NCBI GenBank assembly: GCA_902621725.1 | Contig: CACNND010000008.1 | Location: forward strand, 1 to 51,587 | Origin: an uncultured Alphaproteobacteria bacterium | GTDB taxonomy: Bacteria > Pseudomonadota > Alphaproteobacteria > HIMB59 > GCA-002718135 | Direction: 5' to 3' | Length of the DNA: 51,587 nucleotides | In this document: in pieces, positions 1 through 51,587 of the stretch | Numbering within the stretch: the stretch's first letter is position 1 | Layout: every line of letters starts with the position of its first letter | Made by a program: the position numbers and the translations under genes | Notes under the pieces: generated by a model | Told to the model about the DNA's origin: nothing | The model's input: only the letters and a program-made list of their open reading frames with translations | Database searches by the model: none

Positions 1-2803
1 ATTCATTTGAAAGAATTTCTGAATTTTTCCAATTTTGAAAATTTTGGTTAAACAAATTTTGATCATCAAATGATATTTCATTTTCCTCAAAAAGCATATC
101 TTGATTGAGATTTTTATCAGCTGCAAATAATTCAACAAATTTTGGAACATTGTTAAAAATTTTCGATCTATTTGTTTCTAAGCTATCAAAAGCTCCTGCT
201 TGTACAAGTTTTTCTAGTTGCCTTTTATTAATAACATCTTTTTTAACTCTATTCATAAAATCGATTATACTTTTAAATTTTCCATTATGTTCTCTTTCTT
301 TTACCATACTAGAAATTGATTTAAGACCAACACCCTTTATTGCTGAAAGACCAAATCGAATAGATTTATTATTATCAATTGTCTCAATTGAAAATAAAGA
401 GTCTGAATAATTAATATCAGGTTTTAAAAAACTTATATTTAGTCTTTCTATCTCTTGCTTAAGTAATATAATTTTTTCAGTTCTATCAATTGAGTAGTTT
501 AATGTTGCTGTTAGAAATTCATGCGGAAAATTAGCTTTTAAGTAAGCAGTTTGATAAGAAATTAATGCATAAGCGGCAGCATGACTTTTATTAAAACCAT
601 AACCTGCAAATTTATCAACTAAATCAAAAATTTTTGAAGCTTCTTTTTTATTAATATTATTTTGAACCGCACCTTCTATAAATCTTGTTTTTTGCATATC
701 CATTTCTTTTTGAATTTTTTTTCCCATTGCTCTTCTTAGTAAATCTGCTTCCCCTAAAGAATAATTAGATAGTACTTGAGCAATCTGCATTACTTGTTCT
801 TGATAAACTATAATTCCATAAGTTTCCTTTAAAACATCCTTTAACATGGAATGAAGATATTTAATTTCTTCTCTGCCGTGTTTTCTATTACAAAAAGATG
901 GAATATTATCCATTGGTCCAGGCCTAAACAAAGCAACTACAGCAATTATTTCTTCAAATCTATCAGGTTGCAATTGGCGAAGAACACTACCCATACCATT
1001 ACTCTCTAATTGGAATATTCCTACTGTATCCCCCTTACTTAACTGATCATAGGTTTTTGTGTTATTAAGAGGTATATTATTTATCAAAAAATTTTTATCT
1101 TCTTTAACTATTAATTTTGTACAATCATCTATAATAGATAGTGTGGTTAAACCAAGAAAATCAAATTTTATTAAACCTGCCTCTTCAACGTACTTCATTG
1201 AAAATTGTGTAGCATTAGAATTAGTATTTTGATCTTTATATAAAGGAACTACTTTAGACAACTTTTCGTGGCCAATAACAACTCCAGCAGCATGTGTTGA
1301 AGCATGTCTGTGAGTTCCTTCAATTTTCAGACTGACATCAATAATATTTGCAATTCTTTCATCACTACTTATCCTTTCCTGCAAACTTCTTTCAGATTTA
1401 ATAGATTCACTTAAAGTAAGTGGGTTTGATGGATTAAAAGGTATTAGTTTAGCAAAAGAGTCAACTTCTCCATAAGGAACCTCCAAAACTCTACCAATAT
1501 CTCTTACCGCAGCTCTTGATGCAAGAGTACCAAATGTAATTATATGAGCAACACATTCACTTCCATATTTATTATTTACGTATTCAATAACTTCATCTCT
1601 TCTAGTTTGACAAAAATCTATATCAAAATCTGGCATTGACACTCTTTCTGGATTTAAGAATCTTTCAAATAATAATTCATACTTTAATGGATCTAAATCT
1701 GTTATTCCTAAGCACCAAGCCACTAAACTACCGGCACCTGATCCTCTCCCAGGACCAACAGGTATGAATTGATCTTTAGCCCAGTTAACAAAATCTGCTA
1801 CTATTAAAAAATATCCTGCGAAGCCCATTCTAATTATTATTTCATTTTCATATTTCAATCTATCAGTATAAATTTCTACATTCTTGATCTTCTTTTCTTT
1901 TATTTTTTTTTCAAGTCCTAGTTTTGAGGATTTTAATAAAAAATCTTCCGCTGATAGATTTAAATCATTTTTAAATTCAGGTAATTGTGGTTTTGTTGAC
2001 TCAGGAAAATAATTACAAGATACGGAAATATTTAAATTATTTTGTATTATTTCAGGAATATCTTCAAAATTTGCATGCATTTCTTTACTTGATTTAAAAT
2101 AAATATTTTCATTTGAAGTATTTCTTTGAGAATTATTAATTGTAGATTTTTGAGCAATACATAGTAATGCATCATGAGCTGAATAATCATCTTTATTAGC
2201 GTACTTAATATTATTTGAGCCAATAAGGGGTATGTCAAATTCTTTTGATAAATTAATGAATTCTTCCTCAAAAATATCTATATTTTGGTCATCTATTCTT
2301 TGAATTTCGAAAAGAAAGTTTTGTTTAAAAATTTTTTTAAAATTATCGATTAATTGAATGATGTCTTTTTTTCTGTTTTCTTTACTTAATAAAAGTAAGG
2401 GATTAAATTCACCACCTATAAAACAGAATAAACCTTCAGAAAATTTTTCTAATTGCGAAAAGTTTATGCCAATATTCTTTCCTTCATTAAGATGAGAAAG
2501 TGAGCTTAATTCTAATAGATTTCTATACCCAATTTCATTTTTTACCAAAAATGTCACTTGGGAAATTTGATTATTTACAATAATATCTAGTAAATTTATT
2601 GAAGTTCCAATTATAGGTTGAATATTATTTTTTACACATTCTTTGGAAAATTCAAAAACTCCAAACATATTATTATTATCTGTAATGGCGATTGCAGGCA
2701 TTTCATTTTTTTTAGCAAGATCTACTAAATTTGTAATTTTTAGCGTACTTTCTGACAAAGAATATGAAGATAAAGATCGTAAGTGAATAAAAGGATTATT
2801 CAT
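1..2803 (-). CDS. dnaE: DNA polymerase III alpha subunit (5' part; runs off the window)
   Basis: This is the catalytic subunit of the replicative polymerase. The window holds the first 934 residues; the usual length is about 1,150, so the C-terminus lies beyond position 1. The ATG at 2803 gives a PHP-domain start (FIHLRSLSSYSL) followed by PAIAITD, as in bacterial DnaE. The palm motif PDFDIDF is at residues 391-397 (catalytic Asp392 and Asp394), and the third catalytic Asp is D548 in KFDFLGLTT. The GRGSGAGSLVAW finger-proximal motif is also readable. The frame is open to the edge. The start overlaps the end of lolD by 8 nt, so the gene is translationally coupled to the lolCD genes upstream. 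I see no sign of damage. Confidence 0.95.
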   Translation of the reverse strand, partial: MNNPFIHLRSLSSYSLSESTLKITNLVDLAKKNEMPAIAITDNNNMFGVFEFSKECVKNNIQPIIGTSINLLDIIVNNQISQVTFLVKNEIGYRNLLELSSLSHLNEGKNIGINFSQLEKFSEGLFCFIGGEFNPLLLLSKENRKKDIIQLIDNFKKIFKQNFLFEIQRIDDQNIDIFEEEFINLSKEFDIPLIGSNNIKYANKDDYSAHDALLCIAQKSTINNSQRNTSNENIYFKSSKEMHANFEDIPEIIQNNLNISVSCNYFPESTKPQLPEFKNDLNLSAEDFLLKSSKLGLEKKIKEKKIKNVEIYTDRLKYENEIIIRMGFAGYFLIVADFVNWAKDQFIPVGPGRGSGAGSLVAWCLGITDLDPLKYELLFERFLNPERVSMPDFDIDFCQTRRDEVIEYVNNKYGSECVAHIITFGTLASRAAVRDIGRVLEVPYGEVDSFAKLIPFNPSNPLTLSESIKSERSLQERISSDERIANIIDVSLKIEGTHRHASTHAAGVVIGHEKLSKVVPLYKDQNTNSNATQFSMKYVEEAGLIKFDFLGLTTLSIIDDCTKLIVKEDKNFLINNIPLNNTKTYDQLSKGDTVGIFQLESNGMGSVLRQLQPDRFEEIIAVVALFRPGPMDNIPSFCNRKHGREEIKYLHSMLKDVLKETYGIIVYQEQVMQIAQVLSNYSLGEADLLRRAMGKKIQKEMDMQKTRFIEGAVQNNINKKEASKIFDLVDKFAGYGFNKSHAAAYALISYQTAYLKANFPHEFLTATLNYSIDRTEKIILLKQEIERLNISFLKPDINYSDSLFSIETIDNNKSIRFGLSAIKGVGLKSISSMVKEREHNGKFKSIIDFMNRVKKDVINKRQLEKLVQAGAFDSLETNRSKIFNNVPKFVELFAADKNLNQDMLFEENEISFDDQNLFNQNFQNWKNSEILSNE

Positions 2804-3485
2804 TTGTCAAATGTATTTTCTTATTTTTAAAATAATAAATTTCATCAGCTAATAAAGAATATTTTTTGTTATGAGTAACATATACTAAAGTTTTTTTATT
2901 TTGTTTGATATAATTTATAAAAAATTTAAAAATGTTGTTAGCAGTATCCTCATCAAGATTTCCAGTCATCTCATCAGCTAGAATTAAATCTGGGTTAGTT
3001 ACTAAAGATCTTGCAATAGCGACTCTTTGTTGCTCTCCTCCTGATAATTTTAGAGGTTTATAATTAATTCTTTCACCTAAACCAAATTCGAGAAGTAGTT
3101 TTTTAGAAATTTCATAATTATTCTTTTCATTTTTATTTATTAATAATGGCAACATAACATTCTCGATCACAGTGAGTTCAGGAATCAGATGAAAAAATTG
3201 ATGAATAAAACCAATGGATAATCCTCTAATTTTATTCGTTTCATTTTTTGAGCATAAAGAAATATCTTTATTTTTAAAATAAAAGTTTCCATCATATTCT
3301 GAATCAAGTAAACCAATAATATTCAGAAAAGTTGTTTTGCCTGAACCTGAGGGCCCAACAATTGAAACTTTAGTATTTTGCTCTAATTTAAAATTTAAAT
3401 TTTTAATTATCTCAATTTTTGAATTATTTTCATTTGTATAATTTTTACAAAGATTGGTTATCTCTAATAAATATTTATTATTCAC
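2796..3485 (-). CDS. lolD: Lipoprotein-releasing ABC transporter ATP-binding protein LolD
   Basis: This is the ATPase of the LolCDE complex, which extracts outer-membrane lipoproteins from the inner membrane. It has 229 residues, the family size. Walker A GPSGSGKT is at 44-51, the Q-loop Gln is near 96, the signature LSGGEQQR is at 147-154, Walker B LILADE is at 167-172, and the H-loop His205 is in VTHN. The start overlaps the lolC stop by 8 nt, and the stop overlaps the dnaE start. The pairing with a LolC/E-type permease makes LolD more likely than MacB or another export ATPase. Confidence 0.93.
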
Positions 3486-4728
3486 TTCTCAAACTTTTAA
3501 CAGGGTCTATTCTAGCTGAACTTAAAGCTGGAAAAATAGTTGATATAATTGATATGATGATTGCTACACAAAGTACATAGACTACCTCATTTACACTAAT
3601 TTTAGAGGGTAAAGATGATAAATAATAAACTTCTTCAGAAAACAGTTTTGTTCCAAGTAAATATTCTAAAAAACTTTGAATTGATTTAATATTTATTGTG
3701 AAAAGAATTCCAATTATTAATCCTATTAAAGATCCTATTAAACCAATTGAGATTCCAATAGTAAAAAATATTTTTATAATACTTTTATTACTCATTCCAA
3801 TAGTTTTCAAAATTCCAATATCTTTGTTTTTTTCTTTTACAAATATAATTAATCCTGAAATTATATTTAATGATGCAACTAAGATAATTAAAGAAAGAAT
3901 AATAAACATAACATTCTTTTCCACCTTAAGTGCATTTATTAAAGTTTTGTTTTGATCTATCCAAGATATTGAATAAAAATTTAATAAAAGACTAGATATT
4001 TCTAATTCTACTTTATTTTTAAATAATTCAATTTCATTAGGAGATGATGTAAAGAATTCAATTTTGTTATATATATCTTCGTCATATAAGAGTAATTTTC
4101 TAACAAGTTCTGAAGATAAAAAAATTAAATTTGAATCATATTCATATAAACCTAGATCAAATACACCAACTACATCCAATGTTTTAAATCTTGGAATATT
4201 TCCTAATATTGTTTTATCAGTCTTTGGAATTGCAATTTTAACCTTATCTCCCACACTTAAATTCATTTCATTTGCTAAGGAATCTCCAATTAATATTTCA
4301 CTTTTTGGATTTTGAATTAATGCGCCCATATTAATTGAATTAAACAAATAATGATTTTTATCATATTCATCATAGCCTTTGATCATAACACCTTTTGAGT
4401 TATTTGATTTTATAATTAATCCATTTGTTTCAATAGATTTGTAGTGTTGGTAAAAAAAAGAATTATCAATATTCAATATGAGTTCATTAGCTTGCTTATT
4501 TGTTATCTCATTATCAAAACTATAAATATTAAGGTGTGAATTAAGTCCAATTATTCTGTTAGTTAGATCAATTCTAAAACCATTCATAACAGACATTACT
4601 ATAATAATTGCTGCTACTCCTAAACCAATACCTATTATTGAAAACCAAGCGAAAATAGACACATAGCCATCAGATTTCTTAGAGAATAAAAACCTAAAAA
4701 TCAGTAATCGTTCTGATTTAGAAATCAT
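3478..4728 (-). CDS. lolC: Lipoprotein-releasing system permease LolC/LolE
   Basis: This is the inner-membrane permease partner of LolD, 416 residues long. It has the family layout: an N-terminal membrane helix (about residues 21-49, containing GIGLGVAAIIIVMSVMNGFR), a large periplasmic domain, and three C-terminal helices from about residue 270 with an FtsX-like region ending in [14 protein letters not shown]. Alphaproteobacteria usually carry one LolC/E-type protein that acts as a homodimer, and only one is seen here. The start lies directly after the proS stop, and the stop overlaps lolD. Confidence 0.93.
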   Translation of the reverse strand: MISKSERLLIFRFLFSKKSDGYVSIFAWFSIIGIGLGVAAIIIVMSVMNGFRIDLTNRIIGLNSHLNIYSFDNEITNKQANELILNIDNSFFYQHYKSIETNGLIIKSNNSKGVMIKGYDEYDKNHYLFNSINMGALIQNPKSEILIGDSLANEMNLSVGDKVKIAIPKTDKTILGNIPRFKTLDVVGVFDLGLYEYDSNLIFLSSELVRKLLLYDEDIYNKIEFFTSSPNEIELFKNKVELEISSLLLNFYSISWIDQNKTLINALKVEKNVMFIILSLIILVASLNIISGLIIFVKEKNKDIGILKTIGMSNKSIIKIFFTIGISIGLIGSLIGLIIGILFTINIKSIQSFLEYLLGTKLFSEEVYYLSSLPSKISVNEVVYVLCVAIIISIISTIFPALSSARIDPVKSLRSE

Positions 4729-6024
4729 CTATTTTTTTAACTTATTATTAATAAAATCAATTACACTACTGGATGAAATTTTTTCACTTTCATTATTTTG
4801 GCGATTTTTTATTTCTACTAAATTATCTTTTAAATCTCTTTTGCCAATAATAATTTGATATGGTGTCCCAATTAACTCGTTATCAGATAATTTTTTTCCT
4901 ATACTGCACATTCTATCATCTAAAATGACTTCAATATTATTTTTCATAAAATATTCATAATATTCTGATGATTTTGTGGCACAATCTTGATCTTCTGGCA
5001 TTAAATTGACTATGGAAACCTTAAATGGAGCAACATCTAAAGGCCACCTAATTCCTTTTTCATCATGATAAGCTTCTATAATTGCGCCCACAAGCCTTGA
5101 AACACCAATGCCATATGATCCCATATGCACTGGAACATTTTTCCCACTTTTATCTTGAACAAATGCATTTAATTTCTCAGAATATTTTGTTCCAAAATAA
5201 AATATATGACCTACTTCAATACCCTTAGAAATTTTTAAATCTTCGTTTGAAATAGGGCAATTTTTTTCATCATGTTGATCATCAACTGCAGCATAGAATG
5301 ACTGCAACTCATTTGGGTCTATAGTTTCAGGGTTTAGTGTTTCTAATTTTTTATCATAATAAAGTGTACTTTCACCAGTCTTGGCTAGTATTTGAAATTC
5401 ATGACTTAAGTTACCTCCAATTGGTCCTGTTTCTGCTCTTAAAGAAATTGGTGTTAAACCCATTCTAATAAAAGTTTTTATGTATGCTTTAAACATATTG
5501 TCATAAGATCTTTTTGCTTCACTTTCATCAAGATCAAATGAATAATTATCCTTCATTAAGAATTCTCTTCCTCGCATTACTCCAAACCTAGGCCTAACTT
5601 CATCTCGGAATTTCCATTGAATATGATAAAGATTTTTTGGAAGATCTTTGTAAGAATTTATATGTGATTGAAATATATCTGTAATTAATTCTTCATTTGT
5701 TGGGCCGTAAAGCATTTCCCTTCCACTTCTATCTGTAATCCTTAACATTTCTTTTCCATAATCATCGTATCTTCCTGATTTAATCCATAAATCAGAAGAT
5801 TGAATCGTAGGCATAAGCAGTTCTACTGCTCCTGCATTATTTTGTTCCTCTCTAACAATCTGTTCAATTTTTTTTAATACAAGTAGACCTAGAGGTAACC
5901 ACGAATAAATACCGGCACTAGATTGTTTAATCATGCCAGCTCTGATCATTAATTTATGTGAAATTATTTCAGCATCTGATGGTGCATCTTTAATAGTGGG
6001 AAGAAAAAAGTTAGAATATTTCAT
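4729..6024 (-). CDS. proS: Prolyl-tRNA synthetase, short alphaproteobacterial form
   Basis: This class II enzyme charges tRNA-Pro. It has 431 residues, the short form common in alphaproteobacteria, which lacks the editing insertion found in the roughly 570-residue E. coli enzyme. Motif 1 is in the region GIYSWLPLGLLVLKKIE, motif 2 is FRDEVRPRFGVMRGREF, and motif 3 is GSYGIGVSRLVGAI. The anticodon-binding domain covers roughly residues 335-431. Its start overlaps the upstream DUF1467 gene by 4 nt. Its position between rnj/DUF1467 and lolC is conserved in the class. Confidence 0.95.
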   Translation of the reverse strand: MKYSNFFLPTIKDAPSDAEIISHKLMIRAGMIKQSSAGIYSWLPLGLLVLKKIEQIVREEQNNAGAVELLMPTIQSSDLWIKSGRYDDYGKEMLRITDRSGREMLYGPTNEELITDIFQSHINSYKDLPKNLYHIQWKFRDEVRPRFGVMRGREFLMKDNYSFDLDESEAKRSYDNMFKAYIKTFIRMGLTPISLRAETGPIGGNLSHEFQILAKTGESTLYYDKKLETLNPETIDPNELQSFYAAVDDQHDEKNCPISNEDLKISKGIEVGHIFYFGTKYSEKLNAFVQDKSGKNVPVHMGSYGIGVSRLVGAIIEAYHDEKGIRWPLDVAPFKVSIVNLMPEDQDCATKSSEYYEYFMKNNIEVILDDRMCSIGKKLSDNELIGTPYQIIIGKRDLKDNLVEIKNRQNNESEKISSSSVIDFINNKLKK

Positions 6025-6254
6025 TTATTAAATATATTTGATAAATCAAATCCAAATAAAATCAAAAAAAATAGTATTAAAGCTGATATTAATGAAGTTG
6101 CTATAAATTTTATTAGAAGATATGGCTTACTTGGAGCACTTTTTGCATGTCCAGATTCTACTTTTTGGGGTACTTTTATCTTAATCGGTAGGAGTATGAA
6201 AAATAAAATCCACCAAACAAGGATAAAAATTAGAACATGAGTAAATAGTGCCAT
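6021..6254 (-). CDS. DUF1467 family small membrane protein
   Basis: This 77-residue protein has two predicted membrane helices (about 5-24 and 50-72) separated by a basic, Pro-rich loop. The size, the FHDUF1467-like loop PIKIKVPQKVESGHAKSAPSKP and its place just before proS match the DUF1467 family, a protein of unknown function conserved in alphaproteobacteria. It shares a base with the rnj stop (TAATG-type junction) and overlaps proS by 4 nt. The function is not known. Confidence 0.8.
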   Translation of the reverse strand: MALFTHVLIFILVWWILFFILLPIKIKVPQKVESGHAKSAPSKPYLLIKFIATSLISALILFFLILFGFDLSNIFNK

Positions 6255-7927
6255 TAAGATCTTATTAAATGAACTTCAATTTCTGGTTTTTTTTGAATTG
6301 AATTTTTTATAATCTTTCTAAAACTACTTTTAACTAAGTCAGATACTATAAGATCTGATGATTTTTGATCTTTGTTAAGTTTTGTATAGTTTTCTATAAA
6401 AAGTATTTTAAAATCATTTTTAATATTTTCTTCATCTATTCCCGGCAATCCTTTTAAAGTAAGTAACATATTTTTATTAATTGAATAGTCATCATCATTG
6501 ATAATTAAAGAAATTAAAACTAGCCCCTCAAATGAATATTTCCTTCTCTCTTTAATAAAAGCAGATTCAGAGTCGTAAAGATTTTTACCCTCAACAATTA
6601 ACTTTCCAGTTTCAAATTTTTCTACAATTTTAGGTTCACCTGGTGCAATTTTGAGACATTTTCCATTTTCTAAAATTTTAGTAAATGGTACTTGAGATGA
6701 GTAAGATAATTGTTTATGTGCCTCTAGATGCATAGGTTCACCATGCACAGGAATAGATAAGTAAGGTTTTGTCCAATTATACATTTGTTTTATTTCATCT
6801 GCATAACCATGACCTGAAACATGTACTAAATCATCATCAGCAGTTACTATCTCAACTCTTTGTCTAATAAGTAAGTTCTTTAAATTATTTATTGATTTTT
6901 CATTACCAGGAATATCTCTAGAGCTAAAAATGACTACATCTTCAGGCTCTAAATGTAAATGTTGATGAGAATTATAAGCTATTCTAAAAAGGGCAGATCT
7001 TTTTTCACCCTGACTACCAGTACAAATTATGACTAAATTTTCTCTTGGTATATAAGAAGCTTCATCTTCACTGATAAAAATTTCATCATCTGCAACATAA
7101 CCACATTTTCTTGCTACCTCGATATTTTTTTTCATACTTCTGCCAACAAGAGCGACCTTTCTTTTATTTTTTTTTGCTGCGTGAATAATATTTTTCATTC
7201 TTGCAATATTTGAAGAAAAACATGTAACAACAATTCTATTAGAAAACCTTGAAAATACACTTGTCAGTTCATCCCTAACGTCATTTTCAGATTCTGATTT
7301 ACCAGGCACATTTGCGTTAGTAGAGTCACCTATTAAGGCAAGTAATCCATCATTTCCTAATTTTTCAAATTTTTCTTTTGAAAATGAGTCTCCTAAAGTA
7401 GGTGAATGATCTATTTTCCAATCAGCAGTATGAAGTAATGATCCATATGTTGTTTTAATTACAATTGCAGTTGGTTCAGGAATTGAGTGTGTAGTTGGAA
7501 TAAAACTTATATCAAAATTATTGAGTATTAATTTCTTTTCTAGATTTATCTCTTCTAAAGTAAATCCTTCTACTTTATTGAATTCTTTTAGCCTATTTTC
7601 AATAAGAAATTTTGCAAATTTACTTGCATATACTGGACATTTAATTTTATTTGCTAAGAACGCAACGGCTCCTGCATGATCTTCATGACCATGGCTGATT
7701 ATAATTGCCTCGAGATTATCTTCTAAACTTTCAATATGATCAATTTTTGGTACTAATAAATCTACACCAGGAAACTTTTCATCTGCAAATGAAAGACCTA
7801 AATCTATCATTATCCATTTTCCATCACATCCGTAAAGATAACAATTTGCACCTATTTCTCCAATACCTCCAAGAGATAAAAAGTGTAGTCCTTCATTAAA
7901 ATCATTTAGTTGTAAATTATTACTCAT
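6254..7927 (-). CDS. rnj: Ribonuclease J
   Basis: This metallo-beta-lactamase/beta-CASP nuclease acts in RNA maturation and decay and has 557 residues, the usual size. The zinc-binding motif HGHEDH is at residues 79-84. Later beta-CASP signatures include GDSTNAN, CFSSNIARM and HVSGHGYADEIKQM, and VHGEPMHLEAH lies near the end of the catalytic core. The gene sits between coaX (8-nt overlap) and DUF1467, the usual alphaproteobacterial arrangement. This indicates an RNase J-based decay machinery in this lineage; RNase E is not visible in the window. Confidence 0.95.
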   Translation of the reverse strand: MSNNLQLNDFNEGLHFLSLGGIGEIGANCYLYGCDGKWIMIDLGLSFADEKFPGVDLLVPKIDHIESLEDNLEAIIISHGHEDHAGAVAFLANKIKCPVYASKFAKFLIENRLKEFNKVEGFTLEEINLEKKLILNNFDISFIPTTHSIPEPTAIVIKTTYGSLLHTADWKIDHSPTLGDSFSKEKFEKLGNDGLLALIGDSTNANVPGKSESENDVRDELTSVFSRFSNRIVVTCFSSNIARMKNIIHAAKKNKRKVALVGRSMKKNIEVARKCGYVADDEIFISEDEASYIPRENLVIICTGSQGEKRSALFRIAYNSHQHLHLEPEDVVIFSSRDIPGNEKSINNLKNLLIRQRVEIVTADDDLVHVSGHGYADEIKQMYNWTKPYLSIPVHGEPMHLEAHKQLSYSSQVPFTKILENGKCLKIAPGEPKIVEKFETGKLIVEGKNLYDSESAFIKERRKYSFEGLVLISLIINDDDYSINKNMLLTLKGLPGIDEENIKNDFKILFIENYTKLNKDQKSSDLIVSDLVKSSFRKIIKNSIQKKPEIEVHLIRS

Positions 7928-8681
7928 AAAAATGTTTGTTACCGATTTCTTTTATTCCTTCTAATGTCAAATGTTCCATATATATAGGTTTATAAATAAT
8001 TTTATCCCTAAATATTTTACCTAGACCACCCGTAATATAGACTTTGGGCTTAAAGTTATTCTCCTTAATAATTTGCTTTAATATGCCATTAACTGCATGC
8101 AAATAACCAAAATAGAAACCTGATTGAATAGAAGCAGATGTATTATTATTAACAATTTTATTTGATTTTGAGATTTTTGAAGTTTTTATTAACTCAGCAT
8201 TTTTTAAAAGTGTCTCCATTGAAAGATTTATACCTGGAAAAATTAATCCACCTAAATATTGATTATTTTTAATGACATCGAAAGTAGTAGCTGTACCAAA
8301 GTCGAGAATTATACAGTCTTTGATTTTCTTACTATATACATAGGCATAGTTTGCTATTCGATCACTCCCAATTTGATTTAAATTATAATTGATATTATTT
8401 CTAAATGATATTTTTTTGGGATTAATTACATAAAATTTGAATTTATTTTTTTGAAAAATATTTTTTAAAATTAAATTTAAAGAAGGTACAACAGAGGACA
8501 AGATACAAAATCTATCTTTAAGATTATTAATCAATTTTTTGTTAGATTTAAAAAATTTATTTATATCTTTTTTTGTAATATTGATTTTTTTTTCTGTTTT
8601 TAATCTAATAATTTTAATTAATTTATTTTTTGTATAAAAACCTATAACTATATTCGTATTACCTACATCTATAACAATCAT
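7920..8681 (-). CDS. coaX: Type III pantothenate kinase
   Basis: This enzyme phosphorylates pantothenate in the first step of coenzyme A synthesis. It has 253 residues, the family size. Visible motifs are the N-terminal phosphate loop VIDVGNTNIVIGF, the pantothenate-site GSDRIANY, the second phosphate motif ILDFGTATTFDVI, and GGLIFPGINLSMETL. It overlaps birA by 1 nt and rnj by 8 nt, so the three are translationally coupled. The birA-coaX pairing is common in bacteria. The sequence is Lys/Asn-rich, in line with the AT-rich genome. Confidence 0.94.
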   Translation of the reverse strand: MIVIDVGNTNIVIGFYTKNKLIKIIRLKTEKKINITKKDINKFFKSNKKLINNLKDRFCILSSVVPSLNLILKNIFQKNKFKFYVINPKKISFRNNINYNLNQIGSDRIANYAYVYSKKIKDCIILDFGTATTFDVIKNNQYLGGLIFPGINLSMETLLKNAELIKTSKISKSNKIVNNNTSASIQSGFYFGYLHAVNGILKQIIKENNFKPKVYITGGLGKIFRDKIIYKPIYMEHLTLEGIKEIGNKHFYE

Positions 8682-9415
8682 TAAATTATTCTAGCATTAT
8701 ATATATTTTCAAAATTAATATCATTTTTTAAAGTGATTGAACCATCTGGGTTAAGATTATGAAATATTCCTTGTTTTACATTTTGTTCATCAATTTTTAA
8801 ATTAATGTTGCTTCCTAAATATAATAATCTACTTTTATATTCAGTCATAATTTTTTCGTGGTTATTTAGCAGTTGTTTACAATTGTTAAAATACTCTTCC
8901 ATAATTTCATATACAAAATAAAAATTGTTAATTTCTTTATTGTATTTATTAATATTAGTTGTTAGATAATTTTCAATTTTTGGAGAAGATACTATATTAA
9001 CTCCAAAACCAGTATTGATATATTTATCACTTTTGATACTAAATATTTCAGAAATTATTCCAGAAATTTTTTCTTTATTAATTAAAATATCATTTGGCCA
9101 TTTAATTTGAGTTTTAACATTACAAATATTTTCAATCACAGAACAGATCATATTAGTAATAAAAGCATTATTTAAAAAATGATTTTCTATTGGCAATATA
9201 TTTTTAGATAAAATAGAAATATAGACATTATTTTTTGGACTTTCCCAAGTTGTTCCTCGTCTTCCAAATCCTTTTTTTTGTTCATTTGCCATCAAACATA
9301 TATCTCTATTATCAATAAGTTTTTTAACCTCTGACATTGTAGAGTCTACAGATTCAATAAAATGAAAATCAAAATTGTTTTTATCTAATAGATTTTTAAT
9401 TTTATCTAATGACAT
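8681..9415 (-). CDS. birA: Biotin--[acetyl-CoA-carboxylase] ligase, no repressor domain
   Basis: This enzyme attaches biotin to carboxylase carrier domains. It has 244 residues and lacks the N-terminal helix-turn-helix of E. coli BirA, so it is the ligase-only class. The biotinyl-AMP loop GRRGTTWESP, the strand NVYISIL, and the conserved KWPNDILINKEKISGI motif are all present, followed by a short C-terminal SH3-like domain. It starts 3 nt after the nuoN stop and reads on into coaX, so it is likely expressed from the complex I operon. Confidence 0.93.
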   Translation of the reverse strand: MSLDKIKNLLDKNNFDFHFIESVDSTMSEVKKLIDNRDICLMANEQKKGFGRRGTTWESPKNNVYISILSKNILPIENHFLNNAFITNMICSVIENICNVKTQIKWPNDILINKEKISGIISEIFSIKSDKYINTGFGVNIVSSPKIENYLTTNINKYNKEINNFYFVYEIMEEYFNNCKQLLNNHEKIMTEYKSRLLYLGSNINLKIDEQNVKQGIFHNLNPDGSITLKNDINFENIYNARII

Positions 9416-9418
9416 TAA

Positions 9419-10855
9419 TCAAATGGTCAAACTTGCTGATATATTAATCAATAAAGACGGGTAAAATATAAAACAAATAATTACAAACAAACTTAAGGAT
9501 AGAATAATTTTTGATTGAAAAGAAATTTGAAAATTAATTATTCCTTCACTTATACTTTCATCAAAATACATTATCTTAATAATTCTTAAATAATAAAAAG
9601 CAGAAATCACACTAGCTAGGACGCCAAGAACTGAAAGCACATATAATTCTTGTTCAATTGCAGCAATGAAAACATAAAACTTTCCAAAAAATCCTATAAA
9701 GGGTGGGATGCCAGCCATAGATAGCATTATTATTGAAATAGAAAGACTAACGATTGGATTACTTTTACTTAACCCTTTTAAATCACTTATATTAATTAAA
9801 TATTCATTTTTAACTTTTAACGAAAGTAAAATAGCAAAAATAGCAACATTCATTATCATGTATGAAAACATATAAATTGATGCTGCTTTAATTCCATCAT
9901 CATTTGCGGCAACTAAAGCTATTAAGATATAACCTATATGTCCAATAGAACTATAAGCTAATAATCTTTTGATATTTGACTGTGCTATAGCCGCTATAGC
10001 TCCAAGAAACATTGAGGCTATTGATAAAAATAAAATTATTTGACTCCATTCTAAGTAAAAATTTTCAAATGGAACTAAGCAAAAACGATAAATTAAAGCT
10101 ACTGCAGCAATTTTAGGGACAATAGCAAAAAAACCTGTAATTGAGTTTGGAGCCCCTTCATAAACATCAGGAGTCCACATATGGAAAGGTACGGCTGAAA
10201 CCTTAAACGCCAAGCCTACCATCACAAATACAAGCCCAAATATTAGACCTAAATTTAAATTATCATATTTTGATAAATAGAAACTTATCTCATTAAAATT
10301 CATTGAGCCAGTAAATCCATAAATTAAGGAGAAGCCGTATAAAAGTATACCCGAAGATAATGCTCCTAAAATAAAGTATTTTACTCCTGACTCAGCTGAT
10401 GAGATTGAATCTCTTTTTATTGCTGCAGCAACGTATAGAGATAAACTTTGAAGTTCTATTGCTAGATACATGGACATAAGATTATTTGAAGCAATCATTA
10501 ACATCATCCCAAGTGTAGAAAATAAAAATAAAACAGGAATTTCAAAGTTTTTAAGCTTAATGCCTAAGAAATAATCTTTAGAAATGATGATACTAGCTAT
10601 AGATCCTAATAGAGCTAAAATTTTAAAAAAATTTATAAAAGAAGAGTGACTAAATAAACTTTTATAATTTGCAAAATTTGATTCACTATCATAGTAAACA
10701 AGCAAAATGGTTAATAATAAAACGAAAACTGCTAAATTGGAAGTTTGTCTAAATGCATTCTTTTTTAAAAAAAGCCCAAAAAGTAAGCAAACAAAAGAAG
10801 AGCATGCTAAAAAAATTTCGGGTATAAAAAAAATATTGTAAATATTATTTAGCAT
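9419..10855 (-). CDS. nuoN: NADH-quinone oxidoreductase subunit N
   Basis: This is an antiporter-like membrane subunit of complex I and one of the three proton-translocating modules. It has 478 residues and about 14 hydrophobic helices. The Mrp-family signature appears in LSLYVAAAIKRDS, AESGVKYFILGALSSGILLYG, KVSAVPFHMWTPDVYEGAP and SNIKRLLAYSSIGHIGYIL, with conserved helix Lys and Pro residues. It overlaps nuoM by 11 nt and is the last nuo gene in the operon. Confidence 0.96.
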   Translation of the reverse strand: MLNNIYNIFFIPEIFLACSSFVCLLFGLFLKKNAFRQTSNLAVFVLLLTILLVYYDSESNFANYKSLFSHSSFINFFKILALLGSIASIIISKDYFLGIKLKNFEIPVLFLFSTLGMMLMIASNNLMSMYLAIELQSLSLYVAAAIKRDSISSAESGVKYFILGALSSGILLYGFSLIYGFTGSMNFNEISFYLSKYDNLNLGLIFGLVFVMVGLAFKVSAVPFHMWTPDVYEGAPNSITGFFAIVPKIAAVALIYRFCLVPFENFYLEWSQIILFLSIASMFLGAIAAIAQSNIKRLLAYSSIGHIGYILIALVAANDDGIKAASIYMFSYMIMNVAIFAILLSLKVKNEYLINISDLKGLSKSNPIVSLSISIIMLSMAGIPPFIGFFGKFYVFIAAIEQELYVLSVLGVLASVISAFYYLRIIKIMYFDESISEGIINFQISFQSKIILSLSLFVIICFIFYPSLLINISASLTI

Positions 10856-12329
10856 TGGCTATTTCATAGTTTGTTATAATCAGTTCAAGTGATAATCTCA
10901 TAGGATCTAAAAATAGATTTGGAAATATACCTAGTAATATTACTGAAATTGCTAAAGGAATTAATATGATTTTCTCTCTTGTGTTTATATCTAAAATATC
11001 TGCAAGTTTATTATTAGTTATGGTGCCAAAAATAATTCTTTTATAAAGGTATAGCATGTAAACAGCGGATAATATTATTCCAAAAGCCGCGCCAATAACA
11101 ACGTAACTTGAAAATTTAAATGCACCAACAATGACTAAAAATTCTCCAATAAAACCACTAGTTCCAGGCAATCCAACTGATCCCAGCATAAAAATCATGA
11201 ATACTGTTGCATAAAGTGGCATTCTTTGAACTAATCCTCCGTAAAATTCAATTTCTCTAGTATGCATTCGATCATAAATAACACCAACACATAAAAATAA
11301 AGCTGCTGAAACTAGTCCATGACTAATCATTTGCATCATTGCTCCTTCTAAGCCTTGTTGATTCACTAAGAAAATTCCAATTGTTACAATTCCCATATGA
11401 GCAACAGATGAATATGCAATTAGTTTTTTAATATCAGTTTGTGCTAGTGCTACTAAGGAAGTGTATACTATGGCAACTATACTTAATGTCATAATTAAAG
11501 GAATAAAAAACTCTGTTGCTTCTGGAAGCATGCCTAAAGAGAAACGGATAAAACCATATCCACCCATTTTTAAAAGTACTCCTGCTAAAATAACAGATCC
11601 AGCTGTTGGAGCTTCAACATGGGCATCGGGCAACCATGTATGAAACGGCCACATAGGAATTTTAACTGCAAAGGAAGCAAAGAAGGCGAGCCATAGAAAC
11701 AACTGAGTATTATAGGAAAAATAGTTACCTTGTAAGAATTCAATACTCATTGAACTTGTATTTCTATACATCACAATAATAGCAATCAACATGAGTACTG
11801 AACCCAAAAGAGTGTAGAGAAAGAATTTAAAAGAAGCATAGATTCTTCTATTGCCTCCCCATATGCCTATGATTAGATACATTGGTATTAATACTGCTTC
11901 AAAAAAAATATAAAATAAAAGTATGTCTATAGAAGCAAACATTCCAATCATTACAGTCTCTAAAAATAAAAAAGAAAGCATGTATTCCTTGACTCTTTTT
12001 TTAATGTTATTCCAACTAGCTAAAATACAAAGTGGGGTCAAAAATGTACTTAATAAAATCATAAAAAGTGAAATACCGTCAACTCCAACATGGTAGAAGA
12101 AATTAAAATCATCAAACCAACTAAATTTTTCTTCATATTGATAAGACGGATTGGAATAATCAAATTGTAGCCAGAGTATTAAACTTAAAATAAATGTTCC
12201 TAAAGTTGTTAGCAAAGCAGCCCATTTAATATTAATTGATGTTAATTCATCTTCTTTAATAAAAAGAATAATTAAAGCGCCAATTAAAGGTAAAAAAATT
12301 ATTACTGATACTAACGGCCAGTCAATCAT
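10845..12329 (-). CDS. nuoM: NADH-quinone oxidoreductase subunit M
   Basis: This is the second antiporter-like proton-pumping subunit of complex I, with 494 residues and about 14 membrane helices. Diagnostic stretches are FEAVLIPMYLIIGIWGG (with the key Glu of the proton path), KIPMWPFHTWLPDAHVEAPT (the Lys and Pro-His channel motif), and TDIKKLIAYSSVAHMG. It begins right after nuoL and overlaps nuoN by 11 nt. No residue expected for pumping looks lost. Confidence 0.96.
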   Translation of the reverse strand: MIDWPLVSVIIFLPLIGALIILFIKEDELTSINIKWAALLTTLGTFILSLILWLQFDYSNPSYQYEEKFSWFDDFNFFYHVGVDGISLFMILLSTFLTPLCILASWNNIKKRVKEYMLSFLFLETVMIGMFASIDILLFYIFFEAVLIPMYLIIGIWGGNRRIYASFKFFLYTLLGSVLMLIAIIVMYRNTSSMSIEFLQGNYFSYNTQLFLWLAFFASFAVKIPMWPFHTWLPDAHVEAPTAGSVILAGVLLKMGGYGFIRFSLGMLPEATEFFIPLIMTLSIVAIVYTSLVALAQTDIKKLIAYSSVAHMGIVTIGIFLVNQQGLEGAMMQMISHGLVSAALFLCVGVIYDRMHTREIEFYGGLVQRMPLYATVFMIFMLGSVGLPGTSGFIGEFLVIVGAFKFSSYVVIGAAFGIILSAVYMLYLYKRIIFGTITNNKLADILDINTREKIILIPLAISVILLGIFPNLFLDPMRLSLELIITNYEIANAK

Positions 12330-14237
12330 TTAGTAATATAAAAACCATGTTAAAATTATTACTAAGCCACCAAGCATAGCAAAAGCATAATGAAACAAAT
12401 ACCCTGATTGAAATAAACTTACATAAGATGAAGATTTTGAAATAATCCAGGAGACCCCGTTTGGTCCTAAACCATCAATAGTTTTTTCATCCCCTCTTTT
12501 CCAGAAAAAGTTTGCTAATTTGAAAAAAGTTAAAACAAATACTTTATGATATAACTCATCCACATACCATTTATTTTTAGAAAGAGAATATAAAGGATCT
12601 AAATTATAGGAAAGATTTTTTGCTCTGTTTAAATTATTTGAATATATCAACACACAGACAAGAATTCCAACTGCAACAGCAGACTTTGATATTAATGATT
12701 GTGTAAGAGGAAGATATTTATGAGAACTTTCTGTTAATAATATAGCATTATCCCAAAACTCTTTTTTATAATATCCAATAAAATAATCAGCAAAGAATAT
12801 TCCAGAAAAAATAGAACCAATTGCAAGAATAAATAATGGAGCTGTCATTACTAAAGGTGATTCATGGGCGTGATCATATGTTTTAATATTTGATCTATTT
12901 TCACCATGAAATGTTAGGAATAATAATCTCCATGAATAAAAAGCAGTAAGTAAAGCAGTTAAAATACCTACTAAATATGCAAAGTATGCTATTCCATTTG
13001 AAGCATAGAAAGCATTTTCTAAAATACTTTCTTTTGAATAGTAACCAGATAGATATGGGAAACCAATAATTGCAAGAGACCCAATCCACATCATTGAGGC
13101 AGTAAAAGGTATTTTTTTGAAAAGTCCCCCCATTTTTCTCATATCCTGCTCATGATGCATTGCGTGAATTACAGAACCTGCAGAAAGAAATAGAAGAGCT
13201 TTAAAAAATGCATGAGTTGTTAAGTGAAATATTGATGCATTATAAGCTCCAACACCTGCTGCAAAAAACATATATCCTAATTGACTACATGTTGAATATG
13301 CAATGACTCGTTTAATATCATTTTGCGTTAAGGCTATAGAGGCGGCAAAAATAGCTGTGGCTGCACCAATAAAAGTAATGAATAAATTAGTAAATGTTGC
13401 AAACTCATAAAGAGGACTCATTCTTGCAACTAAAAATACACCAGCAGTTACCATTGTTGCAGCATGTATTAGTGCAGATACAGGAGTAGGTCCCTCCATG
13501 GCATCTGGCAACCATGTGTGTAAACCTAATTGGGCAGATTTACCCATTGCACCTATGAATAAAAGAAAACATAAAAAATCTAAAGTTGGAAAACTGAATG
13601 AAAGGAATTGAATTTGATGCTCACTAAATCGATCCACTTGTGAAAATATACTGTCGAAACTTATCGTGCCAAAAATATAAAAAATTCCAGCAATTCCAAT
13701 TGCGTATCCAAAATCTCCAACTCTGTTTACAACAAATGCTTTTATAGCAGCTTTATTTGCTGAATCTTTATGATGCCAAAAACCAATTAATAAATATGAG
13801 GCTAGCCCAACACCTTCCCAACCAAAGAACATTTGCAGCAAGTTATTACTTGATACAAGAACAAGCATAAAAAAAGTAAATAAGCTTAGATAACCCATAA
13901 ATCTTATTTTTGATGGATCTTCTTCCATATAGCCTATTGAATATAGATGAACACAAGCAGAAACAGTTGTAACCACAATGAACATCACAGCAGTTAAAGT
14001 GTCTAATCTAATTGACCAATCAACAATAAAGTTTCCAGAAGTGATCCAGTTAAGAATAAAAATTATTTCAGTTTCCTTATTATTAATAAACTGAATGAAT
14101 ATTATCCAAGAAAATAAAGTACAAAGAAAAAGGATTGAAGTTGTTGATATTTGATAAACCTTATAGTTAAACTGTTTACCGAGTAAAAAACAAAAAAGAA
14201 AACCAAGTAGAGGTAAAAATATAATTGAGGTTGCCAT
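12330..14237 (-). CDS. nuoL: NADH-quinone oxidoreductase subunit L
   Basis: This is the largest antiporter-like subunit of complex I and carries the long lateral helix. It has 635 residues, as in the family. Motifs include FFGWEGVGLASYLLIGFWHHK, KSAQLGLHTWLPDAMEGPTP, HAATMVTAGVFLVARM and NDIKRVIAYSTCSQLGYMF. The C-terminal region after about residue 500 contains the amphipathic lateral helix and a final membrane helix. It abuts nuoM with no gap and starts 3 nt after the nuoK stop. Confidence 0.96.
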   Translation of the reverse strand: MATSIIFLPLLGFLFCFLLGKQFNYKVYQISTTSILFLCTLFSWIIFIQFINNKETEIIFILNWITSGNFIVDWSIRLDTLTAVMFIVVTTVSACVHLYSIGYMEEDPSKIRFMGYLSLFTFFMLVLVSSNNLLQMFFGWEGVGLASYLLIGFWHHKDSANKAAIKAFVVNRVGDFGYAIGIAGIFYIFGTISFDSIFSQVDRFSEHQIQFLSFSFPTLDFLCFLLFIGAMGKSAQLGLHTWLPDAMEGPTPVSALIHAATMVTAGVFLVARMSPLYEFATFTNLFITFIGAATAIFAASIALTQNDIKRVIAYSTCSQLGYMFFAAGVGAYNASIFHLTTHAFFKALLFLSAGSVIHAMHHEQDMRKMGGLFKKIPFTASMMWIGSLAIIGFPYLSGYYSKESILENAFYASNGIAYFAYLVGILTALLTAFYSWRLLFLTFHGENRSNIKTYDHAHESPLVMTAPLFILAIGSIFSGIFFADYFIGYYKKEFWDNAILLTESSHKYLPLTQSLISKSAVAVGILVCVLIYSNNLNRAKNLSYNLDPLYSLSKNKWYVDELYHKVFVLTFFKLANFFWKRGDEKTIDGLGPNGVSWIISKSSSYVSLFQSGYLFHYAFAMLGGLVIILTWFLYY

Positions 14238-14240
14238 CTA

Positions 14241-14546
14241 CTATCCCTTAAGCTGATTAATTTTATTTACTTCTATTGATCCTAAATTTCTAAAAAATAC
14301 TACAAGTATGGCGAGTCCAATTGCTGCTTCAGCGGCTGCAACAGTAAGTGTAAGCATTGCGAAGATTTGCCCTGAGATATCATTAATATACGCTGAGAAA
14401 GCAATAAAATTAATATTTACCGACAACAAGATGAGTTCTATAGACATTAAAATTATAATTAAATTTTTCTTATTTAAAAATATTCCTAAAACACCTAAGG
14501 TAAAAATAATTGCGCCGAGAAAAAGATAGTGTTCAAGAGTAATCAT
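14241..14546 (-). CDS. nuoK: NADH-quinone oxidoreductase subunit K
   Basis: This small membrane subunit of complex I has 101 residues and three hydrophobic helices. The conserved acidic residues of the central hydrophilic axis are visible in [13 protein letters not shown] (helix 2) and [13 protein letters not shown] (helix 3). It follows nuoJ by 3 nt and precedes nuoL by 3 nt, in canonical order. Confidence 0.95.
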
Positions 14547-14549
14547 TAA

Positions 14550-15161
14550 TTAAATTCCTTCGCCTATTTTTACTTTTTTCTTTTCTATAGCTGTTGATGC
14601 ATCAACTGTATTTTGAGAATCTATATTTTGTCTTTTAACACCACCTTTATCTCTTAATGTAAGTGTAATAGAGCCAATCATTGCGACTAATAAAATTATC
14701 CCACATATTTGAAATAAATAAAAATATTCTGTGTAGAGTATTTGCCCAATCATTTTTGTATTCTCCACTTCATTAACTATAGGTTGTAGGGGTGTTTGAT
14801 TGTTATAAATATTAGACGATCTATCTGTTAAAAAAAGTATTCCAAGTTCAATTACTAGAACAATCCCTAATAATGCTCCAAAAGGTAAATATTGCAAAAA
14901 ACCCTCTCTCAACTTTACAAAATTTATATCAAGCATCATTACAACAAATAGAAAAAGGACGGCAACAGCCCCAACATATACAACGACAAGGATCATTGCC
15001 AAAAATTCAGCACCTAATAAAACAAAGAGTCCTGATGCGTTAACAAAGCTTAAAATTAAGAACAAAACTGAATGAACTGGATTTTTTGCACTTATAACCA
15101 TTAGAGCAGAAAGAACTGCAACAGATGAAAAAAGATAAAATGTTAATGAATAAAGAACCAT
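14550..15161 (-). CDS. nuoJ: NADH-quinone oxidoreductase subunit J
   Basis: This membrane subunit of complex I has 203 residues and five predicted helices in about the first 165 residues. The family motif EFLAMILVVVYVGAVAVLFLFVVMML, which forms the pi-bulge helix near the quinone channel, is clear. The C-terminal tail, from about residue 170, is charged and cytoplasmic. It lies between nuoI (2-nt gap) and nuoK (3-nt gap). Confidence 0.95.
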   Translation of the reverse strand: MVLYSLTFYLFSSVAVLSALMVISAKNPVHSVLFLILSFVNASGLFVLLGAEFLAMILVVVYVGAVAVLFLFVVMMLDINFVKLREGFLQYLPFGALLGIVLVIELGILFLTDRSSNIYNNQTPLQPIVNEVENTKMIGQILYTEYFYLFQICGIILLVAMIGSITLTLRDKGGVKRQNIDSQNTVDASTAIEKKKVKIGEGI

Positions 15162-15163
15162 TC

Positions 15164-15643
15164 TTATCTATATTTTCTATCGAGATGAATATTTTGAGCA
15201 ATTTCTTGCTCCCATCTATCTCCATTTTCTAAAAGTTTATCTTTATTATAAATTAATTCTTCTCTTGTTTCAGTGGCAAATTCAAAATTTGGTCCTTCGA
15301 CTATCGCATCAACTGGGCAAGATTCTTGACATAAACCACAGTAAATACATTTAGTCATATCTATATCATATCTTGTTGTTCTTCTGCTTCCATCCTCTCT
15401 TGGCTCTGCTTCAATTGTAATTGCCTGAGCAGGACATACTGCTTCACAAAGTTTACATGCGATACATCTCTCTTCCCCACTTGGGTATCTTCTCAAAGCA
15501 TGCTCGCCTCTAAAACGTGGGCTTAATGGACCTTTTTCGTGAGGATAATTTATTGTAACTTTAGATTTAAATATGTATTTGAAAGTTAAAAATAGTCCTT
15601 GAAATAATTCAAATAAAGTAAAAGATTTAATTAATTTATACAT
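15164..15643 (-). CDS. nuoI: NADH-quinone oxidoreductase subunit I (2x 4Fe-4S ferredoxin-like)
   Basis: This peripheral-arm subunit of complex I holds clusters N6a and N6b, which pass electrons toward NuoB. Two CxxCxxCxxxCP motifs are seen, [12 protein letters not shown] and [13 protein letters not shown] place the start at the ATG at 15643 ([17 protein letters not shown]), giving 159 residues, because the further upstream in-frame start at 15664 is a TTG inside the nuoH coding end. With this choice the gene starts 1 nt after the nuoH stop. Confidence 0.95.
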
Positions 15644-15644
15644 A

Positions 15645-16646
15645 TTAATTTGGCAGCATGTCAAAATATACTAAAAAACCAGAAGTTGCCACAACCCAAA
15701 ACAAAGAAAACGGTAGAAAAACTTTCCATCCAAGTCTCATTAACTGATCATATCTATATCTTGGGAAAGTTCCTCTAACCCAAATAAATAAAAATAATAT
15801 AAATATTACTTTCACAGTAAACCAGATTACTCCAGGAACAACATTTAATGGGTATACATCAAATGGAGGAAGCCATCCGCCTAAAAAAAGAATGACAGTC
15901 ATAGAAGACATTAAAATCATACTGGCGTATTCACCTAAAAAAAATAATACAAATGAAGCAGATGAATATTCAGTAAAAAATCCCGCAACAAGTGTTGATT
16001 CATCTTCAGGAAGATCAAAAGGTAATCTATTTGTTTCAGCTAACGCAGAAATAAAAAAAATAATGAACATAGGTAATAATGGAATTGCAAACCATACAGT
16101 CTGCTGAGCTAAAACTATCTTTGATAAATTTAAAGAACCTACACATAATAATACTGTAATTATTACAAATCCAATAGATACTTCATATGAAACCATTTGA
16201 GCAGCTGATCTTAATGCTCCTAGAAAAGGATATTGAGAGTTACTGGCCCATCCAGCCATTATTATTCCGTATACTCCAAGAGATGATACTGCAAACAGAT
16301 ACATGATACCTACGTTAATATCAGAGACTACCCATCCTGGAGCAAAAGGTATTACTGCCCAACCTGCTAAGCTAAGTACCATTGTTATTATGGGTGCTAA
16401 AATAAAAACAATTTTATTTGATCCACTAGGTATAATATTTTCTTTAGTAATAAGTTTTAATGCATCAGCAAAGCTTTGTAATATACCAAAAGGCCCTACT
16501 ATATTCGGACCTCTTCTTAATTGAATTAATGCTAAAACTTTTCTTTCAGCATAAACTAAAAAAGCTACAGATATTAAAACTGGCACAACAACAGCAAGTA
16601 TTTGGGCAATGATTATTAACCCAGTAATTAATATATCATAAGTCAT
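15645..16646 (-). CDS. nuoH: NADH-quinone oxidoreductase subunit H
   Basis: This membrane subunit of complex I forms much of the quinone chamber. It has 333 residues and eight main membrane helices. The signatures [20 protein letters not shown] near the N-terminus, [20 protein letters not shown] (acidic quinone-site loop), and [22 protein letters not shown] near the end are all intact. It starts 7 nt after the nuoG stop. Confidence 0.96.
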
Positions 16647-16653
16647 CTAATTA

Positions 16654-18693
16654 TTATGCTGCCTTATTTAAAATATCTTTAGTACACTTTGCCATTGTTT
16701 CAGAAGATCTAGAAATAGAATCATTCATATAAAAATTTTCAATGTTATATTTAATTTTAATTTTCTCAATTTTATTATTTTTAGCAAAAGTTATTTCGCC
16801 AATAGAATTAACTTCATTTAAGAGAGCAAATTGACCATAGGTACTTGTAAGTTCATTTCGAAGCTCCCCAAGATTATTAAAATTCAAATTTTTTTCAAAT
16901 AAGTCACTTAAAACTCTAAAAATTTTCCACTCCTCTTTTGCTTCACCTATTGGATTATGACACTTAGTTGTTTGAATAACTCTACCTTCTATATTCATAT
17001 AAGTAGAACTTTTCTCAGTATATGCAGGGGTTGGTAAAATTATATCAGCTATAGATGCTGAAACATCTCCATGATGACCAAGATAGACAACAAAAGCATT
17101 TTCAAATGTTGAAAAATTTATCTCATCTAACCCCATTAAGAAAACTACAGGCCTTGTTTTATCTATATGTTTTTTTAATTGTTTATTGTAATCATTATCA
17201 AATTTTTTATTATAAAATTTCAAATCTAATGCTCCTACTCTAGAAATATCTTGGTTAAGAATATTTAATGGATTTGTATTTTTATTTTTTTGAATTTTTT
17301 TCGCAATTAATCCTGCAGTTTCTAATATTTTTTTTCCATGATCATTATTTATTGCTGAAGTACCTAGTATTATAAGTGGGTTTTTTGCAGATTTTAAAAC
17401 TTTATTGAATTCAGATTTATTATTAGATAATTTATTAAGGTAATCTAAAGAATCAGATAAATGATGATAATCGTAAGTAAGATCTAATTTAGGACCTATA
17501 AGACCAATTTTGCAGTTATTTTCAATATATGCCTTTCTAATTCTAGCGTTTAGTACCGCCGCTTCCCATCTAGGGTTTGATCCGATTAAAAGAATAGCAT
17601 CAGCCTTTTCAATTTCTTGAATTGTTGAATTAAATTTATAACTTGAAGATGAATTATCGATAATTTGTGTATTATCAAATCTGCAATCATAGTTTTTTGA
17701 TTTTAGTGAATTGCTAAATTTTTGTGCGGAATATAAAGTTTCAATATCGGTAAATTTACCAGATAGGAATGCTGTATTTTCTTTACCTCTTTTTGTAATT
17801 TCTTTTTTTATTAATTCAAATGCATCATCCCATGAAGATTTTTGGAGTTTTTTATTTGATTTAGAATAAACACTATCCAATCGTTGACTTGAAAGGCCAT
17901 CAACTGCAAATCTAGATTTATCACTTATCCATTCTTCATTGGTTTCTTCGTTTATTCTGGGAAGAGCTCTTAGAACCTTTTTTCCTCTTGTATCAATCCT
18001 TATACTTGAACCTATACCATCGAACACATCAAATGTTTCTGTCTTGGTTAGCTCCCATGGTCTAGATTTAAATGCATATGGTTTACTTGTTAAAGCACCT
18101 ACGGGGCATAAATCAATTACATTTCCAGATAATTCTGACTCAATAGTTTTTTCTAAGTATGTTGTGATCTCAGCATTTTCACCTCTGCCAAGTAATCCTA
18201 TATCATCAACACCCGCAACTTCTGTAGAAAACCTTACGCATCTTGTACAATGTATACATCTCGTCATAATTGTTTTGACAAGTGGTCCCATATTTTTATT
18301 TTGAACTGCTCTTTTGTTTTCTTCATATCTAGTTTTATCAAAACCATAATACATCGCTTGATCTTGAAGATCACATTCTCCTCCTTGATCACAAATAGGG
18401 CAATCCAATGGATGATTAATGAGAAGAAACTCCATTACACCTTTTCGAGCTTTTTTAACTGTTTCTGTTTTTGTTTTTATAACCATTCCATCTGCAGCTG
18501 GCATGGCACATGATGCAATAGGTTTTGGAGCTTTTTCCATTTCTACTAAACACATTCTACAGTTTCCTGCTATTGAGAGTTTTTCATGATAACAAAATCT
18601 TGGAATTTCAGTTCCTGCTTGTTCACAAGCTTGCATTACGGTCATGCCGTTTTCAAATTCGTATTCTTTATTATCAATTGTTATCTTTGGCAC
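16654..18693 (-). CDS. nuoG: NADH-quinone oxidoreductase subunit G
   Basis: This is the large iron-sulfur subunit of complex I, 679 residues long. The N-terminal 2Fe-2S ferredoxin domain has CRMCLVEME near residue 46. It is followed by CPICDQGGECDLQD and the 4Fe-4S motif CIHCTRCVRF. The C-terminal half is a molybdopterin-oxidoreductase-like fold that carries no cofactor in this family. The start is a GTG at 18693 that shares one base with the nuoF TAG stop (TAGTG), which supports the alternative start codon. The central part (about 300-560) is Lys/Asn-rich and less conserved. Confidence 0.95.
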   Translation of the reverse strand: MPKITIDNKEYEFENGMTVMQACEQAGTEIPRFCYHEKLSIAGNCRMCLVEMEKAPKPIASCAMPAADGMVIKTKTETVKKARKGVMEFLLINHPLDCPICDQGGECDLQDQAMYYGFDKTRYEENKRAVQNKNMGPLVKTIMTRCIHCTRCVRFSTEVAGVDDIGLLGRGENAEITTYLEKTIESELSGNVIDLCPVGALTSKPYAFKSRPWELTKTETFDVFDGIGSSIRIDTRGKKVLRALPRINEETNEEWISDKSRFAVDGLSSQRLDSVYSKSNKKLQKSSWDDAFELIKKEITKRGKENTAFLSGKFTDIETLYSAQKFSNSLKSKNYDCRFDNTQIIDNSSSSYKFNSTIQEIEKADAILLIGSNPRWEAAVLNARIRKAYIENNCKIGLIGPKLDLTYDYHHLSDSLDYLNKLSNNKSEFNKVLKSAKNPLIILGTSAINNDHGKKILETAGLIAKKIQKNKNTNPLNILNQDISRVGALDLKFYNKKFDNDYNKQLKKHIDKTRPVVFLMGLDEINFSTFENAFVVYLGHHGDVSASIADIILPTPAYTEKSSTYMNIEGRVIQTTKCHNPIGEAKEEWKIFRVLSDLFEKNLNFNNLGELRNELTSTYGQFALLNEVNSIGEITFAKNNKIEKIKIKYNIENFYMNDSISRSSETMAKCTKDILNKAA

Positions 18694-19967
18694 TAGGCTA
18701 CTCTTCTATTTCTTTCTTGAATTCTTTTTTCAATTTCAGGTCTAAAGTGTCTAAACAAACCTTGAATAGGCCAAGCAGCAGCATCACCTAAGGCACAAAT
18801 AGTATGACCTTCAATTTGCTTAGTCACATCTAAAATTTTATCAATATCTTGATGTTCAACATTTCCATGAACCATTTTTTCCATCATTCTGTACATCCAT
18901 CCAGTACCTTCTCTGCAAGGTGTACATTGACCGCAGCTTTCATGTTTATAAAAATGTGATAATCTAGCTATTGCTTCAACAATATCTGTTGATTTATTCA
19001 TTACAATAACAGCAGCAGTTCCTAATCCACTTTGAACTTCTTTTAGGCTATCAAAATCCATTTTAACTGTATCGCAAATAGACTTAGGTAATAAAGGCAC
19101 ACTTGCACCTCCAGGAATTACAGCTAATAAATTTTCCCAACCACCAATTACACCACCTGCATGTTTTTCAATCAGTTCTTTTAATGGTATCCCCATTTCC
19201 TCTTCTACATTGCATGGGTTATTAACGTGTCCTGAAATACTAAAAATTTTTGTACCTGTATTGTTGGCGCTTCCTAAATCAGCGAACCATTTTGAGCCAC
19301 GTCTTAAAATAGTTGGTGAAACGGCAACTGTTTCAACATTTGTAACTGTTGTCGGACATCCATATAAACCTGCGCCAGCGGGAAACGGAGGTTTTAATCG
19401 AGGTTGGCCTTTTTTACCCTCTAAACTTTCAAGTAAAGCAGTTTCTTCACCACAAATATATGCTCCTGCTCCTCTGTGAAGATAAATATCAAAATCCCAC
19501 CCTGTACCACATGCATTTTTACCAATTAAATTATTTGCGTAGGCTTCATCTATTGCTTTTTGTAAATTAGAAGATTCAGAATAATATTCACCCCTTATAT
19601 AAATATAACAAGTATGTGCATGCATAGCAAAGGCAGCGACTAAACAACCTTCTAAAAGAAGATGTGGGTCGTTTCTCATAATCTCTCGATCTTTACATGT
19701 GCCTGGCTCTGACTCATCTGCATTAACTACTAGGTAATGATCTTTTCCAGAGTCTTTTGGCATAAATGACCACTTAAGTCCCGCAGGGAAACCTGCTCCT
19801 CCCCTTCCTCTTAATTGACTATTTTTAATTTCCTCAACAATTTTTTCGCTACCCATTTTAATAAGTTCTTTAGTATTTGACCAAATACCTCTTTTTTTGG
19901 CACCTTCTAATTTCCAGTCTTCAAAACCGTATAAATTTTTAAAAATTTTATCTTTTTCTTTAAGCAT
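18693..19967 (-). CDS. nuoF: NADH-quinone oxidoreductase subunit F (NADH- and FMN-binding)
   Basis: This subunit oxidises NADH at FMN and passes electrons to cluster N3. The NADH/FMN motifs [15 protein letters not shown] and [16 protein letters not shown] are present, as is the 4Fe-4S motif [12 protein letters not shown] choose the ATG at 19967 ([14 protein letters not shown]), giving 424 residues. The alternative in-frame start at 20003 is a TTG and would extend the overlap with nuoE from 8 to 44 nt. The choice of start is the only uncertainty. Confidence 0.95.
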
Positions 19968-20559
19968 CAAATTTTCTTTCAGGTTGTGATGATTTTCTAC
20001 CAATTTGTGAACCTACTTTTATTGATTTATTATCTTTTAAATCTTGAAGTATTTTTTTAAAACTCTCTTCATCTAAATCTTCATAATAATCATCATTGAT
20101 CTGGACCATAGGAGCATTGCAACATGCACCTAAGCATTCAACTTCAACAACTGTAAATATTTCATCATCACTTGTCTCGCCAATATTAGTTTCGCAAACT
20201 TCTTGTGCAACTTTAGACAGTTTATCACTCCCTCTTAACCAACAAGGTGTCGTTCTACAAATTTGTACAAAATTTTTACCAATAGGTTCTAAATTAAACA
20301 TCGAATAAAAAGTGGCAACTTCCAAAACTCTTATATAAGACATACTTAGAGTTTCAGCTACTTTTTCCATTGAGTTTTTACTTAGCCATCCATTATTTTG
20401 TCTTTGTGCTAAATCAAGTAAAGGAATAACTGCGCTTTGAATACGGTTTGATGGATATTTTTTTATTATTTCAGAAATTTTTTTAAAATTTTCTGATGAC
20501 CATTCAAAATTATCATTAATTTTTTTATATACTTTATTATTTGTACCAGGATGATGCAT
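19960..20559 (-). CDS. nuoE: NADH-quinone oxidoreductase subunit E (2Fe-2S)
   Basis: This peripheral complex I subunit carries cluster N1a. It has 199 residues with the thioredoxin-like 2Fe-2S ligands in [10 protein letters not shown] and [10 protein letters not shown]. The N-terminal helical bundle includes [21 protein letters not shown] and the VAEVATFY-type motif [13 protein letters not shown]. The start shares a base with the nuoD stop (TAATG), and the end overlaps nuoF by 8 nt. Confidence 0.95.
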
Positions 20560-21737
20560 TATCTATCTATCTCTCCAAAAACAATATCTAAGCTACCTAG
20601 TATTGCGGCTATGTCAGCCATTAAGTGGCCTTTAGATAAATGATCCAATGTTTGAAGGTGTGCAAAACCTGGTGCTCTTATTTTACATCTATATGGTTTA
20701 CTAGATCCATCAGAAACAAGGTAAACGCCAAATTCACCCTTTGGAGCTTCTACTGCACTATAAACTTGACCAGCCGGAACACGGTAACCTTCAGTGAAAA
20801 GTTTAAAATGATGAATTAAAGCTTCCATTGATTTTTTCATTTGATTTCTTTTAGGAGGTGTAATTTTATTATCCTCAATTGATATTGGACCTGGTTTGAT
20901 TTTATTTAAACATTGGTTAATAATACTAATGCTTTGTCTCATTTCCTCTATGCGAACCAAATATCGATCAAAACAATCTCCCTTTTTTCCAACAGGAACT
21001 TCAAAATCAACTTGATTATAGGCGTCATAAGGTTGAGATCTTCTTAAATCCCATGCTACACCTGCACTTCTTAATACAGGACCAGAACACCCCCATTCAA
21101 TTGCTTCGGACTTTGAAATTATTCCTATATCAACTGATCTTTGTCTTAAAATTCTGTTATTAGTAAGCAAACTTTCAAGATCATCAATAAATTTTGGAAG
21201 AGTTTTAAAATGGTCAAATAATTTTTCTTCCATTCCTTCTGGCATATCCTGATGAACGCCACCAGGTCTAAAATAAGCTGCATGAAATCTTGCCCCAGAT
21301 ACTGCTTCATGAAACTCCAAAAGCTTTTCCCTTTCTTCAAAACACCATAAAAAAGGTGTCACTGCACCAATGTCAGCAGCATAGGCAGGTATATTTAATA
21401 AATGATTTAGTATTCTAGTAATTTCGGCAAAAATAACACGAATATATTTAGCTCTTTCAGGAACATTGATGCCTAGGAGATTTTCAGTTGCCAATGCAAA
21501 AGCATGTTCTTGACACATTGGCGAAACATAATCAAGTCTATCAAAATAAGGGACAGCCTGAAGATAAGTTTTATATTCAATTAATTTTTCTGTCCCCCTA
21601 TGTAACAATCCGATGTGTGGTTCTGCTCTTTGAACTACCTCACCTTCCAGCTCAACTACTAAACGTAAAACACCATGCGCAGCTGGATGTTGAGGGCCAA
21701 AGTTAATTGTAGTTGTATTAAGTTCTACTTCTTTCAT
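20559..21737 (-). CDS. nuoD: NADH-quinone oxidoreductase subunit D (49 kDa)
   Basis: This subunit forms the quinone-binding site of complex I with NuoB. It has 392 residues. Recognisable segments are [21 protein letters not shown] (the conserved His loop), [30 protein letters not shown], and the C-terminal [13 protein letters not shown] stretch [14 protein letters not shown] ending in DIVFGEIDR. It is a separate gene here; nuoC and nuoD are fused in E. coli. It follows the nuoC stop directly. Confidence 0.97.
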
Positions 21738-22322
21738 TTAATTTTCACCAGTAGATTTCTCATCACCAAAAAGTTTGTTTTCCATTCCTTCCCAAGGAGA
21801 TTCACTATCGAAATTTCTAAATTCTTGAGTTAACTTAACAGGCTCATATATTACTTTTTTTTCAAGGTCATCGTAGCGAACTTCTGTATGTCCTGTTAAA
21901 GGAAAATCTTTGCGCAACGGATAACCTTCAAAATTGTAATCCGTCATTATCCTTCTTAAATCAGGATGGTTAATAAATTCAATTCCAAATAAATCATAAC
22001 ATTCTCTTTCATACCAATCCGCAGATTTATGAATATTTGTTATTGATTCTATGTTTTCATTTTCTTTAATAAAAGTTTTAAGAATAATTTTTTTATTTTT
22101 TTTTAAACTTTGCAAAATATAAATCAAATCAAATCTAAATTCTCGTGAAGGATAGTCTACAGCTGTAATATCTAGTAATTGATTGAAATTAAGCTCAGTA
22201 TTATCTCTTAATTCGTTAAAAATTTTTATAATATTATTTTTTTCAAATTCTATTTCTAACAAATTATTATTATTTTCTATAACGTTATTTATACCATTTA
22301 TTTTATTGAGAATATTAAGCAT
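21738..22322 (-). CDS. nuoC: NADH-quinone oxidoreductase subunit C (30 kDa)
   Basis: This peripheral-arm complex I subunit has the family motif WYERECYDLFGIEFINHPDLRRIMTDY, followed by GYPLRKDFPLTGHTEVRYD. I start it at the ATG at 22322, giving 194 residues. A TTG two codons upstream, at 22328, directly abuts the nuoB stop and is also possible. The N-terminal third is divergent, Asn/Lys-rich and hard to align by eye, which is normal for this subunit. Confidence 0.94.
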   Translation of the reverse strand: MLNILNKINGINNVIENNNNLLEIEFEKNNIIKIFNELRDNTELNFNQLLDITAVDYPSREFRFDLIYILQSLKKNKKIILKTFIKENENIESITNIHKSADWYERECYDLFGIEFINHPDLRRIMTDYNFEGYPLRKDFPLTGHTEVRYDDLEKKVIYEPVKLTQEFRNFDSESPWEGMENKLFGDEKSTGEN

Positions 22323-22328
22323 ATACAA

Positions 22329-22841
22329 TTATCTTTTAAATTTATTTTCTCTTCTTATTTTTTTTTGTAATTGAAGAATTCCGTAAACTAATGCTTCTGC
22401 TGTTGGAGGGCATCCAGGTACATAAACATCAACTGGAACTATTCTATCGCAGCCTCTAACTACTGAATATGAGTAGTGATAATAGCCTCCTCCGTTAGCA
22501 CAAGAACCCATTGATATGACCCATCGTGGTTCCGGCATTTGATCATATACCTTTCTTAAAGCTGGAGCCATTTTATTTGTTAAAGTTCCAGCTACTATCA
22601 TTACATCAGATTGTCTTGGACTGCCTCTTGGTATTACTCCATAGCGATCTAGATCATATCTTGCCATATAAGAATGAATCATTTCTACTCCACAACAAGC
22701 CAATCCAAAAGTCATAGGCCATAAAGAACCAGTTCTAGCCCAAGTAAGTATTTTGTCATAACTTGCAACTAAGAAACCTTTAGAAGAAAGTTCTGTGTTT
22801 AAAGTATCATCTACATATTTTTTTGCTTCATCTACTCCCAT
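22329..22841 (-). CDS. nuoB: NADH-quinone oxidoreductase subunit B (cluster N2)
   Basis: This subunit carries the terminal 4Fe-4S cluster N2, which reduces quinone. The cluster ligands are visible in [29 protein letters not shown] and [15 protein letters not shown] choose the ATG at 22841 ([12 protein letters not shown], 170 residues) over the ATG at 22862. The former has a good Shine-Dalgarno sequence, AAGGAG, 7 nt upstream, whereas the latter has only a weak one and would lengthen the nuoA overlap to 31 nt. Confidence 0.96.
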
Positions 22842-23197
22842 TCTAAAGCTCCTTTTTTCCATTCATAAATAAATCCAATTGTCAAAACTGTTAAAAATAT
22901 CATCATAGACCAAAAACCAAATAAGCCAATTTTTCCTAAAGTTATTGCCCATGGGAATAAGAAGGCAACTTCTAAATCAAAAATTATAAATAGAATTGCT
23001 ACTAGATAAAATCTTACATCAAATCTTCCACGAGCATCATCGAAAGCTTCAAATCCACATTCGTATGCTGATAATTTTTCCTTGTCTGGTTGAGAGTCCC
23101 CTACAACAAATGATAATAATGTCATTCCAAGCGCTATACCCAAAGCAATAAATATGAAAATCAGAATTGGTAAATATTCAAATAGAAATTCAGGCAC
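22832..23197 (-). CDS. nuoA: NADH-quinone oxidoreductase subunit A
   Basis: This membrane subunit of complex I has 121 residues and three helices. The conserved cysteine loop between helices 1 and 2 reads [25 protein letters not shown], as in the ND3/NuoA family. It is the first of the 14 nuo genes and lies about 100 nt downstream of tRNA-Asp on the same strand. That gap holds either the operon promoter or the point where tRNA transcripts run in. Confidence 0.95.
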
Positions 23198-23296
23198 TAT
23201 AATCTCACAATTAAATTAGTAATGTATTTAACAATTTATTCAACAATAACAACGTGTCTCGTTGCGACTTTAATACACAAAAAACACTAGAAAGAG

Positions 23297-23373
23297 TGGC
23301 GCGAGAGACGGGATTCGAACCCGCGGCCTCTGCCGTGACAGGGCAGCGTTCTAACCAGCTGAACTACTCCCGC
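23297..23373 (-). tRNA. tRNA-Asp (anticodon GTC)
   Basis: On the minus strand the acceptor stem GCGGGAG pairs with CTCTCGC. The anticodon stem-loop is CTGCC-CTGTCAC-GGCAG, giving anticodon GTC (Asp). The T-arm has the GGTTCGAATCC consensus. CCA is encoded (23297-23299). It lies 3 nt downstream of tRNA-Val in the hup-to-nuo gap. Confidence 0.97.
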
Positions 23374-23376
23374 GCA

Positions 23377-23452
23377 TGGTGGGTGTTGAGAGACTTGAAC
23401 TCCCGACCCTCTCGGTGTAAACGAGATGCTCTACCAACTGAGCTAAACACCC
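23377..23452 (-). tRNA. tRNA-Val (anticodon TAC)
   Basis: On the minus strand the acceptor stem GGGTGTT pairs with AACACCC. The anticodon arm CTCGT-TTACACC-GAG gives anticodon TAC (Val), and the D-arm is TAGCTCAGTTGGTAGAGCA. CCA is encoded at 23377-23379. It is transcribed just after hup and before tRNA-Asp, the common alphaproteobacterial order. Confidence 0.97.
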
Positions 23453-23456
23453 AAAC

Positions 23457-23486
23457 AAAAACGGCTGTTAAATTATTTAACAGCCG
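23457..23486 (-). terminator. Rho-independent terminator after hup
   Basis: A perfect 11-bp stem (CGGCTGTTAAA with its complement) closes a 3-nt loop at 23462-23486. On the minus strand it is followed by a T-rich run (23457-23461). It lies about 20 nt downstream of the hup stop and just before tRNA-Val, so it should end the hup transcript. Confidence 0.85.
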
Positions 23487-23506
23487 GTGCAAGTAAAAAA
23501 AATATA

Positions 23507-23782
23507 TTAAACGTTAACTGAGTCTTTAAGAGCCTTGCCAACTGTAAATTTAGGTCTTTTTGAGGCTGGGATTTGAATAGACTCACCTGTTCTAGGATTT
23601 CTCCCTGTAGTAGCCTTTCTATGACTAACACTGAAGTTGCCAAAACCTACAATACTTACTTTCTCATCTCTTTTTAGAGAATTAGTAATAGCATCTAAAA
23701 AACTTTCAATAGCTCTGGTAGCATCTGATTTTGACAGCCCAGCTGATGATGCAACTGAAGCAATAAGATCATTTTTATTCAC
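23507..23782 (-). CDS. hup: DNA-binding protein HU
   Basis: This small histone-like protein bends and compacts DNA. It has 91 residues, the family length. The DNA-binding arm signature GFGNFSVSHRKATTGRNPRTGESIQIPASKRPKF is intact. The start is a GTG, supported by a Shine-Dalgarno AGGAG about 7 nt upstream. It has its own promoter and terminator, so it is a single-gene unit between lon and the tRNA genes, as is usual in the class. Confidence 0.96.
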   Translation of the reverse strand: MNKNDLIASVASSAGLSKSDATRAIESFLDAITNSLKRDEKVSIVGFGNFSVSHRKATTGRNPRTGESIQIPASKRPKFTVGKALKDSVNV

Positions 23783-23810
23783 TTTAATCTCCTTTTAAAA
23801 ATTAATAATT

Positions 23811-23840
23811 AAAATATTCTTTGATTTCCTGACAAGTCAA
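23811..23840 (-). promoter_or_regulatory. Predicted sigma-70-type promoter of hup
   Basis: On the minus strand a TTGACT -35 box (23835-23840) and a TATTTT -10 box (23811-23816) are 18 nt apart. They lie about 30 nt upstream of the hup GTG. The prediction is by eye and fits the separate expression of hup implied by the flanking terminators. Confidence 0.5.
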
Positions 23841-23851
23841 TAATATTTATT

Positions 23852-23906
23852 AAAAAATTCCCGGAATCAAGCGAATTTGAGCAAATTTTGCCTAAATTCA
23901 GGGATT
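23852..23906 (-). terminator. Long hairpin terminator after lon
   Basis: Right at the lon stop, the minus strand folds into a two-part stem. An outer stem of AAT-CCC-T-GAAT pairs with ATTC-C-GGG-A-ATT (one mismatch, one bulge), and an inner stem of GCAAAATTTG pairs with CAAATTCGC across a 2-nt loop. A run of six T follows (plus-strand A at 23852-23857). The large stem plus T-run reads as an intrinsic terminator. Confidence 0.65.
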
Positions 23907-26298
23907 AGTGAGTGACTTTTTCTTTTATTTCCTGACTAGAAATAATGTTTTTTTGAATATTATTTTGTTCTGATTCGCTTAAATTTAGGGGTATTATATT
24001 TTTCAAAAGTGTGTGTTCAAGAATTGATATAGCCTCAGATACCGCAATAATTTTTATATTTTTCAGAATATCTCTATCAAATTCTGAAATTTCTCGTTTA
24101 TTTTCTTCCGGGATAAGAACCTTTTTAATACCAGCCCTACTAGCTGCATAGATTTTTTCTTTTAAGCCTCCTATTGGTAATACTCTTCCTCTCAAAGTAA
24201 TTTCTCCAGTCATTGCAACATCTTTTCTTACTTTATTGTTAGTCATTGATGAAACAATTGAATTAAAGATAGCAATTCCAGCACTTGGCCCATCCTTTGG
24301 AGTTGCGCCTTCAGGTACATGAACATGTATATCGTATCTGTCAAAGTCTTTTGGGTGAATACCAAGCAAAATGGATTTGGATCTAACATACGAGGCTGCG
24401 GCTTGAATAGATTCTTTCATTACATCGCCAAGTTTACCAGTAATAGTAAGTTTACCTTTTCCAACTGATAAAAGGACCTCTACTGACAAAATTTCACCAC
24501 CAACTTCGGTCCAAGCTAAACCATTTGTAACACCTACTAAATTTTTCTTTTCTAATTCATTCGTCCTAAACCTGTTGACACCTAAAAATTTTTGAATGTT
24601 ATCATTATTTAACAGAATATTTTTTTTTCTTGAAGTCTCTATTATCTTAACACTTTTTCTGCAAATTTTTGCAATTTCTTTTTCAAGATTTCTAACACCT
24701 GCCTCTCTTGTATAGTTTCTAATAATGTAGCTTAATAATTTACTTGTAAACTTGAGTTCAGTTTTTTTAATGCCATGGTTCTTTATTTGTTTAGGAACTA
24801 AATATTTCTGAGCAATTTTATTTTTTTCTTTTTCTGTGTAGCCAGGGATCCTTATAATTTCCATTCTGTCTAATAAAGCTGGAGGTATACTTAGGGTATT
24901 TGCAGTACATACAAACATTACATTGGAAAGATCGTAGTCTACTTCGAGATAATGATCATTGAAATTATTATTTTGTTCAGGATCCAATATTTCTAATAGA
25001 GCTGATGAAGGGTCACCTCTCCAATCAGATCCAAGTTTATCAATTTCATCTAGAAGAATAAGTGGATTTGAAGATTTAGATTTTTTCATTGCTTGAATAA
25101 ATCTTCCTGGCATCGAACCTATATATGTTTTTCTGTGGCCCCTTATTTCTGCTTCATCTCTTACTCCTCCAAGAGACATTCTAATAAAATTTCTACCTGT
25201 TGCAGCTGCAATTGATTTACCAAGTGAAGTTTTACCAACTCCTGGTGGCCCTACTAAACATAATATTGGTCCTTTCAATTTATTTATTCTTTTTTGGACA
25301 GCTAAATATTCTAAAATTCTATCTTTAACTTTTTCAAGACCATAGTGATCGTTATTTAATATACTAGAAGCATTATTTATATTTTTTGAAATTTCTTTTG
25401 GATTATTCCAAGGAATTGTTAACATCCAATCTAAATAGTTTCTTATTACGGTTGCTTCAGCTGACATAGGACTCATATTTTTTAATTTTTTAAGTTCAGA
25501 CTTGCATTTATCTTTTGCCTCTAATGTAAAATTAGTATTTTCAATTTTTTTCTCAATTTCAATTAGTTCGTCGACGTCATCATTCTCACCAAGTTCTTTT
25601 TGAATTGCTTTCATTTGTTCATTTAAGTAATACTCTTTTTGAGTTTTTTCCATTTGACGTTTTACTCTACCCTTAATTTTTTTTTCAACTTGAAAAGAAT
25701 CTATTTCCGACAATAAATAGCCATAAATCTTGTTAAGTCTTTCATCGACCTTTAAATATTCTAATATTTCTTGTTTTTGATTTAGAGAAATATTTAAGTT
25801 AGCTGCTATAACATCAGCTATTTTATTTGGATCATTAAATGAATTTACATTACTTACAGTTTCAATAGGTATTTTTTTATTAATTTTTTGATATTCAGTA
25901 AACTGTTCTACTACAAGTTTTTCCAAGGCCTTTATTTTATTATTCTTTTTAAGATTTTGTTTTATTTCAGAAATCTTTGCATTTATTAATTCTTTTTCAA
26001 AAGAAAAATTATCAACTTTTGCTCTATAAAGTCCCTCAACTAAAACTTTTAAAGTTCCATCAGGAAGCTTTAATAATTGTAAAACTTTAGCAACGGTTCC
26101 AACCCTATAAAGATTTTTCTCACTAGGCTTATCAATATTTGAGTCTTTTTGAGATATCAGAAAGATTTTTTTATTACTCTCCATTACATTATTAAGAGCG
26201 TTGACGGATTGCTTTCTTCCAACAAACAATGGAGCAATCATATCAGGGAAAACAACAATGTCTCTTAGAGGTAAAACAGGTAGTAAAACTTTAGACAT
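23905..26298 (-). CDS. lon: ATP-dependent protease Lon
   Basis: This cytoplasmic AAA+ protease degrades misfolded and regulatory proteins. It has 797 residues, close to E. coli Lon (784). The N-terminal substrate domain covers about 1-200, Walker A GPPGVGKT is at 350-357, and Walker B is in LILLDEIDKL. The catalytic dyad is Ser672 (PKDGPSAGIA) and Lys715 (GGLKEK). It lies 30 nt downstream of clpX and may share its transcript. A long hairpin terminator follows. Confidence 0.97.
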   Translation of the reverse strand: MSKVLLPVLPLRDIVVFPDMIAPLFVGRKQSVNALNNVMESNKKIFLISQKDSNIDKPSEKNLYRVGTVAKVLQLLKLPDGTLKVLVEGLYRAKVDNFSFEKELINAKISEIKQNLKKNNKIKALEKLVVEQFTEYQKINKKIPIETVSNVNSFNDPNKIADVIAANLNISLNQKQEILEYLKVDERLNKIYGYLLSEIDSFQVEKKIKGRVKRQMEKTQKEYYLNEQMKAIQKELGENDDVDELIEIEKKIENTNFTLEAKDKCKSELKKLKNMSPMSAEATVIRNYLDWMLTIPWNNPKEISKNINNASSILNNDHYGLEKVKDRILEYLAVQKRINKLKGPILCLVGPPGVGKTSLGKSIAAATGRNFIRMSLGGVRDEAEIRGHRKTYIGSMPGRFIQAMKKSKSSNPLILLDEIDKLGSDWRGDPSSALLEILDPEQNNNFNDHYLEVDYDLSNVMFVCTANTLSIPPALLDRMEIIRIPGYTEKEKNKIAQKYLVPKQIKNHGIKKTELKFTSKLLSYIIRNYTREAGVRNLEKEIAKICRKSVKIIETSRKKNILLNNDNIQKFLGVNRFRTNELEKKNLVGVTNGLAWTEVGGEILSVEVLLSVGKGKLTITGKLGDVMKESIQAAASYVRSKSILLGIHPKDFDRYDIHVHVPEGATPKDGPSAGIAIFNSIVSSMTNNKVRKDVAMTGEITLRGRVLPIGGLKEKIYAASRAGIKKVLIPEENKREISEFDRDILKNIKIIAVSEAISILEHTLLKNIIPLNLSESEQNNIQKNIISSQEIKEKVTH

Positions 26299-26328
26299 AT
26301 TTAGTATTTGATAACATGATTAAATAAA

Positions 26329-27591
26329 TCAAGAGTTGTTTGCTATTATTTTTTGATTATTTGGATTATTTGAATAAATTAATAATGGCTCAGATTTACC
26401 AATTACCACGTCGTTATTTATAATTATTTTTTCTAAATTCTTTATATCTGGAGCAGTGTACATCAAATCGACTAATGAAGCCTCGATAATCGATCTTAAA
26501 CCTCTTGCTCCAGTATTTTGTTTTACTGCTAAATGCGCTATTTCATTCAATGCATTTGGTTTAAATTCTAGTTTAATATTATCCATCTTAAATAAAGATT
26601 GATATTGTTTTACAAGAGCATTTTTTGGCTCAAGCATTATTTTAACTAACATATCCTTATTTAATTCTCTGAGGGTACATATTATAGGTAAGCGTCCTAC
26701 AAACTCAGGGATCATTCCAAATTTCAACAAATCTTGATTCTCAAGTTTAGACAGAGCTTCACCTAAATTGTTTTCCTTGACTTCATTAAGTTTAGAATTG
26801 AATCCGATTGATGTGCCTTTAAGACGATAATTAATTAAATCTTCAATTCCAGAAAACGCACCACCACAAATAAAAAGAATATTTGAAGTATCTACTTGTA
26901 AAAACTCTTGCTGAGGATGTTTTCTACCACCCTGTGGTGGCACACTCGCTATTGTACCTTCCATTATTTTTAGAAGAGCTTGCTGAACTCCCTCTCCGGA
27001 CACATCTCTAGTTATAGATGGATTATCACTTTTTCGTCCAATCTTATCTATTTCATCAATATAAACTATCCCTTTTTGAGCTCTTTCAACATTGTATTCT
27101 GATGCTTGAAGTAATTTGAGAATAATATTTTCTACATCCTCCCCTACATAACCTGCCTCTGTTAAACTAGTTGCGTCAGCTACAGTAAAAGGAACATCTA
27201 AAATTTTAGCTAATGTTTGAGCTAATAACGTTTTTCCTGTTCCAGTGGGGCCTACCAGTAGGATATTTGATTTTGAAATTTCAACATCATCTTGTTCAAT
27301 ATTTGATAATCTTTTATAATGGTTATAAACAGCAACTGACAGTATTTTTTTTGCATTCTCTTGACCTATAACATAGTCATCTAAAAACTTATTTATTTCA
27401 GATGGTTTTGGAATATCTTTTTTAATTTTATGCTTATTATTTTTACTATCTTCCTTAATTATGTCCATGCATAATTCTACACATTCATCGCATACAAAAA
27501 CTGTAGGTCCTGCTATTAATTTTTTTACTTCTTTCTGATTTTTACCACAGAATGAACAATACAAAGAATCTTTATCATTTTTTTTTGTCAT
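26329..27591 (-). CDS. clpX: ClpX unfoldase, ATPase subunit of ClpXP
   Basis: This AAA+ unfoldase feeds substrates into ClpP. It has 420 residues. The N-terminal zinc finger has Cys12, Cys15, Cys34 and Cys37. Walker A GPTGTGKT is at 114-121, Walker B is VYIDEIDKI, and the sensor/arginine motifs follow (GARGLRSI). The IGF-type loop that docks on ClpP appears as IGF in GTSIGFNSK. The start shares a base with the clpP stop. Confidence 0.97.
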
Positions 27592-28202
27592 TATTTTCTA
27601 TTCTCAACTATTTTGTCTATTAATCCAAACTTGACAGCTTCTTCTGGTGAGAAGTATTTATCTCTCTCCATAATACTTGATATTTCTGTAATTTTTTTTC
27701 CAGTATGTTTTGAATAAATTTCATTTAAACGTTTTTTTGTTTTTTTTATTTCGTTAGTTTGAATTTCTATATCTGTTACTTGCCCTTGATACCCACCGCT
27801 TGGTTGATGAACCATAATCCTTGAATTTGGAAGAGAGAAACGCATATCTTTAGAACCAGCTGTAAGTAACAGAGAGCCTGCTGAAGCTGCCTGCCCTATA
27901 CATATAGTCATAATTTTAGACGAAACGTATTGCATTGTGTCATATATTGCTAATCCTGACCATACAATTCCTCCAGGCGAGTTAATATAAAATGAGATTT
28001 CTTTTTTTGGGTTTTCAGATTCAAGAAAAAGAATTTGCGCACAAATTAGACTAGCAATATTGTCATCAATAGGACCAGTTAAGAAAATAATTCTTTCTTT
28101 AAGTAACCTTGAATAAATGTCATAAGCTCTTTCGCCCCTAGACGATTGTTCTACTACCATTGGTACAAGGTTATTGCTAAGATTATCTAATGGATCTTTC
28201 AT
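27591..28202 (-). CDS. clpP: ClpP protease subunit
   Basis: This is the serine protease core of ClpXP, 203 residues long. The catalytic triad is Ser107 (GQAASAGS), His132 (IMVHQPSGG) and Asp181 (MERDKYFS). The N-terminal [22 protein letters not shown] stretch is typical. Coupled 1-nt overlaps with tig upstream and clpX downstream give the classic tig-clpP-clpX unit. Confidence 0.97.
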
Positions 28203-29551
28203 TATAATTTATCTCTCTTAATATCAAATGTCTCTTGTTCAAGCTTTTTATACTGTTCATCATTAATACTTTTTTTAGTAATATCTGCTTTAGAAATTAT
28301 ATTATCTATAATTTTTTGCTCAAGAAGTGGTCCCCTAATCGATTCTATTGAATTTGGGTTTTTGTTAATATATTCCAAAATTTCTTTTTCCTGACCAGGA
28401 TATTGACTTGCGTATTGTTTTATCCCAAGATTTAACTCTTCTTGGCTAATTGAAATTTTGAATTCTTTTGCTATGAATTGCAAAAGAACTGCCAACCTAA
28501 CTCTTCTTTCTGATATTTTTTTATACCTATTTTTAAGCTTATCATCTGATAAAACTTTATCATCCGCATCCATTTTATTATTTTTTTTTGCATTTTCTAG
28601 TCTTTGCCATATTTCTTCAAAGTCTTCTTCAAGAACACCTTCTGGTAAATCAAATTTATATGTTTTGTTTAAAAAATCCATTAGTTGTTTTTTTTCAATT
28701 TCTTTAACACCTTGCTCGTATTGTCTAATAGTATTGTTTTTTAAAACTTCTTTAAGATCTTCTTCACTTTTAAAACCATTCCGCTCTAGGTATTCCTTAT
28801 TAATTTCAAATTTTGTCTTCTCCTCAATAGAAACTATACTAATATCGTAGATAACTTTTTTTAATTTGTCATTTTTGAGAAGGATTGACAGGTCTATGTT
28901 TATTTTTTTTGTATCACCTTCCTTTAATTTAGATAATATTTCTTTATTTAATTTAGGCAATATTTCTTGTTCAAGATCAGTATCAATGGGTAAATTATTT
29001 TGAGATCTCAGATATTCAGGAACATCTTGATTATCTGTTTTAAAATTTATAGTGATTTTGTCACCTTTTTTTGCGAATCTATTTGTTTTAATTCTGGAAA
29101 AATTTTTTTGATTTGAAATAAATAACTTGTATTGATTATCTAGATCTTTTTTTGAAAATTTTATTTCGTATTTGTTTAATTTAATATTTTTAAAATCTTG
29201 TAATTCTATTTCAGGTTGTAAATCAAATTTTAACTCAAATTCTAAAGGTTGATTTTTATTGAATTTTTTTAGGTCTATTTTAGGTTGTCTAAACAAATTT
29301 AATTTTTTTTCTTTAATTATTTCAGCTGTCTTAAGATTAATTAGAGATTGTATTACTTCGTTGAATACACTCTCTTCATATTTTTTTTTAACTATATTTA
29401 GTGGAGCTTTGCCTTTTCTAAATCCTGGTAGACTTACGTTTGGTATAATTTTTTCTATTTTATGATTTATTTCTTTATCAAAATCTTCATAAGGGATTAT
29501 TAATGAATATTCTTTGAATAATTTTTTTGATTTCAATTCTTTAAAATCCAT
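28202..29551 (-). CDS. tig: Trigger factor
   Basis: This ribosome-associated chaperone and peptidyl-prolyl isomerase has 449 residues when started at the ATG at 29551 ([16 protein letters not shown]). The ribosome-docking signature [20 protein letters not shown] is near residue 45, a Lys-rich PPIase domain follows (about 150-245), and the C-terminal helical arms run to the end. The frame stays open upstream to 29617, but that stretch is the tRNA-Leu gene read through, so it is not used. The protein is unusually Lys/Asn-rich, like its neighbours. Confidence 0.94.
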
Positions 29552-29575
29552 ATTTCTTCTATCTCCATATACTAA

Positions 29576-29660
29576 TGGTAGGCCGGAAAGGACTTGAACC
29601 TTCACACCTTGCGGCACTAGAACCTAAATCTAGCGTGTCTACCAATTCCACCACCGGCCC
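29576..29660 (-). tRNA. tRNA-Leu (anticodon TAG)
   Basis: On the minus strand acceptor GGGCCGG pairs with CCGGCCT (one G-U pair at the end). The anticodon loop TTTAGGT between CTAGA and TCTAG gives TAG (Leu), and a long variable arm (class II) follows. CCA is encoded at 29576-29578. It lies 24 nt upstream of the tig start, so a tig transcript may begin at or pass through it. Confidence 0.97.
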
Positions 29661-29725
29661 TATTAATATTAGCCTTTTATGTACAATAAATTAAAAAACA
29701 ATAGAGAAAATAAACTAAATAAAAA

Positions 29726-29803
29726 TGGGGCGAACGATGGGATTCGAACCCACGGCATCAGGCACCACAAGCCTGCGCTCTAACCAACTGAGCTACGTTC
29801 GCC
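29726..29803 (-). tRNA. tRNA-His (anticodon GTG) with encoded G-1 and C73
   Basis: On the minus strand the 7-bp acceptor GCGAACG pairs with CGTTCGC. An extra 5' G (position -1, at 29803) faces discriminator C73. The anticodon loop TTGTGGT between CAGGC and GCCTG gives GTG (His). CCA is encoded at 29726-29728. The encoded G-1:C73 pair is the ancestral identity element and is informative for taxonomy. Confidence 0.97.
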
Positions 29804-29855
29804 ATGTAACTTAATTAAAAGTTTAATTTTTATATTAAATCGCTATACCAAAAAT

Positions 29856-31013
29856 ATGGAAGTTTCAAAAAGAATATTTAATCTAGAAACAGAAACAGCA
29901 TTCTCTATTCTTGCAAAAGCGAATAATCTTGCAGCCAAAGGCAAAGATATTATTAATTTAGGAATAGGACAGCCAGATTTTCCTACACCAATAAATATTC
30001 AGGAAGCTGCCATTAAAGCAATTAAAGATGGCTATCACGGTTATACTCCGTCAAACGGAATACCTGAATTACGAGAAGCAATTTCAGAACTAATATTTAA
30101 TAAATACAAAGCAAAGATTAAACCAAAAAATGTTTTAATAACTCCAGGAGGTAAGCCAGTAATTTTTATTTCAGCATTATTGTTAGGTAGTGAGGATAGA
30201 GAAATAATTTTTCCTGATCCAGGATTTCCAATTTATAGATCTATGATCAAATACAGTGGCGCAAAAGCTGTCCCATTAAAGCTTTCAGAAAAAGATAATT
30301 TCGAAATTAATACTGAACAATTAAAAGAGTTAATTTCTGATAAAACAAGTTTGATAATAATAAATAATCCAAACAATCCAACAGGATCATATATGAATAA
30401 GAAAAAAATTACTGATCTTGTTAATTTATTAGATCAATATCCAAACGTCTCCATTTTAAGTGATGAAATTTATAGTAATATTATTTTTAATAATGAACAA
30501 ATGCCATCATTATTAGAATACGAAAGTATAAAAGATAGATTGATAGTTCTTGAAGGATGGAGCAAAACATATTGTATGACTGGATGGAGGTTAGGCTGGA
30601 GTATATGGCCAGAAAATTTAATTGAACATGCTAATAAAATATGTGTCAATTATAATTCTTGTGCTACCTCAATTTCACAATATGCAGGATTAGAAGCAAT
30701 AAAAGGTTCTCAGAAAGAAATAACAAAAATTGTTAGTGAATTTCAAAAAAGAAAAGAGTACGTTTTTACTGAATTGAATAAATTAGAAAAAATTTCTTGT
30801 TTTGAACCGGGTGGTGCTTTTTATGCATTTCCCAATATTTCAAAAACTGGACTGAGCGGAAATAAATTTTCAGAAATTGCACTTGAAGAAAAAGGTGTTG
30901 CATTAGTTCCAGGTTCTAGCTTTGGAGATAATGCTGGAGAATTTGTTAGAATAAGTTTTGCTAATTCTCTAGAAAACATTAAAGAAGCAATTAATAGGTT
31001 ATCAACAATATGA
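29856..31013 (+). CDS. Class I/II PLP aminotransferase (aspartate aminotransferase-like)
   Basis: This fold-type I PLP enzyme has 385 residues and probably transfers amino groups between an amino acid such as aspartate or alanine and a 2-oxo acid. Family motifs are NLGIGQPDFPTP near the N-terminus, GYHGYTPSNGIPELREAIS, IINNPNNPTG, LSDEIYSNI, and the cofactor lysine in EGWSKTYCMTGWRLGW. The C-terminal FVRISFANS holds the carboxylate-binding Arg. It overlaps the following PII gene by 4 nt (ATGA), which hints at a link with nitrogen assimilation. The exact substrate cannot be read from sequence alone. Confidence 0.88.
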   Translation: MEVSKRIFNLETETAFSILAKANNLAAKGKDIINLGIGQPDFPTPINIQEAAIKAIKDGYHGYTPSNGIPELREAISELIFNKYKAKIKPKNVLITPGGKPVIFISALLLGSEDREIIFPDPGFPIYRSMIKYSGAKAVPLKLSEKDNFEINTEQLKELISDKTSLIIINNPNNPTGSYMNKKKITDLVNLLDQYPNVSILSDEIYSNIIFNNEQMPSLLEYESIKDRLIVLEGWSKTYCMTGWRLGWSIWPENLIEHANKICVNYNSCATSISQYAGLEAIKGSQKEITKIVSEFQKRKEYVFTELNKLEKISCFEPGGAFYAFPNISKTGLSGNKFSEIALEEKGVALVPGSSFGDNAGEFVRISFANSLENIKEAINRLSTI

Positions 31014-31351
31014 AAAAAATAGAAGCAATTATTAAACCATTTAAACTTTCTCAAGTTAAAGAAGCTCTTCATGAACTTGGTATATCTGGAATGACATTAA
31101 TAGATGTGAAAGGTTTTGGTAGACAAAGAGGGTCAACTGGTGGGATTGATCCTAATGATGGATATGATGATGAATTTTTAGCAAAAATGAAATTAGAGGT
31201 AATAGTTGAAGATGCACAAGTAATTGATGTTATTGAAACAATAAAATCTAGTGCTTATTCTGGAAAAATCGGTGATGGAAAGATCTTTGTATCAAAAATA
31301 GAGCAGGTAATAAGAATTAGAACTGGTGAAAAAGACAGTGATGCTGTCTAA
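31010..31351 (+). CDS. glnB: Nitrogen regulatory protein PII with an atypical T-loop
   Basis: PII is a trimeric signal protein that reads 2-oxoglutarate and ATP/ADP and tunes nitrogen assimilation. It has 113 residues. IEAIIKPFKL at the start, the B-loop GKIGDGKIFV and the C-loop IRIRTGE are all typical. The T-loop after GFGRQRG is unlike the usual ELYRGAEY form: it reads STGGIDPNDGYDDEF, one residue longer. Aligned from its C-terminal side, Tyr52 falls at the uridylylation Tyr51 position, so modification may still be possible, but the surrounding recognition residues differ. It is coupled to the aminotransferase and lies upstream of the glnA leader. Another PII paralogue may exist elsewhere, so the glnB symbol is approximate. 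Confidence 0.88.
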   Translation: MKKIEAIIKPFKLSQVKEALHELGISGMTLIDVKGFGRQRGSTGGIDPNDGYDDEFLAKMKLEVIVEDAQVIDVIETIKSSAYSGKIGDGKIFVSKIEQVIRIRTGEKDSDAV

Positions 31352-31357
31352 TTTTTC

Positions 31358-31385
31358 TTTACTTTTATTTAAAAGCTAGTAATTA
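31358..31385 (+). promoter_or_regulatory. Predicted promoter of the glnA leader
   Basis: TTTACT (31358-31363) and TAATTA (31380-31385) are spaced 16 nt apart. The predicted transcription start, near 31392, falls exactly at the 5' end of the first glutamine aptamer. That coincidence supports the call, which is otherwise by eye. Confidence 0.45.
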
Positions 31386-31392
31386 CACAATA

Positions 31393-31443
31393 ATCGTTCA
31401 ACTCAATTAGAGTCGGAAGTAGGCATTGTGCTGAAGGAACGCA
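31393..31443 (+). ncRNA. Glutamine riboswitch aptamer 1 (glnA RNA motif)
   Basis: The segment has the conserved order of the glnA RNA: ATCGTTCA, a small hairpin (ACTC/GAGT), CGGAAGTAGG, a short stem (GCA/TGC), then CTGAAGGAACGC. P1 pairs CGTTC with GAACG. These conserved single-stranded blocks (CGGAAGTA and TGAAGGAACG) form the known glutamine-binding three-way junction. The aptamer sits directly in the leader of glnA. The hairpin sequence differs from that of the second copy while its pairing is kept, which is the expected pattern for a real RNA structure. Confidence 0.9.
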
Positions 31444-31457
31444 TGCAAAAGTTATAA

Positions 31458-31512
31458 ATCGTTCAACCTATTTAAATAGGTCGGAAGTAAGCGGGAAGCT
31501 GAAGGAACGCGC
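31458..31512 (+). ncRNA. Glutamine riboswitch aptamer 2 (glnA RNA motif)
   Basis: A second copy lies 14 nt after the first: ATCGTTCA, a hairpin (ACCTA/TAGGT), CGGAAGTAAG, a short stem (AGC/GCT), then TGAAGGAACGC. P1 again pairs CGTTC with GAACG. The hairpin arms and the third stem differ from copy 1 with compensating changes, while the junction blocks are nearly identical. Tandem aptamers in a leader are known to give sharper or graded responses to ligand. Confidence 0.9.
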
Positions 31513-31527
31513 ATCAAAAGCAGATTT

Positions 31528-31592
31528 CATAACTAGAGCATGATTTAACCGGGTAACACTGGAAAGTGTACCCTTATGTTGAAGTTAGGAGA
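31528..31592 (+). promoter_or_regulatory. Candidate expression platform of the glnA riboswitch, with Shine-Dalgarno
   Basis: After the aptamers comes a hairpin of GGGT-A-ACACT with AGTGT-ACCC (one bulged A) around a GGAA loop, at 31551-31573. CATAA (31528-31532) can pair with TTATG (31574-31578) and enclose this hairpin. Alternatively TAACT (31530-31534) can pair with AGTTA (31583-31587), which touches the Shine-Dalgarno AGGAGA (31587-31592). No T-run follows the hairpin, so control of translation is more likely than termination. This pairing scheme is inference. Confidence 0.45.
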
Positions 31593-31597
31593 TAGAT

Positions 31598-33028
31598 ATG
31601 AAATTAAAAAGCTCGACTCCAAAAGATTTAATGTCTGAAATTAAAGATATGGACATCAAAATGGTTGATATGCGCTTTACTGATATGCCGGGAACAACTC
31701 AGCATTTTACAATTCCAATTAAATTTTTAGAAGAAGACACATTTTCCGATGGACTTGGATTTGATGGCTCTTCAGTCAGAGGATTTCAAGAAATTCAAGA
31801 CAGTGACATGATTGTGTTGCCAGACGCAGCGACTGCTTATATTGATCCATTTTTTTCTGAAAAAACTCTAGCCTTACATTGTAATATTAAAGATCCTGTA
31901 ACTTTAGTTGATTATAGTCGTGATCCAAGAAATATAGCTAAAAAAGCTGAAGCATACTTAAAATCATCTGGTATCGGTGATACAGCATTTTTTGGTCCAG
32001 AAGCAGAATTTTTTGTCTTTAATAATGTTCAATTTGACTCGGGATCAAATTTTGCATTCCATGAAGTAGACTCAGTTGAAGGTACTTGGAATAGTGGTGC
32101 TGATGAAAACCCAAACTTAGGTCATAAGCCTAGACATAAAGAAGGTTATTTTCCTTTACCGCCAGTTGATACACTTCAAGATGTAAGAACTGAAATGGTA
32201 ATGACAATGCAAGACATTGGTCTTACAGTTGAAGCACATCACCATGAAGTTGCAACAGGTGGACAATGTGAAATTGATTTAGAATTTTCGCCTTTACTAA
32301 AAATGGCTGATGATATGATGAAATATAAGTACGTTGTTAAAAATGTTGCTAGACAACATGGAATGACAGCTACATTTATGCCTAAACCTTTATTTGAAGA
32401 TAATGGTTCAGGTATGCACGTTCATCAAAGTGTTTGGAAAGACGGTGACACATTAATGTATAAAGAGGGTAACTATGCCAACCTAAGTGATTTAGCTCTA
32501 AATTATATTGGAGGTATACTTAAACATGCACCTGCTCTTTTAGCTTTTTGTGCTCCTACTACTAATTCTTATAAAAGATTGGTCCCTGGCTTTGAGGCTC
32601 CGGTGAACATTGTTTACTCTCAAAGAAATAGAACTGCGTCAGTTAGAATTCCTGCTTATTCTCAAAGCCCTAAAGCTAAAAGAATGGAATTTAGATGTCC
32701 TGATCCTACTGCAAATCCTTACTTAGCATTTTCAGCAATGTTAATGGCAGGATTAGATGGTATAAAAAATAAAATTAATCCTGGAGATCCAACAGATATA
32801 AATCTTTATGCTGCAAGTGATGAAGTTTTATCAAAAATACAATCAACTCCTGGATCATTAGCTGAATCACTCAATGCTCTTGAAAAAGATCATGCTTTTT
32901 TATTAGAAGGTGATGTATTTACGAAAGATGTGATAGATACTTACATTAGCTACAAAAGAGAAAGTGAGGTTGATCCAATTAACATTAGACCTCATCCACA
33001 TGAGTTTAAGCTTTATTACGACGCGTAA
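31598..33028 (+). CDS. glnA: Type I glutamine synthetase
   Basis: This enzyme makes glutamine from glutamate, ammonia and ATP, and is the entry point of ammonium assimilation. It has 476 residues, the length of GSI. Motifs include [16 protein letters not shown], the metal-binding [35 protein letters not shown] and [10 protein letters not shown]. The adenylylation site is kept: Tyr404 in INLYAAS matches Tyr397 of E. coli, so a GlnE-type control may exist besides the riboswitch. The ATG has a good Shine-Dalgarno AGGAGA 5 nt upstream. It is a single gene between its own riboswitch leader and a strong terminator. Confidence 0.97.
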
Positions 33029-33051
33029 TATTTTATATTAATCTTTAAAAG

Positions 33052-33077
33052 AAAACCGCCTTAGGGCGGTTTTTTTT
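33052..33077 (+). terminator. Rho-independent terminator of glnA
   Basis: AAAACCGCC pairs with GGCGGTTTT around a TTAG loop, followed by further T residues (to 33077). It begins 23 nt after the glnA stop and is the most GC-rich hairpin in the window. It should end the riboswitch-glnA transcript before parE. Confidence 0.93.
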
Positions 33078-33113
33078 ATATTTTTAGCACAATACTTTTG
33101 ATAAGAAATAATT

Positions 33114-35048
33114 ATGGCAAAAAAGTCAACTTATAATGCTAAAGATATTGAAGTACTTGAGGGTCTTGAACCTGTTCGCAAGAGACCAGGCATGTACATT
33201 GGGAGCACTAACCAAGATGGTCTACATCATTTAGTTAATGAAGTATTAGATAACAGTATAGATGAAGTTTTAGCAGGGCATGCAACTGATATAAGTTTTG
33301 AATATAAAAAAGACGGTACAATAAAAATTAAAGATAATGGAAGAGGTATTCCAATTGATTTTCATCCTAAATATAAAAATAAAAGAGCACTTGAAGTAGT
33401 TTTAACAACACTTCATGCGGGTGGTAAATTTAATAGCAATGCTTACAAAACTTCTGGTGGATTGCACGGAGTTGGTATTTCTGTTGTTAACGCTTTGAGT
33501 TCTTTATTACAAGTTCAAGTCTTCAAAGATGGCAAGCTATATCGACAAGATTACTCAAAAGGTAAAGTTAAAACAAAAATTAAAATTGAAAAATGTAGTA
33601 AAAAGTTAAAAGGTACAGAAATTTCTTTTCTTCCAGACGAAAGCATATTTGAAGAAACACAATTTGTTCCAAAAAAATTATATAATTTTATAAATATGAA
33701 AGCTGTTTTGGTTGGAGGCACAACTATCAACTTTAAAATTGATAAAGAGTTAATAAAAGATAATACACCAAACAACAAAAGTTTTTTTTACAAAAAAGGA
33801 ATTGAGGATTATTTTCAATTAGAATACTCAAACAACTCAAAATTATTTGAAAAAAATTTTTTATTAAAATCTGTCATCAAAGATAATGAAAATTTTGAAA
33901 CACTAATATCATTTAATACAAATGAAACTTCAAGTTTAAAATCTTACTGTAACACGATTGAGACACCAGATGGAGGCTCACACGAAAATGGTATTCGAAA
34001 TGGAATTTTAAAAGCTATAAAACTTTATGGCCAAAAAAATCAATTTTCAAAAATAAATAATATCAATCACAGTGATATTTTTGATTATTGTAATGTTATT
34101 ATTTCTATCTTTATTAATGATCCAAGCTTTGAAGGACAAACTAAAAAAAGAATAATAATGCCAAATTTACAAAAAGAAATTGAAACAAAGACACAACAAG
34201 AGTTTTTATTATGGTTAAATGCTAATAAAAAAAATTCAAAAATACTTTTAGATAATTTAATTGAAAGAGCACTTCAGAGAACTGATTTATCAAAAATTAA
34301 AGAGTTAGATAGAAAAAGTATTAAAGAAAGAAATCGTCTTCCAGGCAAGTTGGTAGATTGCTCAAGTAAATCAATAAAAGATTCTGAGATATTCATTGTT
34401 GAAGGTGATAGTGCTGGAGGTTCTGCAAAACAAGCTAGAAATAGAGAATTTCAAGCAATACTTCCTTTAAGAGGAAAAATATTAAATGTTTATAATGTTG
34501 GGTTATCTAAAATTGCTGATAATAATGAAATACAAAACCTTATTCAATCTTTAGGATGTGGAATCGGAAAAAATTTTGAAATTTCAAAACTTCGATATGA
34601 GAAAATAATACTAATGACGGATGCTGATGTGGATGGCTCACATATTGCAACTCTACTTATCACTTTTTTTTATAAATATATGAAAAGTTTAATTGATGAA
34701 AATAAACTATATCTGGCAATGCCTCCCTTATTTAAAATTTATAACAAAAATAAATCTTTTTATGCATATGATGAAAAAGAAAAAGATAAATTGATTGAAA
34801 AAGAATTTAAGTCTGACAATTATAATATCACAAGATTTAAAGGTTTGGGTGAAATGCCTGCAAACCAATTAAAAGAGACAACGATGGATCAAAGCAAAAG
34901 AAAACTGATATTGATTAACTCTGAAAAAGCTAAGAAAGATATTAAGAATACCGAAAGTTTATTTGAAACCTTAATGGGAAAACAAGCAGAGTTACGTTTT
35001 AAATTTATTCAAAATAATGCTAACTTCATTAAAAACTTAGATGTCTAA
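33114..35048 (+). CDS. parE: DNA topoisomerase IV subunit B
   Basis: This ATPase subunit of topoisomerase IV unlinks daughter chromosomes. It has 644 residues. The GHKL ATPase motifs are EVLDNSIDE, KDNGRGIPID and GGLHGVGISVVNAL. The TOPRIM motifs are EGDSAGGSAKQARNRE and LMTDADVDGSHI. I prefer ParE over GyrB because of the short length, the start DIEVLEGLEPVRKRPGMYIG, and LPGKLVDCSSK; GyrB usually has LPGKLADCQ and is about 800 residues. It precedes glpK by 3 nt on the same strand. Confidence 0.9.
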   Translation: MAKKSTYNAKDIEVLEGLEPVRKRPGMYIGSTNQDGLHHLVNEVLDNSIDEVLAGHATDISFEYKKDGTIKIKDNGRGIPIDFHPKYKNKRALEVVLTTLHAGGKFNSNAYKTSGGLHGVGISVVNALSSLLQVQVFKDGKLYRQDYSKGKVKTKIKIEKCSKKLKGTEISFLPDESIFEETQFVPKKLYNFINMKAVLVGGTTINFKIDKELIKDNTPNNKSFFYKKGIEDYFQLEYSNNSKLFEKNFLLKSVIKDNENFETLISFNTNETSSLKSYCNTIETPDGGSHENGIRNGILKAIKLYGQKNQFSKINNINHSDIFDYCNVIISIFINDPSFEGQTKKRIIMPNLQKEIETKTQQEFLLWLNANKKNSKILLDNLIERALQRTDLSKIKELDRKSIKERNRLPGKLVDCSSKSIKDSEIFIVEGDSAGGSAKQARNREFQAILPLRGKILNVYNVGLSKIADNNEIQNLIQSLGCGIGKNFEISKLRYEKIILMTDADVDGSHIATLLITFFYKYMKSLIDENKLYLAMPPLFKIYNKNKSFYAYDEKEKDKLIEKEFKSDNYNITRFKGLGEMPANQLKETTMDQSKRKLILINSEKAKKDIKNTESLFETLMGKQAELRFKFIQNNANFIKNLDV

Positions 35049-35051
35049 TAT

Positions 35052-36533
35052 ATGAATAAATATTTCTTAGTTATTGATCAAGGAACAACAAGTTCAAGAA
35101 TTGTACTCTATAATAAAAAATTTGAAATATATGATATTGTACAAAAAGAATTTAAACAATATTTTCCAAATGAAGGATGGGTAGAACATAATGCAACAGA
35201 AATTTGGGATGATGTTAGAAATTTAATTTCAAAAATATTAAAAAAAAATAAGTTAAATTCAAAAAATATAATTTCAATTGGAATTACAAATCAACGAGAA
35301 ACAACAGTTTTATGGAATAAAAAAACTGGTAAACCAATTTATAGAGCGATAGTCTGGCAAGATAGAAGAACAGCTAATGTTTGTGAAAAGTTAAAAAGAA
35401 AAGGGATTGATAAAAAAATTCAAAAAATAACTGGTTTAGAACTTGATCCTTATTTTTCTGCAACTAAAATTAAATGGATTATTGATAATGTTAAGGAAGC
35501 AAATAAGGATTTAAAGAATAATAATTTACTTTTTGGAACAATAGACACCTGGCTATTATGGAATTTAACCAAAGGAAAATCTCACCTAACAGATATATCA
35601 AATGCCTCAAGAACAATGATTTTTGATTCTCAAAAAGAGAAGTGGTCTGACACAATTTTAAAAATATTTAATATTCCAAAAAATATCTTACCAACTGTAG
35701 TTGAAAATGCATATGATTTTGGCTCTACTAAATTATTTGGTGATGCAATACCAATTGGTGGCATGGCTGGAGACCAACAGTCAGCAACAATTGGTCAAGT
35801 ATGTTTTAAAAAAGGGCAATCAAAAAGTACGTATGGTACAGGCTGTTTTCTTCTTATGAATATTGGAGAAAAATTTAAATTATCTAAAAATAAATTACTA
35901 ACAACTGTTGCTTTTAAAATAAATGGTAAAAAAATGTTTTGCTATGAGGGAAGTATTTTTGTAGCAGGTTCTGCCATACAATGGCTTCGCGATAATTTAA
36001 AATTTATAAAAGATTCTAGTGAAACTGATAAATTGTATAAAAAAGCTAATAAAGATGAAAGTTTATTTTTTGTCCCAGCCTTAACTGGACTTGGCGCACC
36101 ATATTGGAACCCTAATGCGAGAGGAACATTTTTTGGTATCACTAGAAATACATCTAAAGAAGATATTATCAAAGCAACTTTGGACAGCCTATCTTTTCAA
36201 ACCTATGAATTAATTGAGTGTATGGAAAAAGACTCTAAGACAAAGATTAGTGAGATACGAGTTGATGGAGGTATGGTTAAAAATAATAGCTTTCTACAAA
36301 GTTTAGCAAATATTTCTCAAATTAAAATTATTAGACCAAGTAATATTGAGACTACTTCACTTGGCGCAGCATATCTTGCAGCAATTCAATCTGGATATTT
36401 AAAAAATACAAGCCAAATTAGTAAACTTTGGAAAAAAGATAAAATAGTAAAAGCAAATATTAGTAAATCCATTTCAACATCTAGTATTAGTAAGTGGAAA
36501 TCAATTATTAATGTAGTTAATAATTTTTATTAA
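35052..36533 (+). CDS. glpK: Glycerol kinase
   Basis: This FGGY-family kinase phosphorylates glycerol to glycerol-3-phosphate in the cytoplasm. It has 493 residues, the usual length. Signatures are VIDQGTTSSRIVLY, the glycerol-contact NEGWVEHNATEIW, GITNQRETTVLW, the second FGGY motif GGMAGDQQSATIGQ, GTGCFLLMN and LTGLGAPYWNPNARG. It is coupled to parE, with no glpF or glpD in the window. Its 3' end overlaps the converging amidotransferase gene by 17 nt. Confidence 0.95.
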   Translation: MNKYFLVIDQGTTSSRIVLYNKKFEIYDIVQKEFKQYFPNEGWVEHNATEIWDDVRNLISKILKKNKLNSKNIISIGITNQRETTVLWNKKTGKPIYRAIVWQDRRTANVCEKLKRKGIDKKIQKITGLELDPYFSATKIKWIIDNVKEANKDLKNNNLLFGTIDTWLLWNLTKGKSHLTDISNASRTMIFDSQKEKWSDTILKIFNIPKNILPTVVENAYDFGSTKLFGDAIPIGGMAGDQQSATIGQVCFKKGQSKSTYGTGCFLLMNIGEKFKLSKNKLLTTVAFKINGKKMFCYEGSIFVAGSAIQWLRDNLKFIKDSSETDKLYKKANKDESLFFVPALTGLGAPYWNPNARGTFFGITRNTSKEDIIKATLDSLSFQTYELIECMEKDSKTKISEIRVDGGMVKNNSFLQSLANISQIKIIRPSNIETTSLGAAYLAAIQSGYLKNTSQISKLWKKDKIVKANISKSISTSSISKWKSIINVVNNFY

Positions 36534-37338
36534 GATTTAACCAATTTGAAATTTCTAAAGAATGGATGTCTTCATCAAGTATATCATCATATATTTGTAA
36601 TTCTTTTTTTTCAAGATTATCACAATTTTGCAAAATCGTCTTTTCGTTTTCAAATTCTAATAAATTTTCATATACTTTTTGTTCCAACAAAATATCTCTT
36701 CTCATTTCCATAAGTCCAGCCATCCATTTTGGATTAAATTCTGGATGATATTGTACTGCCCAAACACTTGATTGGTTTGCTTCAAAGCTTATAGATTGAA
36801 ATTTACTAATCTTATTTGAAGCTAGGACTTTGGTTTCTTTTGGAAGATTTTCTGCTTCATCATAATGCCAACAGAGTGCATTAAATGATTTTTTTTTATT
36901 CTTATACATAGGGTGAATTTCACCATCTTGATTTAATGTAATATTTTTGGCTAAAACTGCTTCAAGGCCATTGGGATTTTTTCTTACTTTACCTCCTGCG
37001 GCAGTAACCAAAACCTGAAGCCCCCAACAACTACCAAATATTTTATTTTTTCTTTTAAATAATTCTTTAGCTAGCTCTATTTGATTTGTTATAGACTTTG
37101 TCTCATTATATATATTTAGCAAACTTCCCGTCCAAGCAACCGCTTCGAAGTCATCAAGACTTATACCTACAGGAAGATAATTATTATGAACTGCAGGATG
37201 AATTGTTGTAATATTGATATTTGAAATAGAATATTTTTTTAAAATTTTTTCATATACTTGAAATTGAGTATCCATACCCAATTTTGTATATCGATCAGAA
37301 GCTTCTTTTTCATTTCCATCGATTAATAATATGTTCAT
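36517..37338 (-). CDS. Class I glutamine amidotransferase-like protein
   Basis: This 273-residue protein has the full GATase class I triad: Cys104 in FGSCWGLQVL, and His198 and Glu200 in VQYHPEF. It resembles the amidotransferase half of GMP synthase but stands alone, with about 70 extra charged residues at the C-terminus. It could release ammonia from glutamine for an unknown partner, or hydrolyse a gamma-glutamyl compound. It converges on glpK (17-nt overlap) and diverges from the IolE-like gene across 43 bp. The true substrate cannot be inferred. Confidence 0.8.
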   Translation of the reverse strand: MNILLIDGNEKEASDRYTKLGMDTQFQVYEKILKKYSISNINITTIHPAVHNNYLPVGISLDDFEAVAWTGSLLNIYNETKSITNQIELAKELFKRKNKIFGSCWGLQVLVTAAGGKVRKNPNGLEAVLAKNITLNQDGEIHPMYKNKKKSFNALCWHYDEAENLPKETKVLASNKISKFQSISFEANQSSVWAVQYHPEFNPKWMAGLMEMRRDILLEQKVYENLLEFENEKTILQNCDNLEKKELQIYDDILDEDIHSLEISNWLNLNKNY

Positions 37339-37381
37339 ATTTATCTTTATTTTTCATCTATCATGAAATATGTAAAACTTC

Positions 37382-38275
37382 ATGAAAATTAAACTTGGTA
37401 TCGCGCCTATTGCCTGGAGCAATGATGATATGCCAGAACTAGGAGGTGACACTCCTATTGAAAAATGTTTAGAGGATGCAAACACATCTGGATTTTCAGG
37501 TATTGAATTAGGTGGAAAATTTCCGAGAAATCCTGGAATAACAAAATATCTTTTAGAAAAATTTAATTTAAAAATGCCAGGTGGTTGGTATGGCGCAATG
37601 CTTAGAGAAAGAAGTGTAAAAGAAGAATGGATAGCACTCCAAGATCATTTAAATTTATTAAAGTTGATTAATGCGGATGTTTTTGTTTTTGCTGATGTAT
37701 CAGGATCAATCCAAGGCGATCAATCAAAAGCTCTTAGTAAAAGACCAATACTTGAAAAAGATGAATGGGATAGCTATTGCAAAAAAATTAGTGAATTATC
37801 TGATATGCTGATGGATGAAGGAATGCCAATGTCGTATCATGAGCATATGGGAACTATTATACAGTCCGAGGAAGATGTAGATCGATTTATGGATATGACA
37901 AATCAAAATACATTTTTGCTTTACGATACTGGACACTTAATGTTTGCAGAAGCAAATTACGAAAGAGTATTAAAAAATTATATTTCTCGAATTAACCATG
38001 TTCATTGTAAAGATATTAGAAAAGATGTTTTTTTAAAATCTATTAAAGATGACTTAAGTTTTAGAGAGTCTTTTTTAGATGGTGTTTTCACTGTTCCAGG
38101 AGATGGTTGCATCGATTACGATCCATTAATTAAGATACTATATGAGGCAAAATATCAGGAATGGTTAATTATTGAAGCTGAGCAGGATCCTAAAAAAGCA
38201 AACCCTCTTGAATATGCAAAATTAGGACATAATTACTTGCATAATATAATAACAAAAAATGGGTATATTCTTTAA
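37382..38275 (+). CDS. Inosose dehydratase-like TIM-barrel protein (IolE family)
   Basis: This 297-residue protein of the AP-endonuclease-2/xylose-isomerase-like TIM-barrel fold is closest in pattern to IolE, which dehydrates 2-keto-myo-inositol. Supporting stretches are GIAPIAWSNDDMPELGGDTP at the start, SGFSGIELGGKFP, SYHEHMGTIIQ, LLYDTGHLMFA, RINHVHCKD and VPGDGCIDY, with the metal-ligand Glu, Asp, His and Glu pattern of the family. No other iol genes are in the window, so the in vivo role is uncertain. The last 17 nt overlap the cytochrome c' gene. Confidence 0.8.
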   Translation: MKIKLGIAPIAWSNDDMPELGGDTPIEKCLEDANTSGFSGIELGGKFPRNPGITKYLLEKFNLKMPGGWYGAMLRERSVKEEWIALQDHLNLLKLINADVFVFADVSGSIQGDQSKALSKRPILEKDEWDSYCKKISELSDMLMDEGMPMSYHEHMGTIIQSEEDVDRFMDMTNQNTFLLYDTGHLMFAEANYERVLKNYISRINHVHCKDIRKDVFLKSIKDDLSFRESFLDGVFTVPGDGCIDYDPLIKILYEAKYQEWLIIEAEQDPKKANPLEYAKLGHNYLHNIITKNGYIL

Positions 38276-38708
38276 AATCACGATAAGTACTTTAATTTCA
38301 TTCATTCCTTTATATGTTCTAGCGCACGAAGTAACTTTAGAGGACAAATCGTTAGAAAAGATTGTTAACGAAAGAATGGCAATAATGCAAAAAATTAAAA
38401 GCACATCATCGAAACTTTACAGATTAATAAATTCAGATCAATATGAGGAAATGTTAAAGCTTAATGAAACTCTTCTTCACTCAGCATCTGAATTTAAAGG
38501 TTTTTATCCTGAAAATACTCAAGCAGAAGGAGCTAGTGATAATATTTGGAGTGATCGTGAGACATTTAATGAATATAACCAAAACTTTGTAGATGATATC
38601 GAAATGATATCTTTAAGTATAGAATTAGAAGATAAAGAGATGATAAGTGATGCTATTAAAGCAATGGCTGCAAATTGCAGCACTTGTCATAAAAAATTTA
38701 GAAATTAA
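38259..38708 (+). CDS. Cytochrome c' family protein (periplasmic c-type cytochrome)
   Basis: This 149-residue protein has an N-terminal signal peptide (about residues 1-22, ending ...YVLA) and a C-terminal heme site CSTCHKKFR (Cys140, Cys143, His144), the CxxCHxxFR layout of cytochrome c'. The middle is a four-helix-bundle-like region with an ADGAS-type segment AEGASDNIW. Cytochromes c' bind gases such as NO, but the role here is not shown by context. It overlaps the IolE-like gene by 17 nt and ends 4 nt inside the converging permease gene. Confidence 0.88.
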   Translation: MGIFFKITISTLISFIPLYVLAHEVTLEDKSLEKIVNERMAIMQKIKSTSSKLYRLINSDQYEEMLKLNETLLHSASEFKGFYPENTQAEGASDNIWSDRETFNEYNQNFVDDIEMISLSIELEDKEMISDAIKAMAANCSTCHKKFRN

Positions 38709-39415
38709 TTATTTAATCTTAAGTGTGGATTATATTTCCATTCTAAATATTTAACAAATTGAACCATTAGAAAATTTAAAAAAAGATAAAGAATTCCTGC
38801 GGCAATAAATGCTTCAACAGGTGCAAATGTTTTAGCCATTATCTTTCTAGCGATACCTGTCATTTCCATGTAGGTTGTAAGACTAACTAAAGAGGTTGCT
38901 TTAACCATTAATATTAATTCATTACCGTAAGATGGTAAAACTTTTCGTATAGCTATAGGTAGTATAATTTTTCTTAAAAGTAAAAATTTTCCAAATCCTA
39001 GTGATAAACCTGATTCAACCTGACTTTTCTCAATTGATTGAATGCCACCTCGAAAAATTTCTGCTCCATATGCAACAGTATTAATTGTAAGTGCTATTAC
39101 TCCGCACCAAAAAGGTTCTTTTAATGCATACCACAAAAAACTTTCTCGAATAAATTTTACTGAACCTAAACCAAAATAAATTAAATATATTTGAACAAGT
39201 AAAGGGGTTCCTCTAATGACAAAAATATAACTAGCAATTATTCTTGATAATAATGTAATTTTAGAAACTCTTCCTAGAGCAAATAATAATGCTAAAACAA
39301 AACCAAGTGGTAATGAAATTAATAATAATAAAATTGTATTATCTAAGCCAGATAAGACCAAAAAGAAATTTTTATAAATAAGAGAATTTTGAATACTATT
39401 TAAAAATTCAATCAT
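38705..39415 (-). CDS. Polar amino acid ABC transporter permease (HisM/GlnP-like)
   Basis: This is one of two paired inner-membrane permeases for amino-acid uptake. It has 236 residues and five or six membrane helices. The N-terminal HEAT-type start LSGLDNTILLLLISLPLGFVLAL, the IRGTPLLVQIYLIYFGL motif and the EAA loop VESGLSLGFGKFLLLRKIILPIAIRKVLP are all typical of the His/Glu/Gln/Arg family. It overlaps its partner by 4 nt. Neither a solute-binding protein nor an ATPase is encoded here, so those must come from elsewhere. Confidence 0.9.
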   Translation of the reverse strand: MIEFLNSIQNSLIYKNFFLVLSGLDNTILLLLISLPLGFVLALLFALGRVSKITLLSRIIASYIFVIRGTPLLVQIYLIYFGLGSVKFIRESFLWYALKEPFWCGVIALTINTVAYGAEIFRGGIQSIEKSQVESGLSLGFGKFLLLRKIILPIAIRKVLPSYGNELILMVKATSLVSLTTYMEMTGIARKIMAKTFAPVEAFIAAGILYLFLNFLMVQFVKYLEWKYNPHLRLNN

Positions 39416-40119
39416 GTAGAAAATCCTTTTGAATAATTTACTTCTAGCGTTTTAAAAACCCTGCCAGAGATTGTTGTTAAACATAAATACAATATTGCGG
39501 CTGTTATTAAGAAAGTTAAAGGTGAATGCTCAACGTTAGAAGATATTCTAGATTGACGCATAATTTCAACAAGACCAGTTACAGAAATGAGGGAAGTATC
39601 TTTAAGAGTTATTTGCCATACATTCCCTATTCCCGGTAAAGCATGTCTTATAACTTGAGGTGAAATAACTTTAAAAAAAATACTAAATTTATTCATACCC
39701 AGTGCCCTTGCAGCTTCTATTTGACCCTTAGATATAGCCAAATAAGAAGCTCTTAAAACTTCACTGGAATATGTAGCTGATATTACTGCAATGGCAATTG
39801 TCGCAATTGTAAGTGCGTTTAGTTCTATATATTTATTATATCCAAATACTTTAGCTATACTCATAACAACAGCATTGCCGCCAAAGAAAATTAGATAAAT
39901 AACTAATAATTCAGGAACACCTCTTATTACTGTTGTATAAAAATTTGCAATAAATCTTGTTATTCTGTTTTGTATTATCTTTGCCCAAACTGTTATAATT
40001 GCTAAAAAAAGACCTAGCCCCATTGATAAAATGCTTACTAGTAGAGTCATGAGTGTTGCAATAAGAAATTCATCGCCCCACCCTGCATCTCCAAATACAA
40101 GCTTATCAAATTTAAACAT
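39412..40119 (-). CDS. Polar amino acid ABC transporter permease (HisQ-like)
   Basis: This is the second paired permease, 235 residues long. It shows the same signatures: ATLMTLLVSILSMGLGLFLA, TVIRGVPELLVIYLIFFGG, and the EAA loop IEAARALGMNKFSIFFKVISPQVIRHALPG. The GVPELL variant is typical of HisQ/ArtQ, as opposed to the GTPLLVQ of HisM. It is transcribed first of the pair and ends in a 4-nt overlap. The substrate cannot be told from the permease alone. Confidence 0.9.
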   Translation of the reverse strand: MFKFDKLVFGDAGWGDEFLIATLMTLLVSILSMGLGLFLAIITVWAKIIQNRITRFIANFYTTVIRGVPELLVIYLIFFGGNAVVMSIAKVFGYNKYIELNALTIATIAIAVISATYSSEVLRASYLAISKGQIEAARALGMNKFSIFFKVISPQVIRHALPGIGNVWQITLKDTSLISVTGLVEIMRQSRISSNVEHSPLTFLITAAILYLCLTTISGRVFKTLEVNYSKGFST

Positions 40120-40178
40120 ATAAAAGTAAACAAGTAATGATGAAAAATATACTTGTCTACCTTCTAATATATGAAATT

Positions 40179-41153
40179 TTAAATCAGAACTTTTTCTATT
40201 TCTTCAATCACTCTAGAGACAGGTATTTTATTGATATTTTTTGAGTTAAAATCACTTGAAGATATAAAAAATATATTTGGATTTTCAGGAGTAAATTTTG
40301 TAGAATCTTTTGGACCAAAGAGTTTAATTAATGGGCAATATCCAGTGGACAACATATGACTAACACCACTATCGTTCGATATGGCTAATTGTAAATATTT
40401 GGTGGTAGCCATAATAATTTCTATATTTTGAAATCCAGTAATATGATCCTCGATAAATATTGAGTGAGGATAAAGATTTTTTAATTTTTCTTTTAAATAT
40501 AGTTCATCAGGTCCAATAAAAAAAACTATAGTCTTATTATTTTCTTGAAGATAGTTACATAACTCGATGTATTTCTCTAAAGGCCAAATCTTATTCTTTT
40601 CTCCAGCACCAGGTGCAATTCCTACATAGCTTTTATGTTTTAATAAAATATTACTTATTACTCCTTCAAGATTTTCACTTATTGGAATTTTAAAATCATT
40701 TCTATTTTTTTTAATAACTATTAAATCTAATAAATCTAAAATGTAGTTTAAATAATATTTTCTTTTCTTATTACTTTTAATTTTTTTAGAAGAAAAAAAA
40801 CCATTAGCTGATCCAGAAATAAAATTTTTATGTTTGATACGTTTTAATGCTATAGTTCTTATTACTGATTTTTGTGTATCTAAAATATAATCAAAAAATT
40901 CATTTTCTAATTTATATCTTTTTGATATTTTATTCCAAAAAAATGGATTAAGATCTGATTGATCAAGAATCTCATCAATATAATTACTTGCAATGAATTG
41001 AAGAGTACTTGAATAAACAGTCTTACCCTTATTGGTAAGCCAATATAATTTATAGTCTGGAAGTCTTGTTTTAATTTCGTGAAGAAGTTGTAATTTAATT
41101 ATTCCATCTCCAATTTTTTCACCATTTGAAAAAACTAAAATTTTTTTAGTCAT
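40179..41153 (-). CDS. Glycosyltransferase family 9 (heptosyltransferase-like)
   Basis: This protein resembles ADP-heptose:LPS heptosyltransferases. Evidence includes the N-terminal Rossmann start KKILVFSNGEKIGDGIIKLQLL, the central SYVGIAPGAGEKNKIWPLEKYIEL (the GAG..K.WP family motif), and AISNDSGVSHML plus PLIKLFGPKDSTKFTP near the C-terminus. I start it at the ATG at 41153 (324 residues); a GTG 6 codons upstream is possible. It would act in outer-membrane glycan assembly. Its natural sugar donor and acceptor are not evident, and it stands alone. Confidence 0.82.
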   Translation of the reverse strand: MTKKILVFSNGEKIGDGIIKLQLLHEIKTRLPDYKLYWLTNKGKTVYSSTLQFIASNYIDEILDQSDLNPFFWNKISKRYKLENEFFDYILDTQKSVIRTIALKRIKHKNFISGSANGFFSSKKIKSNKKRKYYLNYILDLLDLIVIKKNRNDFKIPISENLEGVISNILLKHKSYVGIAPGAGEKNKIWPLEKYIELCNYLQENNKTIVFFIGPDELYLKEKLKNLYPHSIFIEDHITGFQNIEIIMATTKYLQLAISNDSGVSHMLSTGYCPLIKLFGPKDSTKFTPENPNIFFISSSDFNSKNINKIPVSRVIEEIEKVLI

Positions 41154-41377
41154 ATTAGAACACTTTAACACAAATTTTTTAAGAGTCTAATTTTGAAGAA
41201 TTGTAGGATTAAATAGCTTAAATAAAACAAAATATTTCGAGGGTGATAAAAGGTTACGTTTACGACCTAATTAACTAAATAAAAATTATCAAAACTTAGA
41301 CTTTTTTCATATAAAAGCTGTGTAGTTTATCCTTACAAAAGCAAAAAAATTACCTTCAAAAAAAAAATTAAAAAAAG

Positions 41378-41453
<76 letters not shown>

Positions 41454-41505
41454 ACAAGACATCAGATAAAGTATTTATAATTAAATTCAATTAAAAATAG
41501 AAAAA

Positions 41506-41685
41506 TTAATCAGATTTTATTTGCAGCCCATGTTCATCAGTTAACCATTTCATCAAATCAAGACTAGCACATTTTTTTGAACAAAAAGGTATAAATGGTT
41601 CCTTAGAAACCTTTTTACATGTTGGGCATTTAGATTTTTTTTTTAATGAAATAATATTATTTTTTTTGGATTTTTTTACTTCCAT
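41506..41685 (-). CDS. yacG: YacG family zinc-binding protein
   Basis: This short gene encodes 59 residues. After a Lys-rich head it has the four-cysteine zinc motif CPTCKK...[16 protein letters not shown] that defines YacG (DNA gyrase inhibitor in E. coli). The four Cys lie at about 20, 23, 35 and 39. The ATG at 41685 overlaps the infA stop by 10 nt. In many alphaproteobacteria, maf and rng lie between infA and yacG; here they are absent. Confidence 0.88.
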
Positions 41686-41894
41686 CTAAAAGTAATTCTA
41701 CCTTTTGTTAAATCATAAGGTGTCATTTCTACTGTCACTTTATCACCAGCTAATACTCTTATTCTATTTTTTCTCATTTTTCCTGATGAGTGAGCCAGAA
41801 TTTCATGATCATTTTCTAATTTTACTTTAAACATTGCATTCGGAAGAAGTTCTAACACAACTCCTTGAAATTCAATCGATCCTTCTTTTGGCAT
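41676..41894 (-). CDS. infA: Translation initiation factor IF-1
   Basis: This small OB-fold factor binds the ribosomal A site during initiation. It has 72 residues, as in all bacteria, and reads [21 protein letters not shown], followed by [39 protein letters not shown]. It follows hisD by 24 nt and overlaps yacG by 10 nt, so it belongs to the murA-his operon. Confidence 0.98.
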
Positions 41895-41918
41895 ATTTTA
41901 ATAAGCTTATAGTAAAAA

Positions 41919-43199
41919 TTATTTCTTTTGTCTAATTTTAACTGACAATTTATGTCCATCTAGACCTTCAAGTCCTGACATTTTTTCAGTATCTTCCAAA
42001 AGAGCATTAAAAGATTTTTTATTCATATCAACAACAGAGCTTCTTTTCATAAAATCTAAAACACCTAGACCTGATGAAAATTTTGCCGCTCCTGATGTCG
42101 GTAATACATGGTTAGTTCCTACAATATAATCACCAAAAGCTTCGACAGAGTATTCACCTAAAAATATACCGCCAGCATTATTTATATTCGATAATAATTT
42201 TTTATTATTAGAAATATGAATATGTAAATGTTCTGGTGCAATAAAATTTATAATTTCTGAAGAAAGTTCTATATTATCGACCAAAGCAATAATTCCATTG
42301 TTATTTAAACTTTTTTCAATTATTTTCTTTTTTGATAAATTTTTTTTAATTTTTTTAATTGAACTTAAGACTTTAGTTGCAAAATCTTTACTATCCGTAA
42401 TTAAAATTGATTGTGCATTTTCATCATGTTCTGCTTGAGCTATTAGATCTGAAGCTACCCAATCTGGATTATTATTGTTATTTGCAACAACTATTATTTC
42501 AGATGGTCCTGCTAATAAATCTATACCTACCTTTCCATACAATTGTTTTTTTGCCTCTGCTACATAAGCATTACCAGGTCCAAATATTTTATTGACTGGC
42601 TTAATAGTTTGAGTGCCAAACGTTAGTGCACTAATAGCTTGAGCTCCTCCTACAAAATATGTTTCTTTAATACCTAATTCTTTTATTAATTTGATAAAGT
42701 AAGGATTAATTGATTTAGTGGGTGGAGTTATACAAACAATTCTTTTAACTCCAGCTATGATTGCTGGTATTGCGTTCATAATTAAAGATGAAGGATAAAA
42801 AGCCTTTCCTCCAGGTACGTACAAACCAACTGAGTCAATAGGCTTCCATACAGATTTTAATGTTGCACCATTATTAGTAAAGACAATATTTTTAGGTAAT
42901 TGTTGTTTATGAAATGATGAAATATTTTTTATAGCTTTTTTAAAACAATTAAATATTTGTGGCTCAACCTTAGATTGAATTTTTATTTTAGATAAATCTA
43001 AACTAAGATCAGTTGTACTAATTTTAACTTTATCAAATTTTGAAGCATATTTAATTAGGGATTTGTCACCATTTTTTTTTACATCATTAATAATTTTTTT
43101 TACATCAACTTGAATTGATTTACTTGAAAATGAATTTCTTTTTTCAATTATTGTTTGAAGTTGGTTATAGAAATTTTTGTTAAATTTTATTATTTTCAT
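41919..43199 (-). CDS. hisD: Histidinol dehydrogenase
   Basis: This Zn- and NAD-dependent enzyme makes the last two oxidations of histidine synthesis. It has 426 residues. Visible landmarks are GLYVPGGKAFYPSSLIMNAIPA, GNAYVAEAKKQLYG, DLLAGPSEIIVVANN, and the Zn-site region SDLIAQAEHDENAQSILIT and APEHLHIH. It overlaps hisG by 4 nt (ATGA). The infA gene follows, an order seen in several alphaproteobacteria. Confidence 0.96.
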   Translation of the reverse strand: MKIIKFNKNFYNQLQTIIEKRNSFSSKSIQVDVKKIINDVKKNGDKSLIKYASKFDKVKISTTDLSLDLSKIKIQSKVEPQIFNCFKKAIKNISSFHKQQLPKNIVFTNNGATLKSVWKPIDSVGLYVPGGKAFYPSSLIMNAIPAIIAGVKRIVCITPPTKSINPYFIKLIKELGIKETYFVGGAQAISALTFGTQTIKPVNKIFGPGNAYVAEAKKQLYGKVGIDLLAGPSEIIVVANNNNNPDWVASDLIAQAEHDENAQSILITDSKDFATKVLSSIKKIKKNLSKKKIIEKSLNNNGIIALVDNIELSSEIINFIAPEHLHIHISNNKKLLSNINNAGGIFLGEYSVEAFGDYIVGTNHVLPTSGAAKFSSGLGVLDFMKRSSVVDMNKKSFNALLEDTEKMSGLEGLDGHKLSVKIRQKK

Positions 43200-43843
43200 T
43201 TTACAAAAGAACCTATTTCAGAAATAATTTTAGAAACCTCATTCATATTTGTCTTATAAGCTGATCTATTGACAATTAATTTAGATTGAATTTTCATTAT
43301 TTCTTCAATTTCTGTCAAACCATTTTCTTTCAATGTTTTTCCTGTAGAAACTAAATCTACAATTCTCCTACACATATTTAAAGAAGGGGCTAATTCCATT
43401 GATCCACTTAGTTTTATAATTTCTACCTGTATCCCCTTATTATAAAAAAATTTTTTTGTAATATTTGGGTATTTAGTAGCTATTCTAATATTGCTCCAAG
43501 TTTCTGGATCTTCTTTTTTTAATAAAGATTTCAGAGCAGCTACAGAAATTCGACAATGACCAATATTTAAATCAAGTGGAGCATATATTTCTGAGTAATC
43601 AAATTCATTAATTACATCATCACCAGCTATTCCTATTTGCGCAGCTCCAAATGCAACAAATGTACATGCATCAAATGCTCTTACTTTAATATACTCAATG
43701 TTTCTTTTTTTAGATTTAAATGTTAACTTTCTTGTATCTTTATCAAATAGTAAGGGATCAGGGGCAAAACTTGTTTTAAGTAACAAGTTTTTACATTCTT
43801 TTGTTATTCTGCCTCTTGGTACTGCAATTACTATTTTGCTCAT
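43196..43843 (-). CDS. hisG: ATP phosphoribosyltransferase, short form
   Basis: This enzyme catalyses the first step of histidine synthesis. It has 215 residues and lacks the C-terminal regulatory domain, so it is the short form that works with a HisZ partner (not seen in the window). Motifs include IAVPRGRITKECKNLL, VRAFDACTFVAFGAAQIGIAGDDVI, IATKYPNITKKFF and ELAPSLNMCRRIVDLVSTGKTLKENGL. It overlaps hisD by 4 nt and starts 46 nt after murA. Confidence 0.94.
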   Translation of the reverse strand: MSKIVIAVPRGRITKECKNLLLKTSFAPDPLLFDKDTRKLTFKSKKRNIEYIKVRAFDACTFVAFGAAQIGIAGDDVINEFDYSEIYAPLDLNIGHCRISVAALKSLLKKEDPETWSNIRIATKYPNITKKFFYNKGIQVEIIKLSGSMELAPSLNMCRRIVDLVSTGKTLKENGLTEIEEIMKIQSKLIVNRSAYKTNMNEVSKIISEIGSFVK

Positions 43844-43889
43844 AAATTGCAGGCTTTTATATTGTGATCGTAGAAAAAACTAGAAAAAG

Positions 43890-45146
43890 TTAGTTTTTCT
43901 TTCTTTTTATTTTTACTCCCAAGCTACCTAATGTTTTTTCAATTTTTTCATAGCCTCTATCAAGATGATAAACACGATTTAATGTTGTTTGACCATTTGC
44001 ATTCATAGCAGCTAACACTAAACTTATGCTAGCTCGTAAATCACTAGCCATTACCTGCGCTCCTTTAAATGTTTGATTGCCTAAAATTCTAGCCGTATCT
44101 TTTTCTACTGTAATATTTGCGCCTAATCGATTTAGTTCAGGAACATGCATAAATCTATTTTCAAAAATTGTTTCTTTAATTTTTGACTTCCCATCTGAAA
44201 GGCACATAAGTGACATTAATTGAGCTTGCAAATCTGTAGGGAAACCAGGATAAGGACTAGTTGACAGACTAGTAGATTTTAGTTTTGCACCTTTAAAAAC
44301 TTTTATTGAATTTTTACTTACTTTTAATTTTGCTCCCATTTTTTTTAAAATATCAATTAAAGATTTTAAATAAACAGTATTAAAGTTTTTTATTTCTAAA
44401 GTTGAATTTAACATCAAGGCAGCTATTATAAATGTACCAGCTACTATCCTATCAGAAATTATCTGATGTTCTGCTTTTTGAAGATTTGTAACACCTTGCA
44501 CAAAAATGGTTTTTGTTCCTTGACCTTCTATTTTTGCACCCATCTTTATAAGGCAATTTGACAAATCTTCTATTTCTGGCTCCATTGCAGCATTTAAAAT
44601 CTTAGTTTCACCTTTTGCTAATACTGAAGCCATGAGTATATTTTCAGTGGCACCTACGCTTGGAAAAGGTAATTTAATTTTATTTCCAATCAATTGTGAT
44701 TTAACACTACCTAAAACAAAACCATTTTGAATTTCAAAATTAGCTCCTAATTTTGATAAACCTTTGAGGTGTATATCTATTGGCCTAGTTCCAATTGCAC
44801 ATCCTCCTGGTAGAGATATTCTGGCATCACCAAATCGAGAAAGTAAAGGCCCTAATATTAAAATAGAGGCTCTCATTTTTCTTACAACATCATAATCTGC
44901 TGATAAATTTTTAATTTTTTTTGGGTTTATTTTTAGTTTATCTTTTTTATATTCAATTTTAACACCATAATTTTTTAGTAATTTTATTAAATTTGACACA
45001 TCAACTACATTAGGTACGTTTGAAAGTTTTAGTGTATTTTCAGATAAAAGAGAGGATACTATTATGGGAAGTGCAGAATTTTTTGACCCATGAACATTAA
45101 CTGAGCCTGAAATTTTAGCATTTCCCTCTATTATTAATTTATCCAT
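43890..45146 (-). CDS. murA: UDP-N-acetylglucosamine 1-carboxyvinyltransferase
   Basis: This enzyme commits UDP-GlcNAc to peptidoglycan synthesis in the cytoplasm. It has 418 residues, the family size. The phosphoenolpyruvate-binding Cys116 lies in LPGGCAIGTRPIDIHL, and LNAAMEPEIEDL, PGFPTDLQAQ and the C-terminal HLDRGYEKIEKTL are typical. The conserved Cys predicts ordinary fosfomycin sensitivity. The start overlaps a 49-residue small gene by 8 nt. Confidence 0.96.
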   Translation of the reverse strand: MDKLIIEGNAKISGSVNVHGSKNSALPIIVSSLLSENTLKLSNVPNVVDVSNLIKLLKNYGVKIEYKKDKLKINPKKIKNLSADYDVVRKMRASILILGPLLSRFGDARISLPGGCAIGTRPIDIHLKGLSKLGANFEIQNGFVLGSVKSQLIGNKIKLPFPSVGATENILMASVLAKGETKILNAAMEPEIEDLSNCLIKMGAKIEGQGTKTIFVQGVTNLQKAEHQIISDRIVAGTFIIAALMLNSTLEIKNFNTVYLKSLIDILKKMGAKLKVSKNSIKVFKGAKLKSTSLSTSPYPGFPTDLQAQLMSLMCLSDGKSKIKETIFENRFMHVPELNRLGANITVEKDTARILGNQTFKGAQVMASDLRASISLVLAAMNANGQTTLNRVYHLDRGYEKIEKTLGSLGVKIKRKKN

Positions 45147-45288
45147 TCCTAATTACCGCTTTTTTTCTTTTTAAAATATTTGATTTGAGTTTTTTTTCTA
45201 ATCTTTTTAATCTTGTTAAACGCAAATCTTTTTTCGTATCATCTTTTGAATGATTTATATTTTTATCTTTATTTAATTTATCTGTCAC
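45139..45288 (-). CDS. Small basic protein upstream of murA
   Basis: A GTG-started 49-residue gene ends 8 nt inside murA and starts 9 nt after the DUF2256 stop. The N-terminal half is polar (DKLNKDKNINHSKDD), and the C-terminal half is strongly basic and probably helical (LRLTRLKRLEKKLKSNILKRKK). Short Arg/Lys-rich proteins of similar make-up occur before murA in other alphaproteobacteria, as I recall, but I cannot name a family. The tight overlaps on both sides argue that it is translated. The function is not known. Confidence 0.6.
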   Translation of the reverse strand: MTDKLNKDKNINHSKDDTKKDLRLTRLKRLEKKLKSNILKRKKAVIRNG

Positions 45289-45297
45289 AAATAAGAT

Positions 45298-45444
45298 TTA
45301 TTTATTTGTTTTTTTATTTAAAGCATTATTTGAACATTTCTTAGAACAATATAAAACATTTTTCCAATCTCTCTCCCATTTTTTTCGCCAATTAAATGGC
45401 TTATTGCAAACAATGCAAATTTTAGAAGGTAAATTTTTCTTCAA
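45298..45444 (-). CDS. DUF2256 family small zinc-finger-like protein
   Basis: A TTG-started 48-residue protein begins 3 nt after the exporter gene's stop. It carries the DUF2256 core: [20 protein letters not shown], then [13 protein letters not shown], with two Cys pairs that could bind zinc. A TAA stop lies three codons upstream in frame, so TTG is the only sensible start. The family has no known function. It sits between the Mn exporter and the small basic protein. Confidence 0.8.
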
Positions 45445-45447
45445 TTT

Positions 45448-46599
45448 TTACTCAAATAGATAAAAATACCCATAGGCAACGATTAATGCAGGTATTGCAC
45501 TATAAATAGTCGCTAAAATTGCTGCTTTTGGTGCAAGAGCTATTGCTGGGAATAAAGCATCACCATCATTTGAGATTGCATTACCTAATTCCGCAGAAAG
45601 AGGAATATAGCCATTTAGATAAAATGTTGCTACCACAACTTGAGGTCCACATCCTGGTAAGAAACCAAATAAAATTGCAACCAAAGGGACAAATGGAAGC
45701 CATAAATCAAAAAATATTTTTAAATCTAAACTTGTAAAGTACATAAAGATTTCAAAAACAAGGAAACCACTAATTACCCAAGTAGTTACAAAATTAGTTG
45801 TATCTACTACTCTTGATAGTAATCCCCTACTTTTGTCAGTTGAACATTGAAAATCACTTAAAGGATTTAATGACCACATAAATATTGAAAGTATTGCTCC
45901 AGCAGAAGCAATAAACACTAATAATGAATTATAAATTGGAGAAACAAATTCAATTTGAAACGCAACTAAAATTCCTAAAACAAAACCAGGAATAAATAAA
46001 AAAAGCCAAAAGAAGTTAAAATTAGATACAAAAGTTTTATTAATTTTTTCAAACTCAACTTTTATTTTTGTTTCAGCTTGCATAAAGTTCGTGCCATGAA
46101 TAAAATCAATTACATAGCCTGAAATTGATCCAACAACTATTCCAATTCCAAATATTAAAAAACCAGTTGAAGGCTCAATAGCAAGTATTAAGAAAGCAGC
46201 ATCTCCCATTGTTGCTGTTAATACAGCTACTAAGGAACCAAAAGATATACGTCCCTGTATATATTGCGTCACAACTATTATAGCTCCACCGCATCCAGGT
46301 ATTGCGCCTAAAAAAGCAGCTATACCGACATGGAACTTTTGTGTCTTAGATAAAAAATTCTTTACATCAAACTTTGTTAAACTGTCTAATCCAATAAAAA
46401 CAAACAGAGTAAATCCTACAAAAACAGATACCTGGACATAAGCATCTATCATTGAAGATCGTATAACTTCTCCAAATTCTCCTCCTTGAAAAACAAGAGA
46501 AAGTAATAATAGACCAAAAAATGATTTCTTTAATAATCTTCCATCATTCTGGAGGATTATTTTAGTTTTTTCATTAATAGCATTAATTAGAGCGTTCAT
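45448..46599 (-). CDS. Putative manganese transporter, 10-TM heavy-metal exporter family (PF11449-like)
   Basis: This 383-residue integral membrane protein has about ten helices. Two halves repeat the same motif in order: IPGCGGAIIVV at 100-110 with MGDAA at 131-135, and LPGCGPQVVV at 314-323 with NDGDALFP at 344-351. This twin PGCG...GD layout marks the putative 10-TM manganese/heavy-metal transporter family. Its divergent neighbour is an MntR-type regulator, and an MntR box lies 19 nt upstream of its start. It therefore most likely exports Mn(II) when the metal is high. The direction of transport is inferred from the family name and context, not from sequence. Confidence 0.78.
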   Translation of the reverse strand: MNALINAINEKTKIILQNDGRLLKKSFFGLLLLSLVFQGGEFGEVIRSSMIDAYVQVSVFVGFTLFVFIGLDSLTKFDVKNFLSKTQKFHVGIAAFLGAIPGCGGAIIVVTQYIQGRISFGSLVAVLTATMGDAAFLILAIEPSTGFLIFGIGIVVGSISGYVIDFIHGTNFMQAETKIKVEFEKINKTFVSNFNFFWLFLFIPGFVLGILVAFQIEFVSPIYNSLLVFIASAGAILSIFMWSLNPLSDFQCSTDKSRGLLSRVVDTTNFVTTWVISGFLVFEIFMYFTSLDLKIFFDLWLPFVPLVAILFGFLPGCGPQVVVATFYLNGYIPLSAELGNAISNDGDALFPAIALAPKAAILATIYSAIPALIVAYGYFYLFE

Positions 46600-46618
46600 T
46601 AATGTATATATAGCTAAT

Positions 46619-46640
46619 AAATATAGCTATGGCTATATTT
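46619..46640. promoter_or_regulatory. MntR operator between the exporter and mntR
   Basis: A perfect palindrome with 9-nt arms, AAATATAGC and GCTATATTT, has a 4-nt TATG spacer. It closely matches the E. coli MntR box, whose core I recall as ATAGC-N4-GCTAT. A further half-site ATATAGC lies at 46608-46614. The 63-bp gap serves both divergent promoters, so one operator could control both genes. Confidence 0.8.
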
Positions 46641-46662
46641 TCTATTAATTTTTTCATTTTTT

Positions 46663-47067
46663 ATGTTAAATAAGGGAATGTCTTTCAGTAAAGTTAGAAA
46701 TGCTCATAAAACAGAAAATACTGAAGATTATTTAGAGCTTATTGCAGAACTTCTAAATTCTAAAGGGGAGGCTCGTATAGTTGATATTGCTGAAAGCTTG
46801 GGCATTGCACAAGCTACAGCCAATAAAACAATACAAAGGTTACAATCACAAGGTTTTATTAAAAAAGAACCTTATCGATCAATTTTCTTAACTTTGAAAG
46901 GTCAAATAATTGCTAGTGAATCAAAAAAGAGGCATAATATAGTGTATAATTTTTTGATAAATCTCGGATTAGATAAGAATACGGCATATGAAGACGCTGA
47001 AGGCATTGAACATCATGTAAGCAAAAAAACTCTTAGAAAAATGGACCGTTTTAATTCAAAAAAATAA
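46663..47067 (+). CDS. mntR: Manganese-responsive transcriptional regulator MntR (DtxR family)
   Basis: This 134-residue DtxR-family protein has a winged helix-turn-helix (about residues 38-64, IVDIAESLGIAQATANKTIQRL) and a metal-binding dimer domain. Compared from memory with B. subtilis MntR (D8, E11, H77, E99, E102, H103), all six ligands are present: Asp22, Glu25, His91, Glu113, Glu116, His117. There is no SH3 domain, as expected for MntR rather than DtxR/IdeR. The ATG at 46663 has no clear Shine-Dalgarno sequence; a second ATG at 46678 is possible. A palindromic operator lies in its upstream region. Confidence 0.93.
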   Translation: MLNKGMSFSKVRNAHKTENTEDYLELIAELLNSKGEARIVDIAESLGIAQATANKTIQRLQSQGFIKKEPYRSIFLTLKGQIIASESKKRHNIVYNFLINLGLDKNTAYEDAEGIEHHVSKKTLRKMDRFNSKK

Positions 47068-47107
47068 ATCTAACCTATTGCCAAATCAATTTTAACTAGT
47101 GTATAAA

Positions 47108-47140
47108 AAAAGAAGGGACACGGCGAATATCCCTTCTTTT
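47108..47140. terminator. Strong intrinsic terminator between mntR and the methyltransferase gene
   Basis: AAAAGAAGGGA pairs perfectly with TCCCTTCTTTT over an 11-nt loop. T-runs on both strands make it work in both directions. It sits 41 nt after the mntR stop and ends the mntR transcript, and it can also stop read-through from the converging operon. Confidence 0.88.
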
Positions 47141-47231
47141 CATTCTTGGTTTATGAATAGAGCATAAACTTATCTAATAAATACCCGATTCTCGGTTGGG
47201 GCTCAAATTTTAAATTAAAAATTTGTAATTT
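47141..47231. other. Intergenic stretch with two further small hairpins
   Basis: No ORF is seen here. GTTTATG/CATAAAC (47149-47169) forms a perfect 7-bp stem, and CCGA/TCGG (47185-47195) a weaker one, next to a GC-richer run TCGGTTGGGGCTC. I recognise no RNA family. It may be only the 3' end of the converging operon. Confidence 0.4.
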
Positions 47232-47855
47232 TTAATTTTTTTGTAATAAAACAATCTTTATTTTTATTTTGTTTTTAAAATCTGAGTTCAAAGGTAAGTA
47301 ATTTAATGACCTAGAAATTTTAATGATTTTGAATGTCTTTTGATATGTTTTTAAAATATTAAAAAAATCCTGCTGTTTCCATAAATCAACTCTATGTGTA
47401 AATAATACAAAGCCTTTTTTTTTAATATTTTTATTAATGTTAGCAAAAAGTTTTTTAAAGTTTTTACAATATGTCATAGAACCAATCAAAGATATTAAAT
47501 CAAATTTGGTATTAAAATAATGAAATTTTTCAAAATTTTTATTTTTTAATTTTATATAAATTTTTTTGCCTGATGCAATTTTCAAGCTTTTTTTTGAAAT
47601 ATCAGAGCCATAGATATTACTTTTTGCATAAATTTTTTTTAACTCAATACCAAATAAACCAGTTCCACATGCTAAGTCTAATATATTTTTTGGTTTGATG
47701 GTAAGTGTTTCCTTTAAAAATTTTATGCTTTTTTTGGGAGCTTGATAATTCCATAACTTTACCGTTTCATCATAATTTTCTGACCAATCGTCATAGTATT
47801 TCGAAGTTTTATTTAAATTACCAACACCTGAAACTAAAGATTTAAAATTAGTCAT
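47232..47855 (-). CDS. Class I SAM-dependent methyltransferase
   Basis: This 207-residue protein has a Rossmann-type methyltransferase core. The SAM-binding motif I is ILDLACGTGLFGIELKKIY (about 58-76), followed by the acidic motif II IYGSDISKKSLKIA. The substrate is unknown. The sequence after residue 90 is very Lys/Asn/Phe-rich. It overlaps the nitrilase gene by 8 nt, and the genes are likely co-translated. It is the last gene in the operon before the terminator. Confidence 0.8.
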   Translation of the reverse strand: MTNFKSLVSGVGNLNKTSKYYDDWSENYDETVKLWNYQAPKKSIKFLKETLTIKPKNILDLACGTGLFGIELKKIYAKSNIYGSDISKKSLKIASGKKIYIKLKNKNFEKFHYFNTKFDLISLIGSMTYCKNFKKLFANINKNIKKKGFVLFTHRVDLWKQQDFFNILKTYQKTFKIIKISRSLNYLPLNSDFKNKIKIKIVLLQKN

Positions 47856-48654
47856 ATTTTAAAGAAGGAATTTTTTTTCTTATTTTTTTTACGTCGGAAA
47901 GGCTAATAGTTGAATTAAGTATTGAAGGTTTATTTTTAGTACTGTTTACGATCTTTCCCCAAGGATTAACTAAAAGTGAAAAACCGTAGGTCCTCCTTTT
48001 CATATGATGATTACCACACATACCTGTTGCTACAATATATACACTATTTTCGATTGCTCTTGATCGATTTAATATTTCCCAATGATCTTTGCCAGTAGGT
48101 CTAGTAAAAGCAGCAGGAACTAAAATAATTGAACAATCTTTTTTGGCAAGTTGCCTGTATAAAGAAGGAAATCGTAAATCATAACATATAGTCATTCCTA
48201 TTTTAATATTCTTAATTTTTGCATAAGTTATCTTATTACCAGCTTGAAATAAAAATGACTCTTGATGTTTTTCTTTATTATTGATTTTTACATCAAACAT
48301 ATGAATCTTATCATAGGTTTTTTCTACAACCCCATAATTATTTATAAAATAAGATCTATTGATAAGTTTTTTCTGATTTTTGACTTTTAAAAGTAAAGAG
48401 CCAAGATTTATAGTAACTTTATTTTTTTTAGCAAAATTTTTTGCCATCTTCAAAACTGGGCAGGTGTTTTGATATGGTGCATTTAATATTAAATATTTTT
48501 TATCATTAGTAATAATGTTTGAGCATTCTGGTGAACAAATTAAGTGAGGTTTATATTTTAATGTATTATTAAAACTTTTTTCAAGAGTTTCTGCATTTAA
48601 AGCTGGGATATGGCTTGCTTGAAATTGAACTTGGGAAATTTTTAATTTATTCAT
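47848..48654 (-). CDS. Nitrilase-superfamily carbon-nitrogen hydrolase
   Basis: This 268-residue amidase-type hydrolase has the Glu-Lys-Cys catalytic triad: Glu43 (SPECSN), Lys116 (TYDKIHMFD) and Cys157 (MTICYDLRFPSLYRQL). The pattern resembles Nit1-type proteins, including deaminated glutathione amidase and omega-amidase. It lies between an MFS transporter (5-nt gap) and a methyltransferase (8-nt overlap). The substrate could be deaminated glutathione or another amide; the context does not decide. Confidence 0.85.
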   Translation of the reverse strand: MNKLKISQVQFQASHIPALNAETLEKSFNNTLKYKPHLICSPECSNIITNDKKYLILNAPYQNTCPVLKMAKNFAKKNKVTINLGSLLLKVKNQKKLINRSYFINNYGVVEKTYDKIHMFDVKINNKEKHQESFLFQAGNKITYAKIKNIKIGMTICYDLRFPSLYRQLAKKDCSIILVPAAFTRPTGKDHWEILNRSRAIENSVYIVATGMCGNHHMKRRTYGFSLLVNPWGKIVNSTKNKPSILNSTISLSDVKKIRKKIPSLKYD

Positions 48655-48659
48655 AATTT

Positions 48660-49805
48660 TTATTTAAACTTAAGTAAAAAAACTACTCCAGAAGTAAATA
48701 CTATAATGCATAGTAAATACATATTTAAAGTAAGGGAAAATGTTTCTGCAAGAAAACCAATAGCTGCTGGCATAATCATTGTGGATGATAATCCAATAGT
48801 TATTAGATTAGTTACAGTCATAGGAATGCTCTCATTAGATTGCTTAACAGCTTGGCGAATTACTATAGGAACTAAGTTAGCTATTGCAAATCCATAGATA
48901 CATAAAACACCCAGTATAATGTAAAAATTATTTGTTAATAAGGACAAAAGCAATATTGATGAACCAATCATCACAAAATAACATCCAACAACTTTTTCAG
49001 TAAATATATTTATTAAGGTGTTAGAGAATAAATTAGCTAAAATACCGCCAATACTAAAAAAAATTAATCCCGTACTTGCAAGATAAAGAGGGGTATTTAA
49101 ATCCTTGGATAACCACAATGTTGACCAATCCATAATTATACCACCAGAACCAAAAACAAAAAATAACAAGAAACCAAATATAAGAACATTTGACTCAGGA
49201 ATTTTAAATTTTTCACCTTTACCTTTGAAATCTAAATTACTAGGTAATCCCAGATGAAGAACTAAAAAAGCAACTAAAATTGAAGAAAAAGATAAAACAA
49301 GAAAAATAATATAAGGCTCAAAGTTATAGCGCATTATTATACCAGCTAAACCTCCACCTACAAGAATACCAATATTGAAACCCATAGCGTAATAAGGAGT
49401 AATAATTTTCTTAAAATGTTTTTCGATTAGTTGACTATGTATGCCTCCAATTGGTCCAGAAGCACCCCATCCTATCCCAGCTGGAATGAAAGTTAATAAA
49501 AAAAATAAATATGATGAAGATGTTATCGATAATAATGAAGAAAAGGTAATTAGAGGAAAAGCCAAAGACATTACTCGTCTTGTTCCATATTTTGGAACTA
49601 ATATTCTTCCAGCAATTTGATTTGATAATACAAAAAAAATTCCAAAAATTAATATTGAAACACTCAAATCAGATTCATCAATTGACAACCTATTCATATT
49701 CCACGGTGTTATGCCAAAGTAACATCCCACAACAATCATAGGATAAGTTGATGTTATTATTGATGCAAGAGTTGCTCTTCTAAATATCTTAGTTTCTTCT
49801 AACAA
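48660..49805 (-). CDS. MFS transporter
   Basis: This 381-residue integral membrane protein has about 12 helices and the major-facilitator layout: GRILVPKYGTRRVMSL in the loop between helices 2 and 3, and GWGASGPIGGIHSQLIE in the region of helices 4-5. The start codon is TTG (49805), since a TAA lies in frame just upstream and the next ATG is too far in. No substrate can be named. It sits between the aldo/keto reductase (6-nt gap) and the nitrilase (5-nt gap). Confidence 0.82.
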   Translation of the reverse strand: MLEETKIFRRATLASIITSTYPMIVVGCYFGITPWNMNRLSIDESDLSVSILIFGIFFVLSNQIAGRILVPKYGTRRVMSLAFPLITFSSLLSITSSSYLFFLLTFIPAGIGWGASGPIGGIHSQLIEKHFKKIITPYYAMGFNIGILVGGGLAGIIMRYNFEPYIIFLVLSFSSILVAFLVLHLGLPSNLDFKGKGEKFKIPESNVLIFGFLLFFVFGSGGIIMDWSTLWLSKDLNTPLYLASTGLIFFSIGGILANLFSNTLINIFTEKVVGCYFVMIGSSILLLSLLTNNFYIILGVLCIYGFAIANLVPIVIRQAVKQSNESIPMTVTNLITIGLSSTMIMPAAIGFLAETFSLTLNMYLLCIIVFTSGVVFLLKFK

Positions 49806-49811
49806 AATTTA

Positions 49812-50795
49812 TTACCAAAGATGATGTACATCATCATAGAAATATTTTGTATAGATATTATTTATCTCGTTCATTAAAGAAGAAATTTCATTAACTTCGC
49901 TAGAGGCAGTATTTAGATTTACATGGTCTCTATTTTTTGCACCTGGAATTACAACGCTCACAGCTTCATGCATTAATATCCATTTAAGAGATAATTGAGA
50001 AAGAGTTATTTCACTTGGAATAATATTTTTGAGTTCTTCTACTGCTTCCAGAGCTTTTGAGTAATTGACTCCAGAGAATGTTTCACCAACATCAAATGCA
50101 TCACCGTTGATATTATAGTTTCGATGATCATCTGAAGAAAAGGTAGAATCTTTATTGAATTTTCCTGACAACAAGCCACTAGCAAGAGGAACTCTAACTA
50201 TGATTGCTACTTTTTTTTCTTTTGCAATTTTAAATAATTCTTCTGCAGGTTTTTGTCTAAAAATATTAAAGATAACTTGAATAGATTTTGTATTAGGGTT
50301 TTTAATGCATTCTAAAGCTTGATCAACTGTTTCAACACTAAACCCATAATTTTGTATTTTCCCTTTATTTACTAAATAATCTAACATTTCAAAAGTATGA
50401 TCTGATGAATAAACTTCTGTTGGCGGACAGTGCATTTGTAAAAGGTCAATTGTTTCAATTTTTAGATTTAATAAAGATCGATCTACAAAAGACTCCATTA
50501 AATCTTTATCATAATAACCATTTGCAACATGTGGATTAATACGTCTGCCAGCTTTTGTTGCTACATAAATTCTCTCAGAAATAGAATTTATAAAATTTCC
50601 AACAAATTTTTCACTTCTGCCATCACCATAAACATCAGCTGTATCAAAAAAATTTACTCCATTTTCAAATGATGATTGTAATACTTCATTTGCCTTTTCT
50701 TCACTTACATTACCCCAATCAGCGCCAATCTGCCAACAACCTAAACCTATTTCAGATACATTCCAATCAAGAGAGCCGAATTTTCTATATTTCAT
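49812..50795 (-). CDS. Aldo/keto reductase
   Basis: This 327-residue NAD(P)H-dependent oxidoreductase of the TIM-barrel aldo/keto reductase superfamily has the catalytic tetrad Asp51 (FFDTADVYG), Tyr56, Lys81 (ATKAGRR) and His122 (LLQMHCPP). The FGSLDWNVSEIGLGCWQIG start is typical of sugar-active members. It may reduce a ketone or aldehyde intermediate in the unknown pathway of this operon. It starts 3 nt after the DUF1080 gene. Confidence 0.87.
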   Translation of the reverse strand: MKYRKFGSLDWNVSEIGLGCWQIGADWGNVSEEKANEVLQSSFENGVNFFDTADVYGDGRSEKFVGNFINSISERIYVATKAGRRINPHVANGYYDKDLMESFVDRSLLNLKIETIDLLQMHCPPTEVYSSDHTFEMLDYLVNKGKIQNYGFSVETVDQALECIKNPNTKSIQVIFNIFRQKPAEELFKIAKEKKVAIIVRVPLASGLLSGKFNKDSTFSSDDHRNYNINGDAFDVGETFSGVNYSKALEAVEELKNIIPSEITLSQLSLKWILMHEAVSVVIPGAKNRDHVNLNTASSEVNEISSLMNEINNIYTKYFYDDVHHLW

Positions 50796-50798
50796 ATT

Positions 50799-51587
50799 TT
50801 AATTTAAGATTATCTGTTCTGTTACTAAAGTGCCATTATCAACAACTAAACCTGCCCCACCTTTAAGAAAAGGAGAGTCATCATCCTCAACTTCAATAAT
50901 TACTTTATCATTAATTTGTCCAATAATTTTATTTTTTATTACTGTCATTTTTAATTTATATTCTTTAAAAAATTCTACTTCAAATTCTTCTTCTTTTAAT
51001 ATTTGATAATTATTATTCATCTTTCCAATGCGTAACTTATTGCCTTTACAAATTTCAAATGCGTAGTATTTATTAATCCCTTGTACTCTAGAAACTATCC
51101 CTCCAGAGTTGCTGGACTGCAACATAATATCTGATGCAATTGAATAATTTCTCCATAAATCTGTTCCAGTAAATAAAATTCCCCTACCATTATTTTGGCA
51201 AATTCTAAAATTTTTACCTCTTTTCTCCCATTTGTCTAATGATTGAACCCAGGCATTTCTCCAAATTTCACCATAGTAGCCCTCTTTTTTTTCTTTACCT
51301 CTTTGATAATTTTCTACGTGATCAGGTCTTTTAAATATTTGTTTTGGCTCTCCTTCAAAATTGACATAGTTAAGAATAATTTCTCCTTCTTTTTTTTCGT
51401 TCGATGAAATATTGAAGCCAATTTGCCCTATAGGGTTTGATTCAGTGTCAGGCACATCCCATGATATTTGTTTTTTTTCATTGCCATTTATCTTAAAAAT
51501 ATTTGAAGAATTTTTTTGAAGTTTATCATTTTCACTCCAATATTTAGAGAACAATATAATTGAAATTTCATGAGAAAATATATTTTC
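50799..51587 (-). CDS. DUF1080/LamG-like domain protein (5' end off the window)
   Basis: The frame is open from 50799 to the window edge at 51587, so the N-terminus is missing. A TTG at 51554 is not a necessary start, as coding-like sequence continues upstream. The visible C-terminal part is a beta-rich jelly-roll region: DLWRNYSIASDIMLQSSNSGGIVSRVQGINKYYAFEI, followed by KEYKLKMTVIKNKIIGQINDKVI, as in DUF1080 and related carbohydrate-binding folds. Similar C-terminal domains are attached to ADP-ribosylglycohydrolase-like enzymes in some bacteria, as I recall, so the missing part could be such a catalytic domain. It is the first visible gene of a five-gene operon. Confidence 0.65.
   Translation of the reverse strand, partial: ENIFSHEISIILFSKYWSENDKLQKNSSNIFKINGNEKKQISWDVPDTESNPIGQIGFNISSNEKKEGEIILNYVNFEGEPKQIFKRPDHVENYQRGKEKKEGYYGEIWRNAWVQSLDKWEKRGKNFRICQNNGRGILFTGTDLWRNYSIASDIMLQSSNSGGIVSRVQGINKYYAFEICKGNKLRIGKMNNNYQILKEEEFEVEFFKEYKLKMTVIKNKIIGQINDKVIIEVEDDDSPFLKGGAGLVVDNGTLVTEQIILN

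Follow-up and report, generated by a model that had tools for sequence, protein, structure and literature searches.

Tandem glutamine-I riboswitches and a candidate RNA regulon in an alphaproteobacterial family without GlnD or GlnE matches

We analyzed a 51.6-kb window, the whole 51,587-nucleotide stretch of DNA presented here, in which the leader of the glutamine synthetase (GS) gene glnA carries two consecutive glutamine-I riboswitch aptamers. Our main reading, to which we give a probability of about 0.6, is that a regulon of glutamine-sensing RNAs with a shared translational platform stands in for the missing GlnD/GlnE cascade. We hold a fuller version more tentatively, at a little short of even odds: GlnD and GlnE would have been lost family-wide, their place taken by an RNA regulon of four operons whose paired aptamers jointly work one translational switch via their linker, with a sharp and possibly cooperative response.

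Two aptamers between glnB and glnA

A covariance-model search of the window with RF01739 gave exactly two matches above the gathering score of 35, both on the + strand (as are all features of the window described below) and both covering the full model. Aptamer 1 occupies 31395..31441 (Rfam bounds 31393-31445; 59.1 bits, E 1.4e-10), from P1 CGUUC to P1 GAACG, and aptamer 2 occupies 31460..31509 (Rfam bounds 31458-31513; 63.4 bits, E 8.7e-12). These E-values, together with a search of 14 control genomes in which Synechococcus elongatus alone matched, mean that the matches are not due to chance. In the covariance-model alignments, both copies agree with the consensus in P1 and in the CGGAAGUA core. 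Judged by its sequence, the RNA belongs to an established riboswitch class, glutamine-I, and it is because of this membership that we predict direct sensing of glutamine. The tandem aptamers occupy the space between glnB and glnA, about 246 nt in the window. The upstream gene, glnB (31010..31351), encodes a PII protein (PF00543, 110.8 bits), and the downstream gene, glnA (31598..33028), a type I glutamine synthetase (TIGR00653, 663.4 bits against a cut-off of 429.15). The original prediction had placed two glnA RNA motifs before glnA on this strand, and the search found just that; its 14-nt spacing needs correction, as a motif-to-motif count gives 15 nt and the linker measures 18 nt from P1 to P1.

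To assess covariation, we chose 45 of the 190 distinct aptamers so as to cover their diversity; one of the 45 comes from a different family. Pairing is kept in 97.8% of P2 cells and 98.5% of P3 cells, and all of the P2/P3 pairs (8/8) show double-sided changes, in 129 cells; when the whole structure was slid as a control, 27-46% of cells paired. The invariance of P1 and the core among these relatives is uninformative, because the pattern used to find aptamers in the fetched loci demanded both, and divergent copies would be missed by it. Exactly two aptamers stand at 70/70 clade glnA loci with sufficient upstream sequence (from 71 loci in named genomes, leaving out L053, which is cut off upstream), and aptamers were found at 0/9 glnA loci of other alphaproteobacteria. 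It had been claimed from the window alone that the hairpins of the two copies differ with pairing kept, that the copies are not a fresh duplication and that the setting is alphaproteobacterial. The comparison agrees on each point: the host clade is alphaproteobacterial, and recent duplication is ruled out, since P2 and P3 of the copies differ with compensation and both copies are kept at all of the 70 loci. A phage origin of the linker was also considered and rejected; a search for its 16-base signature in viral contigs gave nine matches, none inside an aptamer.

A four-operon regulon and the GlnD/GlnE cascade

In the window's genome, which is 81.6% complete, eight RF01739 matches form four tandem pairs. 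They precede glnA, two amtB genes at a distance of about 2 kb from each other, and an operon for circularly permuted ATP-grasp, alpha-E and transglutaminase-like proteins. At glnA and the two amtB genes, the leader with the RNA belongs to a gene of nitrogen metabolism. No such link is known for the ATP-grasp operon; its position under the riboswitch suggests a nitrogen-linked role for this uncharacterized module. The fetched loci held 209 aptamer clusters, which came down to 147 distinct leaders once those near a locus end and identical ones were dropped. Tandem leaders number 140 (glnA 76, ATP-grasp 30, amtB_b 21, amtB_a 13; the two amtB labels denote best matches, not orthology), and single-aptamer leaders belong to a third, divergent amtB (4) and to the ATP-grasp operon of another alphaproteobacterial family, f10 (3).

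The third amtB (31-32% identity; L011, L171, L173, L175) is preceded by one glutamine aptamer only, and the GCATGC linker signature is missing there. A 141-aa ORF between the two amtB genes (L009:6415-6840, -) matched nothing in Pfam at E 0.001; it is clear of all aptamer matches and adjoins the leader of the downstream amtB. The ATP-grasp operon at L010:3325-6517 (-) is under a tandem riboswitch, and in f10 under a single aptamer. In the leader of L010:5111-6517 (-), a short uORF of about 20 codons starts at an AUG that leader element D, described below, could mask, and runs up to the ATP-grasp start codon; read by eye, another type of leader also keeps this frame open while encoding a different peptide. 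This arrangement suggests that translational coupling may operate before ATP-grasp.

The window's host family (hereafter f1) is probably GTDB GCA-002718135, in order HIMB59 (AEGEAN-169), and its sister family (f2) is probably the HIMB59 family. The available part of PMC10734472 divides GTDB order HIMB59 into two families: HIMB59, with a mean of 1.47 Mb, and GCA002718135, with a mean of 1.70 Mb and 29.09% GC. We assign f1 and f2 accordingly because the window's GC content is 29.1% and f1 genomes tend to be larger than f2 genomes, in agreement with these values. The order also holds exactly two families in our search set, sampled by 162 genomes (110 f1 and 52 f2), most of them incomplete. The AG-... 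isolates among the close relatives are presumably ocean single-cell genomes.

RF01739 is present in 106/110 f1 genomes and in 0/52 f2 genomes. The four f1 genomes lacking a match do not test the glnA leader, because three of them (G015, G064, G133) yielded distant GS paralogues only and the fourth (G128) only a 3′ piece of glnA. In a class-wide sample of 385 genomes, six match RF01739, two from f1 and four from f10. Within f10, the aptamer occurs in 23/32 genomes, as a single copy in 21 of these 23, and the gene after it is ATP-grasp in 18/19 loci inspected. One f10 genome (G547; 2.0 Mb, 4% contamination) carries another three RF01739 matches, all scoring 50 bits and each on a contig of its own.

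GlnD is the glutamine sensor of Proteobacteria, and the GlnD-PII-GlnE cascade acts by protein modification. This cascade and the RNAs described here have in common glutamine as the input and GS and ammonium uptake as targets; they differ in that the cascade modifies proteins and has its genes in the sister family, whereas the host family has RNA aptamers on the target genes. GlnD (TIGR01693) matches in 42/52 f2 genomes, 40 of them over the cut-off, and in 0/110 f1 genomes. GlnE (PF03710) is over its cut-off in 40/52 f2 genomes and matches in 0/110 f1 genomes, and several of the f1 genomes negative for GlnD and GlnE are 90-96% complete. In one f2 genome (G156), a further PF03710 match sits at the GlnD gene, below the cut-off. 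Riboswitch and GlnD are therefore mutually exclusive between the sister families, and the want of any GlnD match in f1 strengthens the original prediction of direct glutamine sensing by RNA. The mutual exclusion fails in f10, where GlnD is found in 23/32 genomes, often the same ones that carry the aptamer (G542, G566).

We take the YRGAEY T-loop of PII and the YDLPP loop of GS to be the sites of the modified tyrosines. In an alignment of 20 of the 31 PII matches, from 24 genomes, YRGAEY is kept in 10/10 f2, 2/2 f10 and 0/8 f1 proteins. Clade glnA loci have glnB in 68/71 cases and keep YRGAEY in 0/68; in the window, the T-loop is altered to STGGIDPNDGYDDEF, versus HTELYRGAEYVVDF in the sister family. 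Similarly, YDLPP is kept in 9/9 other alphaproteobacteria and 3/3 f2 proteins and at 0/71 clade loci, all of which (71/71) have YAAS or YEAP instead; the adenylylation loop of the window's GS reads INLYAASDE, versus KNLYDLPPE or similar in other alphaproteobacteria. Two of three f10 GS proteins read YALS although f10 keeps GlnD (L272 and L273, with the altered adenylylation loop DLYALSEEE). Two f1 loci have glnB-glnA gaps of 247 and 252 nt; the gap measures 40-44 nt in five f2 genomes, and 24 and 35 nt in two f10 genomes. NtrC was considered as a remaining regulator and set aside: the TIGR01818 cut-off was reached in 0/162 f1 and f2 genomes, and two f1 candidate proteins that we checked fit NtrX best (370 and 378 bits, below the NtrX cut-off of 600).

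Because the distribution of GlnD/GlnE is the reverse of that of the riboswitch, and because the PII and GS target loops are altered, RNA probably replaced the GlnD/GlnE cascade as the glutamine sensor in the host family. The regulon and the loss might instead be unrelated, with streamlining having removed GlnD and the RNAs adding fine control only. This has in its favor that the comparison is a single evolutionary contrast between two sister families and that f10 has both riboswitch and GlnD. We nevertheless consider it unlikely, given that the genes carrying the RNAs, GS and amtB, are central to the classical cascade, and that the PII T-loop and the GS loop have changed in the host family too.

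A candidate shared platform and its sign

The linker between the P1 helices (CAUGCAAAAGUUAUAAAU, 31442..31459) is the 5′ strand of a proposed helix, P0 (anti-anti-RBS). Its partner would be element D (GAUUUCAUAACUAGAGCAUG, 31523..31542), which can pair either with the linker or with the glnA ribosome-binding site (RBS; AGUUAGGAGAU) and start-codon region (UAUGAAAU), together at 31583..31604; a local hairpin, seen in the sequence and in folds and, with the terminator scan, lacking a U run after it, lies between D and the RBS (31551..31573). In each of the 140 tandem leaders, the linker measures 17-18 nt and reads CAUGCAA(A/AA)GUU... (one CAUGCUAAG variant apart), and element D, further downstream, ends in GCAUG; a stricter pattern missed none. 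P0 consists of CAUGC:GCAUG in 139/139 leaders plus GUUAU with AUAAC or AUAGC. Some glnA linkers read GUUUGAA or GUUAGAAA and keep their pairing with UUUCAUAAC via a shifted bulge. Among the 139 leaders there are 11 closely similar linkers, 8 D sequences and 17 linker:D pairs; the duplexes of all 17 distinct pairs, which are mutually related, have z<-2 with either side shuffled. The outer five P0 pairs lack covariation support because they are invariant in 139/139. P0 was scored by duplex energies; the joint alignment A2 shifts the amtB/ATP-grasp linker against that of glnA.

The window's D has two options for the alternative pairing: AUUUCAUA can bind UAUGAAAU at the start codon, and AUUUCAUAACU can bind AGUUAGGAGAU (10/11 positions). 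The D of glnA pairs with its own RBS at -9.6 kcal/mol, versus -4.7 to -5.6 kcal/mol with the RBS of other operons. We tested 60 linker/D/RBS combinations; one of the 140 tandem leaders (L183), which has no recognizable SD, was omitted here and in folding. D:RBS pairing has z<-2 in 15/28 distinct glnA combinations and in just 3/32 amtB and ATP-grasp combinations, which is no better than shuffles, and the amtB D pairs as well with the glnA RBS as with its own. Since D:RBS rarely beats shuffles there, the proposed anti-RBS role in amtB and ATP-grasp leaders is read solely from the SD match UUUCCAU/AUGGAGG. In folded ensembles, P0 is rare in glnA leaders, with a mean of 0.11 free and 0.16 with both aptamers forced, and common in amtB leaders (0.64, 0.85). 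Exchange of P1 strands between the aptamers gives an inner helix of 0.46 in glnA and 0.01-0.27 elsewhere (ligand-free ensembles, 47/139 leaders); that it might couple the aptamers is only an idea.

The linker:D/RBS pairing suggests that two aptamers may act on one translational switch: 17-18 nt between P1 helices leaves room for one platform, which we infer from the pairing. Such sharing would make plausible the cooperative or graded response raised in the original prediction. It is very improbable, in our judgment, that the pair consists of independent riboswitches with an expression platform apiece. The published classification takes this form, the available part of PMC9481103 listing 157 glutamine-I doublets and 4 triplets as pseudo-cooperative, with a table column of multiple expression platforms; but in the 140 leaders the P1 helices stand too close together for the separate platforms that this class calls for, the conserved linker is complementary to D, and a scan of 31200-31700 in the window found no terminator-like site between the aptamers or 3′ of them. 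For want of space and of such a site at the glnA locus, we set two separate platforms aside. The same scan bears on transcriptional control, through Rho or an unrecognized terminator, for which the roughly 90-130 nt of leader after aptamer 2 would offer scope. The sole terminator-like site in the scanned stretch lies 5′ of the aptamers, where glnB ends, and D can cover the RBS in glnA, so that we regard this explanation, too, as improbable in comparison with translational control.

In the translational scheme that we favor, D paired with the linker would form P0, which would enclose aptamer 2 and directly follow P1 of aptamer 1, leaving the RBS free; D paired with the RBS and start codon would block translation. 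Glutamine binding would tip the balance between the two pairings, and at high glutamine GS, ammonium uptake and the ATP-grasp operon would all be shut down. We lean moderately towards this sign, with glutamine as the off signal. According to a review (PMC11477058), the ligand-bound aptamer has a G23-C60 pair at the P1 base, and C60 of aptamer 1 is the first P0 nucleotide, so ligand and P0 should compete, which argues for an OFF switch. The f10 leader L263 (near 1502) has its start codon 3 nt 3′ of a single aptamer, whose conserved GAAGGA is placed as the SD; with the likely SD inside the aptamer, it too points to an OFF switch.

Folding gives no consistent sign across leader classes. In constrained folds, P0 increases in each of the four classes when aptamer 2 is forced; when aptamer 1 is forced, P0 decreases in three classes and increases only in glnA leaders. 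RBS accessibility is nearly unchanged except in ATP-grasp leaders (-0.07, lower in 20/30). The 18 folded f10 leaders split into 7 down, 4 up and 7 unchanged; L263 shows no change because its aptamer forms in both states. An ON switch like cyanobacterial gifB would have glutamine close P1 of aptamer 2, favor P0, free the RBS and raise translation. Cyanobacterial type 1 and 2 glutamine riboswitches activate on glutamine, according to the available part of PMC6316151, and the uniform effect of forcing aptamer 2 fits such a switch. However, it would imply that GS and ammonium uptake go up at a time of ample glutamine, and it conflicts with the lowering of P0 by aptamer 1 in three of the four classes and with the anatomy of L263. 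We therefore judge an ON switch rather unlikely, if still worth keeping in view, and prefer the OFF switch.

Known glutamine riboswitches and the host family

Tandem glutamine-I RNAs before GS, PII and amt genes are already known from metagenomes: the available part of PMC2864571 describes glnA RNAs, some in tandem, with genes for PII, GS, glutamate synthase and an ammonium transporter. The RNAs studied here share with other glutamine-I riboswitches (RF01739) their full-length matches well above the gathering score and the nitrogen-metabolism genes downstream. They differ in their host, an alphaproteobacterial family, whereas a 2018 review (PMC6316151, as far as available) states that glutamine riboswitches appear restricted to cyanobacteria and attributes the links to GS, PII and amt to environmental samples. 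Marine phages are a further reported location (PMC9004378, available part). As in the tandem glutamine-I RNAs of PMC9481103 and PMC2864571, each leader has two aptamers of one class; the available parts of these sources point to one platform per aptamer, in contrast to the apparently single shared platform, with its conserved linker, proposed here. The tandem glycine riboswitch, cooperative and with one platform in the available part of PMC9481103, likewise has two homologous aptamers, with a single platform that in our case is predicted; the ligand and aptamer are different, the linker here pairs with an anti-RBS element, and cooperativity is only possible.

In the AEGEAN-169/HIMB59-related literature, the riboswitch in the available part of PMC5069720 is a glycine riboswitch. 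The main texts of two open-licence AEGEAN-169/HIMB59 papers mention neither riboswitch nor glutamine, and for glutamine riboswitch together with GlnD, the open-licence match found concerns cyanobacteria in the part available; such absences carry little weight. Within the literature searched, what is new is the host family, the regulon, a distribution opposite to that of GlnD/GlnE with changes in the target loops, and a candidate shared platform.

The host family is a likely home lineage for the GS- and amt-linked glutamine riboswitches that the 2018 review placed in environmental sequences only. With RNA and protein sensors of glutamine oppositely distributed in sister families, replacement by RNA under genome streamlining becomes testable. 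If the shared platform proves real, glutamine would join the ligands that are sensed by two aptamers working one switch.
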